Of a stretch of DNA of 64,000 nt, positions 1-64,000 are shown in pieces (positions within the stretch are counted from its first letter, which is position 1; each line of letters opens with the position of its first letter). The position numbers were made by a program, and so were the translations under genes. Below the pieces are notes generated by a model. It worked only from the letters and a program-made list of their open reading frames with translations, ran no database searches and was not told the DNA's origin. Source of the stretch: Aurantiochytrium sp. KH105 (lineage: Eukaryota; Sar; Bigyra; Thraustochytrida; Thraustochytriidae); assembly GCA_003116975.1 (NCBI GenBank), contig BGKB01000078.1:124001-188000 (forward strand), given 5' to 3'.

Positions 1-952
1 TCGCTTCACCTTGCGGCTTGGAAGCCTTCGGAAGGTCAGTCTATCTCTGCGGCCTGCACGATTGAGACCGCTACGATGAACCCGAAGACGCAAAAGCCTG
101 CGGCTGTGGGTTGCCTCGTTCGTTTGGCGCTTGTCTCTGGGTCCTGCAGCGTCTCTGTCCGCGCGGCGAACCGCGCTGCTCGCTTGGGCCTCTTGCAAGT
201 GCTCTCCACCACCCTCGTTGCACCTTCGTCATCACCGTCTTGAGGGCTCCGTTTTCTATCTCATCGTCATGCATCATCGTTTGGGACTCTCTGTATTCGA
301 TCGTTCGTCTTTCCCATTTCTTTCTTTCCGGCCCGAAAAAAACAAAACAAAACTACTAGTATAAAATGAACCACCAAAAGGTTACAATTTCAGTTTATAC
401 CTCACTTTGCAGTGCAAATGTTGCACTTGCCTCGGAGGCACGCGCGTGCCGAGTCTGCCTTGTCCTTGGGCGAGGGTGTGCGCGTGTGCATGGACAGAGT
501 TTGATCAAAACTCACTCGCTCGCTCGGTTGCGCGCGCTCACTCGTCGGGAGTCGCGGCGCAGACGCCGAGCGCAGTCGCCAAGCGCTGCGAAAGGATTCG
601 CGTCTGGAGGTGACGTACGGGCAGAGCGGCGAGCGAGCCGAGCGAGGTTTCTAAGGCGTAGTTTCATTCTGTTGCAAGACCGCGCCGCGCCGGCATTACG
701 CGGCGGCGCGCATAAACAATCGCATCGAACGACAAGCGCGCAGACCCCGGCCGGCAGCCGTGTTTACGGCCCTTAGTCTAGACAGGGAAGGAAGGTATCG
801 ATTGCCTTTGCGCTTCGGCCGACGGCGACGGCAAGTAGACGTCTAGCTCCTCGAGCACAAGGTCACGCGTGCGAGCAAGCAAGCAATCGCAACAGCACCT
901 TGAACGAGAGCCCGGCCGTCTCGCGGCATTTTAACTGCTTGTCTCGCCAACA
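1..952. other. Intergenic, upstream of the NADPH oxidase gene
   Basis: No gene is supported here. The stretch is GC-rich beyond about position 430 and holds only short frames with poor coding character. On the minus strand an ATG at 277 opens a 68-codon frame ending at 71 that could be the first exon of a gene running off the left edge, but nothing confirms it. The last few hundred bases before 953 should contain the promoter and 5' UTR of the oxidase gene; no TATA-like element stands out. Confidence 0.5.
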
Positions 953-3850
953 ATGGGCGGCCAGGATGAACAAGAAGACGAGGGCAATGGGTTCCAAGAA
1001 GAGTGGTACATGGCTATCGACAAGGCCACGAACAAGCCGTACTACTATAATTCATCAGGAGATATGTCGCAAACGCCGCCCCCAGGATTTCGAAGACCCT
1101 CCGAACAAGAGCAACGACGTGTGGCTGCGCGCAAAACCAGCTGGTTCGGTCAAAGACCAAGCCTTAAGCTTGAACCCGATGAAGAAGAAGGCGGGTTCGC
1201 AGCCCAAATCTCTGACGTACGCGCTCGGGGCATGAGCATGGTCCAGCGACTCAATCCGTTCGCCCCCGAGCTAGGCATCGGTGAAAAACGCGGCACTGTC
1301 CTTCGCGCCCTGTACGGCCACGTGGCTCGATTCGAGGACGAGCTCACAGTTCGACCAGGGCAAACACTCGTAGGCATTGAGATCGTCGAAGGCGGCGCCT
1401 GGTGGCTTGCAGAGCTAAATGGAAAGCGCGGTCACATTCCAGCAAATTATGTCGAGGTCGTGGAGCGCGACAATCAGGGACGCGTCCAAAAGGATAGGGA
1501 CTATGGTGCCTCGCCTTCGGGATGGTTCCAGGCGCAGGCGCAGGCTGCTCCCGATCGCCCGCCCAAGCCAGCCCGACTCGCCGCCAAGCAGGTTCCACGA
1601 GGTCTCAACGCTCAGCTCAAAGACGAAAAACGTGCTAGTAACAGCAACCCGATCAAATGGCTGTACCTGTGCCATACGTGGGGCTATGCCTTTGCTATCT
1701 TTGCCATCATCACGGGCGCTTTGGCATTTTTGTGGTATTCCGAGGCTTCAAAGGAGATTGGAAGCACCCGAAAGAAGCAGCTTCTTGGCACTGATCGTTC
1801 GTGGACGGCGCCTGCCGTCGTTGGCATTGGCGCTGCCTCGCTCGCTTTTGAATATGTCTTTGGCCTTCGACGTCACAACGGCGACGGGCTGCCAGAGGTT
1901 CCGTTACGGACAATCATGTATCTCGGCATGAGTGTGCCGTGCTTTACCAGCTACGCCACGATGATTACTGGCTTGATTGGTTGCGTGACGGCTGCGCTCA
2001 ACTTTGTTGCCTTTTACAACAACGAGGAAGGTTCTGGCAAGACGCAGCGATTCGTTCCCAAGGTTTCTTGGAGCAAGATGCTCACCTGGACGTACACGGA
2101 GGGATTCATTATGTTCGCCTTTGTCGCCATCAACGCGGGTCTCTTTGTTGCTCGCTATTATCTGGAGGAATCCTCGCGCCAGGAGTGCGAGCGCTCTACG
2201 CTAAACACAGAGTGCATTTCCGCCTTTGCGCCATTTGCCAAGGCGTTTGGAACCTCGCTCGACTTTACATGCGCGCTTGTTTTCTTTCCTGTGCTCCGTG
2301 CCGCACTCAACCGCATCTCCAAGATCGAGGTTGCGCCTAACAAGACGCTGGCTGTCGTCATCCCCATCAAGAAGAGCATCGCCTTTCACAAAGTGATTGC
2401 ATACTCGATTTTTATCGGGTCCTTGGGCCACGTAGGCTTTCACTATTTCAACTTTGCCATCGCACCGGGACCGTCCATCGATCGTTTTGGCGCCATTGCA
2501 CTTTGGACAGGCGGTGCGGTCACCTTTGGCATGGTCATTGTTTTTTGCGCAGCTCACAGTTCGGTGCGTCGTTCCAACTTTGAGGCGTTCTGGTGGAGTC
2601 ACCACGTTTTTCTTCTCGTGATTCCTCTTTTGCTGGCCCATGGACCCAAGGTGTGGTACCTTGGTGTCGTTGCTTTCCCTGCATACGCGCTTGACCGCAT
2701 CATCCGCACGCGTCGCGTCTCGCACAAGTTTTACGTCGACGCCGTCAGCTACGTTCACCCGGTGCTCAAACTGCAATTCTTTCCTGAACGACTGGATCTC
2801 TTTAGATTTCAAGCGGGCCAGTTCTTGCACCTCATTGTGCCGTATGTCAGTGAGAATGAGAGCCATCCATTCACCATTTCATCCTCGTGGGGCGATCTCG
2901 AGCGGGAAGGCTTTGTCAGCGTTCACATTCGTATCCAGGCAAAGGGTTCATGGACATACAATGTCATGAAGTACTTTCGCCTTCTCGCGGGCGCTGGTGA
3001 ACTGACTAGTGATGGCCAGCCAACCTCGTTTGAAAAGTTCTTTACTCACTTTGACAGCTCGGGCGTCGTGCAGCGCGGCCTGCACGTTGGTCCCGATGGC
3101 AAGCCGCTCATCCGCGTTGACGGTCCGCACTCGGCGCCTGCACAAGTGTACTCGGTGTACCAGGATGTGATGGTGGTGGGCTCGGGTATCGGTCTCACGC
3201 CTGCTGCTGCGATTCTCTCGGCTGTCACAAAGTACAAGTGGCGCAAAGGATTCTCGCCCGAGACGCTCCGTCTGTACTGGATTGTGCGTCACAACGAGGT
3301 TGAGAGTTTTGATTGGTTCGTCGAGACTTTGGTGACGGTGAGTCAACGTGTTCTCGCGGACCGTCGCGCCGGCGCGATCACCCAGAATCATCGTCTGCAA
3401 ATCAACATTTATGTCACCAGCGTGCCCTCAACCACGCAGGTGCGTCGTGTCACCGACCCTGGGGTCAGTCGCGGGCCTCCTCGTCCTTCGCGCCCTCCCA
3501 AAGGAGGCAGTTTTGACAACGTCGTCGACGAATACCTTGGCTTCGATGTCGCCTCTCTCAAGGCCTTGCTCAGCAAACCGACAGTCGCTGCGCGAGAGCA
3601 GGCAGACTTGCAGTTCTCTCACTACGGCGAGGTCCATGTTCCGAATCGTCAAGGTGATATTTGGGTCTGGAATGGTCGTCCCGATTGGGATAACATCTTC
3701 CAGGTCAACCGTGATTCGCGAGCAGAAGGTGTGCCTGAGATCGGCGTCACCTTTTGCGGTGCGCCTGGCGTCGCTCGTGCGCTCAAGGACAGCTGCGGCC
3801 GCTACACGGGTCCGGAGTGCAGGTTCACGTTGAATCAGGAGGTCTTTTGA
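953..3850 (+). CDS. NADPH oxidase (NOX family) with N-terminal WW-like and SH3 domains
   Basis: A 965-residue flavocytochrome predicted to pass electrons from NADPH through FAD and two haems to oxygen across a membrane. Residues 14-46 resemble a WW domain (W18, YYY at 30-32, prolines at 42-44) but the second Trp is missing. Residues 115-170 are an SH3 domain (ALYG, WW at 150-151, IPANYV). The ferric-reductase membrane part follows from about 236. Haem ligands fit NOX2 spacing exactly: H479 and H493 (14 apart), H550 and H563 (13 apart). HPFTISS near 640 is the FAD motif, GSGIGLTP near 743 the NADPH motif, and the C-terminus ends NQEVF, like NOX proteins (..NKENF). Class II SH3-ligand motifs (PxxPxR) occur at 203-208 and 842-847. 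No EF-hands are seen. The ATG at 953 starts the WW-like region. The family call is firm; regulation by the SH3 domain is inferred. Confidence 0.95.
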   Translation: MGGQDEQEDEGNGFQEEWYMAIDKATNKPYYYNSSGDMSQTPPPGFRRPSEQEQRRVAARKTSWFGQRPSLKLEPDEEEGGFAAQISDVRARGMSMVQRLNPFAPELGIGEKRGTVLRALYGHVARFEDELTVRPGQTLVGIEIVEGGAWWLAELNGKRGHIPANYVEVVERDNQGRVQKDRDYGASPSGWFQAQAQAAPDRPPKPARLAAKQVPRGLNAQLKDEKRASNSNPIKWLYLCHTWGYAFAIFAIITGALAFLWYSEASKEIGSTRKKQLLGTDRSWTAPAVVGIGAASLAFEYVFGLRRHNGDGLPEVPLRTIMYLGMSVPCFTSYATMITGLIGCVTAALNFVAFYNNEEGSGKTQRFVPKVSWSKMLTWTYTEGFIMFAFVAINAGLFVARYYLEESSRQECERSTLNTECISAFAPFAKAFGTSLDFTCALVFFPVLRAALNRISKIEVAPNKTLAVVIPIKKSIAFHKVIAYSIFIGSLGHVGFHYFNFAIAPGPSIDRFGAIALWTGGAVTFGMVIVFCAAHSSVRRSNFEAFWWSHHVFLLVIPLLLAHGPKVWYLGVVAFPAYALDRIIRTRRVSHKFYVDAVSYVHPVLKLQFFPERLDLFRFQAGQFLHLIVPYVSENESHPFTISSSWGDLEREGFVSVHIRIQAKGSWTYNVMKYFRLLAGAGELTSDGQPTSFEKFFTHFDSSGVVQRGLHVGPDGKPLIRVDGPHSAPAQVYSVYQDVMVVGSGIGLTPAAAILSAVTKYKWRKGFSPETLRLYWIVRHNEVESFDWFVETLVTVSQRVLADRRAGAITQNHRLQINIYVTSVPSTTQVRRVTDPGVSRGPPRPSRPPKGGSFDNVVDEYLGFDVASLKALLSKPTVAAREQADLQFSHYGEVHVPNRQGDIWVWNGRPDWDNIFQVNRDSRAEGVPEIGVTFCGAPGVARALKDSCGRYTGPECRFTLNQEVF

Positions 3851-4469
3851 AAAAGAGGGCAGCGGCCTCGCGATCACTTTGTCTTGACTCCATTTGTCGC
3901 GTCGAGAGCCGTATTCTTCGGGCGAGCCCGCCGTCTTTTGCTCGATCAACAAGGGAAAGGGCAAAGTATTTCTTCGCGGGTCGAGGTCTCGCGTTTGCGT
4001 TGCTGGTTTGCTGGCTGACTACGTTTGACTATGACCAACCACGTTTTGCAGTACTAACAGAGCAAAGCTACTTCTGATGTGTTTCGTTTGGTTTTATTTT
4101 TGTCCATTGCCGTGGGCCGAGGGTTCCCTGTCAGATTCAGGCGATGCGAAGCTACATTTCATCGTGCAAGGCTTGGTCTTTCGGACTTGGCGCTCTGACG
4201 CTCACGTCAAAGAGGCGAGGGCATAGGCGCTCTCTCTGCTGGCTTCGCTTCTTTCTCTCTCTTTCTGCGCCTCTCTTCGCAAGTCTCAGAGGCTCCACGG
4301 CAGCAGTGCAGCACTCGCTGCGGCGCGTGGTTCCGTGGTAGTTAGAACAGGACCTGACCTGCATGCTGGATCCCTCTCCTCCGCACGGCGCGACAGCGGA
4401 GGCAGAACCGGAAGGCGAGGCGAGGCAGGCGAGGCGAGGCAGGCGAGGCGAGGCAGGCGAGGCGAGGCG
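3851..4469. other. Intergenic between NADPH oxidase and XRCC2-like genes
   Basis: Both flanking genes are on the plus strand, so this holds the oxidase 3' UTR and the promoter and 5' UTR of the next gene. The only structure seen is the 15-bp tandem repeat at its right end, listed separately. No gene seen. Confidence 0.5.
4419..4469 (+). repeat. 15-bp GGCGAGGCGAGGCAG tandem repeat abutting the XRCC2-like start codon
   Basis: About three copies of a purine-rich 15-bp unit end directly at the ATG at 4470, so the repeat lies in the 5' UTR. The in-frame extension upstream begins at GTG (4335), not ATG, and translates the repeat as Gly/Glu/Ala/Arg filler. This supports 4470 as the start. Confidence 0.8.
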
Positions 4470-5450
4470 ATGCGGGCGGGCATCGCGGGCGGCGTGGCCG
4501 AGGAGACCGCGTTCGAGCTGCTGCGGCGCACGCGGGGCGGCGCAGGGCCCGGATCCGGCGCGCGCGGAGGCGGCCTGTTCGCGAGAACGGGGCTCCCGGC
4601 GCTCGACGCGCTGCGCGAGACACAGCGCGTCAAGCGCAGGGCGGCGGCGGCGGCGGAGGCCGCCGCGAAGAAAACCCCGGCGGCGGCCGCGGATGTTCTT
4701 CGCGATGTCGTGGAGATCTCAGGAGCGACGCAGACGGGCAAGACGGAGCTCGTGCTGCGCGCTGTGGCGACCTGCGTCTTGCCGGCGGAACTCGAGCTCG
4801 AGCTTGACGCCCACGATGGTGATGGCGAATCGAAAGCAGCGCCAAGGACGCTGCACTTGGGCGGCGAGGGCGCAAGTGTCGTCTTCTTCGACTCGGATCT
4901 TCGCCTGAACGTTGTCAGGCTTGCGGCCATTATTGCGGCCCCGTTGGAAAAAGCGTGTCTCGAAGGCCTCCTCTCCCAAAGCAAGGCAAGCGAGGTGGCG
5001 CGCGATTGCCTCGAGCGTGTGTTTCTGTACAGGTGTCCTGGGAGTCTGCAGGTTTTGTCGACTTTGCATTCTCTCACGACAGATTTCCTCCAGATGCAAA
5101 ACGTCAGACTTGTCGTGTTCGACTCCATTGCGGCGCATTATTGGCAAGACATGGAAACGGATTCGGTCTCTGCTGGCTTTCACGTATCGATTCCGCTTGC
5201 GATCCAGCAACTGGCCAGACGCCACATGGTCGCAATTCTGTGCGTGAAGCCGATGCTCTTCCAGCCACGCGGGGCTGACCGCGCCCCAGAGTACCTTTCG
5301 CAGACTTGGCAAAAACTCGTTACATTGCGTCTCTTCGCCGAGTGTCTCGATGGACACTCACGCTTTCGCCTTTCGCATCTCGATCAAGGCGAGGAACGCG
5401 TCTTTGACTTTTCCATTGATCACGCAGGCGTCAAACTTGCCACTTCCTAA
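4470..5450 (+). CDS. XRCC2: RAD51-paralogue, XRCC2-like
   Basis: A 326-residue RecA/RAD51-fold ATPase, somewhat longer than human XRCC2 (280). XRCC2 works in homologous recombination in the nucleus as part of the RAD51B-RAD51C-RAD51D-XRCC2 complex. Walker A is GATQTGKT at residues 85-92. The strand FFDSD (about 138-142) and VFDSIAAHYW (216-225) match the XRCC2 pattern LFIDTD and ILDSLSAFYW; the Phe/His-Tyr-Trp after the Walker B strand is typical of XRCC2 among the RAD51 paralogues. An N-terminal Ala/Arg-rich stretch (about 50-75) is probably disordered. The start at 4470 is the first in-frame ATG. Other RAD51 paralogues are possible but fit less well. Confidence 0.8.
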   Translation: MRAGIAGGVAEETAFELLRRTRGGAGPGSGARGGGLFARTGLPALDALRETQRVKRRAAAAAEAAAKKTPAAAADVLRDVVEISGATQTGKTELVLRAVATCVLPAELELELDAHDGDGESKAAPRTLHLGGEGASVVFFDSDLRLNVVRLAAIIAAPLEKACLEGLLSQSKASEVARDCLERVFLYRCPGSLQVLSTLHSLTTDFLQMQNVRLVVFDSIAAHYWQDMETDSVSAGFHVSIPLAIQQLARRHMVAILCVKPMLFQPRGADRAPEYLSQTWQKLVTLRLFAECLDGHSRFRLSHLDQGEERVFDFSIDHAGVKLATS

Positions 5451-5997
5451 TCTCTCTCTCTCTCTCTCTTTCTCCTTTCACTCGCAGCGTCGGTAGAGCG
5501 TAGATTGTCTCTGGCCTGCAGCTATTTCTGTCTAAAGCAGAATGGGGAAACCTGGCATTGTTTACTATCTTTGAAGCGAGAGAGAGAGAGGTCATTTTTG
5601 CATGATGTTGAGAGATGCGTCTTCTTTAACATTCCGCACGAAGTAGATGATGATCAACCTGAATTCTCCGAACATTGATTACTTTTGTAAAGCGTTGCGC
5701 TTCTGCGCTCTCGGTTGAGCAAAGTCGCTACTCTTGTAATCGTTTTGGAGCACAGGACAATTGCTTTCCGTGATTCGTGATTGAAATCGAACTGTGATGA
5801 AATGGTCTGCTTTTTTAATATTATAAATCTTTTGAGTCTCGACTACATTCGTAGTGGAAAGTAAACAAGCTTATTACGTGTAATGTGCGGTCAGAACTTT
5901 TCTTATTCATTCAAAGGTATAACGTCCCTCTAGGCCTAATTGCAGGCGAAGACTGCCCACTCATCTTTTGAGAGACTGGCGAGCTCCAACTCTGTGT
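5451..5997. other. Intergenic between convergent XRCC2-like and TSR1 genes
   Basis: Shared 3' region of two convergent genes, clearly more AT-rich than the coding DNA (for example 5800-5880). It has CT and GA runs (5453-5470, 5577-5590) and the palindrome TAGGCCTA at 5931-5938, 60 bases beyond the TSR1 stop. No gene seen. Confidence 0.6.
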
Positions 5998-8568
5998 CTA
6001 TGCCTCCATGGATGCAAGCGACTCGTCTGCAGCCGCTGCATCACGACGCTGCTGCTCTTGAAGATCCTTGAACTCCTCGACAGGTTTAGGGAAAACGCGC
6101 TTGTACAGCGACATCATGACGGTATCGTGATTCTTGATGGGCTTGCTAAATGAGCACTTGAAGAGGCCGTGCGTACCGAGCGGCATTGTAATGCGGCCCG
6201 ACATGCCGTACTTTGTCCAAAGATCCACAGGCTTGAACCAGCGTACATCCTCAGGCGTGAAGAACATGTAGCGCACCACGGCCCAGGACTTTTTCACGCG
6301 GATTGGATGGCCCGATAAGCAGATCTTCTTCAAAATGATGCGGTCCGGGTTCATGTCGAGCACGCTACCGCTTGCAACCATCTCATTCGCTTGGCTGTCT
6401 AGCAAGACCACGGGCACGTTCGATCCAAATGTCAGGGGCGCGTAAACAGTGGCCACGGACCAGCGACCCGCGTGCAGAAAACGCTCAAACTTGTGCTTGT
6501 CACAGTTCACCGTGTTCTCGGAAAAGGCAGGACGCACCTTGCGGCGCCAAAGACCGCAGCTCATGACCAGCTCGCTCCGCGCCTTGACGGGCTCCTCGTA
6601 CTCTGGGTTCTTTTGAATGTTGCAGTTCATGACACTCAACTTTTGCTCGTTCTTCAGCAGGGCGCCAACAACCAATGGAAGACCTTCCTCACGGGCCGCC
6701 GTCGCCAAATCACTAGCAACGCCCTTGATGCAGAGCGTCACAAAGGTGCCGGGAAAGATGAGACCCTTAAGAGGGCCATCCTTGCCAACGCGCCCAGCGT
6801 TGTGCGAAAGAGATGCCACGAGCCACGCCTGCTCAAGATCCTCGCCGTCGCGCAGCACTTGATTCTCGAGTGCCTTGGAGTTTTCAATTTGAAAGATGCG
6901 CGCGTACTCCTGGGGCAGCGACTCCTTTGGGTGCCAGGGGCTCGTGCGAAACGACTTGAGCCCGCGATACTTGGCAAAGCGCTCCTTGGCAGAAATATCC
7001 TCTGGAGTGTCGACCTCGTCGGGAAAGTCGAGCTCCTCTTGCTCCTTATCCTTGAGATGCTTGCGCTTCCACTCTGCGAGAGTGAGGCCCTTTTCCGCCT
7101 CGTCAAGATCTTCGTCAAGACCGTCTTCCTCGTCCTCATCAGCGTCATCGCCCTCCTCATCCTCGTCGTCGCTCATGCCGAGAAGCCAGGCGGCCTGGTA
7201 GTCCGATGCGCCCTTGTTTTTGAGCGCGCGACGTTGCTTCTCCAGTTTGCGAGCCTCCAGGTCCTGGGCGTCTGGCTCTGCATCCTCCATTTCCTCATTT
7301 GTGGGCCAGGTCTGTTCACCGGCCAAGAGGTCGGGCGTCGCCTCTTCCTGCAGACTGGGTGTCAGCGCGGGGTCCGCGACAGCGAGTGCCGCACTGCCGT
7401 CCTCGGCCATCGCGGCGTCCGACTCGAGGGCATCGGCACGGTGGGCACGCTCCGGAAAAGGATCCCGAGCTGCCTCGATCTGTGCGAGCTGGTAGGTGCC
7501 GTGGCCAACGACGTGCACAAGCTGGTGCACGTCAAGAGGGCGGCCCCTAAGGTAGCCAGAAACCTTGAGCGTCTGCGAGGCTGCCTCGTACGAGGACTTG
7601 TAGCCGAGCATGTAAGAACGCTCGGAGCGCCACGCAATACGCTTCAGCTTAGACTCCATGAGCGCGCGGATAAAGTGCGTTCGGGCCGTCGCGATGGGAC
7701 CGCTCTTTGGCAACGTTGAAATGACGGAAGCCGTCTCGTCCATGGCCATGGGGGCATCCTCGCCTTCCAAAGCGTTGGGAGGTGCGTCGACAACCATCTT
7801 GGTCGAGGAACCGAACTCCTCCTGGAAAAAGTTGGCCGCTTGCTTTTTGATGGCCGACCTGTGTTTTGCGGGCACGTGCTCCAGGTTCTGCAAAATGCCA
7901 ACAACGGTGGGAAGGCCCTGAGCCTTGGCGAGCGATACAAATTTGCGCCCTTCCTCGTCGATGGAGTCCCCCAGGTAAAGCTCCAGAGTACCGCCGCGCT
8001 TGGAGCTCGCCGCGCTCACTTGGCTGTGTTGCGCCTCGGGGACAGAGAGTGGCAGCACAAAGCAGAGGATGTCGCTGACCTTGGCAACGTCGAGGACGCT
8101 CAGGGTCGATCGCGCCGCAAGTACAAAGGTGGACCGGAACTTTTCGTTGGGGAAGATCTCGGTGTACATATCGCCTCCACTCTTAAGCGCGCCGACGCCG
8201 TTCTCGCCGAGGACGATGGGCACCGTGCCCCGCGGCGAGAGATGCACAATGCCCACGGTCCGCGGGGCACCTCCGGCGCGGTGCCCCGTGCTGGAGCCGC
8301 CCTGGCGCTTCGCGAGAAGAGTGGCTTGTCGCTTGTTCTTGCGCAGCATGGCCGCGCGGTTTGCGCGGGCCACGCGACCTCCCAGAGTCGAGGCGCTCGA
8401 CGTGGAGAAGACGCTGCCGGCCGCGCCGCCGCCGCCGCCGGTGCCGACGCCCATGGCGCCGTCCATGACCCTGCCGCCATTGAGCCTGTCCAAGCTGCGC
8501 TTGCTGCGCTTGGTGGTCTTGTGCGTCTTGTTGGCCTGCTTCTGCCAGCCCGCGCGGTGCTGCGACAT
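5998..8568 (-). CDS. TSR1: Ribosome biogenesis protein TSR1
   Basis: An 856-residue homologue of TSR1 (human 804), a GTPase-like but non-hydrolysing factor of late cytoplasmic 40S maturation related to BMS1. The N-terminus after the ATG at 8568 reads HRAGWQKQANKTHK, the conserved basic start of TSR1. An AARP2CN-type middle follows, then an Asp/Glu-rich linker (SDDEDEEGDD and on), then the RIBIOP_C/DUF663 C-terminus ending in NHDTVMMSLYKRVFPKP, almost the textbook TSR1 motif. The frame is open to 8625, but its first codon is GTG and the conserved start makes 8568 the likely initiator. An Ala/Gly-rich stretch near residues 40-60 is unusual but low complexity. The gene is convergent with the XRCC2-like gene. 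Confidence 0.95.
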   Translation of the reverse strand: MSQHRAGWQKQANKTHKTTKRSKRSLDRLNGGRVMDGAMGVGTGGGGGAAGSVFSTSSASTLGGRVARANRAAMLRKNKRQATLLAKRQGGSSTGHRAGGAPRTVGIVHLSPRGTVPIVLGENGVGALKSGGDMYTEIFPNEKFRSTFVLAARSTLSVLDVAKVSDILCFVLPLSVPEAQHSQVSAASSKRGGTLELYLGDSIDEEGRKFVSLAKAQGLPTVVGILQNLEHVPAKHRSAIKKQAANFFQEEFGSSTKMVVDAPPNALEGEDAPMAMDETASVISTLPKSGPIATARTHFIRALMESKLKRIAWRSERSYMLGYKSSYEAASQTLKVSGYLRGRPLDVHQLVHVVGHGTYQLAQIEAARDPFPERAHRADALESDAAMAEDGSAALAVADPALTPSLQEEATPDLLAGEQTWPTNEEMEDAEPDAQDLEARKLEKQRRALKNKGASDYQAAWLLGMSDDEDEEGDDADEDEEDGLDEDLDEAEKGLTLAEWKRKHLKDKEQEELDFPDEVDTPEDISAKERFAKYRGLKSFRTSPWHPKESLPQEYARIFQIENSKALENQVLRDGEDLEQAWLVASLSHNAGRVGKDGPLKGLIFPGTFVTLCIKGVASDLATAAREEGLPLVVGALLKNEQKLSVMNCNIQKNPEYEEPVKARSELVMSCGLWRRKVRPAFSENTVNCDKHKFERFLHAGRWSVATVYAPLTFGSNVPVVLLDSQANEMVASGSVLDMNPDRIILKKICLSGHPIRVKKSWAVVRYMFFTPEDVRWFKPVDLWTKYGMSGRITMPLGTHGLFKCSFSKPIKNHDTVMMSLYKRVFPKPVEEFKDLQEQQRRDAAAADESLASMEA

Positions 8569-8842
8569 CTCTCCTTCCCGGCTCTCCTCCGCCGCTCCCG
8601 CCGCAGCGCGCCGGGTCGCCGCCACCCACCGGTCCCGTCCAGTCCAAGCGAGCGCCGGGCTCGGCGGGCTCGGCTCGCCCCTCCCTCCCTCCGGATCTAG
8701 CTATCTCCCCTCGCCCGACGGGCGCTCGCGGCCGCCGGACTGCGCTCGCGCCGCGCGGCCGCCGGGCTCGGCTGCCTCCTCCCGCCCGCCGCTCCGAGCT
8801 CCTCCGCGTCCGCGCCGTGCGTGCCGGGTCTGCTCTGCCGGG

Positions 8843-8886
8843 TCTGCTCTGCTCTGCTCTGCCCTGCTCTGCTCTGCTCTGCTCTC
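8843..8886. repeat. (TGCTC)n pentanucleotide microsatellite
   Basis: About eight to nine slightly imperfect TGCTC units, roughly 280 bp upstream of the TSR1 ATG. The same unit, as AGAGC on the other strand, recurs at three more places in this window. Confidence 0.9.
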
Positions 8887-9252
8887 GCCTCGCCTCGGTC
8901 CGCGGCGCGGTTGGCTGGCTGCCAGGCGCGGCGGGACCCCTGGCGGCTGTCCCGCCCCTGGACGAGGTGGTGCCGTGGCTGCCTTGACTTGTGTCGTCCT
9001 GTGTTGAGGGGCGCTCGGCCGGGGCCTCGCCGGGGTCGCGGCTGCGGCTGTGCTTTGTTTGGGCTGCCTCGCCAAGGGTTGCGATGGATGGCGAAGGAAA
9101 TGGAAAGGAAGGGAAAGAGAAGAAGAGTCGTTGCGACTCTATCTTGATCGACCGACGCCCAAGCAGCAGGAGGGGGAGAAGGAGAGGAGGAGCCTGGCCC
9201 GCTCAAAACGCACCGACCCGATCTCTCTTGTGGTCGTTCCTCGTTATACAAA

Positions 9253-9320
9253 GAAACAAACAAACAAACAAACAAACAAACAATCAATAAAAACAATCAA
9301 TAAAAACAATCAATAAAAAC
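9253..9320. repeat. (AAAC)n followed by three 13-bp CAATCAATAAAAA units
   Basis: About seven AAAC units run into three perfect 13-bp copies starting at 9281, 9294 and 9307. They lie about 120 bp past the stop of the SDR gene, an AT-rich island in otherwise GC-rich DNA. Confidence 0.9.
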
Positions 9321-9439
9321 AAGCACTGACTAGGCCTAGGGCAAGAAGACTTGGTTTGGGAAATCGTGTTCATCTCGCGAGCCATGAAGACTCCTGATTT
9401 CCTATCGATTTCCAATCAAAGGTACGATGAATTCAGAGA

Positions 9440-10258
9440 TTAAGCTTCGTTGCGCTTGGTCCAGTCCCGATCAAAGCAAGCAAGAGAACGCTGCGCGGTC
9501 GGGACGACATCGAGAGCCTTAATGCAAACGCGCTCCTCTTGACTGAGCATGAAGACAGCAGAGGCGGCAACATCGTCGGCGACGAGCGGTTCGTAACCCT
9601 CGATAAACGCATTATACGCTTCTGCATCGTAGCCAACGCGCTGCTGATGAAAGTGAGTAGCCACGACACCGGGTCGCAGTGCAAGCACCTTGATGCTAGT
9701 ATCAACGAGCTCGACGCGCAGTGCATTCGTGAAACCCTCCTGAGCAGCTTTGGCAGTGTGGTAAATGGCCTCGCCTGGAAACGGCGGAACTTCGAGACCG
9801 GTCACCGAGGTCACATTGAGAATTGTTCCATGCTTGCGTTTCTTCATACCACCCTGATTCAGCACAGCATACGTCGTCGAAAGCATACCGCTAATGTTGG
9901 TTCCAATCATAGTGGAAATCTGTGACGAAGTCAGATCCGGAAAGATTGCGGGGGCACCGACCGCGAGTCCCGCATTGTTTACAAGAACGTCCAGATGCTT
10001 GCCGTCTTTTTCGAGATCTGCTGCAATGCTTTCGACAGCCTTTTCCACCTCCCCGTGCTCCTGGATGTCTACCGCCACAATGCTCACCTTGGTGGTGCTC
10101 GCGGCTTCGATGTCTTCCTTGACTTTGCGCAGCTTGTCTTCGGATCTTGAGACAAGAAAGAGCTGAGCAGCCCCTTCCTGCGCAAAGCGGGTGGCCATAG
10201 CCTGCCCGATACCCATTGAGGCGCCAGTGATGAGTACATTCTGTCCTTCGAGCGCCAT
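9440..10258 (-). CDS. Short-chain dehydrogenase/reductase, YdfG-like (3-hydroxy acid dehydrogenase type)
   Basis: A 272-residue classical SDR oxidoreductase. The Rossmann glycine motif TGASMGIG is at residues 11-18, NNAG at 94-97, catalytic Ser at about 151 and Tyr166/Lys170 in YHTAK. The region after the active site (EPLVADDVAASAVFML, then VVPTAQRS near the end) matches the YdfG/serine 3-dehydrogenase group, which oxidises 3-hydroxy acids such as L-allo-threonine and serine with NADP. R38 shortly after the second beta strand fits NADP preference. No targeting signal is obvious, so it is probably cytosolic. The ATG at 10258 begins seven residues before the first beta strand, the normal position. 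Substrate is inferred from family only. Confidence 0.9.
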   Translation of the reverse strand: MALEGQNVLITGASMGIGQAMATRFAQEGAAQLFLVSRSEDKLRKVKEDIEAASTTKVSIVAVDIQEHGEVEKAVESIAADLEKDGKHLDVLVNNAGLAVGAPAIFPDLTSSQISTMIGTNISGMLSTTYAVLNQGGMKKRKHGTILNVTSVTGLEVPPFPGEAIYHTAKAAQEGFTNALRVELVDTSIKVLALRPGVVATHFHQQRVGYDAEAYNAFIEGYEPLVADDVAASAVFMLSQEERVCIKALDVVPTAQRSLACFDRDWTKRNEA

Positions 10259-10867
10259 CTTTTCCGAAAAGAGCTCTCTCTGTTTCAGCCGTCGCTGCTT
10301 GGTCGATGTCTCCTTTCTTTGCCAGACAACTGGGAAAAAGTTTCGGGTTTGCCTCCATCCAGGAGCGTCTCTGGCGACTGCTAGCTTTGCCTGTCACAGT
10401 GTCGATGTGGAGTCACGCGCCCCAGCCTTGTCACTGACAGGTTTCCCGTCGATCACGGTCAATCTCGCCTCATTCGCCGATACGTAACGCAAGGCGATTG
10501 TCTTCGGAACGTTTTCAGAATGATCGCAATTCTGCGACTTGGCTATGCGGGCTCGGACCACAATCGTGGCAAGCGTCGCCCATGAATGGCAGGCGCAGTG
10601 GCTGTGGTGTGGCACGCAAGGCAAGAAAAAAAATGATCTTCATAATTCGAGGCAACTAATTTCTTGGGCCATTCCAAATAAAATTTGTGGGGCACGGGCG
10701 AGTAACAGCAACTGCAACACAAAGACTGTGGTTGAATGAATCTCGTTCGTCGCATCGCCGGCCTCCGCCAGTGCGTCGAAGAAGGAAGACGCTCACCTTG
10801 GGTCAAGTGTCGTTTTCGGTCGCTGTCGGTGGTCAGTCACCCTGCAGTCACTGACAGTCCATATCAG
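10259..10867. other. Intergenic between SDR and ion-channel genes
   Basis: Holds the SDR promoter side and the 3' flank of the channel gene, both on the minus strand. A cluster of CAGTCACTGACAGT-like words lies at 10830-10875, next to the channel stop codon. No gene seen. Confidence 0.5.
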
Positions 10868-13800
10868 TCAGGCCACAGTGAGGGCGTCCGGGCGCATGGC
10901 CGAGACGATCTGCGCGGCGAGCTCGCGACGGTGGCTCGGCGTCACGCCGAGCTCGCGCGCCTTGCGCAGCCGCCACCGGAGGACGTAGCGCCGGATGCGG
11001 AGAGAAATGTGCGCTCGCGCAACAACGTGCGTCAACGTGGGGTCCTGGCCCACCTCCTCGCCCGCCTCGCCCGCCTCGCCGGCCTCGTCGTGAGGCAGAC
11101 CCGCACTTGCGCTGTTGTCGGCAGGAGGGAAAAACTGACGAATAGAGCCCGAGTAGGCGAGATGGCTCGCGCCGACGCGGTGTTGCAGGAATGCCCGTAC
11201 CGTCTCGGGCACGTCCTCGACGAGCATGTTGATGTCGATGAGAGCAGCCAGCGTCGCGTAGAACTCAATCTGACCATTACTGTCGATTGGAACGTGCCGA
11301 CCTTGCATCATGCGCAAAACGTGGCCCGGCGTAAAGCCCAGGTCCTCGTATGTGCTCAGCTTGCTCAGACCCAAGGGCGCCTCCAGGCGTACTACGAGCT
11401 TTGTGAATGCCTCTGCAGGCAGGTGCATCGGAGACCGTAATGCGTGCTGCAGGTTCTCACAGTGAACGTGACCATCGATAGTCTCGTTCGCAGCGGCCTT
11501 GCGCAACGCTTGCACGCGCTCTTCAAATAGCTCATTCCAAGCGCGATTGTACTCTCTGAAGGAGTGGTCATCGAGGTGATCCTTGATGCCATCAATCTGG
11601 TAGATGTGCGCGCGCTCGAATTGTGTCGTGTAGTTGGCAAGAATGACCGCTACAAAGAGGTTCATGAGGATCATCTGCGTGAGCAGCACGAAGGAAATTA
11701 CGAACCAGCCCGCGTGCGCCGGGACAGCTTTCTGTAGCTCGTGCATGTAACCATTCCAGTCTTCGCCTGTTGAAAGAACCACAAGTGTGTAAAAAGCGTT
11801 GCCAAAGGTGTCAAAGTTGGCGAGCTCGGAAAAGTATTCACCAGTAGCATCGTCTACACTGAGATTACCTCCAAAAAGAGACATGCCCAGCACCGAGTAA
11901 ATGAAAAAGACGAGACCAATAAGACCTGAGACGTTGAGGACGGGAAAGAGCGTCGTCAGTAGGGTCATGACCAAAACTTTGAGCGGACGAAAGAATTTCA
12001 GCAAACGAACCACACGTAAGACGCGCAGCGCCTCGATGGCCCGCAAGACGGCCACATCGACGGGGGCAGAGCTCCACACGAGACTCCAGTCCACCAGAAC
12101 AAAGAGAACAATTGAAAAGTCGAAGCAATTCGACTTTTGCTTAAAGTACCGACGCGGCCCCAGGCCGAGCAACTTGAGCGCCGCCTCCAGCACGTAAACG
12201 GCGCCAAAGGCCCCATCGATGGCCCAGAAGACCTTTTCAAAGGCGCTCGAGGCGCTCATGTGCTCTGCCATCATCCATACTGTGTTTGCAACAATGACGG
12301 CGTTCACAACGATGTCAAAGGAGGGGCTTGTCACAACGTCGTAGACTCGGCTGCGAAAATGTCCAACGGGGCGATAGGCCTCCTTTGATGGCTTGAATGG
12401 GCGCTTCATGCCTCGCTGGTGGAATTCGAGCCAGGCTCGCTGCGTGGTTGTCATAAACGCGTTGCCCGTGACTTGATCCGAGGAGTCCAAATAAGTGTTG
12501 ACAAGAACAGCGACAAAGATTTGCAAAACAAAGCATTGCATGGTGAAGAGGAAGACGACATAAAAGATCGATGCCCCATCGTTGGATCCGCGAATCGGCC
12601 CGGATCCAATGCTAGTGATGTCTGCGATGGCATACATTGGCTCCATCCATAGCTCGAGCGAGGACGTCTCAAAAAGGACCAGCAGCGAAGAGCCAAAGTT
12701 GTCAAAGCTGTAGGGCGTCGCCAGCGCATTGGTGCCGTGGATGTTGCCGTACGTTGGCAAGGACCACACGTACTCCACGCCTGCTTCCTCGTTCACCCCG
12801 GCGCACAACCGATCATCCGGACACGCCGTCTCATCGACGCCGTAGTCAGGATATCGAAAGCAATCGCGCGCAGATGGCGCGTAATTGCGAACACAACTTG
12901 CTGCTGCGGCTGCTGTTGCTGTCACAGAGTCGGCGTTGCTTGTATTGCTGTTTGTCGTGGATTGTGCTGAGAGTGGGCACTCGTAGCAGGCATTGAGGCG
13001 GCCTTGAAAGGCAGATGATGCGGAGATGGAAAAGATGGCGAAAAAATATAGACAGAGGACCATGACTTGGCCGCAAGGGATGATCGCTTTGGCAAAGGAC
13101 TTGGCAACGATGCGCAAGCCTTCAAAGCGTTGAATAATGCGTAGCGGGCGCAGCACGCGCGCGATGCGAATCACCTTGACTGCCTCGGTGAATTCGTCTT
13201 GAGGCAGGCAGACGTCGAGGATGGAGATCACGAGAATAGCAAAGTCCAGCGCATTCCAGGGGTTTCGAAGATAGGATCCCTTGTGACGCACAAACCCCAT
13301 TGCCAAAATGCGTAGAATGGCTTCCAAAGCAAAAATGACGGTGATGGCAATGTTGATGGCAAGCATGCTCTCGGCCGTCGCGACTGCATGTACAGGGCTA
13401 TCCAGCGCCAGCAAAACGCAGCTCCAAATAATGGTCAGCATGATGAGAGCGTCAAACCACGCTTGATGGACCAAAACGCCGACGGCGATCCGCAGAGGGT
13501 TATCGTAAGGGAGCTGCCCACACAGCGAGGCATAGCGAAAGCCGGGCAGCTTGATGAGCTCCCTTGGACTCAGATTGTACTTTTTCCGCTGCTGTCGATT
13601 CAAAATGTCTTGCAGCGAGGTTTCATGCGGTGGTTTTGCAACCACATCGGGCTCGTCGTCAGTCGTCTGTGCCCCACTTGAGTTCGAATCAGCACTTGCG
13701 CTGCCGCTGGTATTGCTGCTGGCGCTGCTGCGGGCACTTCGGCTATTCCAAGACGCAAAAGAGGTCATCATCTGTTTTCGGCGAGCCGAGAGATCGTGTG

Positions 13801-16800
13801 GATTTGTTCCAGAGGCTGACTCAAGGTCCGGAGGACTCGGCATGCCATCGGTCGCAAGTCTTCGTGACTGCGCAGAGCTTGCGTCCGTGGCTTTGACGTT
13901 GGCTTTTGTCCGAGTGGCGATAGAACGGAGAGATGCCGTTCTGGAGTTATGGGTTTCGCGGAGTTCCTTGTGATTTTGCACAAAGGTATCAATCAGAATA
14001 GCGAGGAAGAAGTTGAGCACGACAAAGGAGCCAATGGCGACGGAAAGGACAAAGTAAATGGTAGGCAAATAGCTTCCTGTGCGCTCCACGACCTCAAACA
14101 TGGCTCCATTCCAGTCTTCGCTCGTGATGACCTGAAAGGTTGTGACAAAGGCCCAAAGGAAATTGTCAAAGTTGACACGCGGGGGGCAGTGCCAAACAAA
14201 GGTTCCGTTGGCGAGTTCACGGTAAAAGTCGCCCGCCAACTTGGTGCAATCAAAGGCCTCGTTCGGGACCCAGATTGTGTTTGATGCCGGCTCGCTCACG
14301 GCGTCGGGGTAGATAAATGTGCGCACAGGGGTCATTTCCTCAACGATCATATGACCACCAAACAAATGAAGGCCTGCGACCGCGAATATGTACATAATGA
14401 GTGCAAGAAAGACCAAAAAGGGCGCCACATGCACCACGGTGCAGTTGAGCGAGGTAAGAATCTCGTGATAGCCCGGAACGTAGGTATTCGGGCCAAGAAT
14501 TCGCAAAAAGCGTAAGACGCGCAAGGCTGACAGCGAGAGGGACGAAGGGAAAGCGAGCTCGATGTAGCCGATGAGAACGACAATGCAGTCAAAGAGGTTG
14601 AAGACGCTCTCAAAGTACCTTTGTGCGCCATCGCCTGCGATACGGAGAAGAATCTCCAGCGTAAAGAAAGCTAGAAAGACAATATTGCTCACCGTCTGAG
14701 CGTGCGTGAGCTGCTCAGATTGGCCAAAGTGAAACGTAGCAAGACAAACAGCGTTGGCGCCAATGAGAAGAAGGGCCAGGTGTCCGAACCATGCCCGCTC
14801 CGTGATGTTGTGCGAAATCCAGAGGCGCGTTTGCGCAAGTCTTCCCCCGCCTTCGACCTTGCGCATTGAAGAGGAGCTTTCAATGTATGAGGGAAGGCGA
14901 GATTTCGGCTGGCGCTGGACATTGCGCGAGCGCCAATGGCGAAAGGAGGCGTTCATTTGCGCTTGAACAAGACCGTCGCTGGCATTTTTTTGACAGTCGC
15001 GGTCTTCGTGTTCGAGTCTATCTTCTCTTTTGTCTGTATCTTTGCTTTGCAGAGCCGATGCTGAGGTCAAGCCATCTGTCGATGCAGGCCCTCGAGCCGC
15101 CTCGATATCATCGTTCGAACGTTCCTGCGTCTCGTTGCTCGAAGGTAATGGAGATGGCAACTCGCTCGCAAACGTACGCTGACCGTTTGTGGGCGCATCC
15201 TGCAGGTCCCTTAAGGTCGCAATTTCACTCCCGTCGTATTCTTGTTCTGACTCCATGGTCTGATAGACGGAGGCCAGAGAGCTGTGCGCATCGAGGAATC
15301 GCAAACGGGGCTGATTCAATCGATCGAGAGCACGTGCATGCCGAATCATTTTCGCTTTGTGAAGACGCATCTCACTTTCGATGCGCTGAAAATGCGGGCG
15401 CCAGAAACTAGTGTAGTCGAGGGCATGGCGCGCGCGAAGCTCGAGATAGTCCTTTTCAGAAACAATGTCGTAGTCCGGATCATCTACGCGTTGTTCGTAC
15501 GAGAAAATGAGGCGCATCTGGGTAATGGCGAGCTGTTCAGAAAAGGGCCGGGTCGCAAAGGAACGCACGGCGGCGCCGCGGCGCTCGAGATTTGCCACCA
15601 TGGTCTTGATTTCCGTGTTGGCGCGGCGCATCACGAGTTGCCTCTCTTCGTCACGTTTGCGTACACGCTTGTAGTGGACGCTGAGAACGGCGACCAGGAG
15701 ATTGACCATAAAGTAGGCGCCAAAGAGAATGAGCAAGAGAAAATAGATGCCGAGAGCGCGAGGCCCCGTCTCGAAGAGGCCGAACATGATGTCAGACCAG
15801 CCTTCGAGTGTGATGATTTGGAAGACAGTGAAAAGCGAAATGCCAATATTGTCAAACCCTTGCAGGCCAGCGTGCGGGTTGAAGTCTGTGACGACGCAGA
15901 CAAGCCCTTCCGGGCACGCTCTGCCATATCGATCTGGGCGCAGACTACAGTATCTCTCTGTCTCTTGCGCTGGGACGAGATAGGCGTTGGCGGTCTCGTC
16001 AAAGACAGCACAGTGCTGGCGCAGCTTTCCCTTGAAGAGGGTGACCCCGACCAAGGCGAAAATGAGCAGAATGGCCGTGCTGAAGAGCAGCACTTCGCCA
16101 AGCTGGCGTCCTGCATTGAGCATGCTTTCCACGAGACTCTGCAGCGCAGGGAATCTGTTCAAAGCACGCAATGGCCTTAGTACGCGTGCCAGTCGAAGAA
16201 GCATGAACAGCGAGGAGGCGCTGCCTTGGATGAACAAGGGAATCCAAGCTGCGAGTAAAATACTGAGATCGAGGAGATTCCATGCGTCTCGAAAGTACCC
16301 TGAGGGTTGCGGGGTGGCGCCCAGTGCGACGAGCTTGACAAAGAACTCGAGCGTAAATGCTGCCTGGAAGAACCATTCGGCGCGCAAAATGAAGACGTTG
16401 ATGCTTGAGGGGATCCCGAGGACGCTGTCCACGGGCTGCCAGCATCCGAGCAGAATGGCGCTCGCCAGGATGAGGGCCAGGACGCCGAGCTCGAAGGCCT
16501 TGCTTTGTACGGCTCGAATGCAGGCTTGCCGGACGGAGTTCTCCCGCGTCAGACACCCGAGGGCGACGGGCGCGAAGGCGAGGGGTCTCCGACTAAAGCC
16601 AAAGTTCCCCTCGTACGCGAGGCCGCTGGTGTCCTCGGGCCGCGGGGCGCACACGTCTGCTCTGGCGCTGCGCCCGTTCTCGTCCTCGTCCTCCTCTTGG
16701 CCGTGCCACGCGGGCCCGTCTGGCCGGACGCGAGCTCGGGTCGCGGCGGCGGCCTGCGCCGGGTCCTCCGCCCCGCGCGCCGCCGCCGAGGGCCGCGGCC

Positions 16801-16837
16801 TCTTGCGCGACGCCGCGGGGGCCGCGTCCGCCAGCAT
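10868..16837 (-). CDS. Four-domain voltage-gated cation channel alpha subunit (calcium-channel type)
   Basis: A 1,989-residue plasma-membrane channel in one uninterrupted frame with four six-helix repeats. S4 voltage sensors with spaced arginines are clear: RLARVLRPLRALNRF (I), LRVLRFLRILG (II), IRIARVLRPLRIIQRF (III), LRVLRVVRLLKFFRPL (IV). Pore-loop glutamates fall at about E345 (TLEGW), E907 (TSEDW), E1395 (SLELW) and E1692 (TGEDW), giving an EEEE ring that favours Ca2+ selectivity; DEKA and EEKE, the sodium-channel and NALCN rings, are absent. Repeat III has an unusual filter and a long Cys-containing extracellular loop (about 1285-1385). Long Ser-rich loops join I-II and II-III. After repeat IV comes an EF-hand-like region and a basic IRRYVLRWRLRKAR stretch resembling an IQ site. 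The frame's first codon (16840) is TTG, so the ATG at 16837 is used. Confidence 0.93.
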   Translation of the reverse strand: MLADAAPAASRKRPRPSAAARGAEDPAQAAAATRARVRPDGPAWHGQEEDEDENGRSARADVCAPRPEDTSGLAYEGNFGFSRRPLAFAPVALGCLTRENSVRQACIRAVQSKAFELGVLALILASAILLGCWQPVDSVLGIPSSINVFILRAEWFFQAAFTLEFFVKLVALGATPQPSGYFRDAWNLLDLSILLAAWIPLFIQGSASSLFMLLRLARVLRPLRALNRFPALQSLVESMLNAGRQLGEVLLFSTAILLIFALVGVTLFKGKLRQHCAVFDETANAYLVPAQETERYCSLRPDRYGRACPEGLVCVVTDFNPHAGLQGFDNIGISLFTVFQIITLEGWSDIMFGLFETGPRALGIYFLLLILFGAYFMVNLLVAVLSVHYKRVRKRDEERQLVMRRANTEIKTMVANLERRGAAVRSFATRPFSEQLAITQMRLIFSYEQRVDDPDYDIVSEKDYLELRARHALDYTSFWRPHFQRIESEMRLHKAKMIRHARALDRLNQPRLRFLDAHSSLASVYQTMESEQEYDGSEIATLRDLQDAPTNGQRTFASELPSPLPSSNETQERSNDDIEAARGPASTDGLTSASALQSKDTDKREDRLEHEDRDCQKNASDGLVQAQMNASFRHWRSRNVQRQPKSRLPSYIESSSSMRKVEGGGRLAQTRLWISHNITERAWFGHLALLLIGANAVCLATFHFGQSEQLTHAQTVSNIVFLAFFTLEILLRIAGDGAQRYFESVFNLFDCIVVLIGYIELAFPSSLSLSALRVLRFLRILGPNTYVPGYHEILTSLNCTVVHVAPFLVFLALIMYIFAVAGLHLFGGHMIVEEMTPVRTFIYPDAVSEPASNTIWVPNEAFDCTKLAGDFYRELANGTFVWHCPPRVNFDNFLWAFVTTFQVITSEDWNGAMFEVVERTGSYLPTIYFVLSVAIGSFVVLNFFLAILIDTFVQNHKELRETHNSRTASLRSIATRTKANVKATDASSAQSRRLATDGMPSPPDLESASGTNPHDLSARRKQMMTSFASWNSRSARSSASSNTSGSASADSNSSGAQTTDDEPDVVAKPPHETSLQDILNRQQRKKYNLSPRELIKLPGFRYASLCGQLPYDNPLRIAVGVLVHQAWFDALIMLTIIWSCVLLALDSPVHAVATAESMLAINIAITVIFALEAILRILAMGFVRHKGSYLRNPWNALDFAILVISILDVCLPQDEFTEAVKVIRIARVLRPLRIIQRFEGLRIVAKSFAKAIIPCGQVMVLCLYFFAIFSISASSAFQGRLNACYECPLSAQSTTNSNTSNADSVTATAAAAASCVRNYAPSARDCFRYPDYGVDETACPDDRLCAGVNEEAGVEYVWSLPTYGNIHGTNALATPYSFDNFGSSLLVLFETSSLELWMEPMYAIADITSIGSGPIRGSNDGASIFYVVFLFTMQCFVLQIFVAVLVNTYLDSSDQVTGNAFMTTTQRAWLEFHQRGMKRPFKPSKEAYRPVGHFRSRVYDVVTSPSFDIVVNAVIVANTVWMMAEHMSASSAFEKVFWAIDGAFGAVYVLEAALKLLGLGPRRYFKQKSNCFDFSIVLFVLVDWSLVWSSAPVDVAVLRAIEALRVLRVVRLLKFFRPLKVLVMTLLTTLFPVLNVSGLIGLVFFIYSVLGMSLFGGNLSVDDATGEYFSELANFDTFGNAFYTLVVLSTGEDWNGYMHELQKAVPAHAGWFVISFVLLTQMILMNLFVAVILANYTTQFERAHIYQIDGIKDHLDDHSFREYNRAWNELFEERVQALRKAAANETIDGHVHCENLQHALRSPMHLPAEAFTKLVVRLEAPLGLSKLSTYEDLGFTPGHVLRMMQGRHVPIDSNGQIEFYATLAALIDINMLVEDVPETVRAFLQHRVGASHLAYSGSIRQFFPPADNSASAGLPHDEAGEAGEAGEEVGQDPTLTHVVARAHISLRIRRYVLRWRLRKARELGVTPSHRRELAAQIVSAMRPDALTVA

Positions 16838-16913
16838 CAACGGGTCGATCCGGTCGCCCGGTCGAGGGGGCGAGCGCTCTCTCCTCCGTCCCTCCGCCGC
16901 CCCGCGCCGCCTG

Positions 16914-16960
16914 CCTGGCTGGCTGGCTGCCTGGCTGGCTGGCTGCCTGGCTGGCTGGGG
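16914..16960. repeat. (GGCT/GCCT)n repeat in channel 5' flank
   Basis: Imperfect GGCTGGCTGCCT units, about 80-120 bp upstream of the channel ATG, probably within its 5' UTR. Confidence 0.85.
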
Positions 16961-17126
16961 CTTTGCCGTCGCCCGGCCGCCGCGCCACAGCGGCCTCTGC
17001 GCCTGCGCCTGCCTGCGAGCGACGGCGCGCGAACGAAGGAATGAATGAACGAACGAACTTGACGGACGAACGAACTTGAAGAAAGGAAGGAACTGGGGAG
17101 GGAGGAGGGGGACTCGTCGAGGCCCC

Positions 17127-17200
17127 TCTCTGTCTGTCTGTCTGTCTGTGTCTGTCTGTCTGTCTGTCTGTGTGTCTGTCTCTGTCTCTGTCTGTCTGCG
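17127..17200. repeat. (CTGT)n tetranucleotide microsatellite
   Basis: About 17 TCTG units with a few GT interruptions, 290-360 bp upstream of the channel start codon. Confidence 0.9.
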
Positions 17201-17724
17201 TGGAAGGCGACGGGCGATCGATCGACGCGACCACGAGCACGCGCACGCGGACCCCGGGCTGCCGGAGCCGCAGCGCTGCGTGCGGAGCGGCGGCGAGGAT
17301 GAGTGGCGGAGCGGCGACAGACGCGTCGTGTCGCGCCTGCCCCCGTCGCGCGGAGGGGAGGGGCTCGCCCCGTCGTAGAGTCAAGTTCAAGCGCAAGTGC
17401 AGTCCAAGTGCGCGAGTCTGCCACAACAGCCGGGTGCACGCGCCGCAAGAAAGAAAGGGAGAAAGGCGGAGAAAGGCATGAAAGCAAAGCAAGGGGGGGA
17501 AGGAGGCAAGGAGGCACGTGCACGTGCGCAGCCCTCCCTAGGGCTCAGCTAGGCGGCAGCTACTGCTACTCCAGAGTGGTGGTAGGCAGCGCGGCAGGGC
17601 GCCTCCCTTCCCTGGTCGGGACGAGTTGGAACCTGCACTGCACGCTGCAGAAAGTTGAGGCGACACCTGGATCCAATCAAGACTGGTGGGGGCAGCAGCA
17701 CAGCAGCCAGCCAGACGCGCTGGG

Positions 17725-17782
17725 ACGCAGACGCAGACGCAGACGCGAGTAGTAGCGGCAGCGGCAGCGGCAGCGGCAGCGT
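17725..17782. repeat. (GCAGAC)n and (GGCAGC)n short tandem repeats
   Basis: Three to four ACGCAG hexamers followed by five GGCAGC hexamers. They lie in noncoding DNA between the channel 5' flank and the sulfotransferase stop. Confidence 0.85.
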
Positions 17783-18111
17783 TGCGTGCGGCATGCAGCA
17801 GCAGCCAGGTATAAAATCTTTCATGGAATTTGGTACGCGGAAAGTGCACGACACTCACAGCCGGGAAAAGGGGCGGGGACCGCTAAATTTTCTTGGTAAC
17901 TTCGGGCGCGCGCGCGCTTGGTACATCCGAGCGCGTCGCCGCGTCGCGACAGCATGCTCGTGCGAATACGGGAGGATAAAACCTAGGCCAGTCTTTCCGT
18001 TCGGTAGTCCTCTACTAGACTAGGTCGGCTCGAGTCAACAGCCAGGTGAAAGTAAGAAAGAAGGAAAGAGAGAAATAAGAAAGGTGAACTTGCTTGGTCC
18101 TTCCATCCTTT

Positions 18112-19608
18112 CTATGCACGGGAAGAAACGTCGACAACCTCGTTGGTGACGGGGTTGAGCTCACAGACGGGGAGCGGAGGCGTCATTTCGAGCCGACTTG
18201 CCGTGGCCCGCCAAAACTTGCCAATAGGAGCGCAATACTTGCCGCAGCACGGCGTGTCGCAGCCACCATTGTTCTTGATGCGACGTTGCAAGAGCGCCTC
18301 GAGAGTCCCCGACGAAATCGTCTTGCCACTTGGGAGCTCGAGGTCCAGACCGAGATCGGGTCCAAGCTCAACGCTGATTCCAAGTGCGGCGGCCTGGCCT
18401 CGAAACACTTGCCGGGCGAAATTATACAAAGCAATGTCGAGCTGGTTCGTGGCCTGGAACCATACGAGAAACTCGAGCGTCAGCGGCTCGGCTGCAGCGC
18501 GGAGCATGGCGTCCTTGATAAAGGTTGAACCTCCGTGGTGAGTTCCCAGGTGAACGGGGTCGACCTCGTGCGCAGTCCAATTGAGATCATGAGAAAACAT
18601 TGCCATCGTCTCGTTGAAATGCTCGAGGATGCCGACGATGGAAAACGTGCTTGCAAGATTGCGCTTGGCAATCTCAAGGTGGTCAGCGGTGAGTGCGCCC
18701 CAAGGGACTTTTGCACAAACGGCGCCGCACAAGGCTCGCGTTTGCCAGTTGTCCGGCGAATTTTTCGCGTAATATATGCGATGTCGCCCAACAACCTCCG
18801 GTTTCAGAGAGACAAACGCCTTGCGCGAGGGCAGCAGCGGGCCGTATAAACAAGTTGCGAGCGTTTGATTCTTCTTCTGCAAATTCGCGATTTGTGACAC
18901 AGACATTGCAAAATTGGACTCCGTGCGGGCAACGGGATTGCGAAGAATCGTCATGTAAAAGAGGTCCTCTCGATGAAGGATCTCACGCGGCAACATCCAC
19001 TCGTTGGCCACAAAGCTCTTATTTTGGACGTAGAGCTTGTCCAACAGCGCTTCTTGCTTTTCAAGACTTCCGCTTGCAAGCTCGACCCTCTCTGTAACAT
19101 TTCGCAAATTGGAGTTTCCGCGAAATGCGCGCTCGCCATGTAATTTCATGAGACCTACCAAGGATGTGCCTCCGGCTTTGTGAATGTGCAAAAAGTAGGC
19201 AATACGCTGCGCGCCGCTGCGCAAGCTCGCTGCAGCAGTCCGCGCGGCTAAACTTGACGCGCGAATGAGTTCCAGATCTTGAGCCTGCACCTCTTGCTGA
19301 AGCTCTGGCTGTTGAACTGGTAATACAGGTGCCACCCTTTGGGTCGTTTCTTTCTCCTTTTCTTCATCAATGATCAAATCTTCGGTAGGATCAATGTCTG
19401 CAACATCTTCGGCATATTCACTCTCCAAAAAAACATCTTGAGAGCTCTGAGCCTCTCCGTGTGGGTGCTGCACGAAAATATCACTGCGAGAGGGTATCGA
19501 TTGCACGACAATAGTAAAGACTTGTGTGCGCGTACTGAAGAGCGTTTCGTGCGCAATAAGGCAAGCGATGGTGAAGCCGAAAAAGACGGTCCACTGAGCA
19601 AGTTTCAT
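18112..19608 (-). CDS. Golgi-type carbohydrate sulfotransferase (type II membrane protein)
   Basis: A 498-residue protein with one hydrophobic segment at residues 6-24 after a short basic start, fitting a type II signal anchor. A Gln/Glu-rich stem runs to about residue 130. The catalytic domain opens with HIHKAGGTSL (141-150), the 5'-phosphosulfate loop of PAPS-dependent sulfotransferases in the Sulfotransfer_2 group (heparan/dermatan/galactose types). ILRNPVARTES (221-231) is the 3'-phosphate-binding motif. It is predicted to transfer sulfate from PAPS to a glycan in the Golgi lumen; the acceptor cannot be told. The C-terminal region has a Cys cluster (CDTPCCGKYC), perhaps disulfide bonded. 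The start is an ATG at 19608 just before the anchor. It has no functional link with its neighbours. Confidence 0.85.
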   Translation of the reverse strand: MKLAQWTVFFGFTIACLIAHETLFSTRTQVFTIVVQSIPSRSDIFVQHPHGEAQSSQDVFLESEYAEDVADIDPTEDLIIDEEKEKETTQRVAPVLPVQQPELQQEVQAQDLELIRASSLAARTAAASLRSGAQRIAYFLHIHKAGGTSLVGLMKLHGERAFRGNSNLRNVTERVELASGSLEKQEALLDKLYVQNKSFVANEWMLPREILHREDLFYMTILRNPVARTESNFAMSVSQIANLQKKNQTLATCLYGPLLPSRKAFVSLKPEVVGRHRIYYAKNSPDNWQTRALCGAVCAKVPWGALTADHLEIAKRNLASTFSIVGILEHFNETMAMFSHDLNWTAHEVDPVHLGTHHGGSTFIKDAMLRAAAEPLTLEFLVWFQATNQLDIALYNFARQVFRGQAAALGISVELGPDLGLDLELPSGKTISSGTLEALLQRRIKNNGGCDTPCCGKYCAPIGKFWRATASRLEMTPPLPVCELNPVTNEVVDVSSRA

Positions 19609-20004
19609 TGCGACGCCGGCCGACTGCGCGTCTTCTTCGAGGCACGGAGCTACTCGCTACCTTGGCCTCGACGGGCTCACAGCATACAGCTCAGCCCTGA
19701 AGGAATCGTTTTTGTTTGTCGTGTCCCGGGAGCGCGTCCGGGGTGGTGCTTCAAAAAGCACCTCTGTGTCGGGTGGACAGAGCAATGTATGGACGGGTGT
19801 TCTAGCACACGCACTCTGCCCCTCCTCGTCTCGCCCTCTCTTTGGAGAAGGCGGCAGTTGAGTCTCGACGTTGGCCAAGCACCCTCCCTCCGTCTTGGGA
19901 CCCCTTTCCCCCTCGCTCGCCCCGTCGGCCCGCCCGCCTCGGCCGGCCTCTCTGTCTCAAGGTTCTGCTCTCGCGCTCACCGTGACGGTCGCACGCGCCT
20001 TGCA

Positions 20005-20465
20005 CTAATGACGGGCCGGCCGTCTCTCCTGCGTGTGCGTGATAGGGAGTAGTGTTGCTTGGGTGGCGCGTACTTGCGTCCGCGGTTGGTGCACTTGCAG
20101 CACGTGAATTCCGACTTCCATCCAGAAAGTCCCCTTGGCCGCCGCAGTGTCCATTTCGAGCGTCCGTCCATTCTTCGCCACCCTCGTCACGGAGGGAACG
20201 CGGGATCGGAGCACCCCAGCTGCAGCTGACGGTCTCGGACTTGCACACAGTCAGAGGAGCAAAGTACTTGGCACGCAAGGCGACGACCTTTTCGAGGGAA
20301 CCCAGACGAAGCAAAAGCGCGATCGCGCCGAGGCTGCGTACCGTGCTTCAAAAGGCTCGTTTCGGCCTGAGATTGGACAGACTCGTACGAAAAGACGTTG
20401 CTTCGAACGGTCTCAACGAGTTCGCGGCCAATGGCATCTCTAGCCGCCCGGTCCATGGGAGTCAT
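20005..20465 (-). pseudogene. Coding-like tract broken by frame changes, unrecognised
   Basis: Reading leftward from an ATG at 20465, about 40 codons have the G/C-ending codon use of real genes here (MTPMDRAARDAIGREL and on, to SLLKHG). Near 20342 good coding character jumps by one base into another frame (RSLGAIALLLRLGSLEKVV), and near 20200 it may jump again. No family is recognised. A decayed gene, an assembly error or a gene with unrecognised introns could all give this picture. The only GT..AG pair right at the first break is 8 bases apart, too short for a normal intron. The tract lies between the sulfotransferase promoter and the AT-hook gene. Confidence 0.35.
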
Positions 20466-20985
20466 CGCCAAGAGATGAACATAGGCTCCTGGTAGGATTT
20501 GGCTACTCAGACTGTCACTGTGCACTTGCGTGCGCCCTTCGTACGCGTTTTGCCGCAGTCTCGGAGCTTGGGTCTAACGGCTTTTTTGTTTGTTTGTGGT
20601 GCATGATGACATCAACAACTCCATTCCGGGCCATGATTACTGCAGATGAGCAGGCAATGTATCAGCTTGTAACACTGATTCAGCCCAAAAGGTAGGAGAT
20701 GAAGTTGGTGACAAGGAAAAGAAGTGAGGTGCCGGTCGATGAGAACGCGGTTGCTTCATTAGCTTGCATGACGGCCAGTGGGTGTGTTGGCTTGCTTGTG
20801 ATTGGATCGTGCATGATGCTGGTGGTAGGTTTTACAGCAAGTTAGCAGATATGCTTGGTGGACGTCCGAAAAAAGTTAGGTGAAACCACCAGATTTCGAT
20901 CGTCCGTCGGCCTTTCGTAACAAGTGCCGTACAAACGTCACAACGTCCTGCTTGGCTTATGGCCTACTTACTACCTAGAAGACCA

Positions 20986-21198
20986 CTTGTTCATGCGGTA
21001 AACTTGACCGAGTGCATCCTGTCAGGGACAATGTCTCAACAACAATTCGAAAACCCATCAATCGAAAACCTAATCTCACTACCGACCGCTTGTTCGTTCA
21101 TGCGGTAAACTTGACCAAGTGCACCTTGTCAGTGGCAATGCCTCAACAAGAGTTCAAAAATCCATGAATCGAAAACCTAATCTCGCTACCGATCTAGA
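20986..21198. repeat. Two-copy tandem duplication, about 107-bp unit
   Basis: The block containing TTCATGCGGTAAACTTGACC at 20990 recurs 107 bases later at 21097, followed in both copies by a similar ATCGAAAACCTAATCTC stretch. Copies differ at scattered positions, so the duplication is not recent. It ends about 25 bases before the stop codon of the AT-hook protein gene. Confidence 0.85.
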
Positions 21199-21223
21199 TA
21201 GAGAGCCAACGTCTAATGCATTT

Positions 21224-24200
21224 TTAGCGCTTTTGCTTTTTGACAGGCCGCGCAGAAGGACTCGAAGTTGGTATGCCCGTGCTTGCTGGAAGCAACTTGA
21301 GCAGCTCCCGAGGAAGCTTGTCGAAGGACGTGAGCTTGGACTCAAAGTGGAACTCTGCGCATTGGTCCGCGTGCGAGTACGAGATGTAGACAGGGAGAGC
21401 TACAACAATATAAGTCGTTGTTGTAATTTTGATGCGACAGGAATTGAGGCCGAGTGACTTTTTCAAATCCTTGTAGCTTGTGATGCGCAACGCAAGATTG
21501 TGGCGACGATCCTCGTTGCGGATTTGTTCGGCCCAAGCGCGCTGTTCGGCAGTCGGAAGGAGGTCGCGAAACATCCAATAGAAGTCCTGCACAGGCATGA
21601 CGTGCTTGTAAGCAATGGTAGCTGGCACGAGTCGGCGCATCACCTCCGAAAGCGAGTTGAATTTGAAGCCAGTTGGCGCCAGGAATTTCTTTTTCGATTT
21701 GGCAGACGTCTGGTGTTTAATCCAACCCACAGGCAAGATCTGAAGATCCTCATCTGTGCCAGGATCCTCGTCCGGAACCTTGGCATGGCCAGCTTCCATG
21801 CCCTTTTGGAATCCTTTGCCGATGACACGCTTGTACACCATGCCCAGCCCACTCACGTCACGACGCTTGGCGTCAATGTCGGGGACACCTCGGCCAACAC
21901 CAAACGTGTCGCTCCCTTCGAGGTCGGCAACGCGGATGGGCGGAGGTGCATCGAGGCTCGCGTCATCGGACCGCGGGGCGTCGGTGTTTGCATCGGCTGT
22001 TGTTGTTGCTGTATGTTCGGCCTGTCCAGTCTCCAGGTCGACCTTGATACTTTTCTCATGCGCAGCCTTGGCATCGGTCCCGGACTGGGGCCGTTTGAAG
22101 GGTGATTGATTGCGCGGCTTGGCCATGAGCTCAGAAAAGCCCATCGTAAGAGCTCGACCTTGTGTGGTAAAGTCTTTCGTCTTGCGAGATAGCTTATCGC
22201 GAGATGCCAATGGTGCAAAATACGACATGGGCTCTGCTGCGCTCGTCTCGTCGTCCATTTTGCGTTTCTTTGACGACGACGACGACGACGACGACGAAGT
22301 TGATGAAGATGAAGAAGAGGTCGACGATGGCGCCTCTTGCGCTGAAGAGACAGGCCCAGGTCCTGTCGCCGCTGCCACTTTCGCTGTCTTCACCGTCGTA
22401 GAGTCTGGAGGCGCAGGGGAGGAGGAAGCGGTGGAAGTGTTGGAAGCAACCAAAGGTGCGGTTGTTGGTGGTTCGGTTGTTGGCGGTTTGGTTGTTGGCG
22501 GTTTGGTTGTTGGCGGTTCGGTTGTTGGCGGTTCGGTTGTCGCTCTAGATTTCTCCCATTCGCGCCGTTCAAAACATTGACGTAGCGCGTCTTGACCAAG
22601 GTGCTCAAAACACCTCATCCCAATGCGTGCAAGCTTGGTGCATTTCTCCTCCTCGCAGCGGTCTCCACCGCCATGCAGGGTACAAAGACCTGTACCTCGG
22701 TCAATTCGGTCGCAACCAGGCTTGGAGCACCGAGGACGCCGCCACGAGTCTTTGGCAACAGACATGCGTTTTTTTGGAACGCGTGCAGGCTTCGGCGGTT
22801 TGGCTTCTTTGGGTGGGCGCCCAGCCTTGGGTTTGGGTTTGGGTTTGGTTCCGGCAGCAGCGGTCGAGATTTTCGGCGGACGACCGGGACCCCGTTTTAC
22901 GGCCTTCTTCGCAGTTGATGTCTTGGCAGTAACACCAGCGAGGCTAGTTTTGCTTTCAACACTATTGCTGCGGGCAGTGGGGCGAGGGAGGGCGGTGCTG
23001 GCAGTACTGGCCGTGACAAAGCCATTGAGCTGCTGAGAGACCACGGCTCGTTGCGCAAAGCTTGGATTGAAGCCAAGTGGGACCCGCTGCGCCAGAGCGT
23101 CGAGGTCCGCGGCAGTTGGGCCCGAGAAAATTTTCCCAGAAACACCGTTTGCACCTTGTTTGGATGCTAGTTCATAAAGGTCTTTGAAGCTCTGCATCGA
23201 CGCTTCTGCCTGGGCTTTAAGCTGCATGACGATCTCAATATCTTTCTGAGTCGCGGGCAGGTTCTTGGGCATCGCTTGCACCAAGTCTGCAGCCGAAGGT
23301 GCCGACAAGTCTGCAGGGGCGCCGTTTTTTCCTTTGAGTCCTCGCAAGTATGAAGCCAGTTCAAGATTTCCGGCAGACGAAGTAAATTTTCGCGAAGGCG
23401 CGCCTGGCCCCGATGGCTGCTGGTTCTGCGAGGGGGTTGGCTGTCGCGCGAGCATTTTCAGGGTTTGTGCCATGTCTTGCATTTGTTTTCCTCCTACGTC
23501 AGGGCGCACATTTGTCGAGGAGGAAAAGGAGGAGGAGGAAGAAGAAGAAGGGCCTGTCGTTGCCATGCTGCACACATCGCCAAGAAGACCAAGCGTCTCA
23601 CTTGAAGATGAGGCGCCTGGTCCAGACGGGTGAAGATGCATGCCGTGTCGAGGCCCAGGGGGGAGATCGGCAGCGGTAGGTCTCGTCAGCGGTTTCCCAT
23701 TGGCATGCAAAAGTGTACTTAAACCCCGAGAAGGTCCAGCGGAGGAAGTGGTGCTTGCGGTTGTGAATGTATTGTGCTGGTTCATTTGTTTGAGTTTCGT
23801 GATGAGCTCTTGCGCCTGACTCGATGAGGTAGCGGCTGAAGCCGCACTCAGTGCAGGGGACCCTCCCTTTGGGACTGACTGAGAAGTCGCAGCAGGGGTG
23901 GGAAGAGCAGTGGACGAGGGCGCAAACGAGGATGACGAAGGAGCGGGAGCGACAAGATTTGCTTGTGGCCCCGGCACTGATGGTTCGGATCTCTGTGCGG
24001 CTGCTGCAGCGGTGGGATCCTCTTTGCGACGTAACGGCGGCACGCTCTCAGGCATTGCCAAAGGAGGATGAGAAGACTGAGTTGTTGGTCCTGAGCTCGT
24101 GACTTGCGTGGGCGCGTGGTGAGTTTGCGGCGGGCACTGGGGCCTGTGCGGGTGAAGGAGATGCTGGTGGTGGTTGGGACCCGGTTGGCCCGTTCCAGCT

Positions 24201-24274
24201 GCGGCGACCTCTTGCGGAGGGGGCGGCATCGACGGTGCAGCGCCTGCGCCAGGTTCAGGCCCGCCTTGCGCCAT
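21224..24274 (-). CDS. Nuclear DNA-binding protein with AT-hooks, Cys/His HGG repeat and MBD-like domain
   Basis: A 1,016-residue, mostly disordered Ser/Pro/Ala-rich protein. Two AT-hooks are seen (GPGRPPK near residue 460 and AGRPPK near 483). Next comes a Cys/His pair of units near 510-555 (CSKPGCD..GLCTLHGGGDRCEEEKC..MRCFEH), the repeat known from plant WRKY19-like proteins and common in oomycetes. A TEPPTT/TKPPTT repeat (about 577-606) and a poly-Ser run follow. Near 845-878, LPVGWIKHQTSAKSKKKFLAP then GFKFNSLSEVMRRL resembles a methyl-CpG-binding (TAM/MBD) fold. The frame is open to 24358 but that codon is GTG; the first ATG is at 24274. A chromatin or transcription role is inferred; DNA target unknown. 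Confidence 0.75.
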   Translation of the reverse strand: MAQGGPEPGAGAAPSMPPPPQEVAAAGTGQPGPNHHQHLLHPHRPQCPPQTHHAPTQVTSSGPTTQSSHPPLAMPESVPPLRRKEDPTAAAAAQRSEPSVPGPQANLVAPAPSSSSFAPSSTALPTPAATSQSVPKGGSPALSAASAATSSSQAQELITKLKQMNQHNTFTTASTTSSAGPSRGLSTLLHANGKPLTRPTAADLPPGPRHGMHLHPSGPGASSSSETLGLLGDVCSMATTGPSSSSSSSFSSSTNVRPDVGGKQMQDMAQTLKMLARQPTPSQNQQPSGPGAPSRKFTSSAGNLELASYLRGLKGKNGAPADLSAPSAADLVQAMPKNLPATQKDIEIVMQLKAQAEASMQSFKDLYELASKQGANGVSGKIFSGPTAADLDALAQRVPLGFNPSFAQRAVVSQQLNGFVTASTASTALPRPTARSNSVESKTSLAGVTAKTSTAKKAVKRGPGRPPKISTAAAGTKPKPKPKAGRPPKEAKPPKPARVPKKRMSVAKDSWRRPRCSKPGCDRIDRGTGLCTLHGGGDRCEEEKCTKLARIGMRCFEHLGQDALRQCFERREWEKSRATTEPPTTEPPTTKPPTTKPPTTEPPTTAPLVASNTSTASSSPAPPDSTTVKTAKVAAATGPGPVSSAQEAPSSTSSSSSSTSSSSSSSSSKKRKMDDETSAAEPMSYFAPLASRDKLSRKTKDFTTQGRALTMGFSELMAKPRNQSPFKRPQSGTDAKAAHEKSIKVDLETGQAEHTATTTADANTDAPRSDDASLDAPPPIRVADLEGSDTFGVGRGVPDIDAKRRDVSGLGMVYKRVIGKGFQKGMEAGHAKVPDEDPGTDEDLQILPVGWIKHQTSAKSKKKFLAPTGFKFNSLSEVMRRLVPATIAYKHVMPVQDFYWMFRDLLPTAEQRAWAEQIRNEDRRHNLALRITSYKDLKKSLGLNSCRIKITTTTYIVVALPVYISYSHADQCAEFHFESKLTSFDKLPRELLKLLPASTGIPTSSPSARPVKKQKR

Positions 24275-27134
24275 GCCCTGCGGCTCTATCGGCTTCGCCT
24301 CCTTGGCAGCAGCGCTCGAGGGCGGGCGGTCGCGCAGGGTGCGGCAACGACCGCTCACTCAAGAGCCTCTTGCGCGGCCCCCGTGCGACTCTTGCGCGCC
24401 GAGACAGCACAGTCCGTCGCGCCTGATTCTTCCCGCGCCGCGGCCCGCGGGTCGCCAGTCTTTCTGCGCGCAGCGGGCCCTGCGCGCGCCGTTGCCGCCG
24501 TCTCCGCGCGCGCCAGCTCGAGCTTGCTAGTTTTGCTCGCGCAGAGCCCTGCTTATTCGCCCGGGGGGGGTGGCGGCAACCACTTTTGGGCGGATGCCAC
24601 ATGACGTCCTCATTATCCATAGAATGCATAGCGCCATCACGACGTACGATACCCCTTTGTTCGATTCTGTTCTATGACAAGGAGCAATGTAAGCCGCTTC
24701 GTCGATAATCAGCGCGAGGACCGCGACCGCGACAACTTGAACGACGCTGGCGAACGATTGGCATGCGCTGCCGGTCACAGCGCAGGCGACGCGGCGGCCA
24801 CCGGGGAGGGAGAGGCCGGTCGCCCGACCTACGCGTGGACGTGTTGCTTTGAACGAACTTGAACCAAGGAAGGAGCGCGCGAACTCGGAAGGCAACAGCC
24901 GTAATAAATAAACTCTTCGTGTCGCCGACAGCTGCGGCGAGAGGCGGCTCCAGGCAAGACCAGGCAAATGAACGCGCGACGGCGAGCCGCAGGTAGCGGG
25001 CACACGGGGCGCGCGGCAGTTCGCCCTCTGCTCTGCGCCCAGCGGCAGGGCCGCCTCGCCTCGCGATCGTCGAGACTCTTGGTTGGGCTGGGCGAGTGCA
25101 CACGAGGTGAGGCTGCCGTTAGCTAGTAGTACTTTTACTGGGGAAAGAGGAAGAGGAGGAGGCAAGTGGAGTAAAAGAACGAAAGACTTGAAGGCAAAGA
25201 GGCGAAGACGTGGCAGCGGGTCTTTCACGGAGGAGGTGAGCTGGAGAGCGCGACGGCGATGCGCGAGCCGGAGATGGAGGAGCGTCATGACGACGCCCGC
25301 TGCCGCTGCCGGCATCGCGATGATGAGCATCAGCAGAGACGAGACGATGGCAATGATGCTGATGAAGAGGGCAGGCGCGGCGGGCTTCAAGATGGACGCC
25401 CGAGATCTTGTGTGCAGGCCGGTGAGACGCGTCGCGCCCCGGGGAAGGTGGAGTTGCTAGGTAGGTATGGGCTAGGCGTGGTGAACTACTTGCCTGTGCA
25501 GCAGTTGGATGAGCGCGATGGGGATGACGATGGGCGGCGAGAGGAGAGGCTTTCTCTGGCTTGGACTCGTTTTCCTCTCCTGGTTGGTTTTCAGGATTAG
25601 GTCAATCTGATTGGCTGGGTGGCGGCCGCTGCCGGCCATTAGTTCTCAAACTGGCTGTTAAAGGGCATCTACTTTTGATTGCTGCCAATGGCCATGGTAG
25701 CTGCTGGCTGGCTGGCGGATGACGAGCTCTTCCCAACCACGAGCAGTCGAGAGAATCATCAACCGAGCGAACGCGCAGCTCGCTCGCTCGGAATGATCAG
25801 AATCTTCTAACAAAGCTAGTATGTCTATGCCTATGCGTTCAGACTGCCACGCGAGGGAGAAGAACTCCAGCGCCGGCGGAGATGCGACATGCAGGCTGAT
25901 AAGCCTAGCCTCCAAGCCTAACCTCATTTCATTTCATCACAGCGAAGCGACGCGGCTGAATGGTAACCGTGAATCGAGTTTTCGGCCAAGATGGGTGGTG
26001 CCAGAGGATAGCATGGCCTGGTTGCTCGCTCGCAAACAAGTCTCTCGTGGTAACACAGCGCGTTCGTTGCCCCAGCCTCGTTCCAGCCTTGCCCAGCTCA
26101 GTCTGGGCAATAACGCCACAATACGAGGGAAGAAAGAAAGCAGCCGACCTGACTTGGAGGCAGGCGAGCTCTTCTCTCATTTGCGGACCGATGACTCTCC
26201 GTCACTGCCGCGCCGCGACCGACCCATGGTGGTAGACCTAGCAGCTTATGATGTACAAACTTACGCTATCTTGGCCGGCGGTTTGGGCTGGCGGTTTGTG
26301 AAAACTAGAAAAGCCCAGTGCAGACTCGACGGGAGAGGGAGAGGTGAAGGGACAAAATCGCACGCTCGCTCGCACGCACGCACGCACGCGCACATCACAC
26401 ACACGCATAAACAGGCCCGTTGGCCGCCCGGACACCTGGCGGCTGACCCGAGCAAGCACTGGGTGCAAGCCTTGTGGTAGGCCAGGGCTACTAGCCAAAA
26501 GCAACTTTTTCTTCCTTTTAGCAACGGAGCAGCCAGCCAGTATGATACTACAAACAGGCAGGCAAACAGACAGACATGGCTAGTTGATTGCTCTCACTTT
26601 CAGTATAAATGAGTCGAAAGCAATCAATCAATGGCAAATCAAACAATCAAACTCACTGTCGATCACACAGTGGTAGTATAGTACAGTAATAAGGTCCTCC
26701 ACAATCGATCAGCCACCAGTGGCAATAGAAATCGTAAAAATCGGTCAAGCATCAGCCAGTAGTCGAGCAAAGCAAGAATCTCTCTCTCACTCGTCACGTC
26801 AATCCGCCAGGAGACGCGCGACCGGTCGGCGGCCAGCGACGGCCGGCGGCCCAGATAAAAGGTGCGAACAGCGCGAACGCGCGGCAGCCCGAGCGACGTG
26901 GAGGAGCCGGGCCCAGCCCGGCCGGCGCGGCGCCCGTGCGAATCGGCTGGTTGGACCAACCGAGACGCCTGGGAGCGCCAGCAGCCGGCCGGCGACCGTC
27001 GGTTGCCTTACCCACTTTTCCCCCTCCCTCGCTCACCCGACCTCTTTCCTTCTTTTCTCTTCTCTCGATCCAAACCCCCGCCCGCGAGGGGCACTCGCGG
27101 CGTGTAAGAAAGCTCTGCCAACGAACTCGCAACG
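24275..27134. other. Long intergenic region between divergent AT-hook and CDK genes
   Basis: About 2.9 kb with no supported gene. A minus-strand frame from 25390 to 24527 begins with a hydrophobic stretch but then loses protein character. Features seen are a G run (24567-24576), an ACGC repeat (26368-26392) and TCAATC/AATCAA words at 26618-26650. The last few hundred bases before 27135 are GC-rich and should contain the CDK promoter. Confidence 0.45.
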
Positions 27135-28397
27135 ATGGAGCGCTACCAGCGTGTGGAGAAGATTGGTGAGGGCACCTATGGCGTCGTATACAAGGCCCGC
27201 GACAGACGCAGCGGATGTCTCTACGCCCTCAAGAAGATTGTCCTTGAAGGACAGGATGAGGGCGTGCCGAGCACTGCGATCCGGGAGATTAGCCTTTTGA
27301 AAGAGCTGTCTCACGAGAATATTGTAAGGCTCCGCGACGTCATTCACTTCGAAAGCAAACTTTACCTGGTTTTCGAGTTCCTCGATCAGGACCTGCGCAA
27401 ATACATGGACACGTGCGGGCCAGAGGGCCTCAGCTCGGACCTCGTCAAGTCGTACCTTTATCAGCTTCTCTTGGGCGTCGCCTTTTGCCACTCGCACCGA
27501 GTGCTGCACCGCGATCTCAAGCCGCAAAACCTACTCATTGACCGCACAGGTAAGCTCAAGCTCGCCGACTTTGGCCTGGCGCGCGCTTTTGGAATCCCCA
27601 TCCGCATGTACACGCACGAGGTGGTGACGCTCTGGTATCGCGCCCCAGAAATTCTTCTTGGCTCGCGCCACTACTCGACCCCCGTGGACGTGTGGAGCAT
27701 TGGCGTCATTTTTGCGGAAATGGCGAACCGCGATCCTCTGTTTCCGGGCGACTCTGAGATTGACGAGATCTTTCGAATCTTTCGGGCGCTGGGAACCCCG
27801 AACGAGAACTCTTGGCCCGGCGTGACTTCGCTGCCAGACTACCAGCCCATTTTTCCGAAATGGAAAGCCCAGCCCGTCGAAAAGTTTGCGCGGGGCATTG
27901 TTGACCCTCTTGGGCGCAATCTGCTTATGCGCATGCTCGAGTACGACCCGAGCCGCCGCATTACAGCCAAGGAGGCTCTTGACCATCCTTATTTCGACGT
28001 TGTGCGCCGTCAAGACCTGCGTGACCCTTACAAGCAACACTTTCCGGATCATCAGGCTGTCGCGGGCGTTCCTTCCATGGCCCCGCGCCGGGCGCCCCGA
28101 GCGCCGATGTTTCCCCCATCGTCGGCGCCGCCATTCCAACCCCGGCACCAACAAAATGTCTCTGGCGCTGCCTCTGGTGGCGGTGATGGTGAGCAGCAGG
28201 CCTTTTTCCAGCACCAGCAGTACCCTTCGTCAGCACGTGCTGACGTGCAACCCTCGAACCGTGCGCCCTTTGGTGCGGCTGCCGGCCCGATGTACAATTC
28301 TAGCGTCCGCGCAGCATCTTCTGCAGGCGCGGCCTCGGCAATGCATGCTGACCACCAGACCCAGGCTGCGGCCGAGGCTGAACACGGTTGGCGTTAG
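27135..28397 (+). CDS. Cyclin-dependent kinase, CDK1 type (PSTAIRE) with C-terminal extension
   Basis: A 420-residue Ser/Thr kinase. Residues 1-305 are a full CDK domain very close to CDK1/CDK2: GEGTYGVV loop with inhibitory-site T14 and Y15, ALKK lysine, PSTAIRE cyclin-binding helix, HRDLKPQN catalytic loop, [13 protein letters not shown] and activation segment [11 protein letters not shown] with the T-loop Thr. This set marks a cell-cycle kinase phosphorylating S/T-P sites with a cyclin partner. The last 115 residues or so are Pro/Gln/Ala/His-rich low complexity, absent from ordinary CDK1 (about 300 residues). The ATG at 27135 gives the canonical N-terminus [19 protein letters not shown]1 versus CDK2 orthology cannot be settled by eye. 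Confidence 0.95.
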
Positions 28398-29074
28398 CTG
28401 GCATCTAGGGATCCCCCTTTCTCTTTTTCTCGTGTTGTGAGGCGTGTGTAGTCGTTTACCGATCCCACATCTGCCTCGGATCCCGCCAAGCTAAGCAAAG
28501 CAAGAGCTGCGGCTGATCGCACCAGGGGCTTTCTTTCTTCTTTTCTTTTCTCTCCCTCATTCTCTCTTTCCTTTTCCTCATGCTTTATTCGAGCAATCGA
28601 GCGAAGGAAACCTCTTTGCGCGCGACCCACAAGTCCTCAGTTTCTTCAGAACAAGATTTAAAATATCAACGTTGAACGGCATCTCTTTCTTGGATTACTC
28701 GTTTTATAAGTACACGCAAACTCGACACAGTGGCCTTGCTTAACATTCTTTTTTTGCGACTCGTGTATTGACAATGTGGTATTGCACAGCGTCGAATTTT
28801 GCCTTGCTTTTAGTCAATCAAGAACAACGTTGTCGCGAGTCAAACAATAATCATTTCCCGAATTACACGCTTTCGGGGCAGGCTGGGATCGAGCAGGACT
28901 CGAATGAGGCACGCAAAAGCACAACATTGGGCTCGTTCTTTATTGTCATAGAGACCGTGGTATGCGTGGCAAGAAAAGAAAAAATGGGTTGTTCGAGTAA
29001 GTTCAGGGGGAGGAAACGGGTCTGCAAGCAAAAGCTTCTTGGCCTATTTGGAACAAGGGGGGGGGAGGAAAAAA
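28398..29074. other. Intergenic between convergent CDK and PITH genes
   Basis: Shared 3' region with TC/CT-rich stretches (28417-28435, 28525-28575), some AT-rich DNA near 28650-28760, and a G run at 29056-29066. No gene seen. Confidence 0.55.
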
Positions 29075-29752
29075 TCACAGGAGCTCGCCACGAGCATCAC
29101 TAGCGTCTGCGCGAGTGGACTCGTGATCCTTGAGCTGGGCACGCGCTTCGTACGTACATTCGACAACGCCGCGCCGCGCCGTTGTGCCCTCTCCTTTGAG
29201 TCCGATGAATGTGATGCGCGTAGAATCCGCGCCATGGTTCTCTGGAATGAAAATGGTCAAGGACGTAATGTTTGAAAACTTTGATGCCTTGACCGGGTAG
29301 TCGATCGCCCCTGCAAAGTCCTCGGCAAGCTCAAACTCTTGCACTGGAGCAAGATCGTGCGCCATTTCAAAGTCCACATCGTCGCGATTGACAAAGAGCT
29401 TCGCATGCATGGGCGCCTCGCCGTTGGGCCCGCCAATAATGCAAAACGACTTGAGCTTGACGGCGACGGTAAAGGGAATGTGGAAAATGAGTTCCGCGTC
29501 GTCCTCCTCGCTCAGCACGAAGCGCGAGTCATCAGCCTTCTCCATCATCGTCTTGAAGACCGTCTTTCCGGACCCTTCGACCTGCTCGTTCAGGCATGTG
29601 ATGCGCCCGGTGTCGATGAACTTAAGCAGAGAGTTCCCCTCCGGATCGTCTGGCGTCCCGTGCGAGTGCCCGTGACCCCCGCCTCCGTGCGAGTGCCCGT
29701 GACCTTCGTGACCGTGGTGGTCGTGTTCCTCTGCCTCGTCGCGGCAATCCAT
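29075..29752 (-). CDS. PITHD1: PITH-domain protein (PITHD1-like)
   Basis: A 225-residue protein with a His/Gly-rich N-terminus (HDHHGHEGHGHSHGGGGHGHSHG pattern, residues about 10-33) followed by a PITH domain, the proteasome-interacting domain also found at the C-terminus of thioredoxin-like TXNL1. Matches to human PITHD1 include ITCLNEQVEGSGKTVFK, the IPFTVAVKLKSF strand, a KFSNITSLTIFI strand and ADSTRITFIGLKGE. Human PITHD1 (211 residues) also begins with a short His/Gly-rich run, here much longer, which might bind metal. The frame is open to 30004, but the ATG at 29752 just precedes the His-rich start and the upstream part is low complexity. Function at the proteasome is inferred from the family. 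Confidence 0.93.
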   Translation of the reverse strand: MDCRDEAEEHDHHGHEGHGHSHGGGGHGHSHGTPDDPEGNSLLKFIDTGRITCLNEQVEGSGKTVFKTMMEKADDSRFVLSEEDDAELIFHIPFTVAVKLKSFCIIGGPNGEAPMHAKLFVNRDDVDFEMAHDLAPVQEFELAEDFAGAIDYPVKASKFSNITSLTIFIPENHGADSTRITFIGLKGEGTTARRGVVECTYEARAQLKDHESTRADASDARGELL

Positions 29753-30245
29753 CTTGCCCCACTCGCTCGACGGCAGCCTCGACCTCTGGCCAGACAGGTC
29801 GCGCGCGCCTAGTCTTTCTCCCTCTCGCGCGCGCGCTCGGCGTTGCCGCTCCCGCCGAGGGCTGCCAGCCTTCGTCGAAATCAGATGCAGCGGCCAAGAT
29901 AACAAACTACTTGGTTTGGGATACGAGACGAGACGGGACGAGAAGAGCGAGCCTGAGTCTCCTTTTCTTTCTTTCTTTCTTTCTTTCTGCTTCGCTTCAA
30001 CCAAGTGGTCCTGCCAGTGATGCTGCCACAGACAGACAGACAGACAGTCACACAGACAGCAGACAGTCAGAGCCGCAGCAGCCTTTCTTCTTCTCCTTCG
30101 TCTTCTGCTTCTCCGTCGTCATCATCGACAGGGAAAACCAAGCTTGTAACGAGCCCAACAAACGCGGCCCGCTCGGGCATTCACTGCAAGTCACAGTCAG
30201 CTGGTGACGGGAAGCGCAAGCAAGCGAGCGAGCGAAACGAGGAGC
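29753..30245. promoter_or_regulatory. Probable bidirectional promoter between PITH and NDUFAF6-like genes
   Basis: The two genes are divergent with 493 bases between start codons, so both promoters must lie here. It contains a TTTC microsatellite at about 29966-29990 and CAGACAGA runs at 30028-30066. No core promoter motif is recognised. Confidence 0.45.
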
Positions 30246-31451
30246 ATGGCGCGCATGGGCGTCAGCATGGGCAGGGGCATGGATGTCGTGGGCTTGAGTC
30301 TCGGCGGCCTGCGGCTGCGCGCCGGAGGACGTAGCGCCTCGGCCACCGCCCTGCGAAGACCCAGAAGCTGGCAAGAGGCAGGAGCGTGGGCCAGGGCCGC
30401 CTCCTCGAGCGCTGGACCTGGATCGGACGCCGGGCACGCAGCGCCGGCCGGGACTGCCGACGCTGCGCAACTCTGCGCTGCCGAGGTCCGAAAGGGCGAT
30501 CGACACGCGTATCTGGCTGGCGCCCTCATGCCCTCGCACGTGCGTAGGCAATTCTATGCTGTGCGCTATTTCAACCTCGAGCTCGCAAGATTGCGCGATG
30601 TCACAGGGGCAAACGAAGCTGCTGCCTCGCTTCGGTGCCAATGGTGGCGCGAACTTCTTGGAGAGGCCTTTGCAGCTGCCAAGGAGGACCCGAGCTTGCA
30701 TACCGCGACGATCGCACAGTCTCAATATGGTCCGCGCGGTCATCCTGTCTTTTACGAGCTTACCCATGCCATTCGCCAGAGCAAGCTGACCCGCCGCTGG
30801 CTCGACCGTATGATTGACGCTCGCCAGGACGATGCAATTACAGAGCAGCCCGCCTCACTTGCAGACATGGAAAAGTACGCAGAGTCTACCGCCTCGAGCA
30901 TGCTTTACCTTTCGCTTGAGATGTTTGGCGTTCGTGAGACGAATGCCGATCATGCCGCGAGTCACGCCGGCAAAGCCATCGGTCTCGCAAACACGCTTAA
31001 TGGTCTCCCGTATCTTCTCGCCAGCGGGCAGATCCCGCTTCCGCAAGATCTCATGACCAAGCACGGTCTGCGCACTCGTAGCTTTCAGCGCTTGGCAATG
31101 ATGGCAGGTGTCGGCATGGGTCAGCAGGACAAGCTCAACGCTGGCCAGGGTCCTCAGTCGATCGAGGAAGATGAGGAGCTCGTGCGCGCTTATCAAGCGC
31201 TCACAGAGACTGTGTATGATGTGGCAGCTACTGCACACGGCCACCTTGAGCACGCAAGAGAGATGCGCGAAGCCATTCCGCCCGCTGCCTTGCCCGCTTT
31301 CCAGGTCACTGTCCCTGCCTCCATCTTTCTCGAGCGTCTCCAGTCCACTGCAGAATTTGACATTTTCAATGCCAACTTGCGCAATGATCCCTTTGGTCCT
31401 CTCCGCGTCCAGTATCACATCTTCAAGAATAACTTTCTAAAGACCTTCTAA
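30246..31451 (+). CDS. NDUFAF6: NDUFAF6-like mitochondrial complex I assembly factor (squalene/phytoene synthase fold)
   Basis: A 401-residue member of the non-catalytic squalene/phytoene synthase family that includes NDUFAF6, needed in mitochondria to assemble respiratory complex I. After an Arg/Gly/Ala/Ser-rich N-terminus fitting a mitochondrial presequence (residues 1-60), the fold begins HAYLAGALMPSHVRRQFYAV, with WWRELLGEAF, ESTASSMLYLSLEMFG, AIGLANTLNGLPYLL and the final FLKTF region as in NDUFAF6. The aspartate-rich DXXXD motifs of active synthases are not evident, which argues against phytoene synthesis. The frame is open to a GTG at 30204; the first ATG is 30246. The gene is divergent from the PITH gene. 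Confidence 0.85.
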   Translation: MARMGVSMGRGMDVVGLSLGGLRLRAGGRSASATALRRPRSWQEAGAWARAASSSAGPGSDAGHAAPAGTADAAQLCAAEVRKGDRHAYLAGALMPSHVRRQFYAVRYFNLELARLRDVTGANEAAASLRCQWWRELLGEAFAAAKEDPSLHTATIAQSQYGPRGHPVFYELTHAIRQSKLTRRWLDRMIDARQDDAITEQPASLADMEKYAESTASSMLYLSLEMFGVRETNADHAASHAGKAIGLANTLNGLPYLLASGQIPLPQDLMTKHGLRTRSFQRLAMMAGVGMGQQDKLNAGQGPQSIEEDEELVRAYQALTETVYDVAATAHGHLEHAREMREAIPPAALPAFQVTVPASIFLERLQSTAEFDIFNANLRNDPFGPLRVQYHIFKNNFLKTF

Positions 31452-31614
31452 CGTGAGTCAAAGTCTGACAGACACTACTGGTTTTTCTTGTTCACCTGCA
31501 GGTGCAATCAACGTTGGTGTAGCTTTAGCTACTGGGCCCACTTCCTACTACTCTATGTTCGTAAACGTGCTGCCCCAAGGGAAAGGGAGGAAAGAGAGTC
31601 TTGCCCGAAGCTCA

Positions 31615-31640
31615 GAGAGAGAGAGAGAGAGAGAGAGAGT
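31615..31640. repeat. (GA)n microsatellite
   Basis: About 12 GA units in the 3' flank of the NDUFAF6-like gene. Confidence 0.9.
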
Positions 31641-32219
31641 AGTATACTATGTCCTATGGAAGAAGGATGCATGCTCCTTTTGATTTTCACGCGTCAGCAC
31701 CGCAGCATGCTTAATTTGTAAAAAACATTTGCTGTCCAGTGACATTCGCTTTCTACTTTGCACCTCGTTCGATGCATTTGTGGAAAGACAATGCCTATAC
31801 TTGTGGCATACGAGCTTTCCAATCCAAGGCCCAACATGAGATGTCTGTCCAGAATTTGAGTTTGACGTGTCTGGTGCTCATTTGTTCAAAATTCATTTAC
31901 TCCATTCAATCAGTGCTCTTTTGCTGCCATAAGTTCTGTCTGTTCTCGCCGTTTTTATCGAATCACTGAGCAAGCAGGGGATAATTATATTCAGCAAGCA
32001 TCGGAAACAATCGGCGACGCGCAGCAGTAGCTCATGAACGACTGACTTCTTGGAGAAAGTAATTGGGGAAAAGAGAACATTTCTTGCACGTAGCAGCGCT
32101 ATGAGTTTCGTATCAGGACTATCTTATCTTGCTTAACCCATTTTCCACAATTCGCTACGAACTTCCATAGTTGCTGCGAAGCGTCTGATAGGTTGGAATG
32201 ACGCCTGAACAGTACAATT

Positions 32220-32480
32220 GTTCGTTTTTCTTTTATGATTTATAACATTAGCTACGACTTTTCAATATTGTCAAAACTCAATACTTATTAATTTATAATT
32301 ATATTAATATATCAAAATATAATTATATAAAAGTATTATTTGAATATAGTCTGAATTCTTGCAAAAAATGTTTTTGATTTTAATTTGCATGTATTTTATA
32401 GTTATATTCTAATTGTCTATAAATTTACACCAAAAAGCAACATCTTCTGAAAGTTTGAGGAAAAATATGAAGTAAAATCT
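32220..32480. other. AT-rich island
   Basis: A run of about 260 bases dominated by A and T (for example TTAATTTATAATTATATTAATATATC near 32290) within GC-rich DNA. It carries no open frame of note. It could be a replication origin or matrix attachment site, or a piece of organelle DNA; none can be shown from sequence alone. Confidence 0.6.
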
Positions 32481-34204
32481 ATACTTTGAAACAAGCTTTT
32501 ACATCGTAAACGTATGATCTGGCTTCATGCTCATGATGAGACTGACTAGATGCCGTAATAATTCTTTCAACCTGATCCATAGTGGAAAGGTGCTTCTCTG
32601 CAGAGAGAGGTTTTTTTTTGCGCATCAGCTGACGAGCTAGAGAGAGAGTTGTCTCTTTCTTTCTTCACAAGAAGCAGAACGGGTTGCATGTTGCGCAAGG
32701 CTTATTTATTTGTTTGTCTATTATATAATTCAGAATGGCTGATGATCCAAATGACCAGCTGTGTATCATTCGTCACTCATCATATTGTAAGTGAACGCGC
32801 AAAGTCGCCGATATTTCGCATCTTTCATGTCCATTCAGGACACCAATGTTCTTCAGCTTGTCAGATATTTAGGTACATCAACAACCTAATCGAGCTTCAG
32901 CGTTTTCTTTCTTCGTTGCCTACTGATCAACAAGACAAGTCGGGACACTTGCGCCCGATTGAGTGCTTGCGTAGCACAAGCAAGCTTTGCGCGTTCGTCC
33001 GAGAATTCGCGACGAGCTGCTTGATACCCATTCATTCACAAAACGTGGCGTGTCACGGAAGCCGGTTTGTCGACACCGCAGTTCTGGCGGCCTGTACAGA
33101 CTATTTCCACGTTGTAAAGGATCGGGCTCACCTTGCTCCCGCTTTTCGTTGAAAAGATAGAATGAGAAGAAGATGAGCCTTGACAGTTCCTTTTGAAGCG
33201 CAAACTGGCGATGCAAGAAAGGAGTGCTCACACTTTAATTTCCAATTAATGGCTCAAATCGGTGTATTCCCAATCGATTCTTATGATAAGCGAGATCAAG
33301 CTGGGTCGAGGTCCGTACGGACCCAAACGGCAGTACTGTACCTTAGGACTGCATCTTATAACTTGCCGCAGACAATGTGCTCACTCGATCGGCAAGCTTG
33401 CTTTTCGAGTGCGTGCGCGGCTCGACATAGTAGTAGGAGCCAGGGAGCGAGAGAGAAGCAGGAAGAGGATTCGCAAATACTGTTCGCTGATGCCAGTTGT
33501 ATGAACGAACCTTGGGATGACGGGTTCAGATTTGAAGTCTGCGACGGTTGATTATTTAGAATCACTTTGTCTTCTTGGCTACAACGAGCCCACCACCGAG
33601 AGCTGCGGCAAGTCGACCGGCATAGCTCTTGTCAGCTGAGCAGCAAATATGAATGTTTTGCAACAAGATCTACAGCAACAATTGTAGTAGAAGACAACGA
33701 GCGTCTGCAAAGAAGAAGGAAACCAATTTTGTTGCAAGCATGGTGAAAACCCCGCCAACTGAATCGTCGCAGCAACATGATAAGACGATTGAATTTGCTG
33801 GCCGGCTGGGCGGGTGAAGAATGGGTCGCAATGGCTGGCATGCGCAGCAAAGCATACATAAAGTCAAGAAGAGCACAGATGTTACACACATTTATCTCCT
33901 ATCTCTCTCATTTCCGCCCAACGTTTCGACGGTGTGGCCATAAAGGAGGAAGGGGGAGATGGGGCACGGACGTCATCATAAGATTGCTCGCTAGCTCGGT
34001 TTTGACGAATTGGCATTTTCCCACGAGAACCACAGAAAGCAGATGTTGACTAATGGAGGATGGAAATGAACGTAGTGGTTGGTAAATAAATGCGGTCGTC
34101 GAGCTAACCAATTGCAGAATGAAATGAGAATTTCCCGCCCCCTCTCTCCCTTGAGCCTCTCTCAATCTCCCTTGCATTCTGTCCTAACGAAGCATTCTAT
34201 CGAA

Positions 34205-36715
34205 TTAGGCCAGATCAACTTCCTTGGGAGGCGAGCTGGAGATATCGCCTGTCTCGACGCTAACCCAAAAGGACTCGCCCGTCTCGCGATGGACGTATTC
34301 TTCCCAGCTGCCAACCTCGCCAATTTTGAAGCCATTGGCAATGACGGTGGCCGCCTTGGAGTTGGCAGGGCGACTTGTCTTAGCCTCGCCGGCAGACGAA
34401 GAAGCCGAGGCCACTGGAGGCGGCGAGGTGGGCGCGGTTGCCTTGGGCGCAGCAGCCTTGGCATGCGATGCGAGCTCAGCGCTGTTGGGAAAGGAAAACG
34501 AGGTTCCCGCGCTTGCGCCGAGTCCGCCGCCAGCAGCGGTGGACGAGGACGCCGCCCCCTGCGAGCGCTCTCCCATGCGCAAGCTAATATCGCGCGAGTA
34601 GGAGTCCGAGTTACGCCGCGAAATGGACAGCGGCGGCGTAGAGCTGTTGTTCGTGGAGGATCCGGCGCCGCTGCTGCGCTGACGATGGTGCTGCGGATGG
34701 GGTTGCAGGTTGCTTGCATGGCTCGAGGAGTTGCTGGCAGCTCCAGAGCCGACACTCATGCGCTCTGAATTGTCGCGAAAGGGCACATGGACCGCGCGCG
34801 CATTGTCCGTGTATGATCGGGTGTTATAGGTTGCAAAGATGTCGCGCTCGTCCACGGGGGGCTCGAGCGTGGTGCGGGCGCCTCCAAGGTAACGCTGGCT
34901 GCCGGCACCCTCGTATTCCCCGCGCGGGTACAAGCCAACCTCTGGGGGCGTAATGTAGCCTGTGTCCTGCTGCGGGCGTTCTGGCGAGTTGTGCTTGGAT
35001 CCCTGACGGTTCAGAGTGGCGCGCGACGCGTTGTTCGAGGAGGCCTGGAGGATCTCCTGCTTGGCGACAAAGCCGGTGTTTCCCGAAGGCCCGGAGGGCC
35101 CCGAAGGCCGCGAGGCTCCAGTGTTGTAGTCTGTGCCCGCGGGTCCCGTGTTGTTGCTGGCGCCGGCGGAGCGAGTCGACTTGTTGTTTTCGGTGGCCGC
35201 AAAGAGGATCTCCTCGCGGGTCATGGAGAACTTTTCGTACTTGGCAAAGAGCAACACGACGAGACCGACGGCGGTGCACCAAAAGACGGTAAAGGCAAAG
35301 AGCAGGACGCGGAGTTCGTACGAGGTTTCGGCGAGGACCGAGACAATGATGTTGAAGATGCCGAAGACGAGGACATTGTTGACAATGAAGAAGATCTGCT
35401 TCGACTCGCCAAGCACGCTGCCTAGGTTGCGCACTCGAAAGGCGAGAACGACGCCGAGCACCACCAGGGCTCCGAGGAAAATGTACGAGATGACGAGCAT
35501 GACGTAGCCCACGCCCGTGGACTCGCAGTCGTAGGCGCCCATGTCCTCGTTAAAGTATGAGACGGGGGGCTCGATGGCGGTCCAGAGAATGAGCAAGACA
35601 ACGTCGATGGCTACGAGGAGCGCAATGATCTTGAGCAAGAACATGTCGGTAATGTGCGATGCGTCGCCGGGGCCGTAAAAGACGCGCCAGACGCGCCAGA
35701 TCTTGAGCAAGAGGACGGCCATGGTAAAGGTGAAGGCGAGATCGAACCACCACTTGCGGACGATGCAGACCGCCGCGGACTCGGGCTCAAAGGCGCTGGG
35801 GAAGATGCTCGTGTTGACGAAGATGCCACCGACGCAGAGCAGCTTGAGAAAGAGGAGCTGGCTGAGCTGAATGACGGGTTTGTCCCTGTGAATGTGAATA
35901 AAGATGAGAGCCGAGAGCGCAAGCACAATGCCGACGATGGCAATGTTGGTGGCGAGGATGGCGACCCAGCCAAGCCCGGAGCTGCCTGCCGAGGTCGGGG
36001 CCGCGGTCTCCTCGATGGATCCTGCCGCGACGCAGGCGCTGGTCGTGGCGTCCCAGTCGCAGAGACTGTCCATGGCGTCGCAGAGAGCCTCATCTTTGTT
36101 GAGCGGGCAGACCACGTCTGGGTCTTGGGTGGGCGATCCCGTGGGCCGGAGCGTGGTCGGGGTCGCGGTTGTCGGTGCCCCCGTGGTAGGTCTGTACGTG
36201 GGTTTGGGCGTGGGGTACGTCACGGGCGGCACGGGCGCCTCGGTTGGCCGGTTGGTGGGCGGGTCCGTGGGCTGGGGCGTGGGCTGGGGCGTGGGCTGAG
36301 GCGTCGGTCGCTTGGTCGTGGGGCGTTGGGTAGGCTCGGGCGTGGGCGCCACGCTGGGATAGGCCGTCGGGGAGACGGTAGGGTACGGGGTGTCGTCCGG
36401 CTCGCTCAAGGAGCAAGACTCGCCGGTTCTGCCTGGGAAGGGGTCGCTGCCAAAGGTGTCTTCGTCGCAGGTAAAGGTATAGTTTGCGGCCCACTCGCTG
36501 GAGCTATAGACGTACTCGCCGGCGATGCCGAAGCGGACCCAGCCTGCGCGCGGGGTCGTGCACTCTTGCTCGTACATGCATATTTCGTAGCCGTAGTCGA
36601 GGTCGGCCGGGTCCACGGCGAGGGTTTGCTGCGCCAGAGCGAGCGCCGCGACCACTGTGACGGCTGCGCTGCCGAGGCGCGCACGGGCCCTCCGCGTCGC
36701 GGCCACGGGGGGCAT
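34205..36715 (-). CDS. Class C GPCR-like seven-helix receptor with Thr/Pro-rich stalk and C-terminal WW-like segment
   Basis: An 836-residue membrane protein. Residues 1-34 are a signal peptide (hydrophobic 17-33). The extracellular part has Cys at 46, 52, 83 and 101, then a 90-residue Pro/Thr repeat (109-199) and a small Cys unit (CPLNKDEALCDAMDSLCDWD). Seven hydrophobic helices span 248-492 and fit the 7tm_3 family (GABA-B/mGluR type): IHIHRDKPVIQLSQ after helix 1, CIVRKWWFDLAFTFTMAVLL and LLKIWRVWRVF in helix 3, DVVLLILW in helix 4. No Venus-flytrap ligand domain is present. The cytoplasmic tail is Ser/Asn/Gly-rich and ends in a WW-like unit (SWEEYVHRETGESFWVSVETG, 803-823). G-protein signalling is inferred; ligand unknown. 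Start ATG at 36715. Confidence 0.85.
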   Translation of the reverse strand: MPPVAATRRARARLGSAAVTVVAALALAQQTLAVDPADLDYGYEICMYEQECTTPRAGWVRFGIAGEYVYSSSEWAANYTFTCDEDTFGSDPFPGRTGESCSLSEPDDTPYPTVSPTAYPSVAPTPEPTQRPTTKRPTPQPTPQPTPQPTDPPTNRPTEAPVPPVTYPTPKPTYRPTTGAPTTATPTTLRPTGSPTQDPDVVCPLNKDEALCDAMDSLCDWDATTSACVAAGSIEETAAPTSAGSSGLGWVAILATNIAIVGIVLALSALIFIHIHRDKPVIQLSQLLFLKLLCVGGIFVNTSIFPSAFEPESAAVCIVRKWWFDLAFTFTMAVLLLKIWRVWRVFYGPGDASHITDMFLLKIIALLVAIDVVLLILWTAIEPPVSYFNEDMGAYDCESTGVGYVMLVISYIFLGALVVLGVVLAFRVRNLGSVLGESKQIFFIVNNVLVFGIFNIIVSVLAETSYELRVLLFAFTVFWCTAVGLVVLLFAKYEKFSMTREEILFAATENNKSTRSAGASNNTGPAGTDYNTGASRPSGPSGPSGNTGFVAKQEILQASSNNASRATLNRQGSKHNSPERPQQDTGYITPPEVGLYPRGEYEGAGSQRYLGGARTTLEPPVDERDIFATYNTRSYTDNARAVHVPFRDNSERMSVGSGAASNSSSHASNLQPHPQHHRQRSSGAGSSTNNSSTPPLSISRRNSDSYSRDISLRMGERSQGAASSSTAAGGGLGASAGTSFSFPNSAELASHAKAAAPKATAPTSPPPVASASSSAGEAKTSRPANSKAATVIANGFKIGEVGSWEEYVHRETGESFWVSVETGDISSSPPKEVDLA

Positions 36716-36769
36716 CGTCTCCTCCTTTGCTGCCGCGTTCCCTATTTATGGTCTGAGGAGTCTTGGCGT

Positions 36770-37146
36770 GGATGATGGATGGATGGAATGGGAATGGAGA
36801 TGGAGATGGATGGATGGATGGATGTTCGCGCACGCGAGCCACCGCCGCCGCGGTTCGTTCGTGTCCGCCGTCGCAGAGAGGCGTTCCGCGGCGGCGCCCC
36901 TGCGCAGCTCGCGCGACTGCCTGCCTGCCTCTGCCTGCCTCTGCTGCCTCCAGAGCAGAGCAGAGCAGAGCAGAGCAGAGCGGAGCGGAGCAGAGCAGAG
37001 CAGCACGCGCTCTGGCACGCGGGCTAGCGGTCTGCTGGACTCGGACTGGATGGACTGGACTGCTGGGCTTGCTTGAGCGCCGTCGCTCAGCCGGCCGGCC
37101 TCGGTCGCTCGTGAAGCGAAGCGAAGCGCTCGCTCGCGCGGCTCTG

Positions 37147-37181
<35 letters not shown>

Positions 37182-37399
37182 CTCGCGGGGGCGGGCGGGG
37201 CGCAGCTGTGCTCCGCGTCCCCTCTCCTCCGGCCGTCCCTCGCGCCGGCGGGGCTGGCGGGGCTGGGCCTGCTTGCGAGCCAAGCAAGGAAGCAAGCACT
37301 GGCAAGCAGCAGGGAGGGAAAGAAAGGAAAAGAAAGAAAAAGAAAGAAAAGGCCGGGCCGGCTGGAGGTTTGCTTGCCTGCTGCTGCTGCTTGATTGCC

Positions 37400-37438
<39 letters not shown>

Positions 37439-37568
37439 GAGAGAGGGAGGGGAGATTAGATCAGAATGATGGCGGCCCGCCACGGACCTGCTGGCTGGCT
37501 GCTGCTGACTCCACTTGACTGACTGACTGACTGACTGACTGACGGAGTGACAGACAGTGGGCCTGTGA

Positions 37569-37599
<31 letters not shown>

Positions 37600-38853
37600 A
37601 TTGATGGATGGATGGATGGATTGACTGTCCTGCCAGTCCTGTTTCGCCTTTTACTTGCCTTGCCTTGGCTTCCTTGCTTTCTGGGGGAGGCCGACCGGAT
37701 GGAATGACTAGGCGCAAGCAGGGGGAGGGGAGGAAGAGGGAGGGAGAGAGACTGCGTGTGTGGTGTGAGTGCGCGTGTGATGAGAGAGAGAGAGAGATTA
37801 GATGAGATGAGACTCGGAGATCGAAAATGGACGCCCGCGATGGCCGCAGCCAGCAGCAGCTGCAGCTGCAGGCGCTTGTTTGTCTGCTTGCTGCTGCTGG
37901 CTTGCTTGCTGGAAGTGGAGCTTGCCTGACTGGCCTGTAGCAGCAGCGTCGACGCGAGCAGAGAGACACGCGCCAGGCAGGCAGGCAGCCAGCCAGCCAG
38001 GCTCGTACGCACGCACGCACGCACGCACGCACGCAGGCTCAGGCAAGCGGGGCTCGCTCGACAGCGAGTCACGGCTGTCGGCCTTTCTTTCTTTCTTTCT
38101 TTCTTTCTTTCGGCCTTCCAAGTTCCTTCCTTCCTTCCTTCCTTCCTTCTGCCGCCACGGGCTCGAGTCTTTCGGCGGCACGGAGAGAGAGAAGATAGAG
38201 ATAGCAAGCAAGTAGGCACCGCGCTGCGTGATGCGGCGGCGCGGTCGATGAACGGCGAGGAGAGGATTGGAGAGGAGAGGAGAGGATTGGAGAGGAGAGG
38301 AGAGGGCGCGGCGGCCAGCGCAGACGACGAACCGAGGCGCGGCGTGCCCTCCCTCGGACGTGAAGAGCGAGCGGCTGTGCTGCAGATCAACCAGACCACA
38401 GAGCTAAGCAGCGCTGAGCAGAGCAGAGCAGAGCAGAGCAGAGCAGAGCAGAGCAGAGCAGAGCAGAGCAGGGAGCGGCGAGGCCGAGTGGCCGAGTGGC
38501 CGGTCTGGTCCCGCTGCGGTCGGTCGGTCGGTCGGCGACGCCACGCAGCGAGGCTGGCGTGCCGAACGAACGGCGGCGCCCTCTCCTCTCCTCTCCTCTC
38601 CTCTCCGCAAGCAGCGCTCAGCCAGTGGCAGCTGCGATGCGACGCGACGCGACGCGAAAGAGACCCGAAACGAGGGGCTCGCGAAGCGAACGGAAAGGAG
38701 AGGAAAGAAAGGAAGACAGACAGTCAGACAGACACACGCACGCTGCTGCGCGACCGCGGCGGCAGTCCTCGACGGGCACGGAGGATGCGCTGCCTGACCG
38801 ACTGACAGCCAGTTAGCTACAGCTCCGACGAACGAAGCAGGCAAGCAAGCAAC

Positions 38854-38903
<50 letters not shown>

Positions 38904-39127
38904 CAACCAACGAAAGCACCAGCGAAGGCGCTCCCAAGGCCTCCTGAGCCTGCCTTTTGCCAGCGTTGCGGCTCGGGAACTCGTCAGCCCGCCACGCGCG
39001 CTCAGACCGTGCCCGTGCAGCGTCTCCGCCAGGCCCAGCCAAGCGCGAGGGGAGGGCTGGCTGGCTTGCTTGCTTTTACTTGCTCTTGCTTGCTCTTGCT
39101 TGCTCTTGCTTGCTCTTGCTTGCTTAC
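36770..39127. repeat. Microsatellite field of at least a dozen different short tandem repeats
   Basis: In order: GGAT (36770-36825), AGAGC (36951-37003), AGGC (37146-37181), CAGA (37397-37438), TGAC (37514-37545), GCTT (37568-37600), GGAT (37601-37620), CGCA (38006-38034), TTTC (38084-38112), TTCC (38120-38147), GGAGA (38255-38311), AGAGC (38411-38471), GGTC (38517-38533), CTCTC (38581-38606), AAGC (38848-38901) and TTGCTTGCTC (39060-39127). Units are four or five bases in nearly all. Confidence 0.9.
38411..38471. repeat. (AGAGC)n pentanucleotide microsatellite, longest copy
   Basis: About twelve near-perfect AGAGC units, the longest of four arrays of this unit in the window (others near 8843, 36951 and 49336). 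Confidence 0.92.
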
Positions 39128-39980
39128 GCACGGTCACAAGCTGGGCAAACCTTGGGTCCCCGATGGCGGCAGGGTCCACGCGCACGCGGCGAGCGGTACG
39201 TGTCTCGCGCCCCACGACCGGCTTTGGGCCAAGCGCCTCGTCCCCTCGGGTCTGCCACGCGCGCGCCACAGCCGAGGCCCTGTCGCCGTCTCGCGGGTCG
39301 ATGTCTGATTGACTCGAGAATGAAAGAAAGTGGTGACTGAGAGCGCTCTCAAGTTTTGAGAACGGTCTCAACAGTGACGGTTACGGAGTGTGCTTCTCAA
39401 GTTTCGAGTCGCCAAGGGCTCACACTTAGTGAGCCAATGCAGGTATCGCTGGCCTACCACGTCGAGAAAGCCAGTTCTTCTGGGTGGTGGTTTGAAAACA
39501 AGTGGAGAAGGAGAACGTGATCACACGATCCAAGTAAACGTTGCTTTTTTGGGGGGGGGCTGACTCCTAATGTTGCAGAAATGGCGATAGCTTCGACCCA
39601 ATTGTGGAGAGAAAGACCAGGAATTGTGGAGAGGAAGACAGGGGGGGGGAGCAGCTCTGTCTCGCATGGCAACATGCCCCATTTCAAAAAGCATGAGACG
39701 CATGCAGCAGTCGAAAAGACAACTCGTTGGCTTTCGCCCAAAACAGAAAGGGACGAGTCTTTTCCTCGTGAGAGTTGGATGTCAGCGCCTAGCGCTTCTT
39801 TGGTAATTATCTTTCTACCAAATTGAGACGAGATCCAAATCACTCTCGAAAACATCAAGCAAGACATGAACATCATCACTTTCATTTCCGGAAATGCAGA
39901 AAAAACAGAAAAGGTGGTATCGAGCTCAAGCTATTCTCGAGACGAAAAGACAAAAAGTGTACGAAATAATATACGCAAGA

Positions 39981-42900
39981 CTATTGTGAAATGGAACCGG
40001 AAGAGGACGACCGACGCCGTAGGAAAAGTGCAGTCTCTCGCGCACGCACGCGAATGGCTCGCTTCGCAGCCTTGACGCATGCAAACGTGCGAAGCTCATT
40101 CAGATGGGCTCGAGCGTGCTTGCAGGCTCGAAAACGACGCAGCGAGCGTTGAATGACCCTCGCAGCCTGCACGCGCCGTAACATAATCTCGGAACGTGCC
40201 ACGCGACGTGCTAGCCGGTTGATCGTCGTTGCGGCCTCGCTACGCTGTCTGCTTGCTTTGAACATTGTTAAAAAGTGTGAGCACGCCCTCGCGGCAGCCA
40301 GGCAGCGTCGCCAAGACGCGCGTATCCGCGCGGCCCTCATCTGCGTCAATTGCTCTTCGCTTGGCCGCAGCAGCGATTGCACCGTGTGGATGGACCGAGA
40401 GCTGTAAGCGGCATCTTTTGGACCAATCTGGATAAAGGCCTTGTCCATGCCAAGTGCATAAAGGATCCCCTCCACTACGGTCTGAGAATCACGGCGGAGG
40501 TCCGCCAGTGGCAAGTGAGCTCGGTATGGCTGCAAGATCGACTGCACGGAAACGGAGTGGAGAAAGCGCCCTGCGCGGTGTTTTCGTGCCACTTCCACGA
40601 GCTTGCTGTCCGCTACTTGCTTCATGACGCCCTGCAGGCAGCAGGAGCCGACCTCGAACGCGCTGGACTTTTTCTTCATAAAAAGGGCCTCCGTTGCCGC
40701 AAGCTTGGAGTCCTCTACTCGAATGCAGCGCACGAAATGAACATTCACGCCATAGTCCATGAGCCACGACACGAGCCTTCCCACGTCCCGTCGATAGAGC
40801 GTCACGACTTGAGACTTTTCAGGAAGAGGCAGCTCCTTGGTGAACTGCTGCACGCTCTTGGCCAAGAGCGACTGCCAGTGTCCAAGCTGATTCTTCTCTG
40901 CAAAGTCGCCCTCATGCGCAGCAACATACGCATTCTCAGGCCCCGAAATGCGATGCTCCTGAAACTCCACGTGGTCAAGAAAATCTTCCTGGCGGTGGAG
41001 GCCAAGCAAAGATGACATCGACGACGATGAGGCCTCGGTCGATGCCGAAGACATTGACATCGAAGCGGTGCGCGACATCATCTCATGCTCCGCTTCTCGA
41101 GAACTGCTCGCCGAAACTCTTTCACCGTGACCCGTGTGCCCGCGATAGTTCGCCGCATCCGCAAATTCGTCCTCGAGTCTTGCCAAGAGACCGCCGCCAG
41201 CAATGCTTCCAAACAATACTTCCATGGGGTAAGATGTTCCATGCGCCGTCTTGCCCAGCACCGCGTGATCAAAAATATCGTGCTCGATTGCGACGCCCAC
41301 CGCATCAGCCAACGTATTCTCAAAGGGCCGCGATTCGTCAATTCCGCCGTGCTCACGATCAGCAGCAGCAGAAAGACAATCCACAATTGTTACAGAGCGC
41401 GTGCCATTGGTGAGCGGTTCGAGCTCGCCCAGCTTTTGGTTGACGCGCTGTTCCACCCAGCGTAAGACGCCCCAAAACACGGACTTGGCCAGAGCTTGCG
41501 CCTTGCGCTCACCCATTGCAGGGTCCTTTGTGCCCACACAGAGCGCGTCCTCAAGTACCGCCGTCTCGAGGCCCAGCAAAAAGGCCGCCTTCTCCAACGG
41601 GGTTCCCTGCAACTGACCTAGGGCGGAAAGCCTTCGTTCACCACCGGCGACGAGAACGTCTTCGGCAGACTGATGCCCCCCCAGACCGGTAGGTCGGCGC
41701 CGCAGTGGGCCACTCCCGTGGCGTCGTAGAATAGGTTCGGATTCCCGGAGCACCAGTGCATGACCATTTTGAGTCACCTTGCGCTGTGGTGGTAAATTTT
41801 CCGTCCACGGTCCCCGCGAGCTGCGCGAATGCCTTTTCAGCATTAGGATCGATGACATTTGGCCCTTGGCGCTCTCAGAGTGCACCTTGCTGAGGCCCGA
41901 TGAACCAAAGTCTACGCTGCCGCTGCCGCTGCCGCTGCTGCTGCTGCTGCTGCTGGTGGTCGTCGTCGCAGCAGGTGGCAAAAGTGAAACGTGAGAAGCC
42001 TTTGGTGGCCCACTCATTGGAATGCCTGGGCTCACTTTGCCCTTGTCCTCCTGCATCGGAGCCTGCCACTTGAAAGAAGAACTGCTGGTGCTTCTCCTCA
42101 GCAAAAAACTCGATCCGGTTGAGCGTGGACGAGTCCGCCCGCGAAGCCCTCGTCGAGGCGCCGCAACGACAACGCGGCCGTCACTACGCTGGATAAAGGA
42201 AAGCTTGCCCAAATGGAGAACAGCAGCCAGTGTTGAAAAAATGTGCAGACGGTCAGCCACGTCAAGACCCGCAGTCTCCATATCCTCCATCAAATGTGCC
42301 ATCAAGTCCGACTCCTTTTGACATGTGGCGTCACTGCTGCACTGTGAAGGCGGCTCCAGGCCGAGGCGAGCACAAGAATCCGCATCCAGACTGGTGCTCA
42401 TCAGCCGTAAGACGGCCAGGCTCTCCTCTGGAATGCACGTTGTCGCTCGCCAGGGCTCAAAAAATACTGTACTCACCTGCGACGCACATGGCGCGCGCGA
42501 CAGAGAATCTCCGGTCGAAGCATAGCTAATTTCAGCTGTTACGAGCGCTCGCGACCGCAACGATCCCCGAGCATCCATCGAAGATGTAAACGCTTGCATC
42601 ACCCTGCAGGCCGCAGTGGTTCCTCGACGCAAGCAGGAATTTCCCGTCATTAGCGCACGTGCAAGTTCTTCGGCAGCCTTGGTCTTTCCAGTGCCAGAGG
42701 GGCCCGTCACGAGAATGATCTGATTTTCCTGCTTTGCATGCATGGTCATTCGCACTGCATCAGCATATTCGAGAATGGGCCCACTTCGCTCGAGCGTGGC
42801 CAAGAGCCCCTTTCCTTCCTTGTTGCTGCACGTTTCGTTATTTGCAAGGTACACCAGCGTGTCGCCTGCAAAAATGGCGCGCGTGCCTTGGGCACTCGCC

Positions 42901-43244
42901 TCTTGCAACGCGCGCGTGGCGGCAGGGAGGTGGAGATGCTCCAGTGTCGCAAGGTCCGTGCAAGACCTTACGTCTGCGCTATGATTTGCATGCAAAACAT
43001 CTGCGACCCGGGCGGCAACCACGTTGCCGTTCTTGAGCTTGAGCCACACGAGCTCCTCGCTCGAGCCGCAAATGGCGTCCTGATCACGAAGCACAGCGCC
43101 CAACATCCAGCGACGTTCTAGCGAGTAAATCTTGCGCATCAGTGGCCCCGAGGACGCCTCATCGACGTCGTTGTGCTCGCCGTCGATCACGACGCAGTCC
43201 GCATGGCCACTGGTGCTCGGAACGGGTCTCGAAACCCACCTCAT
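39981..43244 (-). CDS. Highly divergent unconventional myosin with altered nucleotide-binding motifs
   Basis: A 1,087-residue protein recognisable as myosin by order of motifs. DLATLEHLHLPAA and FAGDTLVYLANNE match the motor start. The P-loop is GPSGTGKT (near residues 180-187) rather than GESGAGKT. Switch I, normally NxNSSRFGK, reads as RGSLRSRALV, and switch II, normally DIxGFE, reads as VDCLSA. LLARLEDEF, the FAEKNQLG loop and FVRCIRVEDSKL (usual FVRCIKPN) mark the lower 50K and actin-side regions. The tail after about 960 is Arg-rich with IQ-like repeats such as VIQRSLRRFRACKHAR for calmodulin-type light chains. A Ser-rich insert (about 375-560) splits the motor. Normal ATPase cycling is doubtful. 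A conventional tail, coiled coil or cargo domain is absent. Start ATG at 43244. Confidence 0.75.
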   Translation of the reverse strand: MRWVSRPVPSTSGHADCVVIDGEHNDVDEASSGPLMRKIYSLERRWMLGAVLRDQDAICGSSEELVWLKLKNGNVVAARVADVLHANHSADVRSCTDLATLEHLHLPAATRALQEASAQGTRAIFAGDTLVYLANNETCSNKEGKGLLATLERSGPILEYADAVRMTMHAKQENQIILVTGPSGTGKTKAAEELARALMTGNSCLRRGTTAACRVMQAFTSSMDARGSLRSRALVTAEISYASTGDSLSRAPCASQVSTVFFEPWRATTCIPEESLAVLRLMSTSLDADSCARLGLEPPSQCSSDATCQKESDLMAHLMEDMETAGLDVADRLHIFSTLAAVLHLGKLSFIQRSDGRVVVAAPRRGLRGRTRPRSTGSSFLLRRSTSSSSFKWQAPMQEDKGKVSPGIPMSGPPKASHVSLLPPAATTTTSSSSSSSGSGSGSVDFGSSGLSKVHSESAKGQMSSILMLKRHSRSSRGPWTENLPPQRKVTQNGHALVLRESEPILRRHGSGPLRRRPTGLGGHQSAEDVLVAGGERRLSALGQLQGTPLEKAAFLLGLETAVLEDALCVGTKDPAMGERKAQALAKSVFWGVLRWVEQRVNQKLGELEPLTNGTRSVTIVDCLSAAADREHGGIDESRPFENTLADAVGVAIEHDIFDHAVLGKTAHGTSYPMEVLFGSIAGGGLLARLEDEFADAANYRGHTGHGERVSASSSREAEHEMMSRTASMSMSSASTEASSSSMSSLLGLHRQEDFLDHVEFQEHRISGPENAYVAAHEGDFAEKNQLGHWQSLLAKSVQQFTKELPLPEKSQVVTLYRRDVGRLVSWLMDYGVNVHFVRCIRVEDSKLAATEALFMKKKSSAFEVGSCCLQGVMKQVADSKLVEVARKHRAGRFLHSVSVQSILQPYRAHLPLADLRRDSQTVVEGILYALGMDKAFIQIGPKDAAYSSRSIHTVQSLLRPSEEQLTQMRAARIRASWRRCLAAARACSHFLTMFKASRQRSEAATTINRLARRVARSEIMLRRVQAARVIQRSLRRFRACKHARAHLNELRTFACVKAAKRAIRVRARETALFLRRRSSSSGSISQ

Positions 43245-45884
43245 TTGATCCTAATCTGCACGGCGAACGCTTTCTACGAGTGGAGACGCGACGCAAACAC
43301 TCTTGGACCACGGTGGCACGCAACCCTCCCCCACCCCTCCAAATTCAACACTGAGAATTTGGGATTGCCTCCAAGGGCTCTGTCCTTTTACGATGTACAG
43401 CTGGCAGCGTGTGCGGCCAGATGAGAGGAGTCCGGGCGGCTGACCTCAATGGGACTTGGGGCGATCGCGTCGTAACACCACGGGACTTCGGGCCTGGATT
43501 CCCGAGGATGCCGCCGGAGGTCCAAGAGCAGCTCGGTCCAGAAATCTTGCTCGTTGTGAGGCCTTTGGACGTGTCAATCCAAAATATTTCAATCCAAAAT
43601 ATTTCAGTCCAATCCCGTGTCTGGTCCAAGCACCACGTTTCAAGACAACAAGCTTTTGAGACCTGCGTCATGCGCATTCCTTTGATGTTCCGCGCGTCGC
43701 ACTTTTGTTTGCCAAGTCCCAAGGCTCCAACAGCGTCCTTTGTGTTTTTATCCGCCCGAGATGGTGGGGCAATTGGCCTTTAGTGCACAACTAGAGTTTA
43801 TTGTCCACATACTCCCCGGCCATAGTGAGTTCTTGCCCTTGGCCAGAGTCGACATCTTCCGTCCCTACGGAGCAACGTGGGTCGGCGGAGCTGACGGGGC
43901 ACCCATTCGCGGGCTCGAGCGGAGAACCCGCATTCCTTTTCACTAAAAAAATTCTTCGCAGTGCTCATTGTCAAGGCTGGCAGATGCCCTTTTCTTGTTC
44001 CTTGTCGGGTGTTTGTGTGAGCTCGCAAGCTTTCGCGCTGACGGGTCCTCTCGTGCGCTGCGTGCCATTCCAGACAGGGAGTGGAAGGCAGGCAGACTCC
44101 CCGAGGGGCCAATCCTGCTCATCTCCATGCAAAGAGCAAACCAACCAGGCTGAGGCAGTGATGGCACGATGACGGACGGACAATGCCATAAGTCAAGGCT
44201 CTCAGCAGACAGACATTGGGAAAGCTGTCCCAAGCCTGTTCGACACAGCACAGTCGCTCTGCAGTGCTTCGCGTCTGATCCCGCGCCGCAGCCACCTAGT
44301 AACACGTTGTCTGTCAACTGTAGCGCGCGGCAGGTCGGTCAAAGCGGACTCATTTCAGTTGTCGTCGCCCAAGCCAAGCCAAGCCTCGCCTCGACGCCCC
44401 ACCTGTTCGCGCTTGAGATCCATGCGGCAGAAAGGGGAGAGAGAAAGGGGGGGGGGAGGGCAAACGTCGCCCATCGGTTCTGAACGTCTGCGAGCCCCAG
44501 GGACCCCGGAGCTCCCTAGCCAGCCAGCCAACGGGCCAACCAGCCTGCCGGCTTCCAGATTGCCCAATGGTGTGAAAATAAGGGGAAAATTGCAGTCTTG
44601 CGGCCCACTGTGGGGATATGGGACCTCTTCGTTTTGCTCGAGCGGCCGAATCGTCCCCCTTTCGCGGGAATGCAACACCATTTGCAATCGGCCGCAAGGG
44701 TTCCGTCCCTGGCGCAAGACTGTCGCAGGCTGCCTGAAAACGCTCAAGCGCCCACGCTTTGGCCTTATACTTTCGGCTGTGTTTGGGGCCGCCGACCCCA
44801 TTTGTCTTTTCATGACAAGATGTTTCTCCATGGTTCTTGTCGTGCTGGGAGCCCACGTCATGGAAATTGCAAGTTAGTGAATGCAACTACACTGCATTTA
44901 AATTAAAATAGGTATGCACGGATCGCTTGTATGCTCTGACAGTGAGTCAGCCCAGAGTTCAAAGAACTGATCGCTGGCAGCCCCCAGCCCCCCCCCCCCT
45001 CCCCCCCCCCCCAAAAAAGTGTGGCGGTTGGATCACCGGCAGGCAGCATAGGCAGAGATGTTCAAAACTGTTCGCTTGCAGGCTTCAGACTGATCTCTCG
45101 CAGGCTTTTAGAATGACTCGAGGATTCACAAGCAGTATTTGACTGTGAAATGACCATGCTGCTGGCTGGCGACATTTCTATATCGCTTTCTGCGTAGCTG
45201 TCGAGCAGCGTGAGAGTATTCGGCTCTGTTAGTCGTAATATGGCCGAGGGAGGAAGCGTCCCGTTCCGGGCCCAGCAAAAAGTGCCCGGCTTGCTTTGTC
45301 CCGCTTCGGGCTTTACGAGTATGGGAGCCACTGCATCTCCACGTCCGCGAGGCGCAAGGAGGTTATTTGTATTGCATCGCACAACAGCCAAGTAGTGCTA
45401 CACCCAACGCTGCACGTCTTTATCAAGTTGCGAGCCTTTAATTTTCACGTCAATTGCCGACCGCTCGGCTGGTCAGCGGCGCTCTGCCCGTTGTGTTTTT
45501 TCGATGGCTTGGGGCTGTGACTATTGTTCTCAGCCCAGCCATCATCCCAGCACAAAGGAAGGTCCGCATCGTCAATCGGGGACCACGCTTTGCTCAACCT
45601 GTAGCATGTCTGCGGTGGTGGATCGGCGGATGCAGACAAAAGTTATGAGCATGGAGACAGCGCGTCTCGCCGGCATTGGCGAAGAAGGACCCGGCGAGTG
45701 CACGCAGAGCGCTCGCTCAAATACCAACTTGTCTTACTGACAGTGATGAGTGACAGTGACAGTGTCGGCCTGCCTGCCTACCACCACTGATGAGGACAAA
45801 GTTAGCTTGCTGGCTGGCTGGCTGGCTGGTGCTGGCTGCAGCGACGGGGCGCAGCACGTTGACGTGGAGTATACGTATGCGATA
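43245..45884. other. Long intergenic region between divergent myosin and GUF1 genes
   Basis: About 2.6 kb with no supported gene. Seen here: a direct repeat of TCAATCCAAAATATT-like units at 43575-43608, a G run at 44448-44458, C runs at 44988-45012, GCCAGCCA words near 44516, and a TGACAGTGA cluster at 45736-45765 shortly upstream of GUF1. Confidence 0.45.
44988..45012. repeat. Polycytosine tract
   Basis: Two runs of about ten cytosines separated by one T. On the minus strand this is a G tract with G-quadruplex potential; it may also be an assembly weak point. Confidence 0.85.
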
Positions 45885-47951
45885 ATGCGCGCCTGGACAG
45901 CTCAGATGCGAGCCCGATGTCTCGAAAAGGCGTGGGTCGCCTGCGTCGCAGCGGAGATGTCAGAGCGCCTGCTGCCGAGACACGTCCGCATGGCCTCGAG
46001 CTCGTCGTCCTCAAAGGGGCCAAAGGAAGTGATCTCGGTGGTGGATCAGGCTGCGAGCATCCCACGCGAGCGCATGCGCAATTTCGTCATTGCCGCCCAC
46101 GTAGATCATGGCAAGTCTTCTCTTGCAGACAAGCTCTTAGAGATCGCTGGCAATCTCGAACTCGCCGATGGCGGCGAGCGCCAGGTGCTCGATGATCTCA
46201 AAGTTGAACGCGAGCGAGGGATCACCGTCAAGGCACGAACAGCTTCAATGGTTTTCGACGACCATCTCCTCAATCTTGTCGACACTCCGGGCCACGTTGA
46301 CTTTGACTATGAGGTCAAGCGAAGCCTGCAGGCCTGCCAAGGCGCCCTTCTCCTCGTGGATTCTACGCAAGGCGTGCAGGCGCAAACACTCGCCAATTAC
46401 AACCTTGCGCGCGACGCAGGACTGCAAATTATTCCCGTGCTCACTAAGCTTGACCTCAGTCATTCGGATCCCGCCACTTCGCTCGAGCAAATCGAGCAGG
46501 TTTTCGGCATACCCGAAGACGAAGTGATCTGGACCAGTGCCAAAACGGGAGAGGGCTGCGATGAGATCTTGCCCGCCGTCATTAAGCGCCTACCGCCCCC
46601 TCCAGATCCACAACCGCTGTCCCTGCAGGCAATAACGGCCGACGAAAATGCGGCCTCTCCTCCTGTCGCGAAACACACAATGAGCGGGCTCATCTTTGAC
46701 AGTTGGTACGATCGCTACATGGGCGTGGTTTGCCTCGTCTACGTGGAAAAGGGCACTCTTCAGGTGGGCCAGGAATTTTTCACTGACTCGCAGGCTCTTG
46801 GGCAAAAGCGCTCACAAGGCTTCCAGGTCCAAGAGGTTGGCATGCTGGTCCCCCAACCCATGGCCTGTTCAGCGCTGCGCCAAGGCCAGGTAGGCTTCAT
46901 GTTTGGCAACATCAAAGACAGCTCCTTGGCACGAGTGGGCGACGCAATTTCTGACCACCTCGACGGTCTCACTCAGGACGAAGAAACCCTCGAAGCTCGC
47001 AAGGTACGGTCCACACCCAAAGTGTATGCGAGTATCTTTCCACTTGATGGCGGTGACTTTGACGAGCTGCGCAAATCGCTCGAACGCCTTCTTCTGAACG
47101 ACTCGAGCGTGGCGATGCGACCCGAGACAAGCGGAGCTCTTGGCAATGGTTTTCTTATGGGTTTTCTCGGCAAGCTTCACATGGAGGTTTTCTTTCAGCG
47201 TCTTGAGGATGAGTTTGGCACGGAAATCATCGCCACAGCCCCGGCAGTGCCATACTGGGCTGATATGCGGGGTACGGGCGAGCGTGTTCGTGCGGATATC
47301 CCTGCGCAGTTGCCTCCCAAGGAAATGGTTGAACAGTATTTGGAACCCATGGCCCACACCACCGTTATTGCTCCCATCGAGTACATGGGCGAGATCTTTC
47401 GTGTCTTCAAGGAACGCCGCGGTGTTCAGACAGGAGTGGATCACATGGACGAGACGCGGGTCGTGATCAAGCACGATGTTCCATGGCAGGAGGTCATTGT
47501 CGACCTCCACGATGTTCTCAAAACCGTCACAAGCGGATTTGCCTCTCTCGAGTATGAGGAGGCCCCGCCTCGGGTCGCAGATATCACCAAGGTAGATATT
47601 CTCGTCAACGGTAATGCCGTGGACGCGCTTGCCTTCGTTGCACATCGTTCCGTGGCTGCTCGTCGTGGTCGAACCGTCGCACAAAAGCTACGGTCGGTGA
47701 TTGCGCGTCAGCAATTTGAAATTGTCATTCAGGCCGCCAGTGGACCCAAAATTATCGCGCGCGAGCGCATTCCGCCGTTTCGCAAAGATGTGCTTACCAA
47801 GTCTGGCAAAACTGTCGGCGGTGGCGATATGTCGCGCAAGCGCAAACTTCTCGAAAAGCAAAAGGCAGGCAAGAAGAAGATGAAGTCTGTCGGCAATGTT
47901 GAGCTTCCGCAGTCTGCCTTTTACGCAATGAATGAGCGCGACGACAAGTAA
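45885..47951 (+). CDS. GUF1: Translation factor GUF1 / LepA (EF4), probably mitochondrial
   Basis: A 688-residue GTPase of the LepA/EF4 family, which back-translocates stalled ribosomes; the eukaryotic form GUF1 acts in mitochondria. G1 is AHVDHGKSS near residue 70, G2 is RGITVKA, G3 DTPGHVDFDYEV, and the G4 position reads TKLDL. LepA-specific parts include GALLLVDSTQGVQAQTLANY and the C-terminal domain VDALAFVAHRSVAARRGR, then GGGDMSRKRKLLEKQKAGKK and VELPQSAFYAM. Residues 1-60 are Arg/Ala/Ser-rich without acidic clusters until later, consistent with a presequence. The frame is open to 45750, but the upstream part is repetitive, its first codon is GTG and 45885 is the first ATG. Later in-frame ATGs cannot be excluded. 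Confidence 0.95.
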   Translation: MRAWTAQMRARCLEKAWVACVAAEMSERLLPRHVRMASSSSSSKGPKEVISVVDQAASIPRERMRNFVIAAHVDHGKSSLADKLLEIAGNLELADGGERQVLDDLKVERERGITVKARTASMVFDDHLLNLVDTPGHVDFDYEVKRSLQACQGALLLVDSTQGVQAQTLANYNLARDAGLQIIPVLTKLDLSHSDPATSLEQIEQVFGIPEDEVIWTSAKTGEGCDEILPAVIKRLPPPPDPQPLSLQAITADENAASPPVAKHTMSGLIFDSWYDRYMGVVCLVYVEKGTLQVGQEFFTDSQALGQKRSQGFQVQEVGMLVPQPMACSALRQGQVGFMFGNIKDSSLARVGDAISDHLDGLTQDEETLEARKVRSTPKVYASIFPLDGGDFDELRKSLERLLLNDSSVAMRPETSGALGNGFLMGFLGKLHMEVFFQRLEDEFGTEIIATAPAVPYWADMRGTGERVRADIPAQLPPKEMVEQYLEPMAHTTVIAPIEYMGEIFRVFKERRGVQTGVDHMDETRVVIKHDVPWQEVIVDLHDVLKTVTSGFASLEYEEAPPRVADITKVDILVNGNAVDALAFVAHRSVAARRGRTVAQKLRSVIARQQFEIVIQAASGPKIIARERIPPFRKDVLTKSGKTVGGGDMSRKRKLLEKQKAGKKKMKSVGNVELPQSAFYAMNERDDK

Positions 47952-48476
47952 GCAACCGCTTGAACCCCCTCGAGGCGCTCTTGGTGGGTTTCGGAAGAGA
48001 AGGGGGAAGAGGCGGGGGAGGGGCGTATGCGCCTTGACGAAGCATCATGCTCCCCCGGTCCATTCATATGTTCTTCTATAAGAACAGTGTTAATTTCACC
48101 TGGAGAAATAATCAAGGACAAACATTGAATGTTGTATACTACATCTTAGATGGAAACAAAAAAAGGAATAAAAGGAGAGACAGAATTTGCTCATGCAATA
48201 GGCACTACGACGTTAATTGTTTTCCTTTCAGCGACCGATCAGTCAATCGATCGATTGATAGATCGACAGTGACATGCCCTGCATTGAAGAACTTTGTCAT
48301 TTTCTCGCAAGAAAGAAAACAGCGGAGTCCATTCTGCGTTACCTGAGCTCAAGTCTGAGCTTGAGCTTGAGCATAATGCTCTTAGATGGAAGGCATGCGA
48401 GTGAAGACAAAGCGTGGGACGTGACTTGATATAAAAAATACGTCCATCGGGAGCCCAAAGCAGATAAGCAAGCTAT
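47952..48476. other. Intergenic between convergent GUF1 and EMC7 genes
   Basis: Shared 3' region, more AT-rich than the genes, with short GATCGATCGATT-like words at 48235-48265 and an AGCTTGAGC repeat near 48350. No gene seen. Confidence 0.55.
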
Positions 48477-49133
48477 CTAATCGGAATCAGAATCGTCCGC
48501 AGCCGAAGATCCACCTCCGAACATGGACCCAAGGAGCTTCTGCGGGTCTGGTTGATCAAGCTGCTGCTTGCGCATGTCCTCTTGCATCTTCTTGAGTTCT
48601 TCCGGGTCCATGCCCTCTTGCAATTTGGGAACCAGGAACATGAATCCCATCATGGCTGCCATCATGAGAAGCATTGGGTTCATAAAAAGGGAACCAATGC
48701 TGATAGTCTTGCGAGGCTCAAAGTAGTTTTGCTCACCATAGGGCTCGAGACGCAGAGGGTGCTGCAGCTCTCTGCGCTTCTTGCCGACCCAGAACTGAGC
48801 GCTGATACGGCCAGACTCCCCCACATTCAAAAGGTACAGCGGGTACGAATACGTTGTTGATCCCACCTCGAGTGAATACGTTCCGGCGGGAATATTGCGC
48901 AAAACAAAGCCCCCGTCCTTGCGCACCACACCCACGGTCTTGCCATCCACGAGAAGCGACGTCGAAGACAGTTCTGGCGAGTCGCCCTTCACGTAGCCAA
49001 GCACGTCGAAGCCACTCGACGCGGATTCGCCCGCGGCGACCTGGACGCACGCGCTCAGGCACACCACGAGCGCGACCGCGAGCGCCAGCACTGCGCGCCA
49101 TCCTCGCGGCGGCGCTGTCGTCGTCGTCGTCAT
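48477..49133 (-). CDS. EMC7: ER membrane protein complex subunit 7
   Basis: A 218-residue homologue of EMC7, a subunit of the ER membrane protein complex that inserts tail-anchored and multipass proteins. A signal peptide covers residues 1 to about 36 (hydrophobic VLALAVALVVCLSA). The lumenal beta-sandwich contains LVDGKTVGVVRKDGGFVLRNIPAGTYSLEV, equivalent to the human [30 protein letters not shown] region, so the key pattern DG..DG.F....IP.G.Y is kept. A single membrane helix (FMNPMLLMMAAMMGFMFLVP) starts with the family motif FMNPM. A short acidic tail ends DDSDSD. The frame is open to 49202, but the ATG at 49133 sits right before the signal peptide. Confidence 0.93.
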   Translation of the reverse strand: MTTTTTAPPRGWRAVLALAVALVVCLSACVQVAAGESASSGFDVLGYVKGDSPELSSTSLLVDGKTVGVVRKDGGFVLRNIPAGTYSLEVGSTTYSYPLYLLNVGESGRISAQFWVGKKRRELQHPLRLEPYGEQNYFEPRKTISIGSLFMNPMLLMMAAMMGFMFLVPKLQEGMDPEELKKMQEDMRKQQLDQPDPQKLLGSMFGGGSSAADDSDSD

Positions 49134-49775
49134 TGTTTTGGCCGTCTCCGCCTTTCGCCGCGTAGCGCGGTCGCGGCTGCGGCAAGGCGACGAGGCGACC
49201 ACGGGGCGCGCGCGCGCGAAGGCGTGCTCCGCGATATCTCAGGCCTACAGCGGCGCGGTGGGGGCCGGCAGACGTGGCGGCGTAGCGGCCAGGTGGCGGC
49301 GGCTATTTTTGATTCTATTGAGCGATTGAGCAGCCGTAGAGCAGAGCAGAGCAGAGCAGAGCAGAAGCCTCCAGAAAGGCAAAAGGCAACAGAAGCAAAA
49401 GGGGCAAGACAGGACACAGCTGGCTGCAGATTGGGACTGGTGACAGACTGCAGGGCTCAGCCTTGGGCTTAGGTTGGATTAGTCAAGCCCATGTAGCTGC
49501 GCCAGTCGGTCAGACGAAACGCAACGTGGCACGACGGGCTAGATGGTCTTGTTTCTTGGAGAGTAGGTGTGTAAGAATGAGGTAAAACTTGCTGCTCCAA
49601 ACCAAATGAAAAAAAGAAAGGAAAAGGTGGGCGATGGCATGGCACTCGTCGGCCGAGTGAGACATCAAAGACGAGGAGTAGGCCAGCAACGAGGCTATCA
49701 CCATGGGATCTAAGGAAGAAAGTAAAAGGGTAAAGAAGCTGGAGTACATAAAACACAATAAATGCACGTCTAGTG
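49134..49775. other. Intergenic: EMC7 5' flank and MFS 3' flank
   Basis: Likely EMC7 promoter at left (GC-rich with a GCGCGC run near 49208) and the MFS gene 3' flank at right. Includes the AGAGC repeat listed next. No gene seen. Confidence 0.5.
49336..49365. repeat. (AGAGC)n pentanucleotide microsatellite
   Basis: Five to six AGAGC units about 200 bp upstream of the EMC7 ATG. Confidence 0.9.
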
Positions 49776-51350
49776 TTACGGAGAAACTCCCTCGCCATTG
49801 CCCAAAGGCACTTGGTCACGCCGCCTCTCGTCAAGATCGTCAAACACCCGTTTGGCCTTGAGAGCACAGTACGTTGCGATAAACATGAACGGAGCAGCGA
49901 GAAGGAAAGAGAGCTCTGGGACTTTAGGAAAGGTGCGAAAGACAAAGCCAAAGAACACATTACCGAGGGCCACAGCAGCCAGCGAGATCGCACCCATGTT
50001 GGCAAGGAATTGGCCGACCTCGTCTGGACCGGCCAAACTAGCAATAATCTGCATAATCGTAGGAATAGCTCCCGCCGTGGCGAGCAAGAAGCCAGCGCCC
50101 ACAAATACAAAGATCGGCCCAACACCGGCAAAACAAAAGAGGACCGACGCCACGTCGAGAAAGACAAATGTGCCCATGAGCACATTTTGAGGAGAAAATC
50201 GAGGGACGATAAAGAGGGCCGCACCCATGCTCAGCAGAACTATTGGCGCCAGAGGCATGAGCGCCACCGTCGACTTGGTTTGAGACCAATGATAGGTGGC
50301 AATCGTGAATGCTTGCAGCGTGGCATGCGAGCTCAGCGAGAATACAAGGAAGAACATCATGACTGCCACCCAACGCTGAGAGGAATCCACCCACACCAGA
50401 TCCACAAGGCGAAGAGGACTCGCTTTGTGCCACTGCCACGTCTGCCGCTCCGCGAGCGTCTCAGGGAAACCCATGTACAGGGCCACGCTGGACACAGCCG
50501 CAAGCATTGCGTACCCGAACCAAACACTTGTGTACGACTCAAGGTTCTGGGCAATTACGCCTCCTGTGACGACAGCCACTGCCAGTGCTGCAAAGGACCC
50601 TTGTGTCAGCTGCAGAGCACCAAAAGCGTGCGCCTCCGAGCCTTCGTCATTTGCCTTTGAAGCAGCAAGCTGGGTGTCCCGCAGCGAAGCGTTCACCGCT
50701 GCCATGTAAATCCCCGTCAAACCCTGCACGATGGAGCCCAAGATGATGAGGGCATCCGCAAGATTGCCGGCACCGAATGATGCAGCAACAAAGAAAAAGG
50801 CGCATTGTGCAAAGACACCTAGCATGCCCACGAGAACACCCCAGCGCCGCCCATAACAGTCAATCGCATGCCCGAGCAAGGGCAGAGCAACGCAGTGGAA
50901 GCCCTGGTCGAGACCCTCCGCCCAGCCTTTCATATATTGCGCGTCCCGCGCCACGAGGCCGAGGTCTGTGCATGCTGTGGACCCGCTCCAGTGCGAGCTA
51001 TGGCGGTCCACTGCAGGTTGATCGCTCTCGCACTCAATCGATGTCCGAATGAACGGCAAAAACGTCACAGCCTTGCTTGAGGCAATGAATGCGTAAATTC
51101 CGGCGCTCAGCAGCTGCAGCCGCAGATCGTAGCCAAGGGAGAGCAAACTTCGCGCGTGGCCTCGGGCTGTCTTCGTGCCAGCCCCGCCGCCACCTGGCCC
51201 AGGCGTCGTCGGCTCACAGTCTTGGTCCATCTCGAGAGGGCTCACGCCGCTTATCAAGTGCCGTCGCTGCGCCGCATCCTCTGTTAAGAGCGCGTCTCCC
51301 TCCGTGGAGGCCCGCCCGCGCGCCTGCGCCCGCTGCTCGCCCTCCAGCAT
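49776..51350 (-). CDS. Major facilitator superfamily transporter
   Basis: A 524-residue membrane transporter. The first 90 or so residues are hydrophilic with an acidic/Gly-rich stretch and face the cytosol. About twelve hydrophobic helices follow, starting LLSAGIYAFIASSKAV. The loop between helices 2 and 3 carries the MFS motif A in the form GHAIDCYGRRWGVL. Helix 4 reads ALIILGSIVQGLTGIYMAAVNASL, close to the MFSD14/tetracycline-resistance and proton-coupled folate transporter group (usual GxxGGxxxxxxA). Substrate is not predictable. The frame is open to 51779 but the upstream 140 residues are Arg/Ser-rich and unlike the family; the ATG at 51350 is preferred. It is divergent from the calmodulin-like gene. 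Confidence 0.85.
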   Translation of the reverse strand: MLEGEQRAQARGRASTEGDALLTEDAAQRRHLISGVSPLEMDQDCEPTTPGPGGGGAGTKTARGHARSLLSLGYDLRLQLLSAGIYAFIASSKAVTFLPFIRTSIECESDQPAVDRHSSHWSGSTACTDLGLVARDAQYMKGWAEGLDQGFHCVALPLLGHAIDCYGRRWGVLVGMLGVFAQCAFFFVAASFGAGNLADALIILGSIVQGLTGIYMAAVNASLRDTQLAASKANDEGSEAHAFGALQLTQGSFAALAVAVVTGGVIAQNLESYTSVWFGYAMLAAVSSVALYMGFPETLAERQTWQWHKASPLRLVDLVWVDSSQRWVAVMMFFLVFSLSSHATLQAFTIATYHWSQTKSTVALMPLAPIVLLSMGAALFIVPRFSPQNVLMGTFVFLDVASVLFCFAGVGPIFVFVGAGFLLATAGAIPTIMQIIASLAGPDEVGQFLANMGAISLAAVALGNVFFGFVFRTFPKVPELSFLLAAPFMFIATYCALKAKRVFDDLDERRRDQVPLGNGEGVSP

Positions 51351-52086
51351 CGTGCCGTATTCTTGTTGGAGCGTCACCTCGCCGACTTCGAGTCGGGCGA
51401 GTTCAAGGGCCGGGCTGCTTCTGCGGCCACTGCTGCCGGTCAGCCGGCTTGCGCGGGGGCTTCGTTCGCTTCGGGGCGAGCGACAGCGGATCTCCGCGCG
51501 TCGCGCCGCAGCGTCGCGCAGCCCTCGCGCGGGGTCGCCGGCGTCTGCGCTACGTCGTGACGATCGATCGTCTCTCCGAGCTGCGAGGCGTCTCGCAATG
51601 GACTTTGTTTGACCATGTGACTGACTGCCACTGCCAGTGTGTGATTGACGTGACGAAAAGGCAAGTCCACGAGACAGCGCAACGCTTTTTGGAGGAAAGA
51701 GCGCAACCCTTTTCAGTGGGAGGCAGCGCAACGCATTTTCATCCGCCAAGTCGAAGCTGGCTGGTAGTTGCCTATACACGTAGTAGGGGCTGGTTATCCG
51801 TTCAATATTCGCAATCTCAACGCAGAGGCTCTCGGAAAGCGCTGCTGAGCGACGCCGCTCCCGGCTGTGCGACGAGCATGACGTTCACCGGGACGATTCG
51901 CCCCGCAAACTACAGAGCGCCCTGCCCGCGACTCCTTCGTTTGGGAGGAGAGAGGGCACCAGCGCGCCGGCGCTTCAGCGTCCGCTCGTGCGCTGTAAAG
52001 GCGCGCTGCGCAGGGTTCGAGAAAGCGCTTGGAGCGCGCACAAGGCTGCGGTTGTCCTGGCAAGCTCGTGGGCCAGGGAACCAAAC
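51351..52086. promoter_or_regulatory. Probable bidirectional promoter between MFS and calmodulin-like genes
   Basis: The genes are divergent with 736 bases between start codons. A CTGACTGCCACTGCCAGTG cluster near 51620-51640 and two similar AGCGCAACGC words (51678, 51726) are seen. No core promoter motif is recognised. Confidence 0.4.
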
Positions 52087-52431
52087 ATGCCTGATGGTAG
52101 GGTAGACGCTGAGCGCGAGGGCGAAGACGAGCAACGCACAGAAGCGGATGGCGAGGCCGCGGCCGAAACGGGTATTCTCTCCAGCCTCGAGAGTTCGCCT
52201 TTTACTGTACGCAGTGCCGAAGACCTCAGCGAGGAAGAACTCGCTGAATATCGCGAGATCTTCAATCTAGTCGACCGAGACGGTGGCGGATCAATTAGCA
52301 ATTCCGAGCTTGGCGATCTCATGGACACACTCGGCATCAATGCCAGTCAGGAAGAAATCGACCTCATGATCAACGAGATTGATCAAGATAGCAATGGAGG
52401 TAAGTGAGAGGAAGAGAGGGGGCAGGGACGG

Positions 52432-52463
<32 letters not shown>

Positions 52464-52809
52464 CACGAGCGTTGCTTGTGGATATTTTTTTTCTATGATT
52501 AAATTGAGAAAGAGAGAGGAGCTGACGCCAAGTTGCGCAACAGAGATCGATTTCGAGGAATTCGTTGCCGTCATGTCGCGACGTGTCAAGGCAGCCTACA
52601 CGCCAGACCAGGTGCGCAATGCATTTTCCTTTTTTGCAGGCGACGCCACGCCAGGGCTTATTAAACCTGAGTGCTTGGAGCGTGTCTTGCTCGACTATTG
52701 CTCAGATCGTGTCAATAAGGATCAGGTCCAGGAGCTTCTTCGCCAGCTCGAGACAGACTCAAACGGACTCTTCAACTACACAGAGTACATTTCAATGATG
52801 ATGAGTTGA
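52087..52809 (+). CDS. Calmodulin-like EF-hand protein, two exons
   Basis: Exons 52087-52399 and 52544-52809 join to 192 residues; the splice completes codon GAG and restores the loop DQDSNGEIDFEE of the second EF-hand. After a 45-residue acidic N-terminus, LSEEELAEYREIFNLVDRDGGG starts EF-hand 1 (loop DRDGGGSISNSE), complete for calcium. EF-hand 2 is complete too. EF-hand 3 (AGDATPGLIKPE) has lost ligands, and EF-hand 4 (ETDSNGLFNYTE) has Glu at position 1. The order of strong and weak sites and the N-terminal extension recall centrin or troponin-C-like sensors; which one cannot be settled. The ATG at 52087 precedes the acidic stretch; an in-frame ATG-less extension to 51988 is ignored. Confidence 0.9.
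52400..52543 (+). other. Spliceosomal intron with GA microsatellite
   Basis: A 144-base intron with donor GTAAGT and acceptor GCAACAG, in phase 1. It holds about twelve GA units (52438-52462). Without splicing the frame stops at once (GTAAGTGA). It is the only clear intron in the window. Confidence 0.9.
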
Positions 52810-53090
52810 AAAATAAGATTTCAAATTCAGAACCCAAAAAGGCGGATCTGCGGGCGAGGCCGAAAGATGCAAATCAGACGACCTTCTCGTCTGTGTTTCA
52901 TCTCACAATCAAAAGTTTGATAGGACAAAGCGCGTTGACGCGTGGCTAAGCGTGTCGACGCATGACCAGCCCAGCTGCGAGCCAAACTTGACACTTCACG
53001 AAAATGAATGAACAAATTGGAGCACCGCGGGGAGAGCAGCTCAGCCCTTATCGAAAAGCTCGCGACGCTATATTATAGAAAATTGAGTGA
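52810..53090. other. Intergenic between convergent calmodulin-like and TFIIE-alpha genes
   Basis: Short shared 3' region of 281 bases. A GCGTTGACGCG/GTGTCGACGC pair at 52931-52962 could form hairpins. No gene seen. Confidence 0.5.
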
Positions 53091-54542
53091 TTAGAAGAAC
53101 TCCATGGCGATAGCCTCGTCGCTGGCCTCATCCTCGTCCGTGATGTCGCTCGGTCGACGAGTCCCATCCCATCGCGCCACCTTCTCCCACTTGTCCAAAT
53201 AGTCGGCATACTCACTCTTGGTCATTTTGTTTTCATCTTGCTCGGTGATTTCACTCAGCGGTTTGCTAACGCCTCGCACAGTAACTCGTGTCTCCTGAAG
53301 TGTCTGCTCGCGAACCGAATCCAAATGCTGCTCGCTCTCGGTGCGTCGCAGCTTGGGAAATGGCTCAAGGTCAAGGGAGCTTGAGCGATTGCCCTCTTGG
53401 CGCTCCAGCAAAGCGGCAGCGCCACCGAGCCCATTTCCAACCCCGCCAACAGAGGCGCCGCCCAAACGGCCGCGCTTCTGTTGCCTCTCCTTGGCGTCCT
53501 GAATTGCATTCGAAGACACATTTCCGGAAACGTCTGTTTGCATCCAGGCAGGGAGCTGTCCTCCTGAGACCTCTTCCTCCACGACATCGACCGCGTCGCT
53601 CGGCTGGCCGTCTGTAAGGTCATCTGCATCAGGATAGGAGATAATTTGCACGCGCACCGCTTGACCGGCCTCATTAAAGCTGAGGCCCTGGCGCGAAGCA
53701 CCGCGACCCCCTGCACCCGGGCCGTACTTTTCCTCTTCAACCTTTTCCCGATAGGCATCTTCTGCATTATCAAGATGGTCACTGGGATGATTGTGAGGTG
53801 GCGGCACCGGGAAATTGTCAATGCGAACCAGAATGTCTTCGATACCAAGACGGAGTCCGGGCTCCTCTTTCATTTGCTCGTCGCGTTTTTCTCGCAACGA
53901 CTTTGCTTTGGACTGCTGTCCTTCTCCTCCTCCTCCATTGGCTTTTCCGCTTCCTGGTTCAGACTTTATCGACTGTGGGTTTGGTGCTGACAAAGACGCG
54001 GATGAGGAGGAGGAGGAAGACCCGATTTCCTCGAGCAAAACGTGCTCGTCGAGGTCGTCCTTGCATCGCTGACAAAAGAACATACCCGTCTCCTCATCCT
54101 GACAAGCCACTGCCGTAAGCAAATCGTACTCAATTTTACACCGCGGGCACACATACATGGCCCTGGAGGTGGTCTGCTCGCCCTCCTTCTGATCGATCAA
54201 CTTTCGCATAAAGTGCAGTCGCAGTCGAACGAGTTTGACAAAATGACTGTAGTTGATGTAGTAGAAAATGTGGTTTCTGCGTCGAGTTCCTTTTGGCGCG
54301 TCGGGAGCACGCCATTTTCGCACGTACTTTTCGATCAAGCAGTCCTCATAAAGCACCATGAGCGAGCGCCGCACCTGCTTTGACTGCAGCCCGAATTTCT
54401 CCTCCAAGGGAGATCGTCCAGCTTTCTCGAAATCGATAAGATAAGGGTCGCGTGTCAGTGCGTCCAGCACCATTACCACATCGTCATCGTAGAACGCGCG
54501 CCCCACCGTGCGGGCAAGGAGCTTGGGGTGCTGCTCCGCCAT
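53091..54542 (-). CDS. GTF2E1: Transcription initiation factor TFIIE subunit alpha
   Basis: A 483-residue homologue of TFIIE-alpha (TFA1 in yeast), which recruits and stimulates TFIIH at RNA polymerase II promoters. Residues 8-115 form the extended winged helix (LLARTVGRAFYDDDVVMVLDAL, then KQVRRSLMVLYEDCLIEK). The zinc ribbon has Cys132, Cys135, Cys157 and Cys160 (CPRC..CQRC). A Ser run and acidic/Gly-rich linker follow, and the C-terminus is acidic (DITDEDEASDEAIAMEFF), as in the TFIIH-binding tail of the family. The ATG at 54542 gives the expected start. It is divergent from the aminopeptidase gene. Confidence 0.95.
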   Translation of the reverse strand: MAEQHPKLLARTVGRAFYDDDVVMVLDALTRDPYLIDFEKAGRSPLEEKFGLQSKQVRRSLMVLYEDCLIEKYVRKWRAPDAPKGTRRRNHIFYYINYSHFVKLVRLRLHFMRKLIDQKEGEQTTSRAMYVCPRCKIEYDLLTAVACQDEETGMFFCQRCKDDLDEHVLLEEIGSSSSSSSASLSAPNPQSIKSEPGSGKANGGGGEGQQSKAKSLREKRDEQMKEEPGLRLGIEDILVRIDNFPVPPPHNHPSDHLDNAEDAYREKVEEEKYGPGAGGRGASRQGLSFNEAGQAVRVQIISYPDADDLTDGQPSDAVDVVEEEVSGGQLPAWMQTDVSGNVSSNAIQDAKERQQKRGRLGGASVGGVGNGLGGAAALLERQEGNRSSSLDLEPFPKLRRTESEQHLDSVREQTLQETRVTVRGVSKPLSEITEQDENKMTKSEYADYLDKWEKVARWDGTRRPSDITDEDEASDEAIAMEFF

Positions 54543-55059
54543 CTATCTATCCAAGGACTCTCTCCTTTTTTGCGTCGCTCTGCGATGCCCCCCCAACGGA
54601 GCGTTCTCAGGATCGACCTTGGCTACCTTCGCTCGCAACCTCGCGACCTCGCCTGCGTGCGTCGCCTACCACGCACTCCCGCGCTCGCTTGCTCGCTTGC
54701 TCGCACACAACCTCGCAGCCGCGCGCGGCTTGCCTTATTGCCTGCCTTATTGCCTGCCTGCCTACTTGGCCTGCCTACTTGACCTGGCTGCAAGTAGGCC
54801 TATGCAGGGCCTGCCGTTGACTACTCGATTTACTAGAAGTCGAAGCATGGCAAGGCAAGAGACAAAAAGCGAGAGATCTTTGCGAGCAAATCCTGAATTC
54901 CAGCCTCGCGCAGCGTATCTTGCGCCACGCAGCAGCAGCGGCAGCAGAAGCTTAAGGCAGCGCAGAACGGCGCAGTAGCAGCAGAATCAGCGGCAGCAAC
55001 GGCAGCGGCGGCCAAGAAGCACATAACCTTTAGTGAAGAAAGGGAAAGGGGAGGACAGG
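54543..55059. promoter_or_regulatory. Probable bidirectional promoter between TFIIE-alpha and M1 aminopeptidase genes
   Basis: Divergent genes with 517 bases between start codons. Contains GCTTGCTCGC and GCCTTATT/GCCTGCCT repeats (54680-54785), the palindrome TAGGCCTA at 54795-54802, and CAGCAG/CGGCAG-rich DNA at 54940-55012 just before the aminopeptidase ATG. Confidence 0.45.
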
Positions 55060-57816
55060 ATGCGGCTCGATAACGACCCCAAGCGTTGGCTCACGCCGAA
55101 AAAATACACGTTAAGCGTGGCGATTGACCTTGAAGCGTATGAATTCCGCGGAATCGTTGACATTGAGGTGGAGGCTGCCACGAGCTATCGCGCTCAAGAA
55201 GACTCGGGCACCTTGCTCGTTCTCCATGCCAAAGAGCTCGAGTTCCCCCGTGGGGCCACGGCTCTCATCGAAGGCTCGAAAAAGACCTCTGTGGAAACGA
55301 GCATCGATGCAAGCCAGGAAATTGTCTCGTTTCGGTTCGAAGACGACATTGCCTCGCAGAACCCAGCGCACGTCACGATTGCGTTCGAGGGCAAGCTCAC
55401 CGACTGCCTCGCAGGCTTGTACCGCTCCTTCTATTCGACAAGCTCGGGAGAGCGCCGTTGCATGGCCGTCACTCAGTTTGAAGCCACCGATGCGCGCAGA
55501 GCCTTTCCTTGCTTTGACGATCCAGCCCTCAAGGCCGTCTTCGAACTCACGGTCACGGCTCCGGCCGATCGACTCTGTATTAGCAACACCCCCGTTGTGG
55601 AGACCAACACTGTACAAGAGGCCGGAACCAAGCTCTGGCGCTTTGCGCCAACGCCCAAAATGAGCACGTATCTGCTCGCAATCGTCGTCGGCGAGTTTGA
55701 TGTCGTTACGGGCTACAGTCAGCGCGGCGTTCTCGGCTCCGTGTACGTCCCCCTGGGACGTTCGCGCGAGGGGCAATTTGCCCTCGACGTTGCGTGCAAG
55801 GCTCTTGACTTTTACGAGCATGAATACGGCGTCGACTACCCGCTGCAAAAACAGGATCTTCTCGCAATTCCTGACTTTGCCGCGGGCGCAATGGAGAATT
55901 GGGGCTGCGTAACCTACCGCGAGGCGAGACTCCTGGTCGATGAGAAAATGACCTCGGCCAGTGCACGATTTTCCGTGGCGCGCGTCGTCTGCCACGAGCT
56001 CGCACACCAGTGGTTCGGAAACCTTGTCACCATGAAGTGGTGGGAGGACCTTTTTCTCAATGAGGGTTTCGCGCGTTTCATGGAATTTGCCGCCGTCTCG
56101 CATATCTTCCCCGACTGGGACGCCTGGACCATCTTTGTGCAGGATGTGCAGGCTCTTGCGCTCCACCTTGACTCTCTGCAGACGACACACCCTGTTCGTG
56201 TCGAAGTACGAGACGCGGCCGCTATCTCTGAAGCCTTTGATGCCATTTCGTACGCCAAGGGTGCCTCGATCATTCGAATGCTCGAATCTTTCCTGGGCCA
56301 TGACGTTTTCATGCAGGGCATCCGCAAGTACCTCGAACGTCACGCCTATGAGAACGCCGAACTTAGCGACCTCCTCACATGCATCGAGGAGGCCAACGCA
56401 GACACCGTGGCCAGCGGCGAGATCACCTCTCTCATGGATGCCTGGACAACCGCGGAAGGCTACCCTGTAGTGGTTCTTACAGAGAAGGAGGGATCCATCC
56501 AAGCGCATCAAGAGCGTTTTTTGTACAGCCCCACAAAGAGCGCCAGCGCTGATGACGCTCGCTGGATCGTTCCCATGAAGATCCGAGCAGGTGGCGAAAC
56601 AGCCCAAACGCGAAAGACTCTCGACTCGTCCGACGCGTGGGCGAGTCTCTCCACCGAGCTCACTGCACTCGACAAGGCTGGACAGTGGTTCAATCTCAAC
56701 GCTGACATGAGTGGTTTCTACCGCGTCTGCTATACCGAGTCCCAATGGACCCGTCTCCTCGATCAAATGGCTGCGCGCCAGGACGCGACTGCGCCAATTG
56801 GCTCGTCGGATCCAAGCGATATGGGCCTTTCTAATACGGACAGACTCGGTTTAGTCCGCGACGCCTTTTACTGTGCGGTGTCCGGCTACTCGCCTCTGGC
56901 TGTGCCTCTGCGTCTCTTTCTCGGGCTCATGCCGAAAGTGACCGAAAAGGACCCTGCTGTGCTTCGCGAGCTTACGCTTCGCCTCCAAAGTCTTGCGCAA
57001 CTTTATCGCGACGAATCCTTCTTTGAGGAGTTTGCCCGCAAGCTCCTCGTGCCTTGCTGCAAGCCCATCATGGATGAGGTTGCTCTCCTTGCCCCGGAAG
57101 AGGGCGAGGAGTCCATGGCAAAGATCAATCTGCGCGTGGCAGTCCTCAAGTCACTTGCGCTAGCGCCGGCGTCGGCACTTCCGGACAACGACGAGTCACT
57201 GTTTGACAAGGCTGTTGCGCTCACCAAGGCTCACTATGCGGCTGATGGCGGTAGCGCCAAGCCAATTCCTGCCAATGTGCGACTCGCAGTATTCCAGCTT
57301 GCTGCAAAAGACGAGGCGGCACCAGTTGAGCTCTACGAGCTCCTCAATGACCGCTTTGTGCAGGGCGAGACGAGTCTCGCCGCGGAGGAGAAGCGAGACC
57401 TGCTCGCGACCCTTGCAAGCTTTGCCCAGCATGACGCACTCGTTGAGCGCGTTGTCGAGTACGCGGTCAGCGACCAGATTCGTGCGCAGGATTTGGCTCT
57501 CGTTGTACATACGCTCTGCGCAAGCTCCCACAAGGCCTCCAAGCTCATGTGGGAGCACATCTCGACAGATTACGAGAGAATTTTTGCCAAGTACGGATCG
57601 ATTGGCTTTCAGTGGGGCGCTTTTCTTGGCGGCACAGTTCGAGGACTTCGAACGCAGTCCGAACTGGACGAGGTCTCCGCATTCTTTAAGATACATGAAA
57701 AGGGTGCAGCCGCGCAGGCTCTTGGCACCGCGATCGAGACTGTCCAAGCTCGCATTGACCGCGTCAACAATGAAGCCCCGCAGGTCAAGGCCTTTTTGGC
57801 CGAACTCGAAGCTTAA
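55060..57816 (+). CDS. NPEPPS: M1-family zinc aminopeptidase, puromycin-sensitive type
   Basis: A 918-residue gluzincin of the puromycin-sensitive aminopeptidase type, which removes N-terminal residues from peptides, usually in the cytosol. The exopeptidase motif GAMEN is at 276-280. The zinc site is HELAHQWFGN with His312, Glu313 and His316, and Glu335 in NEGFA completes it (exact family spacing). The N-terminus RWLTPKKYTLSVAIDLEAYEFRG matches the PSA opening beta saddle. The C-terminal helical ERAP1_C-like domain covers about 530-890. No signal peptide or anchor is seen. The frame is open to a GTG at 55033; the first ATG is 55060. Confidence 0.95.
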   Translation: MRLDNDPKRWLTPKKYTLSVAIDLEAYEFRGIVDIEVEAATSYRAQEDSGTLLVLHAKELEFPRGATALIEGSKKTSVETSIDASQEIVSFRFEDDIASQNPAHVTIAFEGKLTDCLAGLYRSFYSTSSGERRCMAVTQFEATDARRAFPCFDDPALKAVFELTVTAPADRLCISNTPVVETNTVQEAGTKLWRFAPTPKMSTYLLAIVVGEFDVVTGYSQRGVLGSVYVPLGRSREGQFALDVACKALDFYEHEYGVDYPLQKQDLLAIPDFAAGAMENWGCVTYREARLLVDEKMTSASARFSVARVVCHELAHQWFGNLVTMKWWEDLFLNEGFARFMEFAAVSHIFPDWDAWTIFVQDVQALALHLDSLQTTHPVRVEVRDAAAISEAFDAISYAKGASIIRMLESFLGHDVFMQGIRKYLERHAYENAELSDLLTCIEEANADTVASGEITSLMDAWTTAEGYPVVVLTEKEGSIQAHQERFLYSPTKSASADDARWIVPMKIRAGGETAQTRKTLDSSDAWASLSTELTALDKAGQWFNLNADMSGFYRVCYTESQWTRLLDQMAARQDATAPIGSSDPSDMGLSNTDRLGLVRDAFYCAVSGYSPLAVPLRLFLGLMPKVTEKDPAVLRELTLRLQSLAQLYRDESFFEEFARKLLVPCCKPIMDEVALLAPEEGEESMAKINLRVAVLKSLALAPASALPDNDESLFDKAVALTKAHYAADGGSAKPIPANVRLAVFQLAAKDEAAPVELYELLNDRFVQGETSLAAEEKRDLLATLASFAQHDALVERVVEYAVSDQIRAQDLALVVHTLCASSHKASKLMWEHISTDYERIFAKYGSIGFQWGAFLGGTVRGLRTQSELDEVSAFFKIHEKGAAAQALGTAIETVQARIDRVNNEAPQVKAFLAELEA

Positions 57817-58021
57817 TGCCAATGAAAAGCAGGCACCAGCTTTCTTTATAAGACAAGAGAAATTTAGACCCGCCTATTACAAAGCATCAAGGAATCTGCA
57901 AAAGCTGCTTTTCGAGTCCTACAAGGCCTACGCGCGTAATCATACGTATGTTTACAACCACAATATCAGAGGTTTATGCCCGTACCATCACATAAAACGA
58001 TTCATTTTGACTGGGCTAGGC

Positions 58022-61000
58022 CTAGGCGCTCGAGAAAAAGCAATTAAAATTCAAGTGCACGAGAATGCGTTGCGCCGCACCGTCAGAGGAGAGCGCGCTA
58101 CGCGAGTACGATTGCACGGTGCGCAGTAAGAACGTCTGCGTTTTGCTGAACTCGCGCCAAGCCTGCTCTAGCTCTCGCGGTACTTTGATGTCCTCGCGTC
58201 GCTGCACGTTTGTCTCTGCGCTGTCGAGTAGCTCATCGAGCAGGTGGAGACTGTGCCGCGCGAGCGCATCGGTGCGCTCCATTGCGCGGCTCACGCATTC
58301 GTGAAGCACCTTTGAGACATTCGAGCCATCCAAAAAGCATGTACGCATAGCTGCTTCTACAAATCGATGATGAATCTCTTGCAACTCGTGCGGGTGCCGG
58401 AAAGATGCACAAGGAGCGGCAAAGGCTGACTGCATCGCAGCCCAGTGTTCCGTCAGTAGAGTAGTCATGAGGTAGTCTTCAAGGTTCGATATGAGGTTCC
58501 GGACCTGGTGCCATCGCGTTGACAGCCACGTGAGAACGGGGAGACGTCCTAGCGCTTTGGTTGCACATAGTCGCGTCCAAACTCTGCGCACCAGTGCCCC
58601 AGCATACTTGAGTTGAAGGAGAAAGCGATGAATTTGCGGATATGCCGCCTTGTCCTGCTCGCGCACGATAAAGGACAGAGGCCAATGTAGTTCGTACTGT
58701 GCATCTACAAAGGCAAATTTGGAAAACTCCGAGTGTCCGCTGTGAGCGGCCTCACTTGTGGCGTCGACCGCATAGTGAAAGCGGCTTGCAAACTGTCGCT
58801 CCGTCAAAGCAAGCCCGTCTGCCTCTGACGCGAAGACTTCTTGCAGAACCCTGCCCTTGCGATGCCGAAGGTCGCCGCGGCGCAAACGCATCTCATACAG
58901 GCGATCGACGATTCCGTTGTAAAGGTCGCCTTGTGCCATGAGGATCGTACTCCGTACGCCGTCCAGCGCCTCCAAGACATTGGACTGGCGCACAACCACC
59001 GCCACAAAGGTCGCTTCGACGAGATCACACTGTTGCAGAAGCGGTTCAACTACGGCGAGCTCAATAGCTGCATCAAGAGCGCCGCATGGCGCATCGTCGC
59101 AGCCAAGGTCTTCCAGTGAATCTAATATTGCCTGCTTGGCTGCACCGCCGGGTGGCTGTCTGCATTCTTCTACGTCGGAAAGAATCGCATCTCCATACCG
59201 TAAAGGCTTAGCAGAGACCATCGCGTCGCGGATGCGGCGCACTGTTTTCTGGCGGCGCGCGAGGCTTTCCATGGCATCGCGCTCAGATTCCTCAGATTTG
59301 GACCGGTTCGTCCGCGTCATTAGCGCCTCGATGCTGCTGTGACCTCCTGCTGGCTGGCTCACTTGCACCGCAGGACGCGTGGCGTCGGGATGCACGCCGA
59401 AAGCAAAGGATGTCTCACCTCCTGGGCTTTGCTGGACTCTGACAGATGGCTTTGCTGTTTTGGACGCTTGAGGGGAAACGCTACCAACAATGTGCACCGT
59501 TGGTTGCGCATTAACACCAGCAGCTAGAGGCTCGTCAGAGATCGCCGCTCGAGCGTCGGCGCCTTCTTCTTTGTCTTGCTTGACGATGCGAACGGAAGTC
59601 CGCGCGTTTGGACTAGAAGCGAGAGGCTCGTCGGAGATGGCCGCTCGAGCGTCGGCGCCTTCTTCTTTGTCTCGCTTGACAATCTGAACAGAAGTTCGCG
59701 CATTTGGACTGGAAACGAGGGGCTCGTCGGAGATGGCCGCTCGAGCATCGGCGCCTTCTTCTTTGTCTCGCTTCACGATTTGGACGGAAGTACGCGCATT
59801 GGGGCTGGAAGCGAGAGGTTCGTCGGAGATGGCCGCTCGAGCATCGGCGCCTTCTTCCTTGTCTCGATTGACAATCTGAACGGAAGTTCGCGCATTTGGA
59901 CTGGAAACGAGGGGCTCATCGGAGATGGCCGCTCGGGCATCAATTCCTTCTTCTTTGTCTCGCTTCACGATTTGGACGGAAGTTCGCGCATTTGGACTAG
60001 AAGCGAGAGGTTCGTCGGAGATGGCCGCTCGAGCATCGGCGCCTTCTTCCTTGTCTCGCTTGACAATCTGAACGGAAGTTCGCGCATTTGGACTGGAAAT
60101 AAGGGGCTCGTCGGAGATGGCCGCTCGGGCATCAATTCCTTCTTCTTTGTCTCGCTTCACGATATGGACGGAAGTACGCGCATTTGGGCTGGAAGCGAGA
60201 GGTTCGTCGGAGATGGCCGCTCGAGCATCGAATCCTTCTTCTTTGTCTCGCTTCACGATTTGGACTGAGGAACGTGCATCTGCATCTGCGGGAAGAGGTT
60301 CATTTGAGATAGCGGCGCGAGCATCTGCGCCTTCTTCAGCGTGGTTAACAATGTGTACAGAAGTCTTCACGCCGTGATCACGAGCCAATGGCTTATTGGA
60401 AATAGCCGCGCGAGCGTCCATGCCGTCTTCGGCACGTCCAACAATATGCACAGCCGAGCGACTTCGTCCTGTAGCGTTTTCATTGTCGTAAAGGAGAGAG
60501 GCGGCCACGGAATGCCCGCCTGGAGGTTGCTGCACAACCACTGAAGTCGTAGCGTCAGATCGCTGAAAGGAATCCTGACTCGCAGTTTGCAAAGAGGTCA
60601 GCTTTGTTTCGAGCTCATGTTTGGCAGCGGCAAGTTTGGCATCAAGGACCCCTCCTTGCTCCGCCTGTTCTTGCGCAAGACGTTCGAATTGTTCGAGCAG
60701 ATATTGTTCTGCCTCGGTGCGTTGCTCATCGGTTATATGCGAGGTTAAATCCCGGGGCTGCTCCTCACGCTCTTGGCGTTGTTTCTCGAGCCGCGCGCGA
60801 ACCTTGGCCGACTTTGCATCCTCCGCAGCGGCGCGAAACTCTTCAAGCTGAGCCTTTCGCTCAGCTTCGATGCGGCGCTGTTCTTCCTCACTGCGAGCAA
60901 TGAACCGCGCGTTGACGGCTTCAGCTGCAATGCGCGAATCCTCAATAACCTTCCATGCCTCCTTGCGCCGAGCTTCCTGCTCGAGGAAGCGTTTCTTTTC

Positions 61001-63475
61001 GGACTCGTTGCAATGCTCCGCAACCTTGGCAATTAAGTGCTGTTTGCGTTCGCTGGACTCGTGCAGGACTCTTTGCAAGAAAATTGCATTCGCCCCGTTC
61101 CCTGCGCGCAAGGCATCGAGGCGAAAAGCGTCCTGATCAGACTTACGCGTGCACAATTCGTAGAGCTCGGCGCAGTTTGGCATGCCACGAAGCAAGCGAA
61201 GCAAGGCGCCACACCGTGTGGCTCTGCGTGCGAGCGACAGACTCGAGACTCCCCGCAAGGACGACTTGCAAAAGGAAGGGAGATGCAAAGCGTAGAGAAG
61301 CCGCTTCTCGGTCACCGCTGCCAACAAGGCTTCGTGAGACGGAGAGCTGCCATCCTTGCTCGAGGCTTTGTCTCCGGTGATTGCATGACGGAAAAAGCAC
61401 CCATCAAAATGCTCGAAGGCGTCCGCGCCCCCAAAGCTCCAGCCTGCAAGAACGTCGACGACGCGTTCGAGACAGCACCAAAGCATCCCACGTTCCATTG
61501 AGCGAAGAGACGCACCACTTGCGAGCGCTGAGGCGTGAAAATGCTCAAGCATCTGGATTGTGGTCACGGAAGCGTGAGGCACGGCGAAGAGAGCACGTAA
61601 ACGGCGAAGTGGTGGCGCCAGAGACATTTCGATTCGATGAGAGATCTCCAAAAGGGAAATTGCGTGGTGCTCAGATTGCGAAGCGCTCTGGAAGAGAAGA
61701 CCCACGCGACGTTGATGCGCCAAGAGATGCGCGTCAATTCGCTCCACCACGACTTCTGCAACCTCGGCTTCGGGTAGAATAGGATCTCCTTTGCAAAGGT
61801 TGGCGAGTGCAAGGTAAGTCGAGCCGCAGGCGGCCACTTGGTCAAGCAGGGCGCGAAGACCTTCGACAGTGCCGGCATGCAGCCGGGTTTCGCAGGGCTC
61901 GAGTCGAAGCGGGTCTGTGCGCAGCTCGAATGAGCGGCTGGGAACTCCAAGCAGTGCGTAGACAAGGTCTCTTTGCAATTCTTGCGTGGTGATTACAGTA
62001 GCACCTCGCGACCTTTCAAATCGCCCGCTGTGTTGAATGAGATGTTCGAGCCACATTGGCCCCCGTTCCGAAGAGAGAACCGCGTGCGAGCTGTATTGTA
62101 GAGCCTTCAAGCACTCGTCGTGAGGAACGCTGGTCTCGAAGCTTGCCGCAACTTCCTCCTCCCAGCCCAATAGCAACCGTGGAGGCAGCGGGTGCGCAGT
62201 GTGGGCGAGACGAAGCCAGAGGTCCTCTTCGGGAGGCCAGCGAACTTCACAAAGCAGAGAATCAGACGAACTGGCTCTTTCATCGAGAATTTCGGAGGCA
62301 TCTTGAGGATACCTCAGCTTGCTTTCCGCCGCCCCCGGTACAGTTCCTTTCCCCTTTTTCTGCTGTTGTTTCAGGGATGCCAGGTGTCGATCTTGTGCGA
62401 TTTTCAATCCGAGCGGGTCTGGGGCAAATCCGTCATATTCAGTGTCAATCTCAGGCAGAGACAAGGTAATGTTCACCTCGGAAAGGTTACTTCGCGTCTG
62501 GGATACGAGCGCGCCGAGAAGACAATCTTTGGACGGCAGTGGCTCCAAGAAATCTTCACACGTGTTTGCGGGCGCATTTCCAGAATTTTCGTCCACGTTT
62601 TGGGGATCACTTTCCCTCGCTGGCCTGGATGTCGGCTCCATGGTTAATCTTTCGAGATTCATCGAAGGGCCCCACTGTTCCTCTTCGGTGATGTCATTGT
62701 CGCCTTGGAGTCGCTTAAAGACTTGGCATCCATTCTCCGCAGCCTCGGCCCATGAAGTCTCATCAAGAGGCAGCAAAGGATAGCGCTTGAGCTCAGAGGC
62801 TGGCGTCCGGGTCTGGACGCGCAGACGCAAGGTCGTTGCGGGACCGTCGGTGGATGTGCCCAAAAGCCGTTGAGCACTCGGCGTGAGGGAAACTGTGCGA
62901 ATGAGACTGGGGTCCATACCTGGCGCTTCACTATTCATCGACATTTGAGATGCTTGGGGGGCGAGAGATGCGTGCCCGTGAGCGATAGCGCTTGAGGCTG
63001 CAAGAAGACGGTCCGCAGTATCCGAGAGGACCACCTGTGAAGGAGATCTTTCGCGCCGGCTCGAATGAGACACAGGATCTTCTGAATGCGATCTCGCAAG
63101 CATGGAAAGGAGTGTGAGCACACTGGGGAGCGCATCCCCTGTATACGAGGTGCCAAGATATTCGAGGCATGCGTCGAGGGTTTCTGCAGCTCTCGCGTGA
63201 CCCTTGCGCCTGAAGTTGAATTCGAAGGCGCGAAGAATCTCAGTCGCGCGTCTTGCGTTCCTCTTTTCACGCCATTCGCTCTCACTGGCATGATTGCCGT
63301 CTTCTTCAAGGCCTCGTCTTTGTCCTTCGTCGTCGTCGTCGTCAGGATTTGCTGCCTTGGCGGCATGTCGCGCAGCCCAGAGACCGCCAAAAAAGGTCTC
63401 CTCAGCGCTACGCGTGTTCCCTGCGCCCTGCGTCGCACCGAGCGCACGGACGCTGCGCCGCACGTCGGCCTCCAT
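58022..63475 (-). CDS. TUBGCP6: Gamma-tubulin complex component, GCP6-like, with central 32-residue repeat array
   Basis: An 1,817-residue Spc97/Spc98-family protein. GCPs build the gamma-tubulin ring complex that nucleates microtubules, and GCP6 has a long insert between its two GRIP domains. Here a GRIP1-like part (DLVYALLGVPSRSFELR, then ALANLCKGDPILPEAEV) lies near 500-620. Next comes a charged coiled coil (about 820-980), then ten 32-residue repeats near 1005-1325 (consensus RTSVQIVKRDKEEGADARAA). The GRIP2 domain at the C-terminus starts LTERQFASRFHY and contains ELHWPLSFIVREQDKAAYPQIHRFLLQLKYA, the GCP signature. Human GCP6 is 1,819 residues and also carries tandem repeats in this place. 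The stop TAG overlaps palindrome TAGGCCTA. Start ATG at 63475. Confidence 0.85.
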   Translation of the reverse strand: MEADVRRSVRALGATQGAGNTRSAEETFFGGLWAARHAAKAANPDDDDDEGQRRGLEEDGNHASESEWREKRNARRATEILRAFEFNFRRKGHARAAETLDACLEYLGTSYTGDALPSVLTLLSMLARSHSEDPVSHSSRRERSPSQVVLSDTADRLLAASSAIAHGHASLAPQASQMSMNSEAPGMDPSLIRTVSLTPSAQRLLGTSTDGPATTLRLRVQTRTPASELKRYPLLPLDETSWAEAAENGCQVFKRLQGDNDITEEEQWGPSMNLERLTMEPTSRPARESDPQNVDENSGNAPANTCEDFLEPLPSKDCLLGALVSQTRSNLSEVNITLSLPEIDTEYDGFAPDPLGLKIAQDRHLASLKQQQKKGKGTVPGAAESKLRYPQDASEILDERASSSDSLLCEVRWPPEEDLWLRLAHTAHPLPPRLLLGWEEEVAASFETSVPHDECLKALQYSSHAVLSSERGPMWLEHLIQHSGRFERSRGATVITTQELQRDLVYALLGVPSRSFELRTDPLRLEPCETRLHAGTVEGLRALLDQVAACGSTYLALANLCKGDPILPEAEVAEVVVERIDAHLLAHQRRVGLLFQSASQSEHHAISLLEISHRIEMSLAPPLRRLRALFAVPHASVTTIQMLEHFHASALASGASLRSMERGMLWCCLERVVDVLAGWSFGGADAFEHFDGCFFRHAITGDKASSKDGSSPSHEALLAAVTEKRLLYALHLPSFCKSSLRGVSSLSLARRATRCGALLRLLRGMPNCAELYELCTRKSDQDAFRLDALRAGNGANAIFLQRVLHESSERKQHLIAKVAEHCNESEKKRFLEQEARRKEAWKVIEDSRIAAEAVNARFIARSEEEQRRIEAERKAQLEEFRAAAEDAKSAKVRARLEKQRQEREEQPRDLTSHITDEQRTEAEQYLLEQFERLAQEQAEQGGVLDAKLAAAKHELETKLTSLQTASQDSFQRSDATTSVVVQQPPGGHSVAASLLYDNENATGRSRSAVHIVGRAEDGMDARAAISNKPLARDHGVKTSVHIVNHAEEGADARAAISNEPLPADADARSSVQIVKRDKEEGFDARAAISDEPLASSPNARTSVHIVKRDKEEGIDARAAISDEPLISSPNARTSVQIVKRDKEEGADARAAISDEPLASSPNARTSVQIVKRDKEEGIDARAAISDEPLVSSPNARTSVQIVNRDKEEGADARAAISDEPLASSPNARTSVQIVKRDKEEGADARAAISDEPLVSSPNARTSVQIVKRDKEEGADARAAISDEPLASSPNARTSVRIVKQDKEEGADARAAISDEPLAAGVNAQPTVHIVGSVSPQASKTAKPSVRVQQSPGGETSFAFGVHPDATRPAVQVSQPAGGHSSIEALMTRTNRSKSEESERDAMESLARRQKTVRRIRDAMVSAKPLRYGDAILSDVEECRQPPGGAAKQAILDSLEDLGCDDAPCGALDAAIELAVVEPLLQQCDLVEATFVAVVVRQSNVLEALDGVRSTILMAQGDLYNGIVDRLYEMRLRRGDLRHRKGRVLQEVFASEADGLALTERQFASRFHYAVDATSEAAHSGHSEFSKFAFVDAQYELHWPLSFIVREQDKAAYPQIHRFLLQLKYAGALVRRVWTRLCATKALGRLPVLTWLSTRWHQVRNLISNLEDYLMTTLLTEHWAAMQSAFAAPCASFRHPHELQEIHHRFVEAAMRTCFLDGSNVSKVLHECVSRAMERTDALARHSLHLLDELLDSAETNVQRREDIKVPRELEQAWREFSKTQTFLLRTVQSYSRSALSSDGAAQRILVHLNFNCFFSSA
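59505..60465 (-). repeat. Coding tandem array of ten 96-bp units in the GCP6-like gene
   Basis: Units repeat every 96 bases without gaps except one copy shorter by three bases, and encode 32 residues each. Eight central copies are nearly identical (ISDEPLASSPNARTSVQIV core); the two at the N-terminal side and the last are diverged. A partial eleventh unit follows (PTVHIVG). Variants alternate between Ala and Ile after EEG and Ala and Val after EPL, suggesting duplication in two-unit steps. Confidence 0.95.
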
Positions 63476-64000
63476 ATTTCCGCCAGCAGCAGTCGCGGCA
63501 GCAGCAGCAGCAGCAGCAGCGTCACCGCAAGCTCGCGTGTTAGCAAGATGTCTCGGCGAGCTCGCGCCGCTTCCTTACCGCGACGGTTAGCCAAGCTATC
63601 CTGCTGATAGCGAGAGCGAGGGAGATGATGACAGAGAGAGAAAACAATGGTGGAAAGAGAAGGATAGTAGGCCTATAGACAAAGCAAGTTGGAGCATTTG
63701 ACGACCAGCCTTTTTTGTTGAGATTGGTGGGTTGGTTTACCATTGTCCACTTCGGTAGTGCCGGCAAGTCGCTTCTGCTGCCGATAATGCACTTGCGGCC
63801 GGCTAGCTGCGCTGCTGGCTGGCGAGTCTCTGCGGAGTTCGTCCCAAAGCACTGCCTGCAGCAGTAGGCAGCAGTCTTTGAATTTTCCTCGGGGAGCAAG
63901 GTCGCCGCCGCGCGGGACGCAAAAGGTAAAACCCCAACACTGGCCGCAAGAACCCGGTCTCGATCCTCTCCACGGTCCGCTCTTCTTCTGCTCCGTCCGC
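63476..64000. other. Intergenic, upstream of the GCP6-like gene
   Basis: Should hold the promoter and 5' UTR of the GCP6-like gene; (CAG)n-like triplets just inside the gene's upstream end (63486-63520) are noncoding. The palindrome TAGGCCTA is at 63668-63675. No gene seen. Confidence 0.5.

Follow-up and report, generated by a model that had tools for sequence, protein, structure and literature searches.

An open reading frame at positions 953..3850 (+ strand) of the 64,000-nucleotide stretch of DNA analysed here (the window) raises the question of how much of a NADPH oxidase (NOX) complex can be carried by one polypeptide. The SH3 domain on its catalytic chain had been described in an earlier note, while a block of four additional transmembrane helices ahead of the haem core was absent from it. 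We consider the likely product of this gene to be a NADPH oxidase on a single chain, probably independent of calcium, with a p22phox-like four-helix bundle fused to the N-terminal side of the NOX core and, on the cytosolic N-terminus, an SH3 domain and a proline motif.

Reading frame, alleles and paralog

The whole gene (953..3850, stop codon included) is a 965-aa frame without introns or internal stops; its ATG is preceded by an in-frame stop codon and has A at position -3 and G at +4. The assembly searched (76 Mb in 367 contigs) holds a second copy on contig C255 (locus L002), which is 99% identical and equally open, and a paralogous oxidase of 853 aa (L003:1498-4059, - strand, also L004), present twice (contigs C121 and C20) and 39% identical to the window protein. 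We read the duplicate copies of the window gene and of the paralog as alleles. None of the oxidase genes read has introns, and GC is near 57%, features from which a thraustochytrid host may be guessed. The alleles of the window gene differ by 44 synonymous and 8 nonsynonymous changes, with 11 synonymous and 1 nonsynonymous in residues 1-232 (SH3 domain included), so that the N-terminus is most likely constrained coding sequence, small as these counts are.

The N-terminal part might be an artefact of the gene model, either because two neighbouring genes were merged or because translation starts 3' of the SH3 domain. We hold this to be very improbable, since a single frame is open in both alleles, the allele differences in residues 1-232 are almost all synonymous, the ATG has its in-frame stop upstream, and the fused block is present in the separate paralogous gene too. 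The Met codons of the frame are at residues 1, 20, 38, 94 and 96 and the next is at 322, within the membrane block; as none lies between the SH3 domain and residue 322, ATG-initiated products lacking the SH3 domain alone are not possible. The order of parts on the one frame is SH3 domain, proline motif, four-helix block, haem core, and FAD and NADPH lobes.

Several other genes were seen in passing. In the window, the minus strand carries a 1990-aa single frame (10868-16840) with four Ion_trans stretches, presumably a channel of the four-domain voltage-gated type, and an 836-aa protein of the class C GPCR type (7tm_3; 34205-36715), and the plus strand carries a 733-aa GTPase of the LepA/EF4 type (45750-47951) and a 371-aa ORF (4335-5450) with no Pfam match at E 1e-5, the start of which crosses a GGCGA-rich simple repeat near 4410-4470. 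Its genes, among them Tsr1, the 7tm_3 receptor and one with a Myosin_head match, mark the host as a eukaryote. Elsewhere in the assembly there is a third gene of the ferric-reductase type (L014:298-1998, + strand, 566 aa); both Ferric_reduct and NAD_binding_6 exceed their cut-offs in it, and no p22phox-like block was seen. Two minus-strand loci are possible SH3 adaptors, judged by eye: an ORF with two SH3-like stretches (L005:1291-3312) and another (L007:391-1686) in which paired SH3-like stretches are accompanied by an end that looks LIM-like. Apparent alleles occur among these extra SH3 and ferric-reductase loci (L006 and L015).

The catalytic core

The six-helix haem core (residues ~376-590; 2078..2722) was identified by Pfam Ferric_reduct above cut-off and by alignment with NOX5, and is kept in the paralog. 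It is followed by the FAD-binding lobe (residues ~591-735; 2723..3157), where FAD_binding_8 scored 27.9 against a cut-off of 22 bits, and by the NADPH-binding lobe (residues ~736-965; 3158..3847), where NAD_binding_6 scored 50.6 against 22.2 bits and which, in alignment with NOX2, ends in the C-terminal Phe. The haem ligands, H479/H493 and H550/H563, stand two per helix with spacings of 14 and 13, the FAD motif HPFTISS lies at 638-644 and the NADPH motif GSGIGLTP at 743-750; the earlier note was correct in calling the haem histidines, all four of them, and the motifs for the cofactors intact. Among PDB sequences, the best match of the window protein was NOX5 (E 1.6e-31). The signature of ROS-producing members proposed by Zhang 2013 (His-101, His-119, Thr-178 and Gly-179; PMC3591440) is present as H479, H497, T519 and G520 in the NOX5 alignment, and all four are kept in the paralog. 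The paralog also keeps the haem ligands, the extra His (H497 of the window protein), the TG pair (519-520 of the window protein), HPFTISS and the C-terminal Phe, with one Ser changed to Ala in the NADPH motif. By homology to NOX2 and NOX5, electrons from NADPH would pass to FAD and then cross the membrane by way of two haems, with oxygen as the acceptor.

No EF-hands were found in Pfam searches of the window protein (E up to 1) or the paralog (E up to 10), and the oxidase is probably independent of calcium. A search of prokaryote genomes with two short peptide patterns from the full alignment matched 119 stretches and confirmed no relative; such patterns would miss distant ones.

A four-helix block resembling p22phox

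Hydropathy and a fragment model place about four long helices, plus a short one, at residues ~233-362 (1649..2038), ahead of the six helices of the core. The likeness of this block to p22phox, first spotted by eye, was put to several tests. Residues 228-363 were modelled with AlphaFold2 from a four-sequence alignment (two alleles of each of the two genes), and the model (pLDDT 68.9) is a four-helix bundle of the p22phox fold: in a Foldseek search against 350,542 PDB chains, ranks 1-3 were all human p22phox (8gz3_A, E 0.021; 7u8g_B, E 0.038; 8kei_A, E 0.14), with a probability of 1.00 and TM of 0.61-0.63. None of the 228 matches obtained (E up to 10, 50 of them listed) had an E of 0.001 or less. 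Identity to p22phox in this search was 17-18%, compared with at most 12% in the other matches listed.

Alignment of the block with human p22phox by hhalign was colinear over 118 columns (E 0.0012, with a probability of only 19%). For the 133-residue membrane part the score was 24.8, which was reached by none of 150 block shuffles (best 21.6) and none of 39 real membrane fragments. Of these fragments, 5 were cut from the oxidase core and 34 from three further membrane proteins encoded in the window; the highest score, 23.2, belonged to a core fragment that aligned over only 25 columns. In Smith-Waterman comparisons with p22phox, the score of the paralog block (61) is significant: with shuffles in blocks of 8, 12, 20 and whole, it was reached 0, 1, 2 and 0 times per 1000, respectively, while that of the window block alone (37) was reached in 212, 222, 151 and 124 of 1000 and is not significant.

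The cryo-EM study of the NOX2-p22 complex described a buried polar network of N11, E53, R90, H94 and Y121, which are conserved and are hotspots of chronic granulomatous disease mutations (PMC9711523). In the alignment, and as a correspondence of sequence only, these residues fall opposite H241, E300, R319, Y323 and N350; the five positions are invariant and polar in all four sequences, and the Glu and the Arg are the same as in the human protein.

Other results go against the likeness. Pfam PF05038 (p22phox) did not match the whole window protein, the block fragment or the paralog, and phmmer found no p22phox with the window fragment or the paralog fragment alone. A profile of the block, searched against PDB sequences with E up to 10, returned 15 sequences: 11 of the GLP-1 receptor, 1 uncharacterized and 3 of p22phox (E 2.5-4.6). 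The GLP-1 receptor led (best E 0.021); we treated this match as chance, as it covers only a part of the receptor, a seven-helix protein. When the genome itself was searched with PF05038, nothing scored above cut-off; the first of two sub-threshold matches (16.7 bits, E 0.186), locus L008, was rejected as a p22phox, its ORF looking by eye like a membrane nucleotide cyclase.

The block could instead be a tetraspan module without relation to p22phox (CD20-, MARVEL- or tetraspanin-like), and its likeness to p22phox would then come from what small four-helix bundles have in common. We regard this as unlikely: the top fold match among all the chains searched is itself a NOX partner and exceeds the other matches listed in identity, the colinear alignment beats all 189 shuffles and fragments, and the polar-network positions are invariant at five of five with two identical residues. 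The block resembles p22phox in its predicted fold and, more weakly, in its sequence, and what speaks for the likeness is the sum of fold, colinearity, key residues and the fact that p22phox is a known partner of NOX, not one significant score. We call the block p22phox-like and do not place it in the p22phox family: it has no Pfam match, no proline motif in a tail and no existence as a separate subunit, since one frame encodes it together with the NOX core. There is no PxxP between the block and the haem core; the proline motif stands before the block, unlike the tail motif of p22phox.

According to the structural work on the NOX2 complex, p22 lies with its helices M1 and M4 against helices M3, M4 and M5 of NOX2 and carries the docking site of p47phox (PMC9711523). 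The block, joined to the first helix of the core by about 15 residues (by eye), may pack beside the haem core as p22phox does and would stabilise it at a fixed 1:1 stoichiometry. Since the number of its helices is even, the core would begin on the side of the membrane where the N-terminus lies with the SH3 domain and the proline motif, presumably that of the cytosol.

The SH3 domain and its candidate ligands

The SH3 domain (residues 115-170; 1295..1462) that the earlier note placed on the catalytic chain was confirmed, in one frame with the oxidase core, by three Pfam models above cut-off (SH3_9, 34.4 against 30 bits; SH3_1, 29.4 against 22.9; SH3_2, 24.5 against 21.8), with matches spanning residues 118-170. 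Its best PDB match, among the matches listed, was the SH3 domain of Acanthamoeba myosin IB (E 2e-11), and that of p47phox (Neutrophil cytosol factor 1) was among the best 60 of 131 matches. By eye, the features of a peptide-binding SH3 domain appear to be retained (an acidic RT loop, EDEL; the Trp; an IPxNY end), while the second Tyr of ALYDY is replaced, and binding of PxxP ligands is putative. The Pfam search of the window protein found one SH3 stretch and no PX domain, and so no p47phox-type organizer (PX with tandem SH3). A WW domain in the proposed WW-like unit (residues 14-46; 992..1090) was not confirmed: the WW profile scored 14.9 bits against a cut-off of 26.9 and matched over positions 3-21 of 31 only, and the second signature Trp is absent from the translation, as judged by eye, leaving a degenerate WW-like stretch.

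The PxxPxR motifs that had been noted at 203-208, in the linker, and at 842-847, in an insert of the NADPH lobe, are present and of class II. Matches to the class II pattern PxxPx[RK] begin at residues 200, 203, 314, 842 and 845, the first two overlapping in proline-rich motif 1 (PDRPPKPAR, residues 200-208; 1550..1576) and the last two lying in motif 2 (PPRPSRPPK, residues 842-850; 3476..3502). Five matches compare with a mean of 0.35 in shuffles of the same composition, none of 5000 of which had five or more; three clusters of matches were reached in 29 of 5000. In the paralog, where Pfam found neither SH3 nor WW, the same block follows a similar proline motif, which is the single class II match of that protein (PPKPIK, residues 8-13, N-terminal of the membrane block); at least one match occurred in 1171 of 5000 shuffles of the paralog, so that a single match is not unusual by chance. 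The alignment sets window residues 203-208 opposite PIKPAH of the paralog, three residues off PPKPIK. Motif 2 is not kept, the paralog having SPRSAT opposite 842-847, and a pairing of the SH3 domain with it consequently has little support beyond the match itself; identity between the two proteins is 5/32 in the insert that holds motif 2, compared with 41/126 in the p22phox-like block and 79/213 in the haem core. The pairing of SH3 domain and PxxPxR motif that had been proposed is not conserved between the two genes, since the paralog has neither the SH3 domain nor the 842-847 motif, and a pair acting in cis is therefore not a feature common to both.

Two ways in which the SH3 domain might act were weighed. 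It could close on motif 1 of its own chain, which follows it after about 30 residues, or it could bind in trans, to the paralog or to another partner. The former is less likely than not: folded back on motif 1, the domain would sit at the cytosolic face of the block as a switch doubling for the contact of the p47phox SH3 domain with the p22phox tail, and its release or its rebinding in trans would control docking of the dehydrogenase lobe. Autoinhibition in cis is plausible for the window oxidase. The alternative, in which the SH3 domain does not fold back in cis but brings in a partner, or binds the N-terminal proline motifs of the paralogous oxidase, has close to an even chance in our estimation, and it is at least as likely as the former because the paralog has a class II motif (with further PxxP matches at 11, 30, 64 and 65) and no SH3 domain. 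It also agrees with the animal oxidases, in which the SH3/proline contact is between chains (PMC3591440), and with the second cis motif not being conserved; against it, the distance of the nearest class II motif from the SH3 domain favours cis binding, and no partner was found. A full-chain AlphaFold2 model (window protein, its allele and both paralog alleles) had a pLDDT of 32.6 and was not used.

Significance and comparison with known oxidases

In the open-licence literature, judged mostly on titles and the openings of abstracts, neither a p22phox-like domain fused to a NOX nor an N-terminal SH3 domain on a NOX was found. On the origin of p22phox, Massari 2022 gives it as present in opisthokonts only (PMC9421330), Kawahara and Lambeth 2007 mention that a p22phox gene of amoebae had been suggested but was unclear (PMC2121648), and Zhang 2013 called the origin unknown (PMC3591440). 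If the host is not an opisthokont, as is suspected, the fusion bears on the statements of Massari 2022 and Zhang 2013. We tentatively suggest, at somewhat less than even likelihood, that the host is a protist belonging to neither animals nor fungi and has here a phagocyte-type oxidase complete in itself, its p22phox-like subunit built into the NOX chain of at least two diverged paralogs, one of them with its own SH3 organizer, and that p22phox would be older than the opisthokont origin of Massari 2022, perhaps having begun as a domain of an oxidase. Within that reading the fusion predates the split of the paralogs, because the block is built into both.

Such a fusion would make the origin of p22phox directly testable. 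A p22phox-like bundle joined covalently to NOX would also be a single-gene version of the human complex with fixed stoichiometry, useful for expression and structural work, and, if the SH3 domain acts in cis, a one-chain model of the p47phox switch. Mutations of p22phox cause chronic granulomatous disease. The protein is essential for NOX1-4 (PMC9711523).

A NOX without EF-hands fits a p22-like block as its partner. To our knowledge, no SH3 domain occurs on the chain of fungal NoxA. In fungi, NoxA is independent of calcium and has in NoxD a membrane partner homologous to p22phox (PMC9421330), an arrangement to which the probable reading of the window gene is similar, and NoxA has a class II proline motif near its NADPH lobe (PMC2121648); NoxD differs in being a separate protein. 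NOX5, RBOH and DUOX have the catalytic core in common with the window protein and carry EF-hands (PMC3591440), of which the window protein shows none, and the extra helix M0 of DUOX occupies the p22 site (PMC9711523), an analogous use of that site. An SH3 domain on a NOX chain is not wholly new: in the protist Naegleria gruberi one lies on the catalytic chain, within the C-terminal NADPH domain (Zhang 2013, PMC3591440), whereas that of the window gene is N-terminal, before the p22phox-like block, and such a block is not mentioned for the Naegleria protein in the available part of that paper.

The closest counterpart is human NOX2 (gp91phox) with p22phox (cytochrome b558). The comparison with NOX2 drawn in the earlier note was apt, but mainly for the p22phox-like block, which that note lacked. 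Both systems have the haem core with lobes for FAD and NADPH, a four-helix bundle that is p22phox or p22phox-like, and SH3 domains and proline motifs, presumably cytosolic; no EF-hands were found. In the human system a subunit of its own forms the bundle and bears the proline motif at its C-terminus, and the SH3 domains are on p47phox and p67phox, whereas the window gene has all of these parts on one chain, with the proline motif ahead of the bundle.
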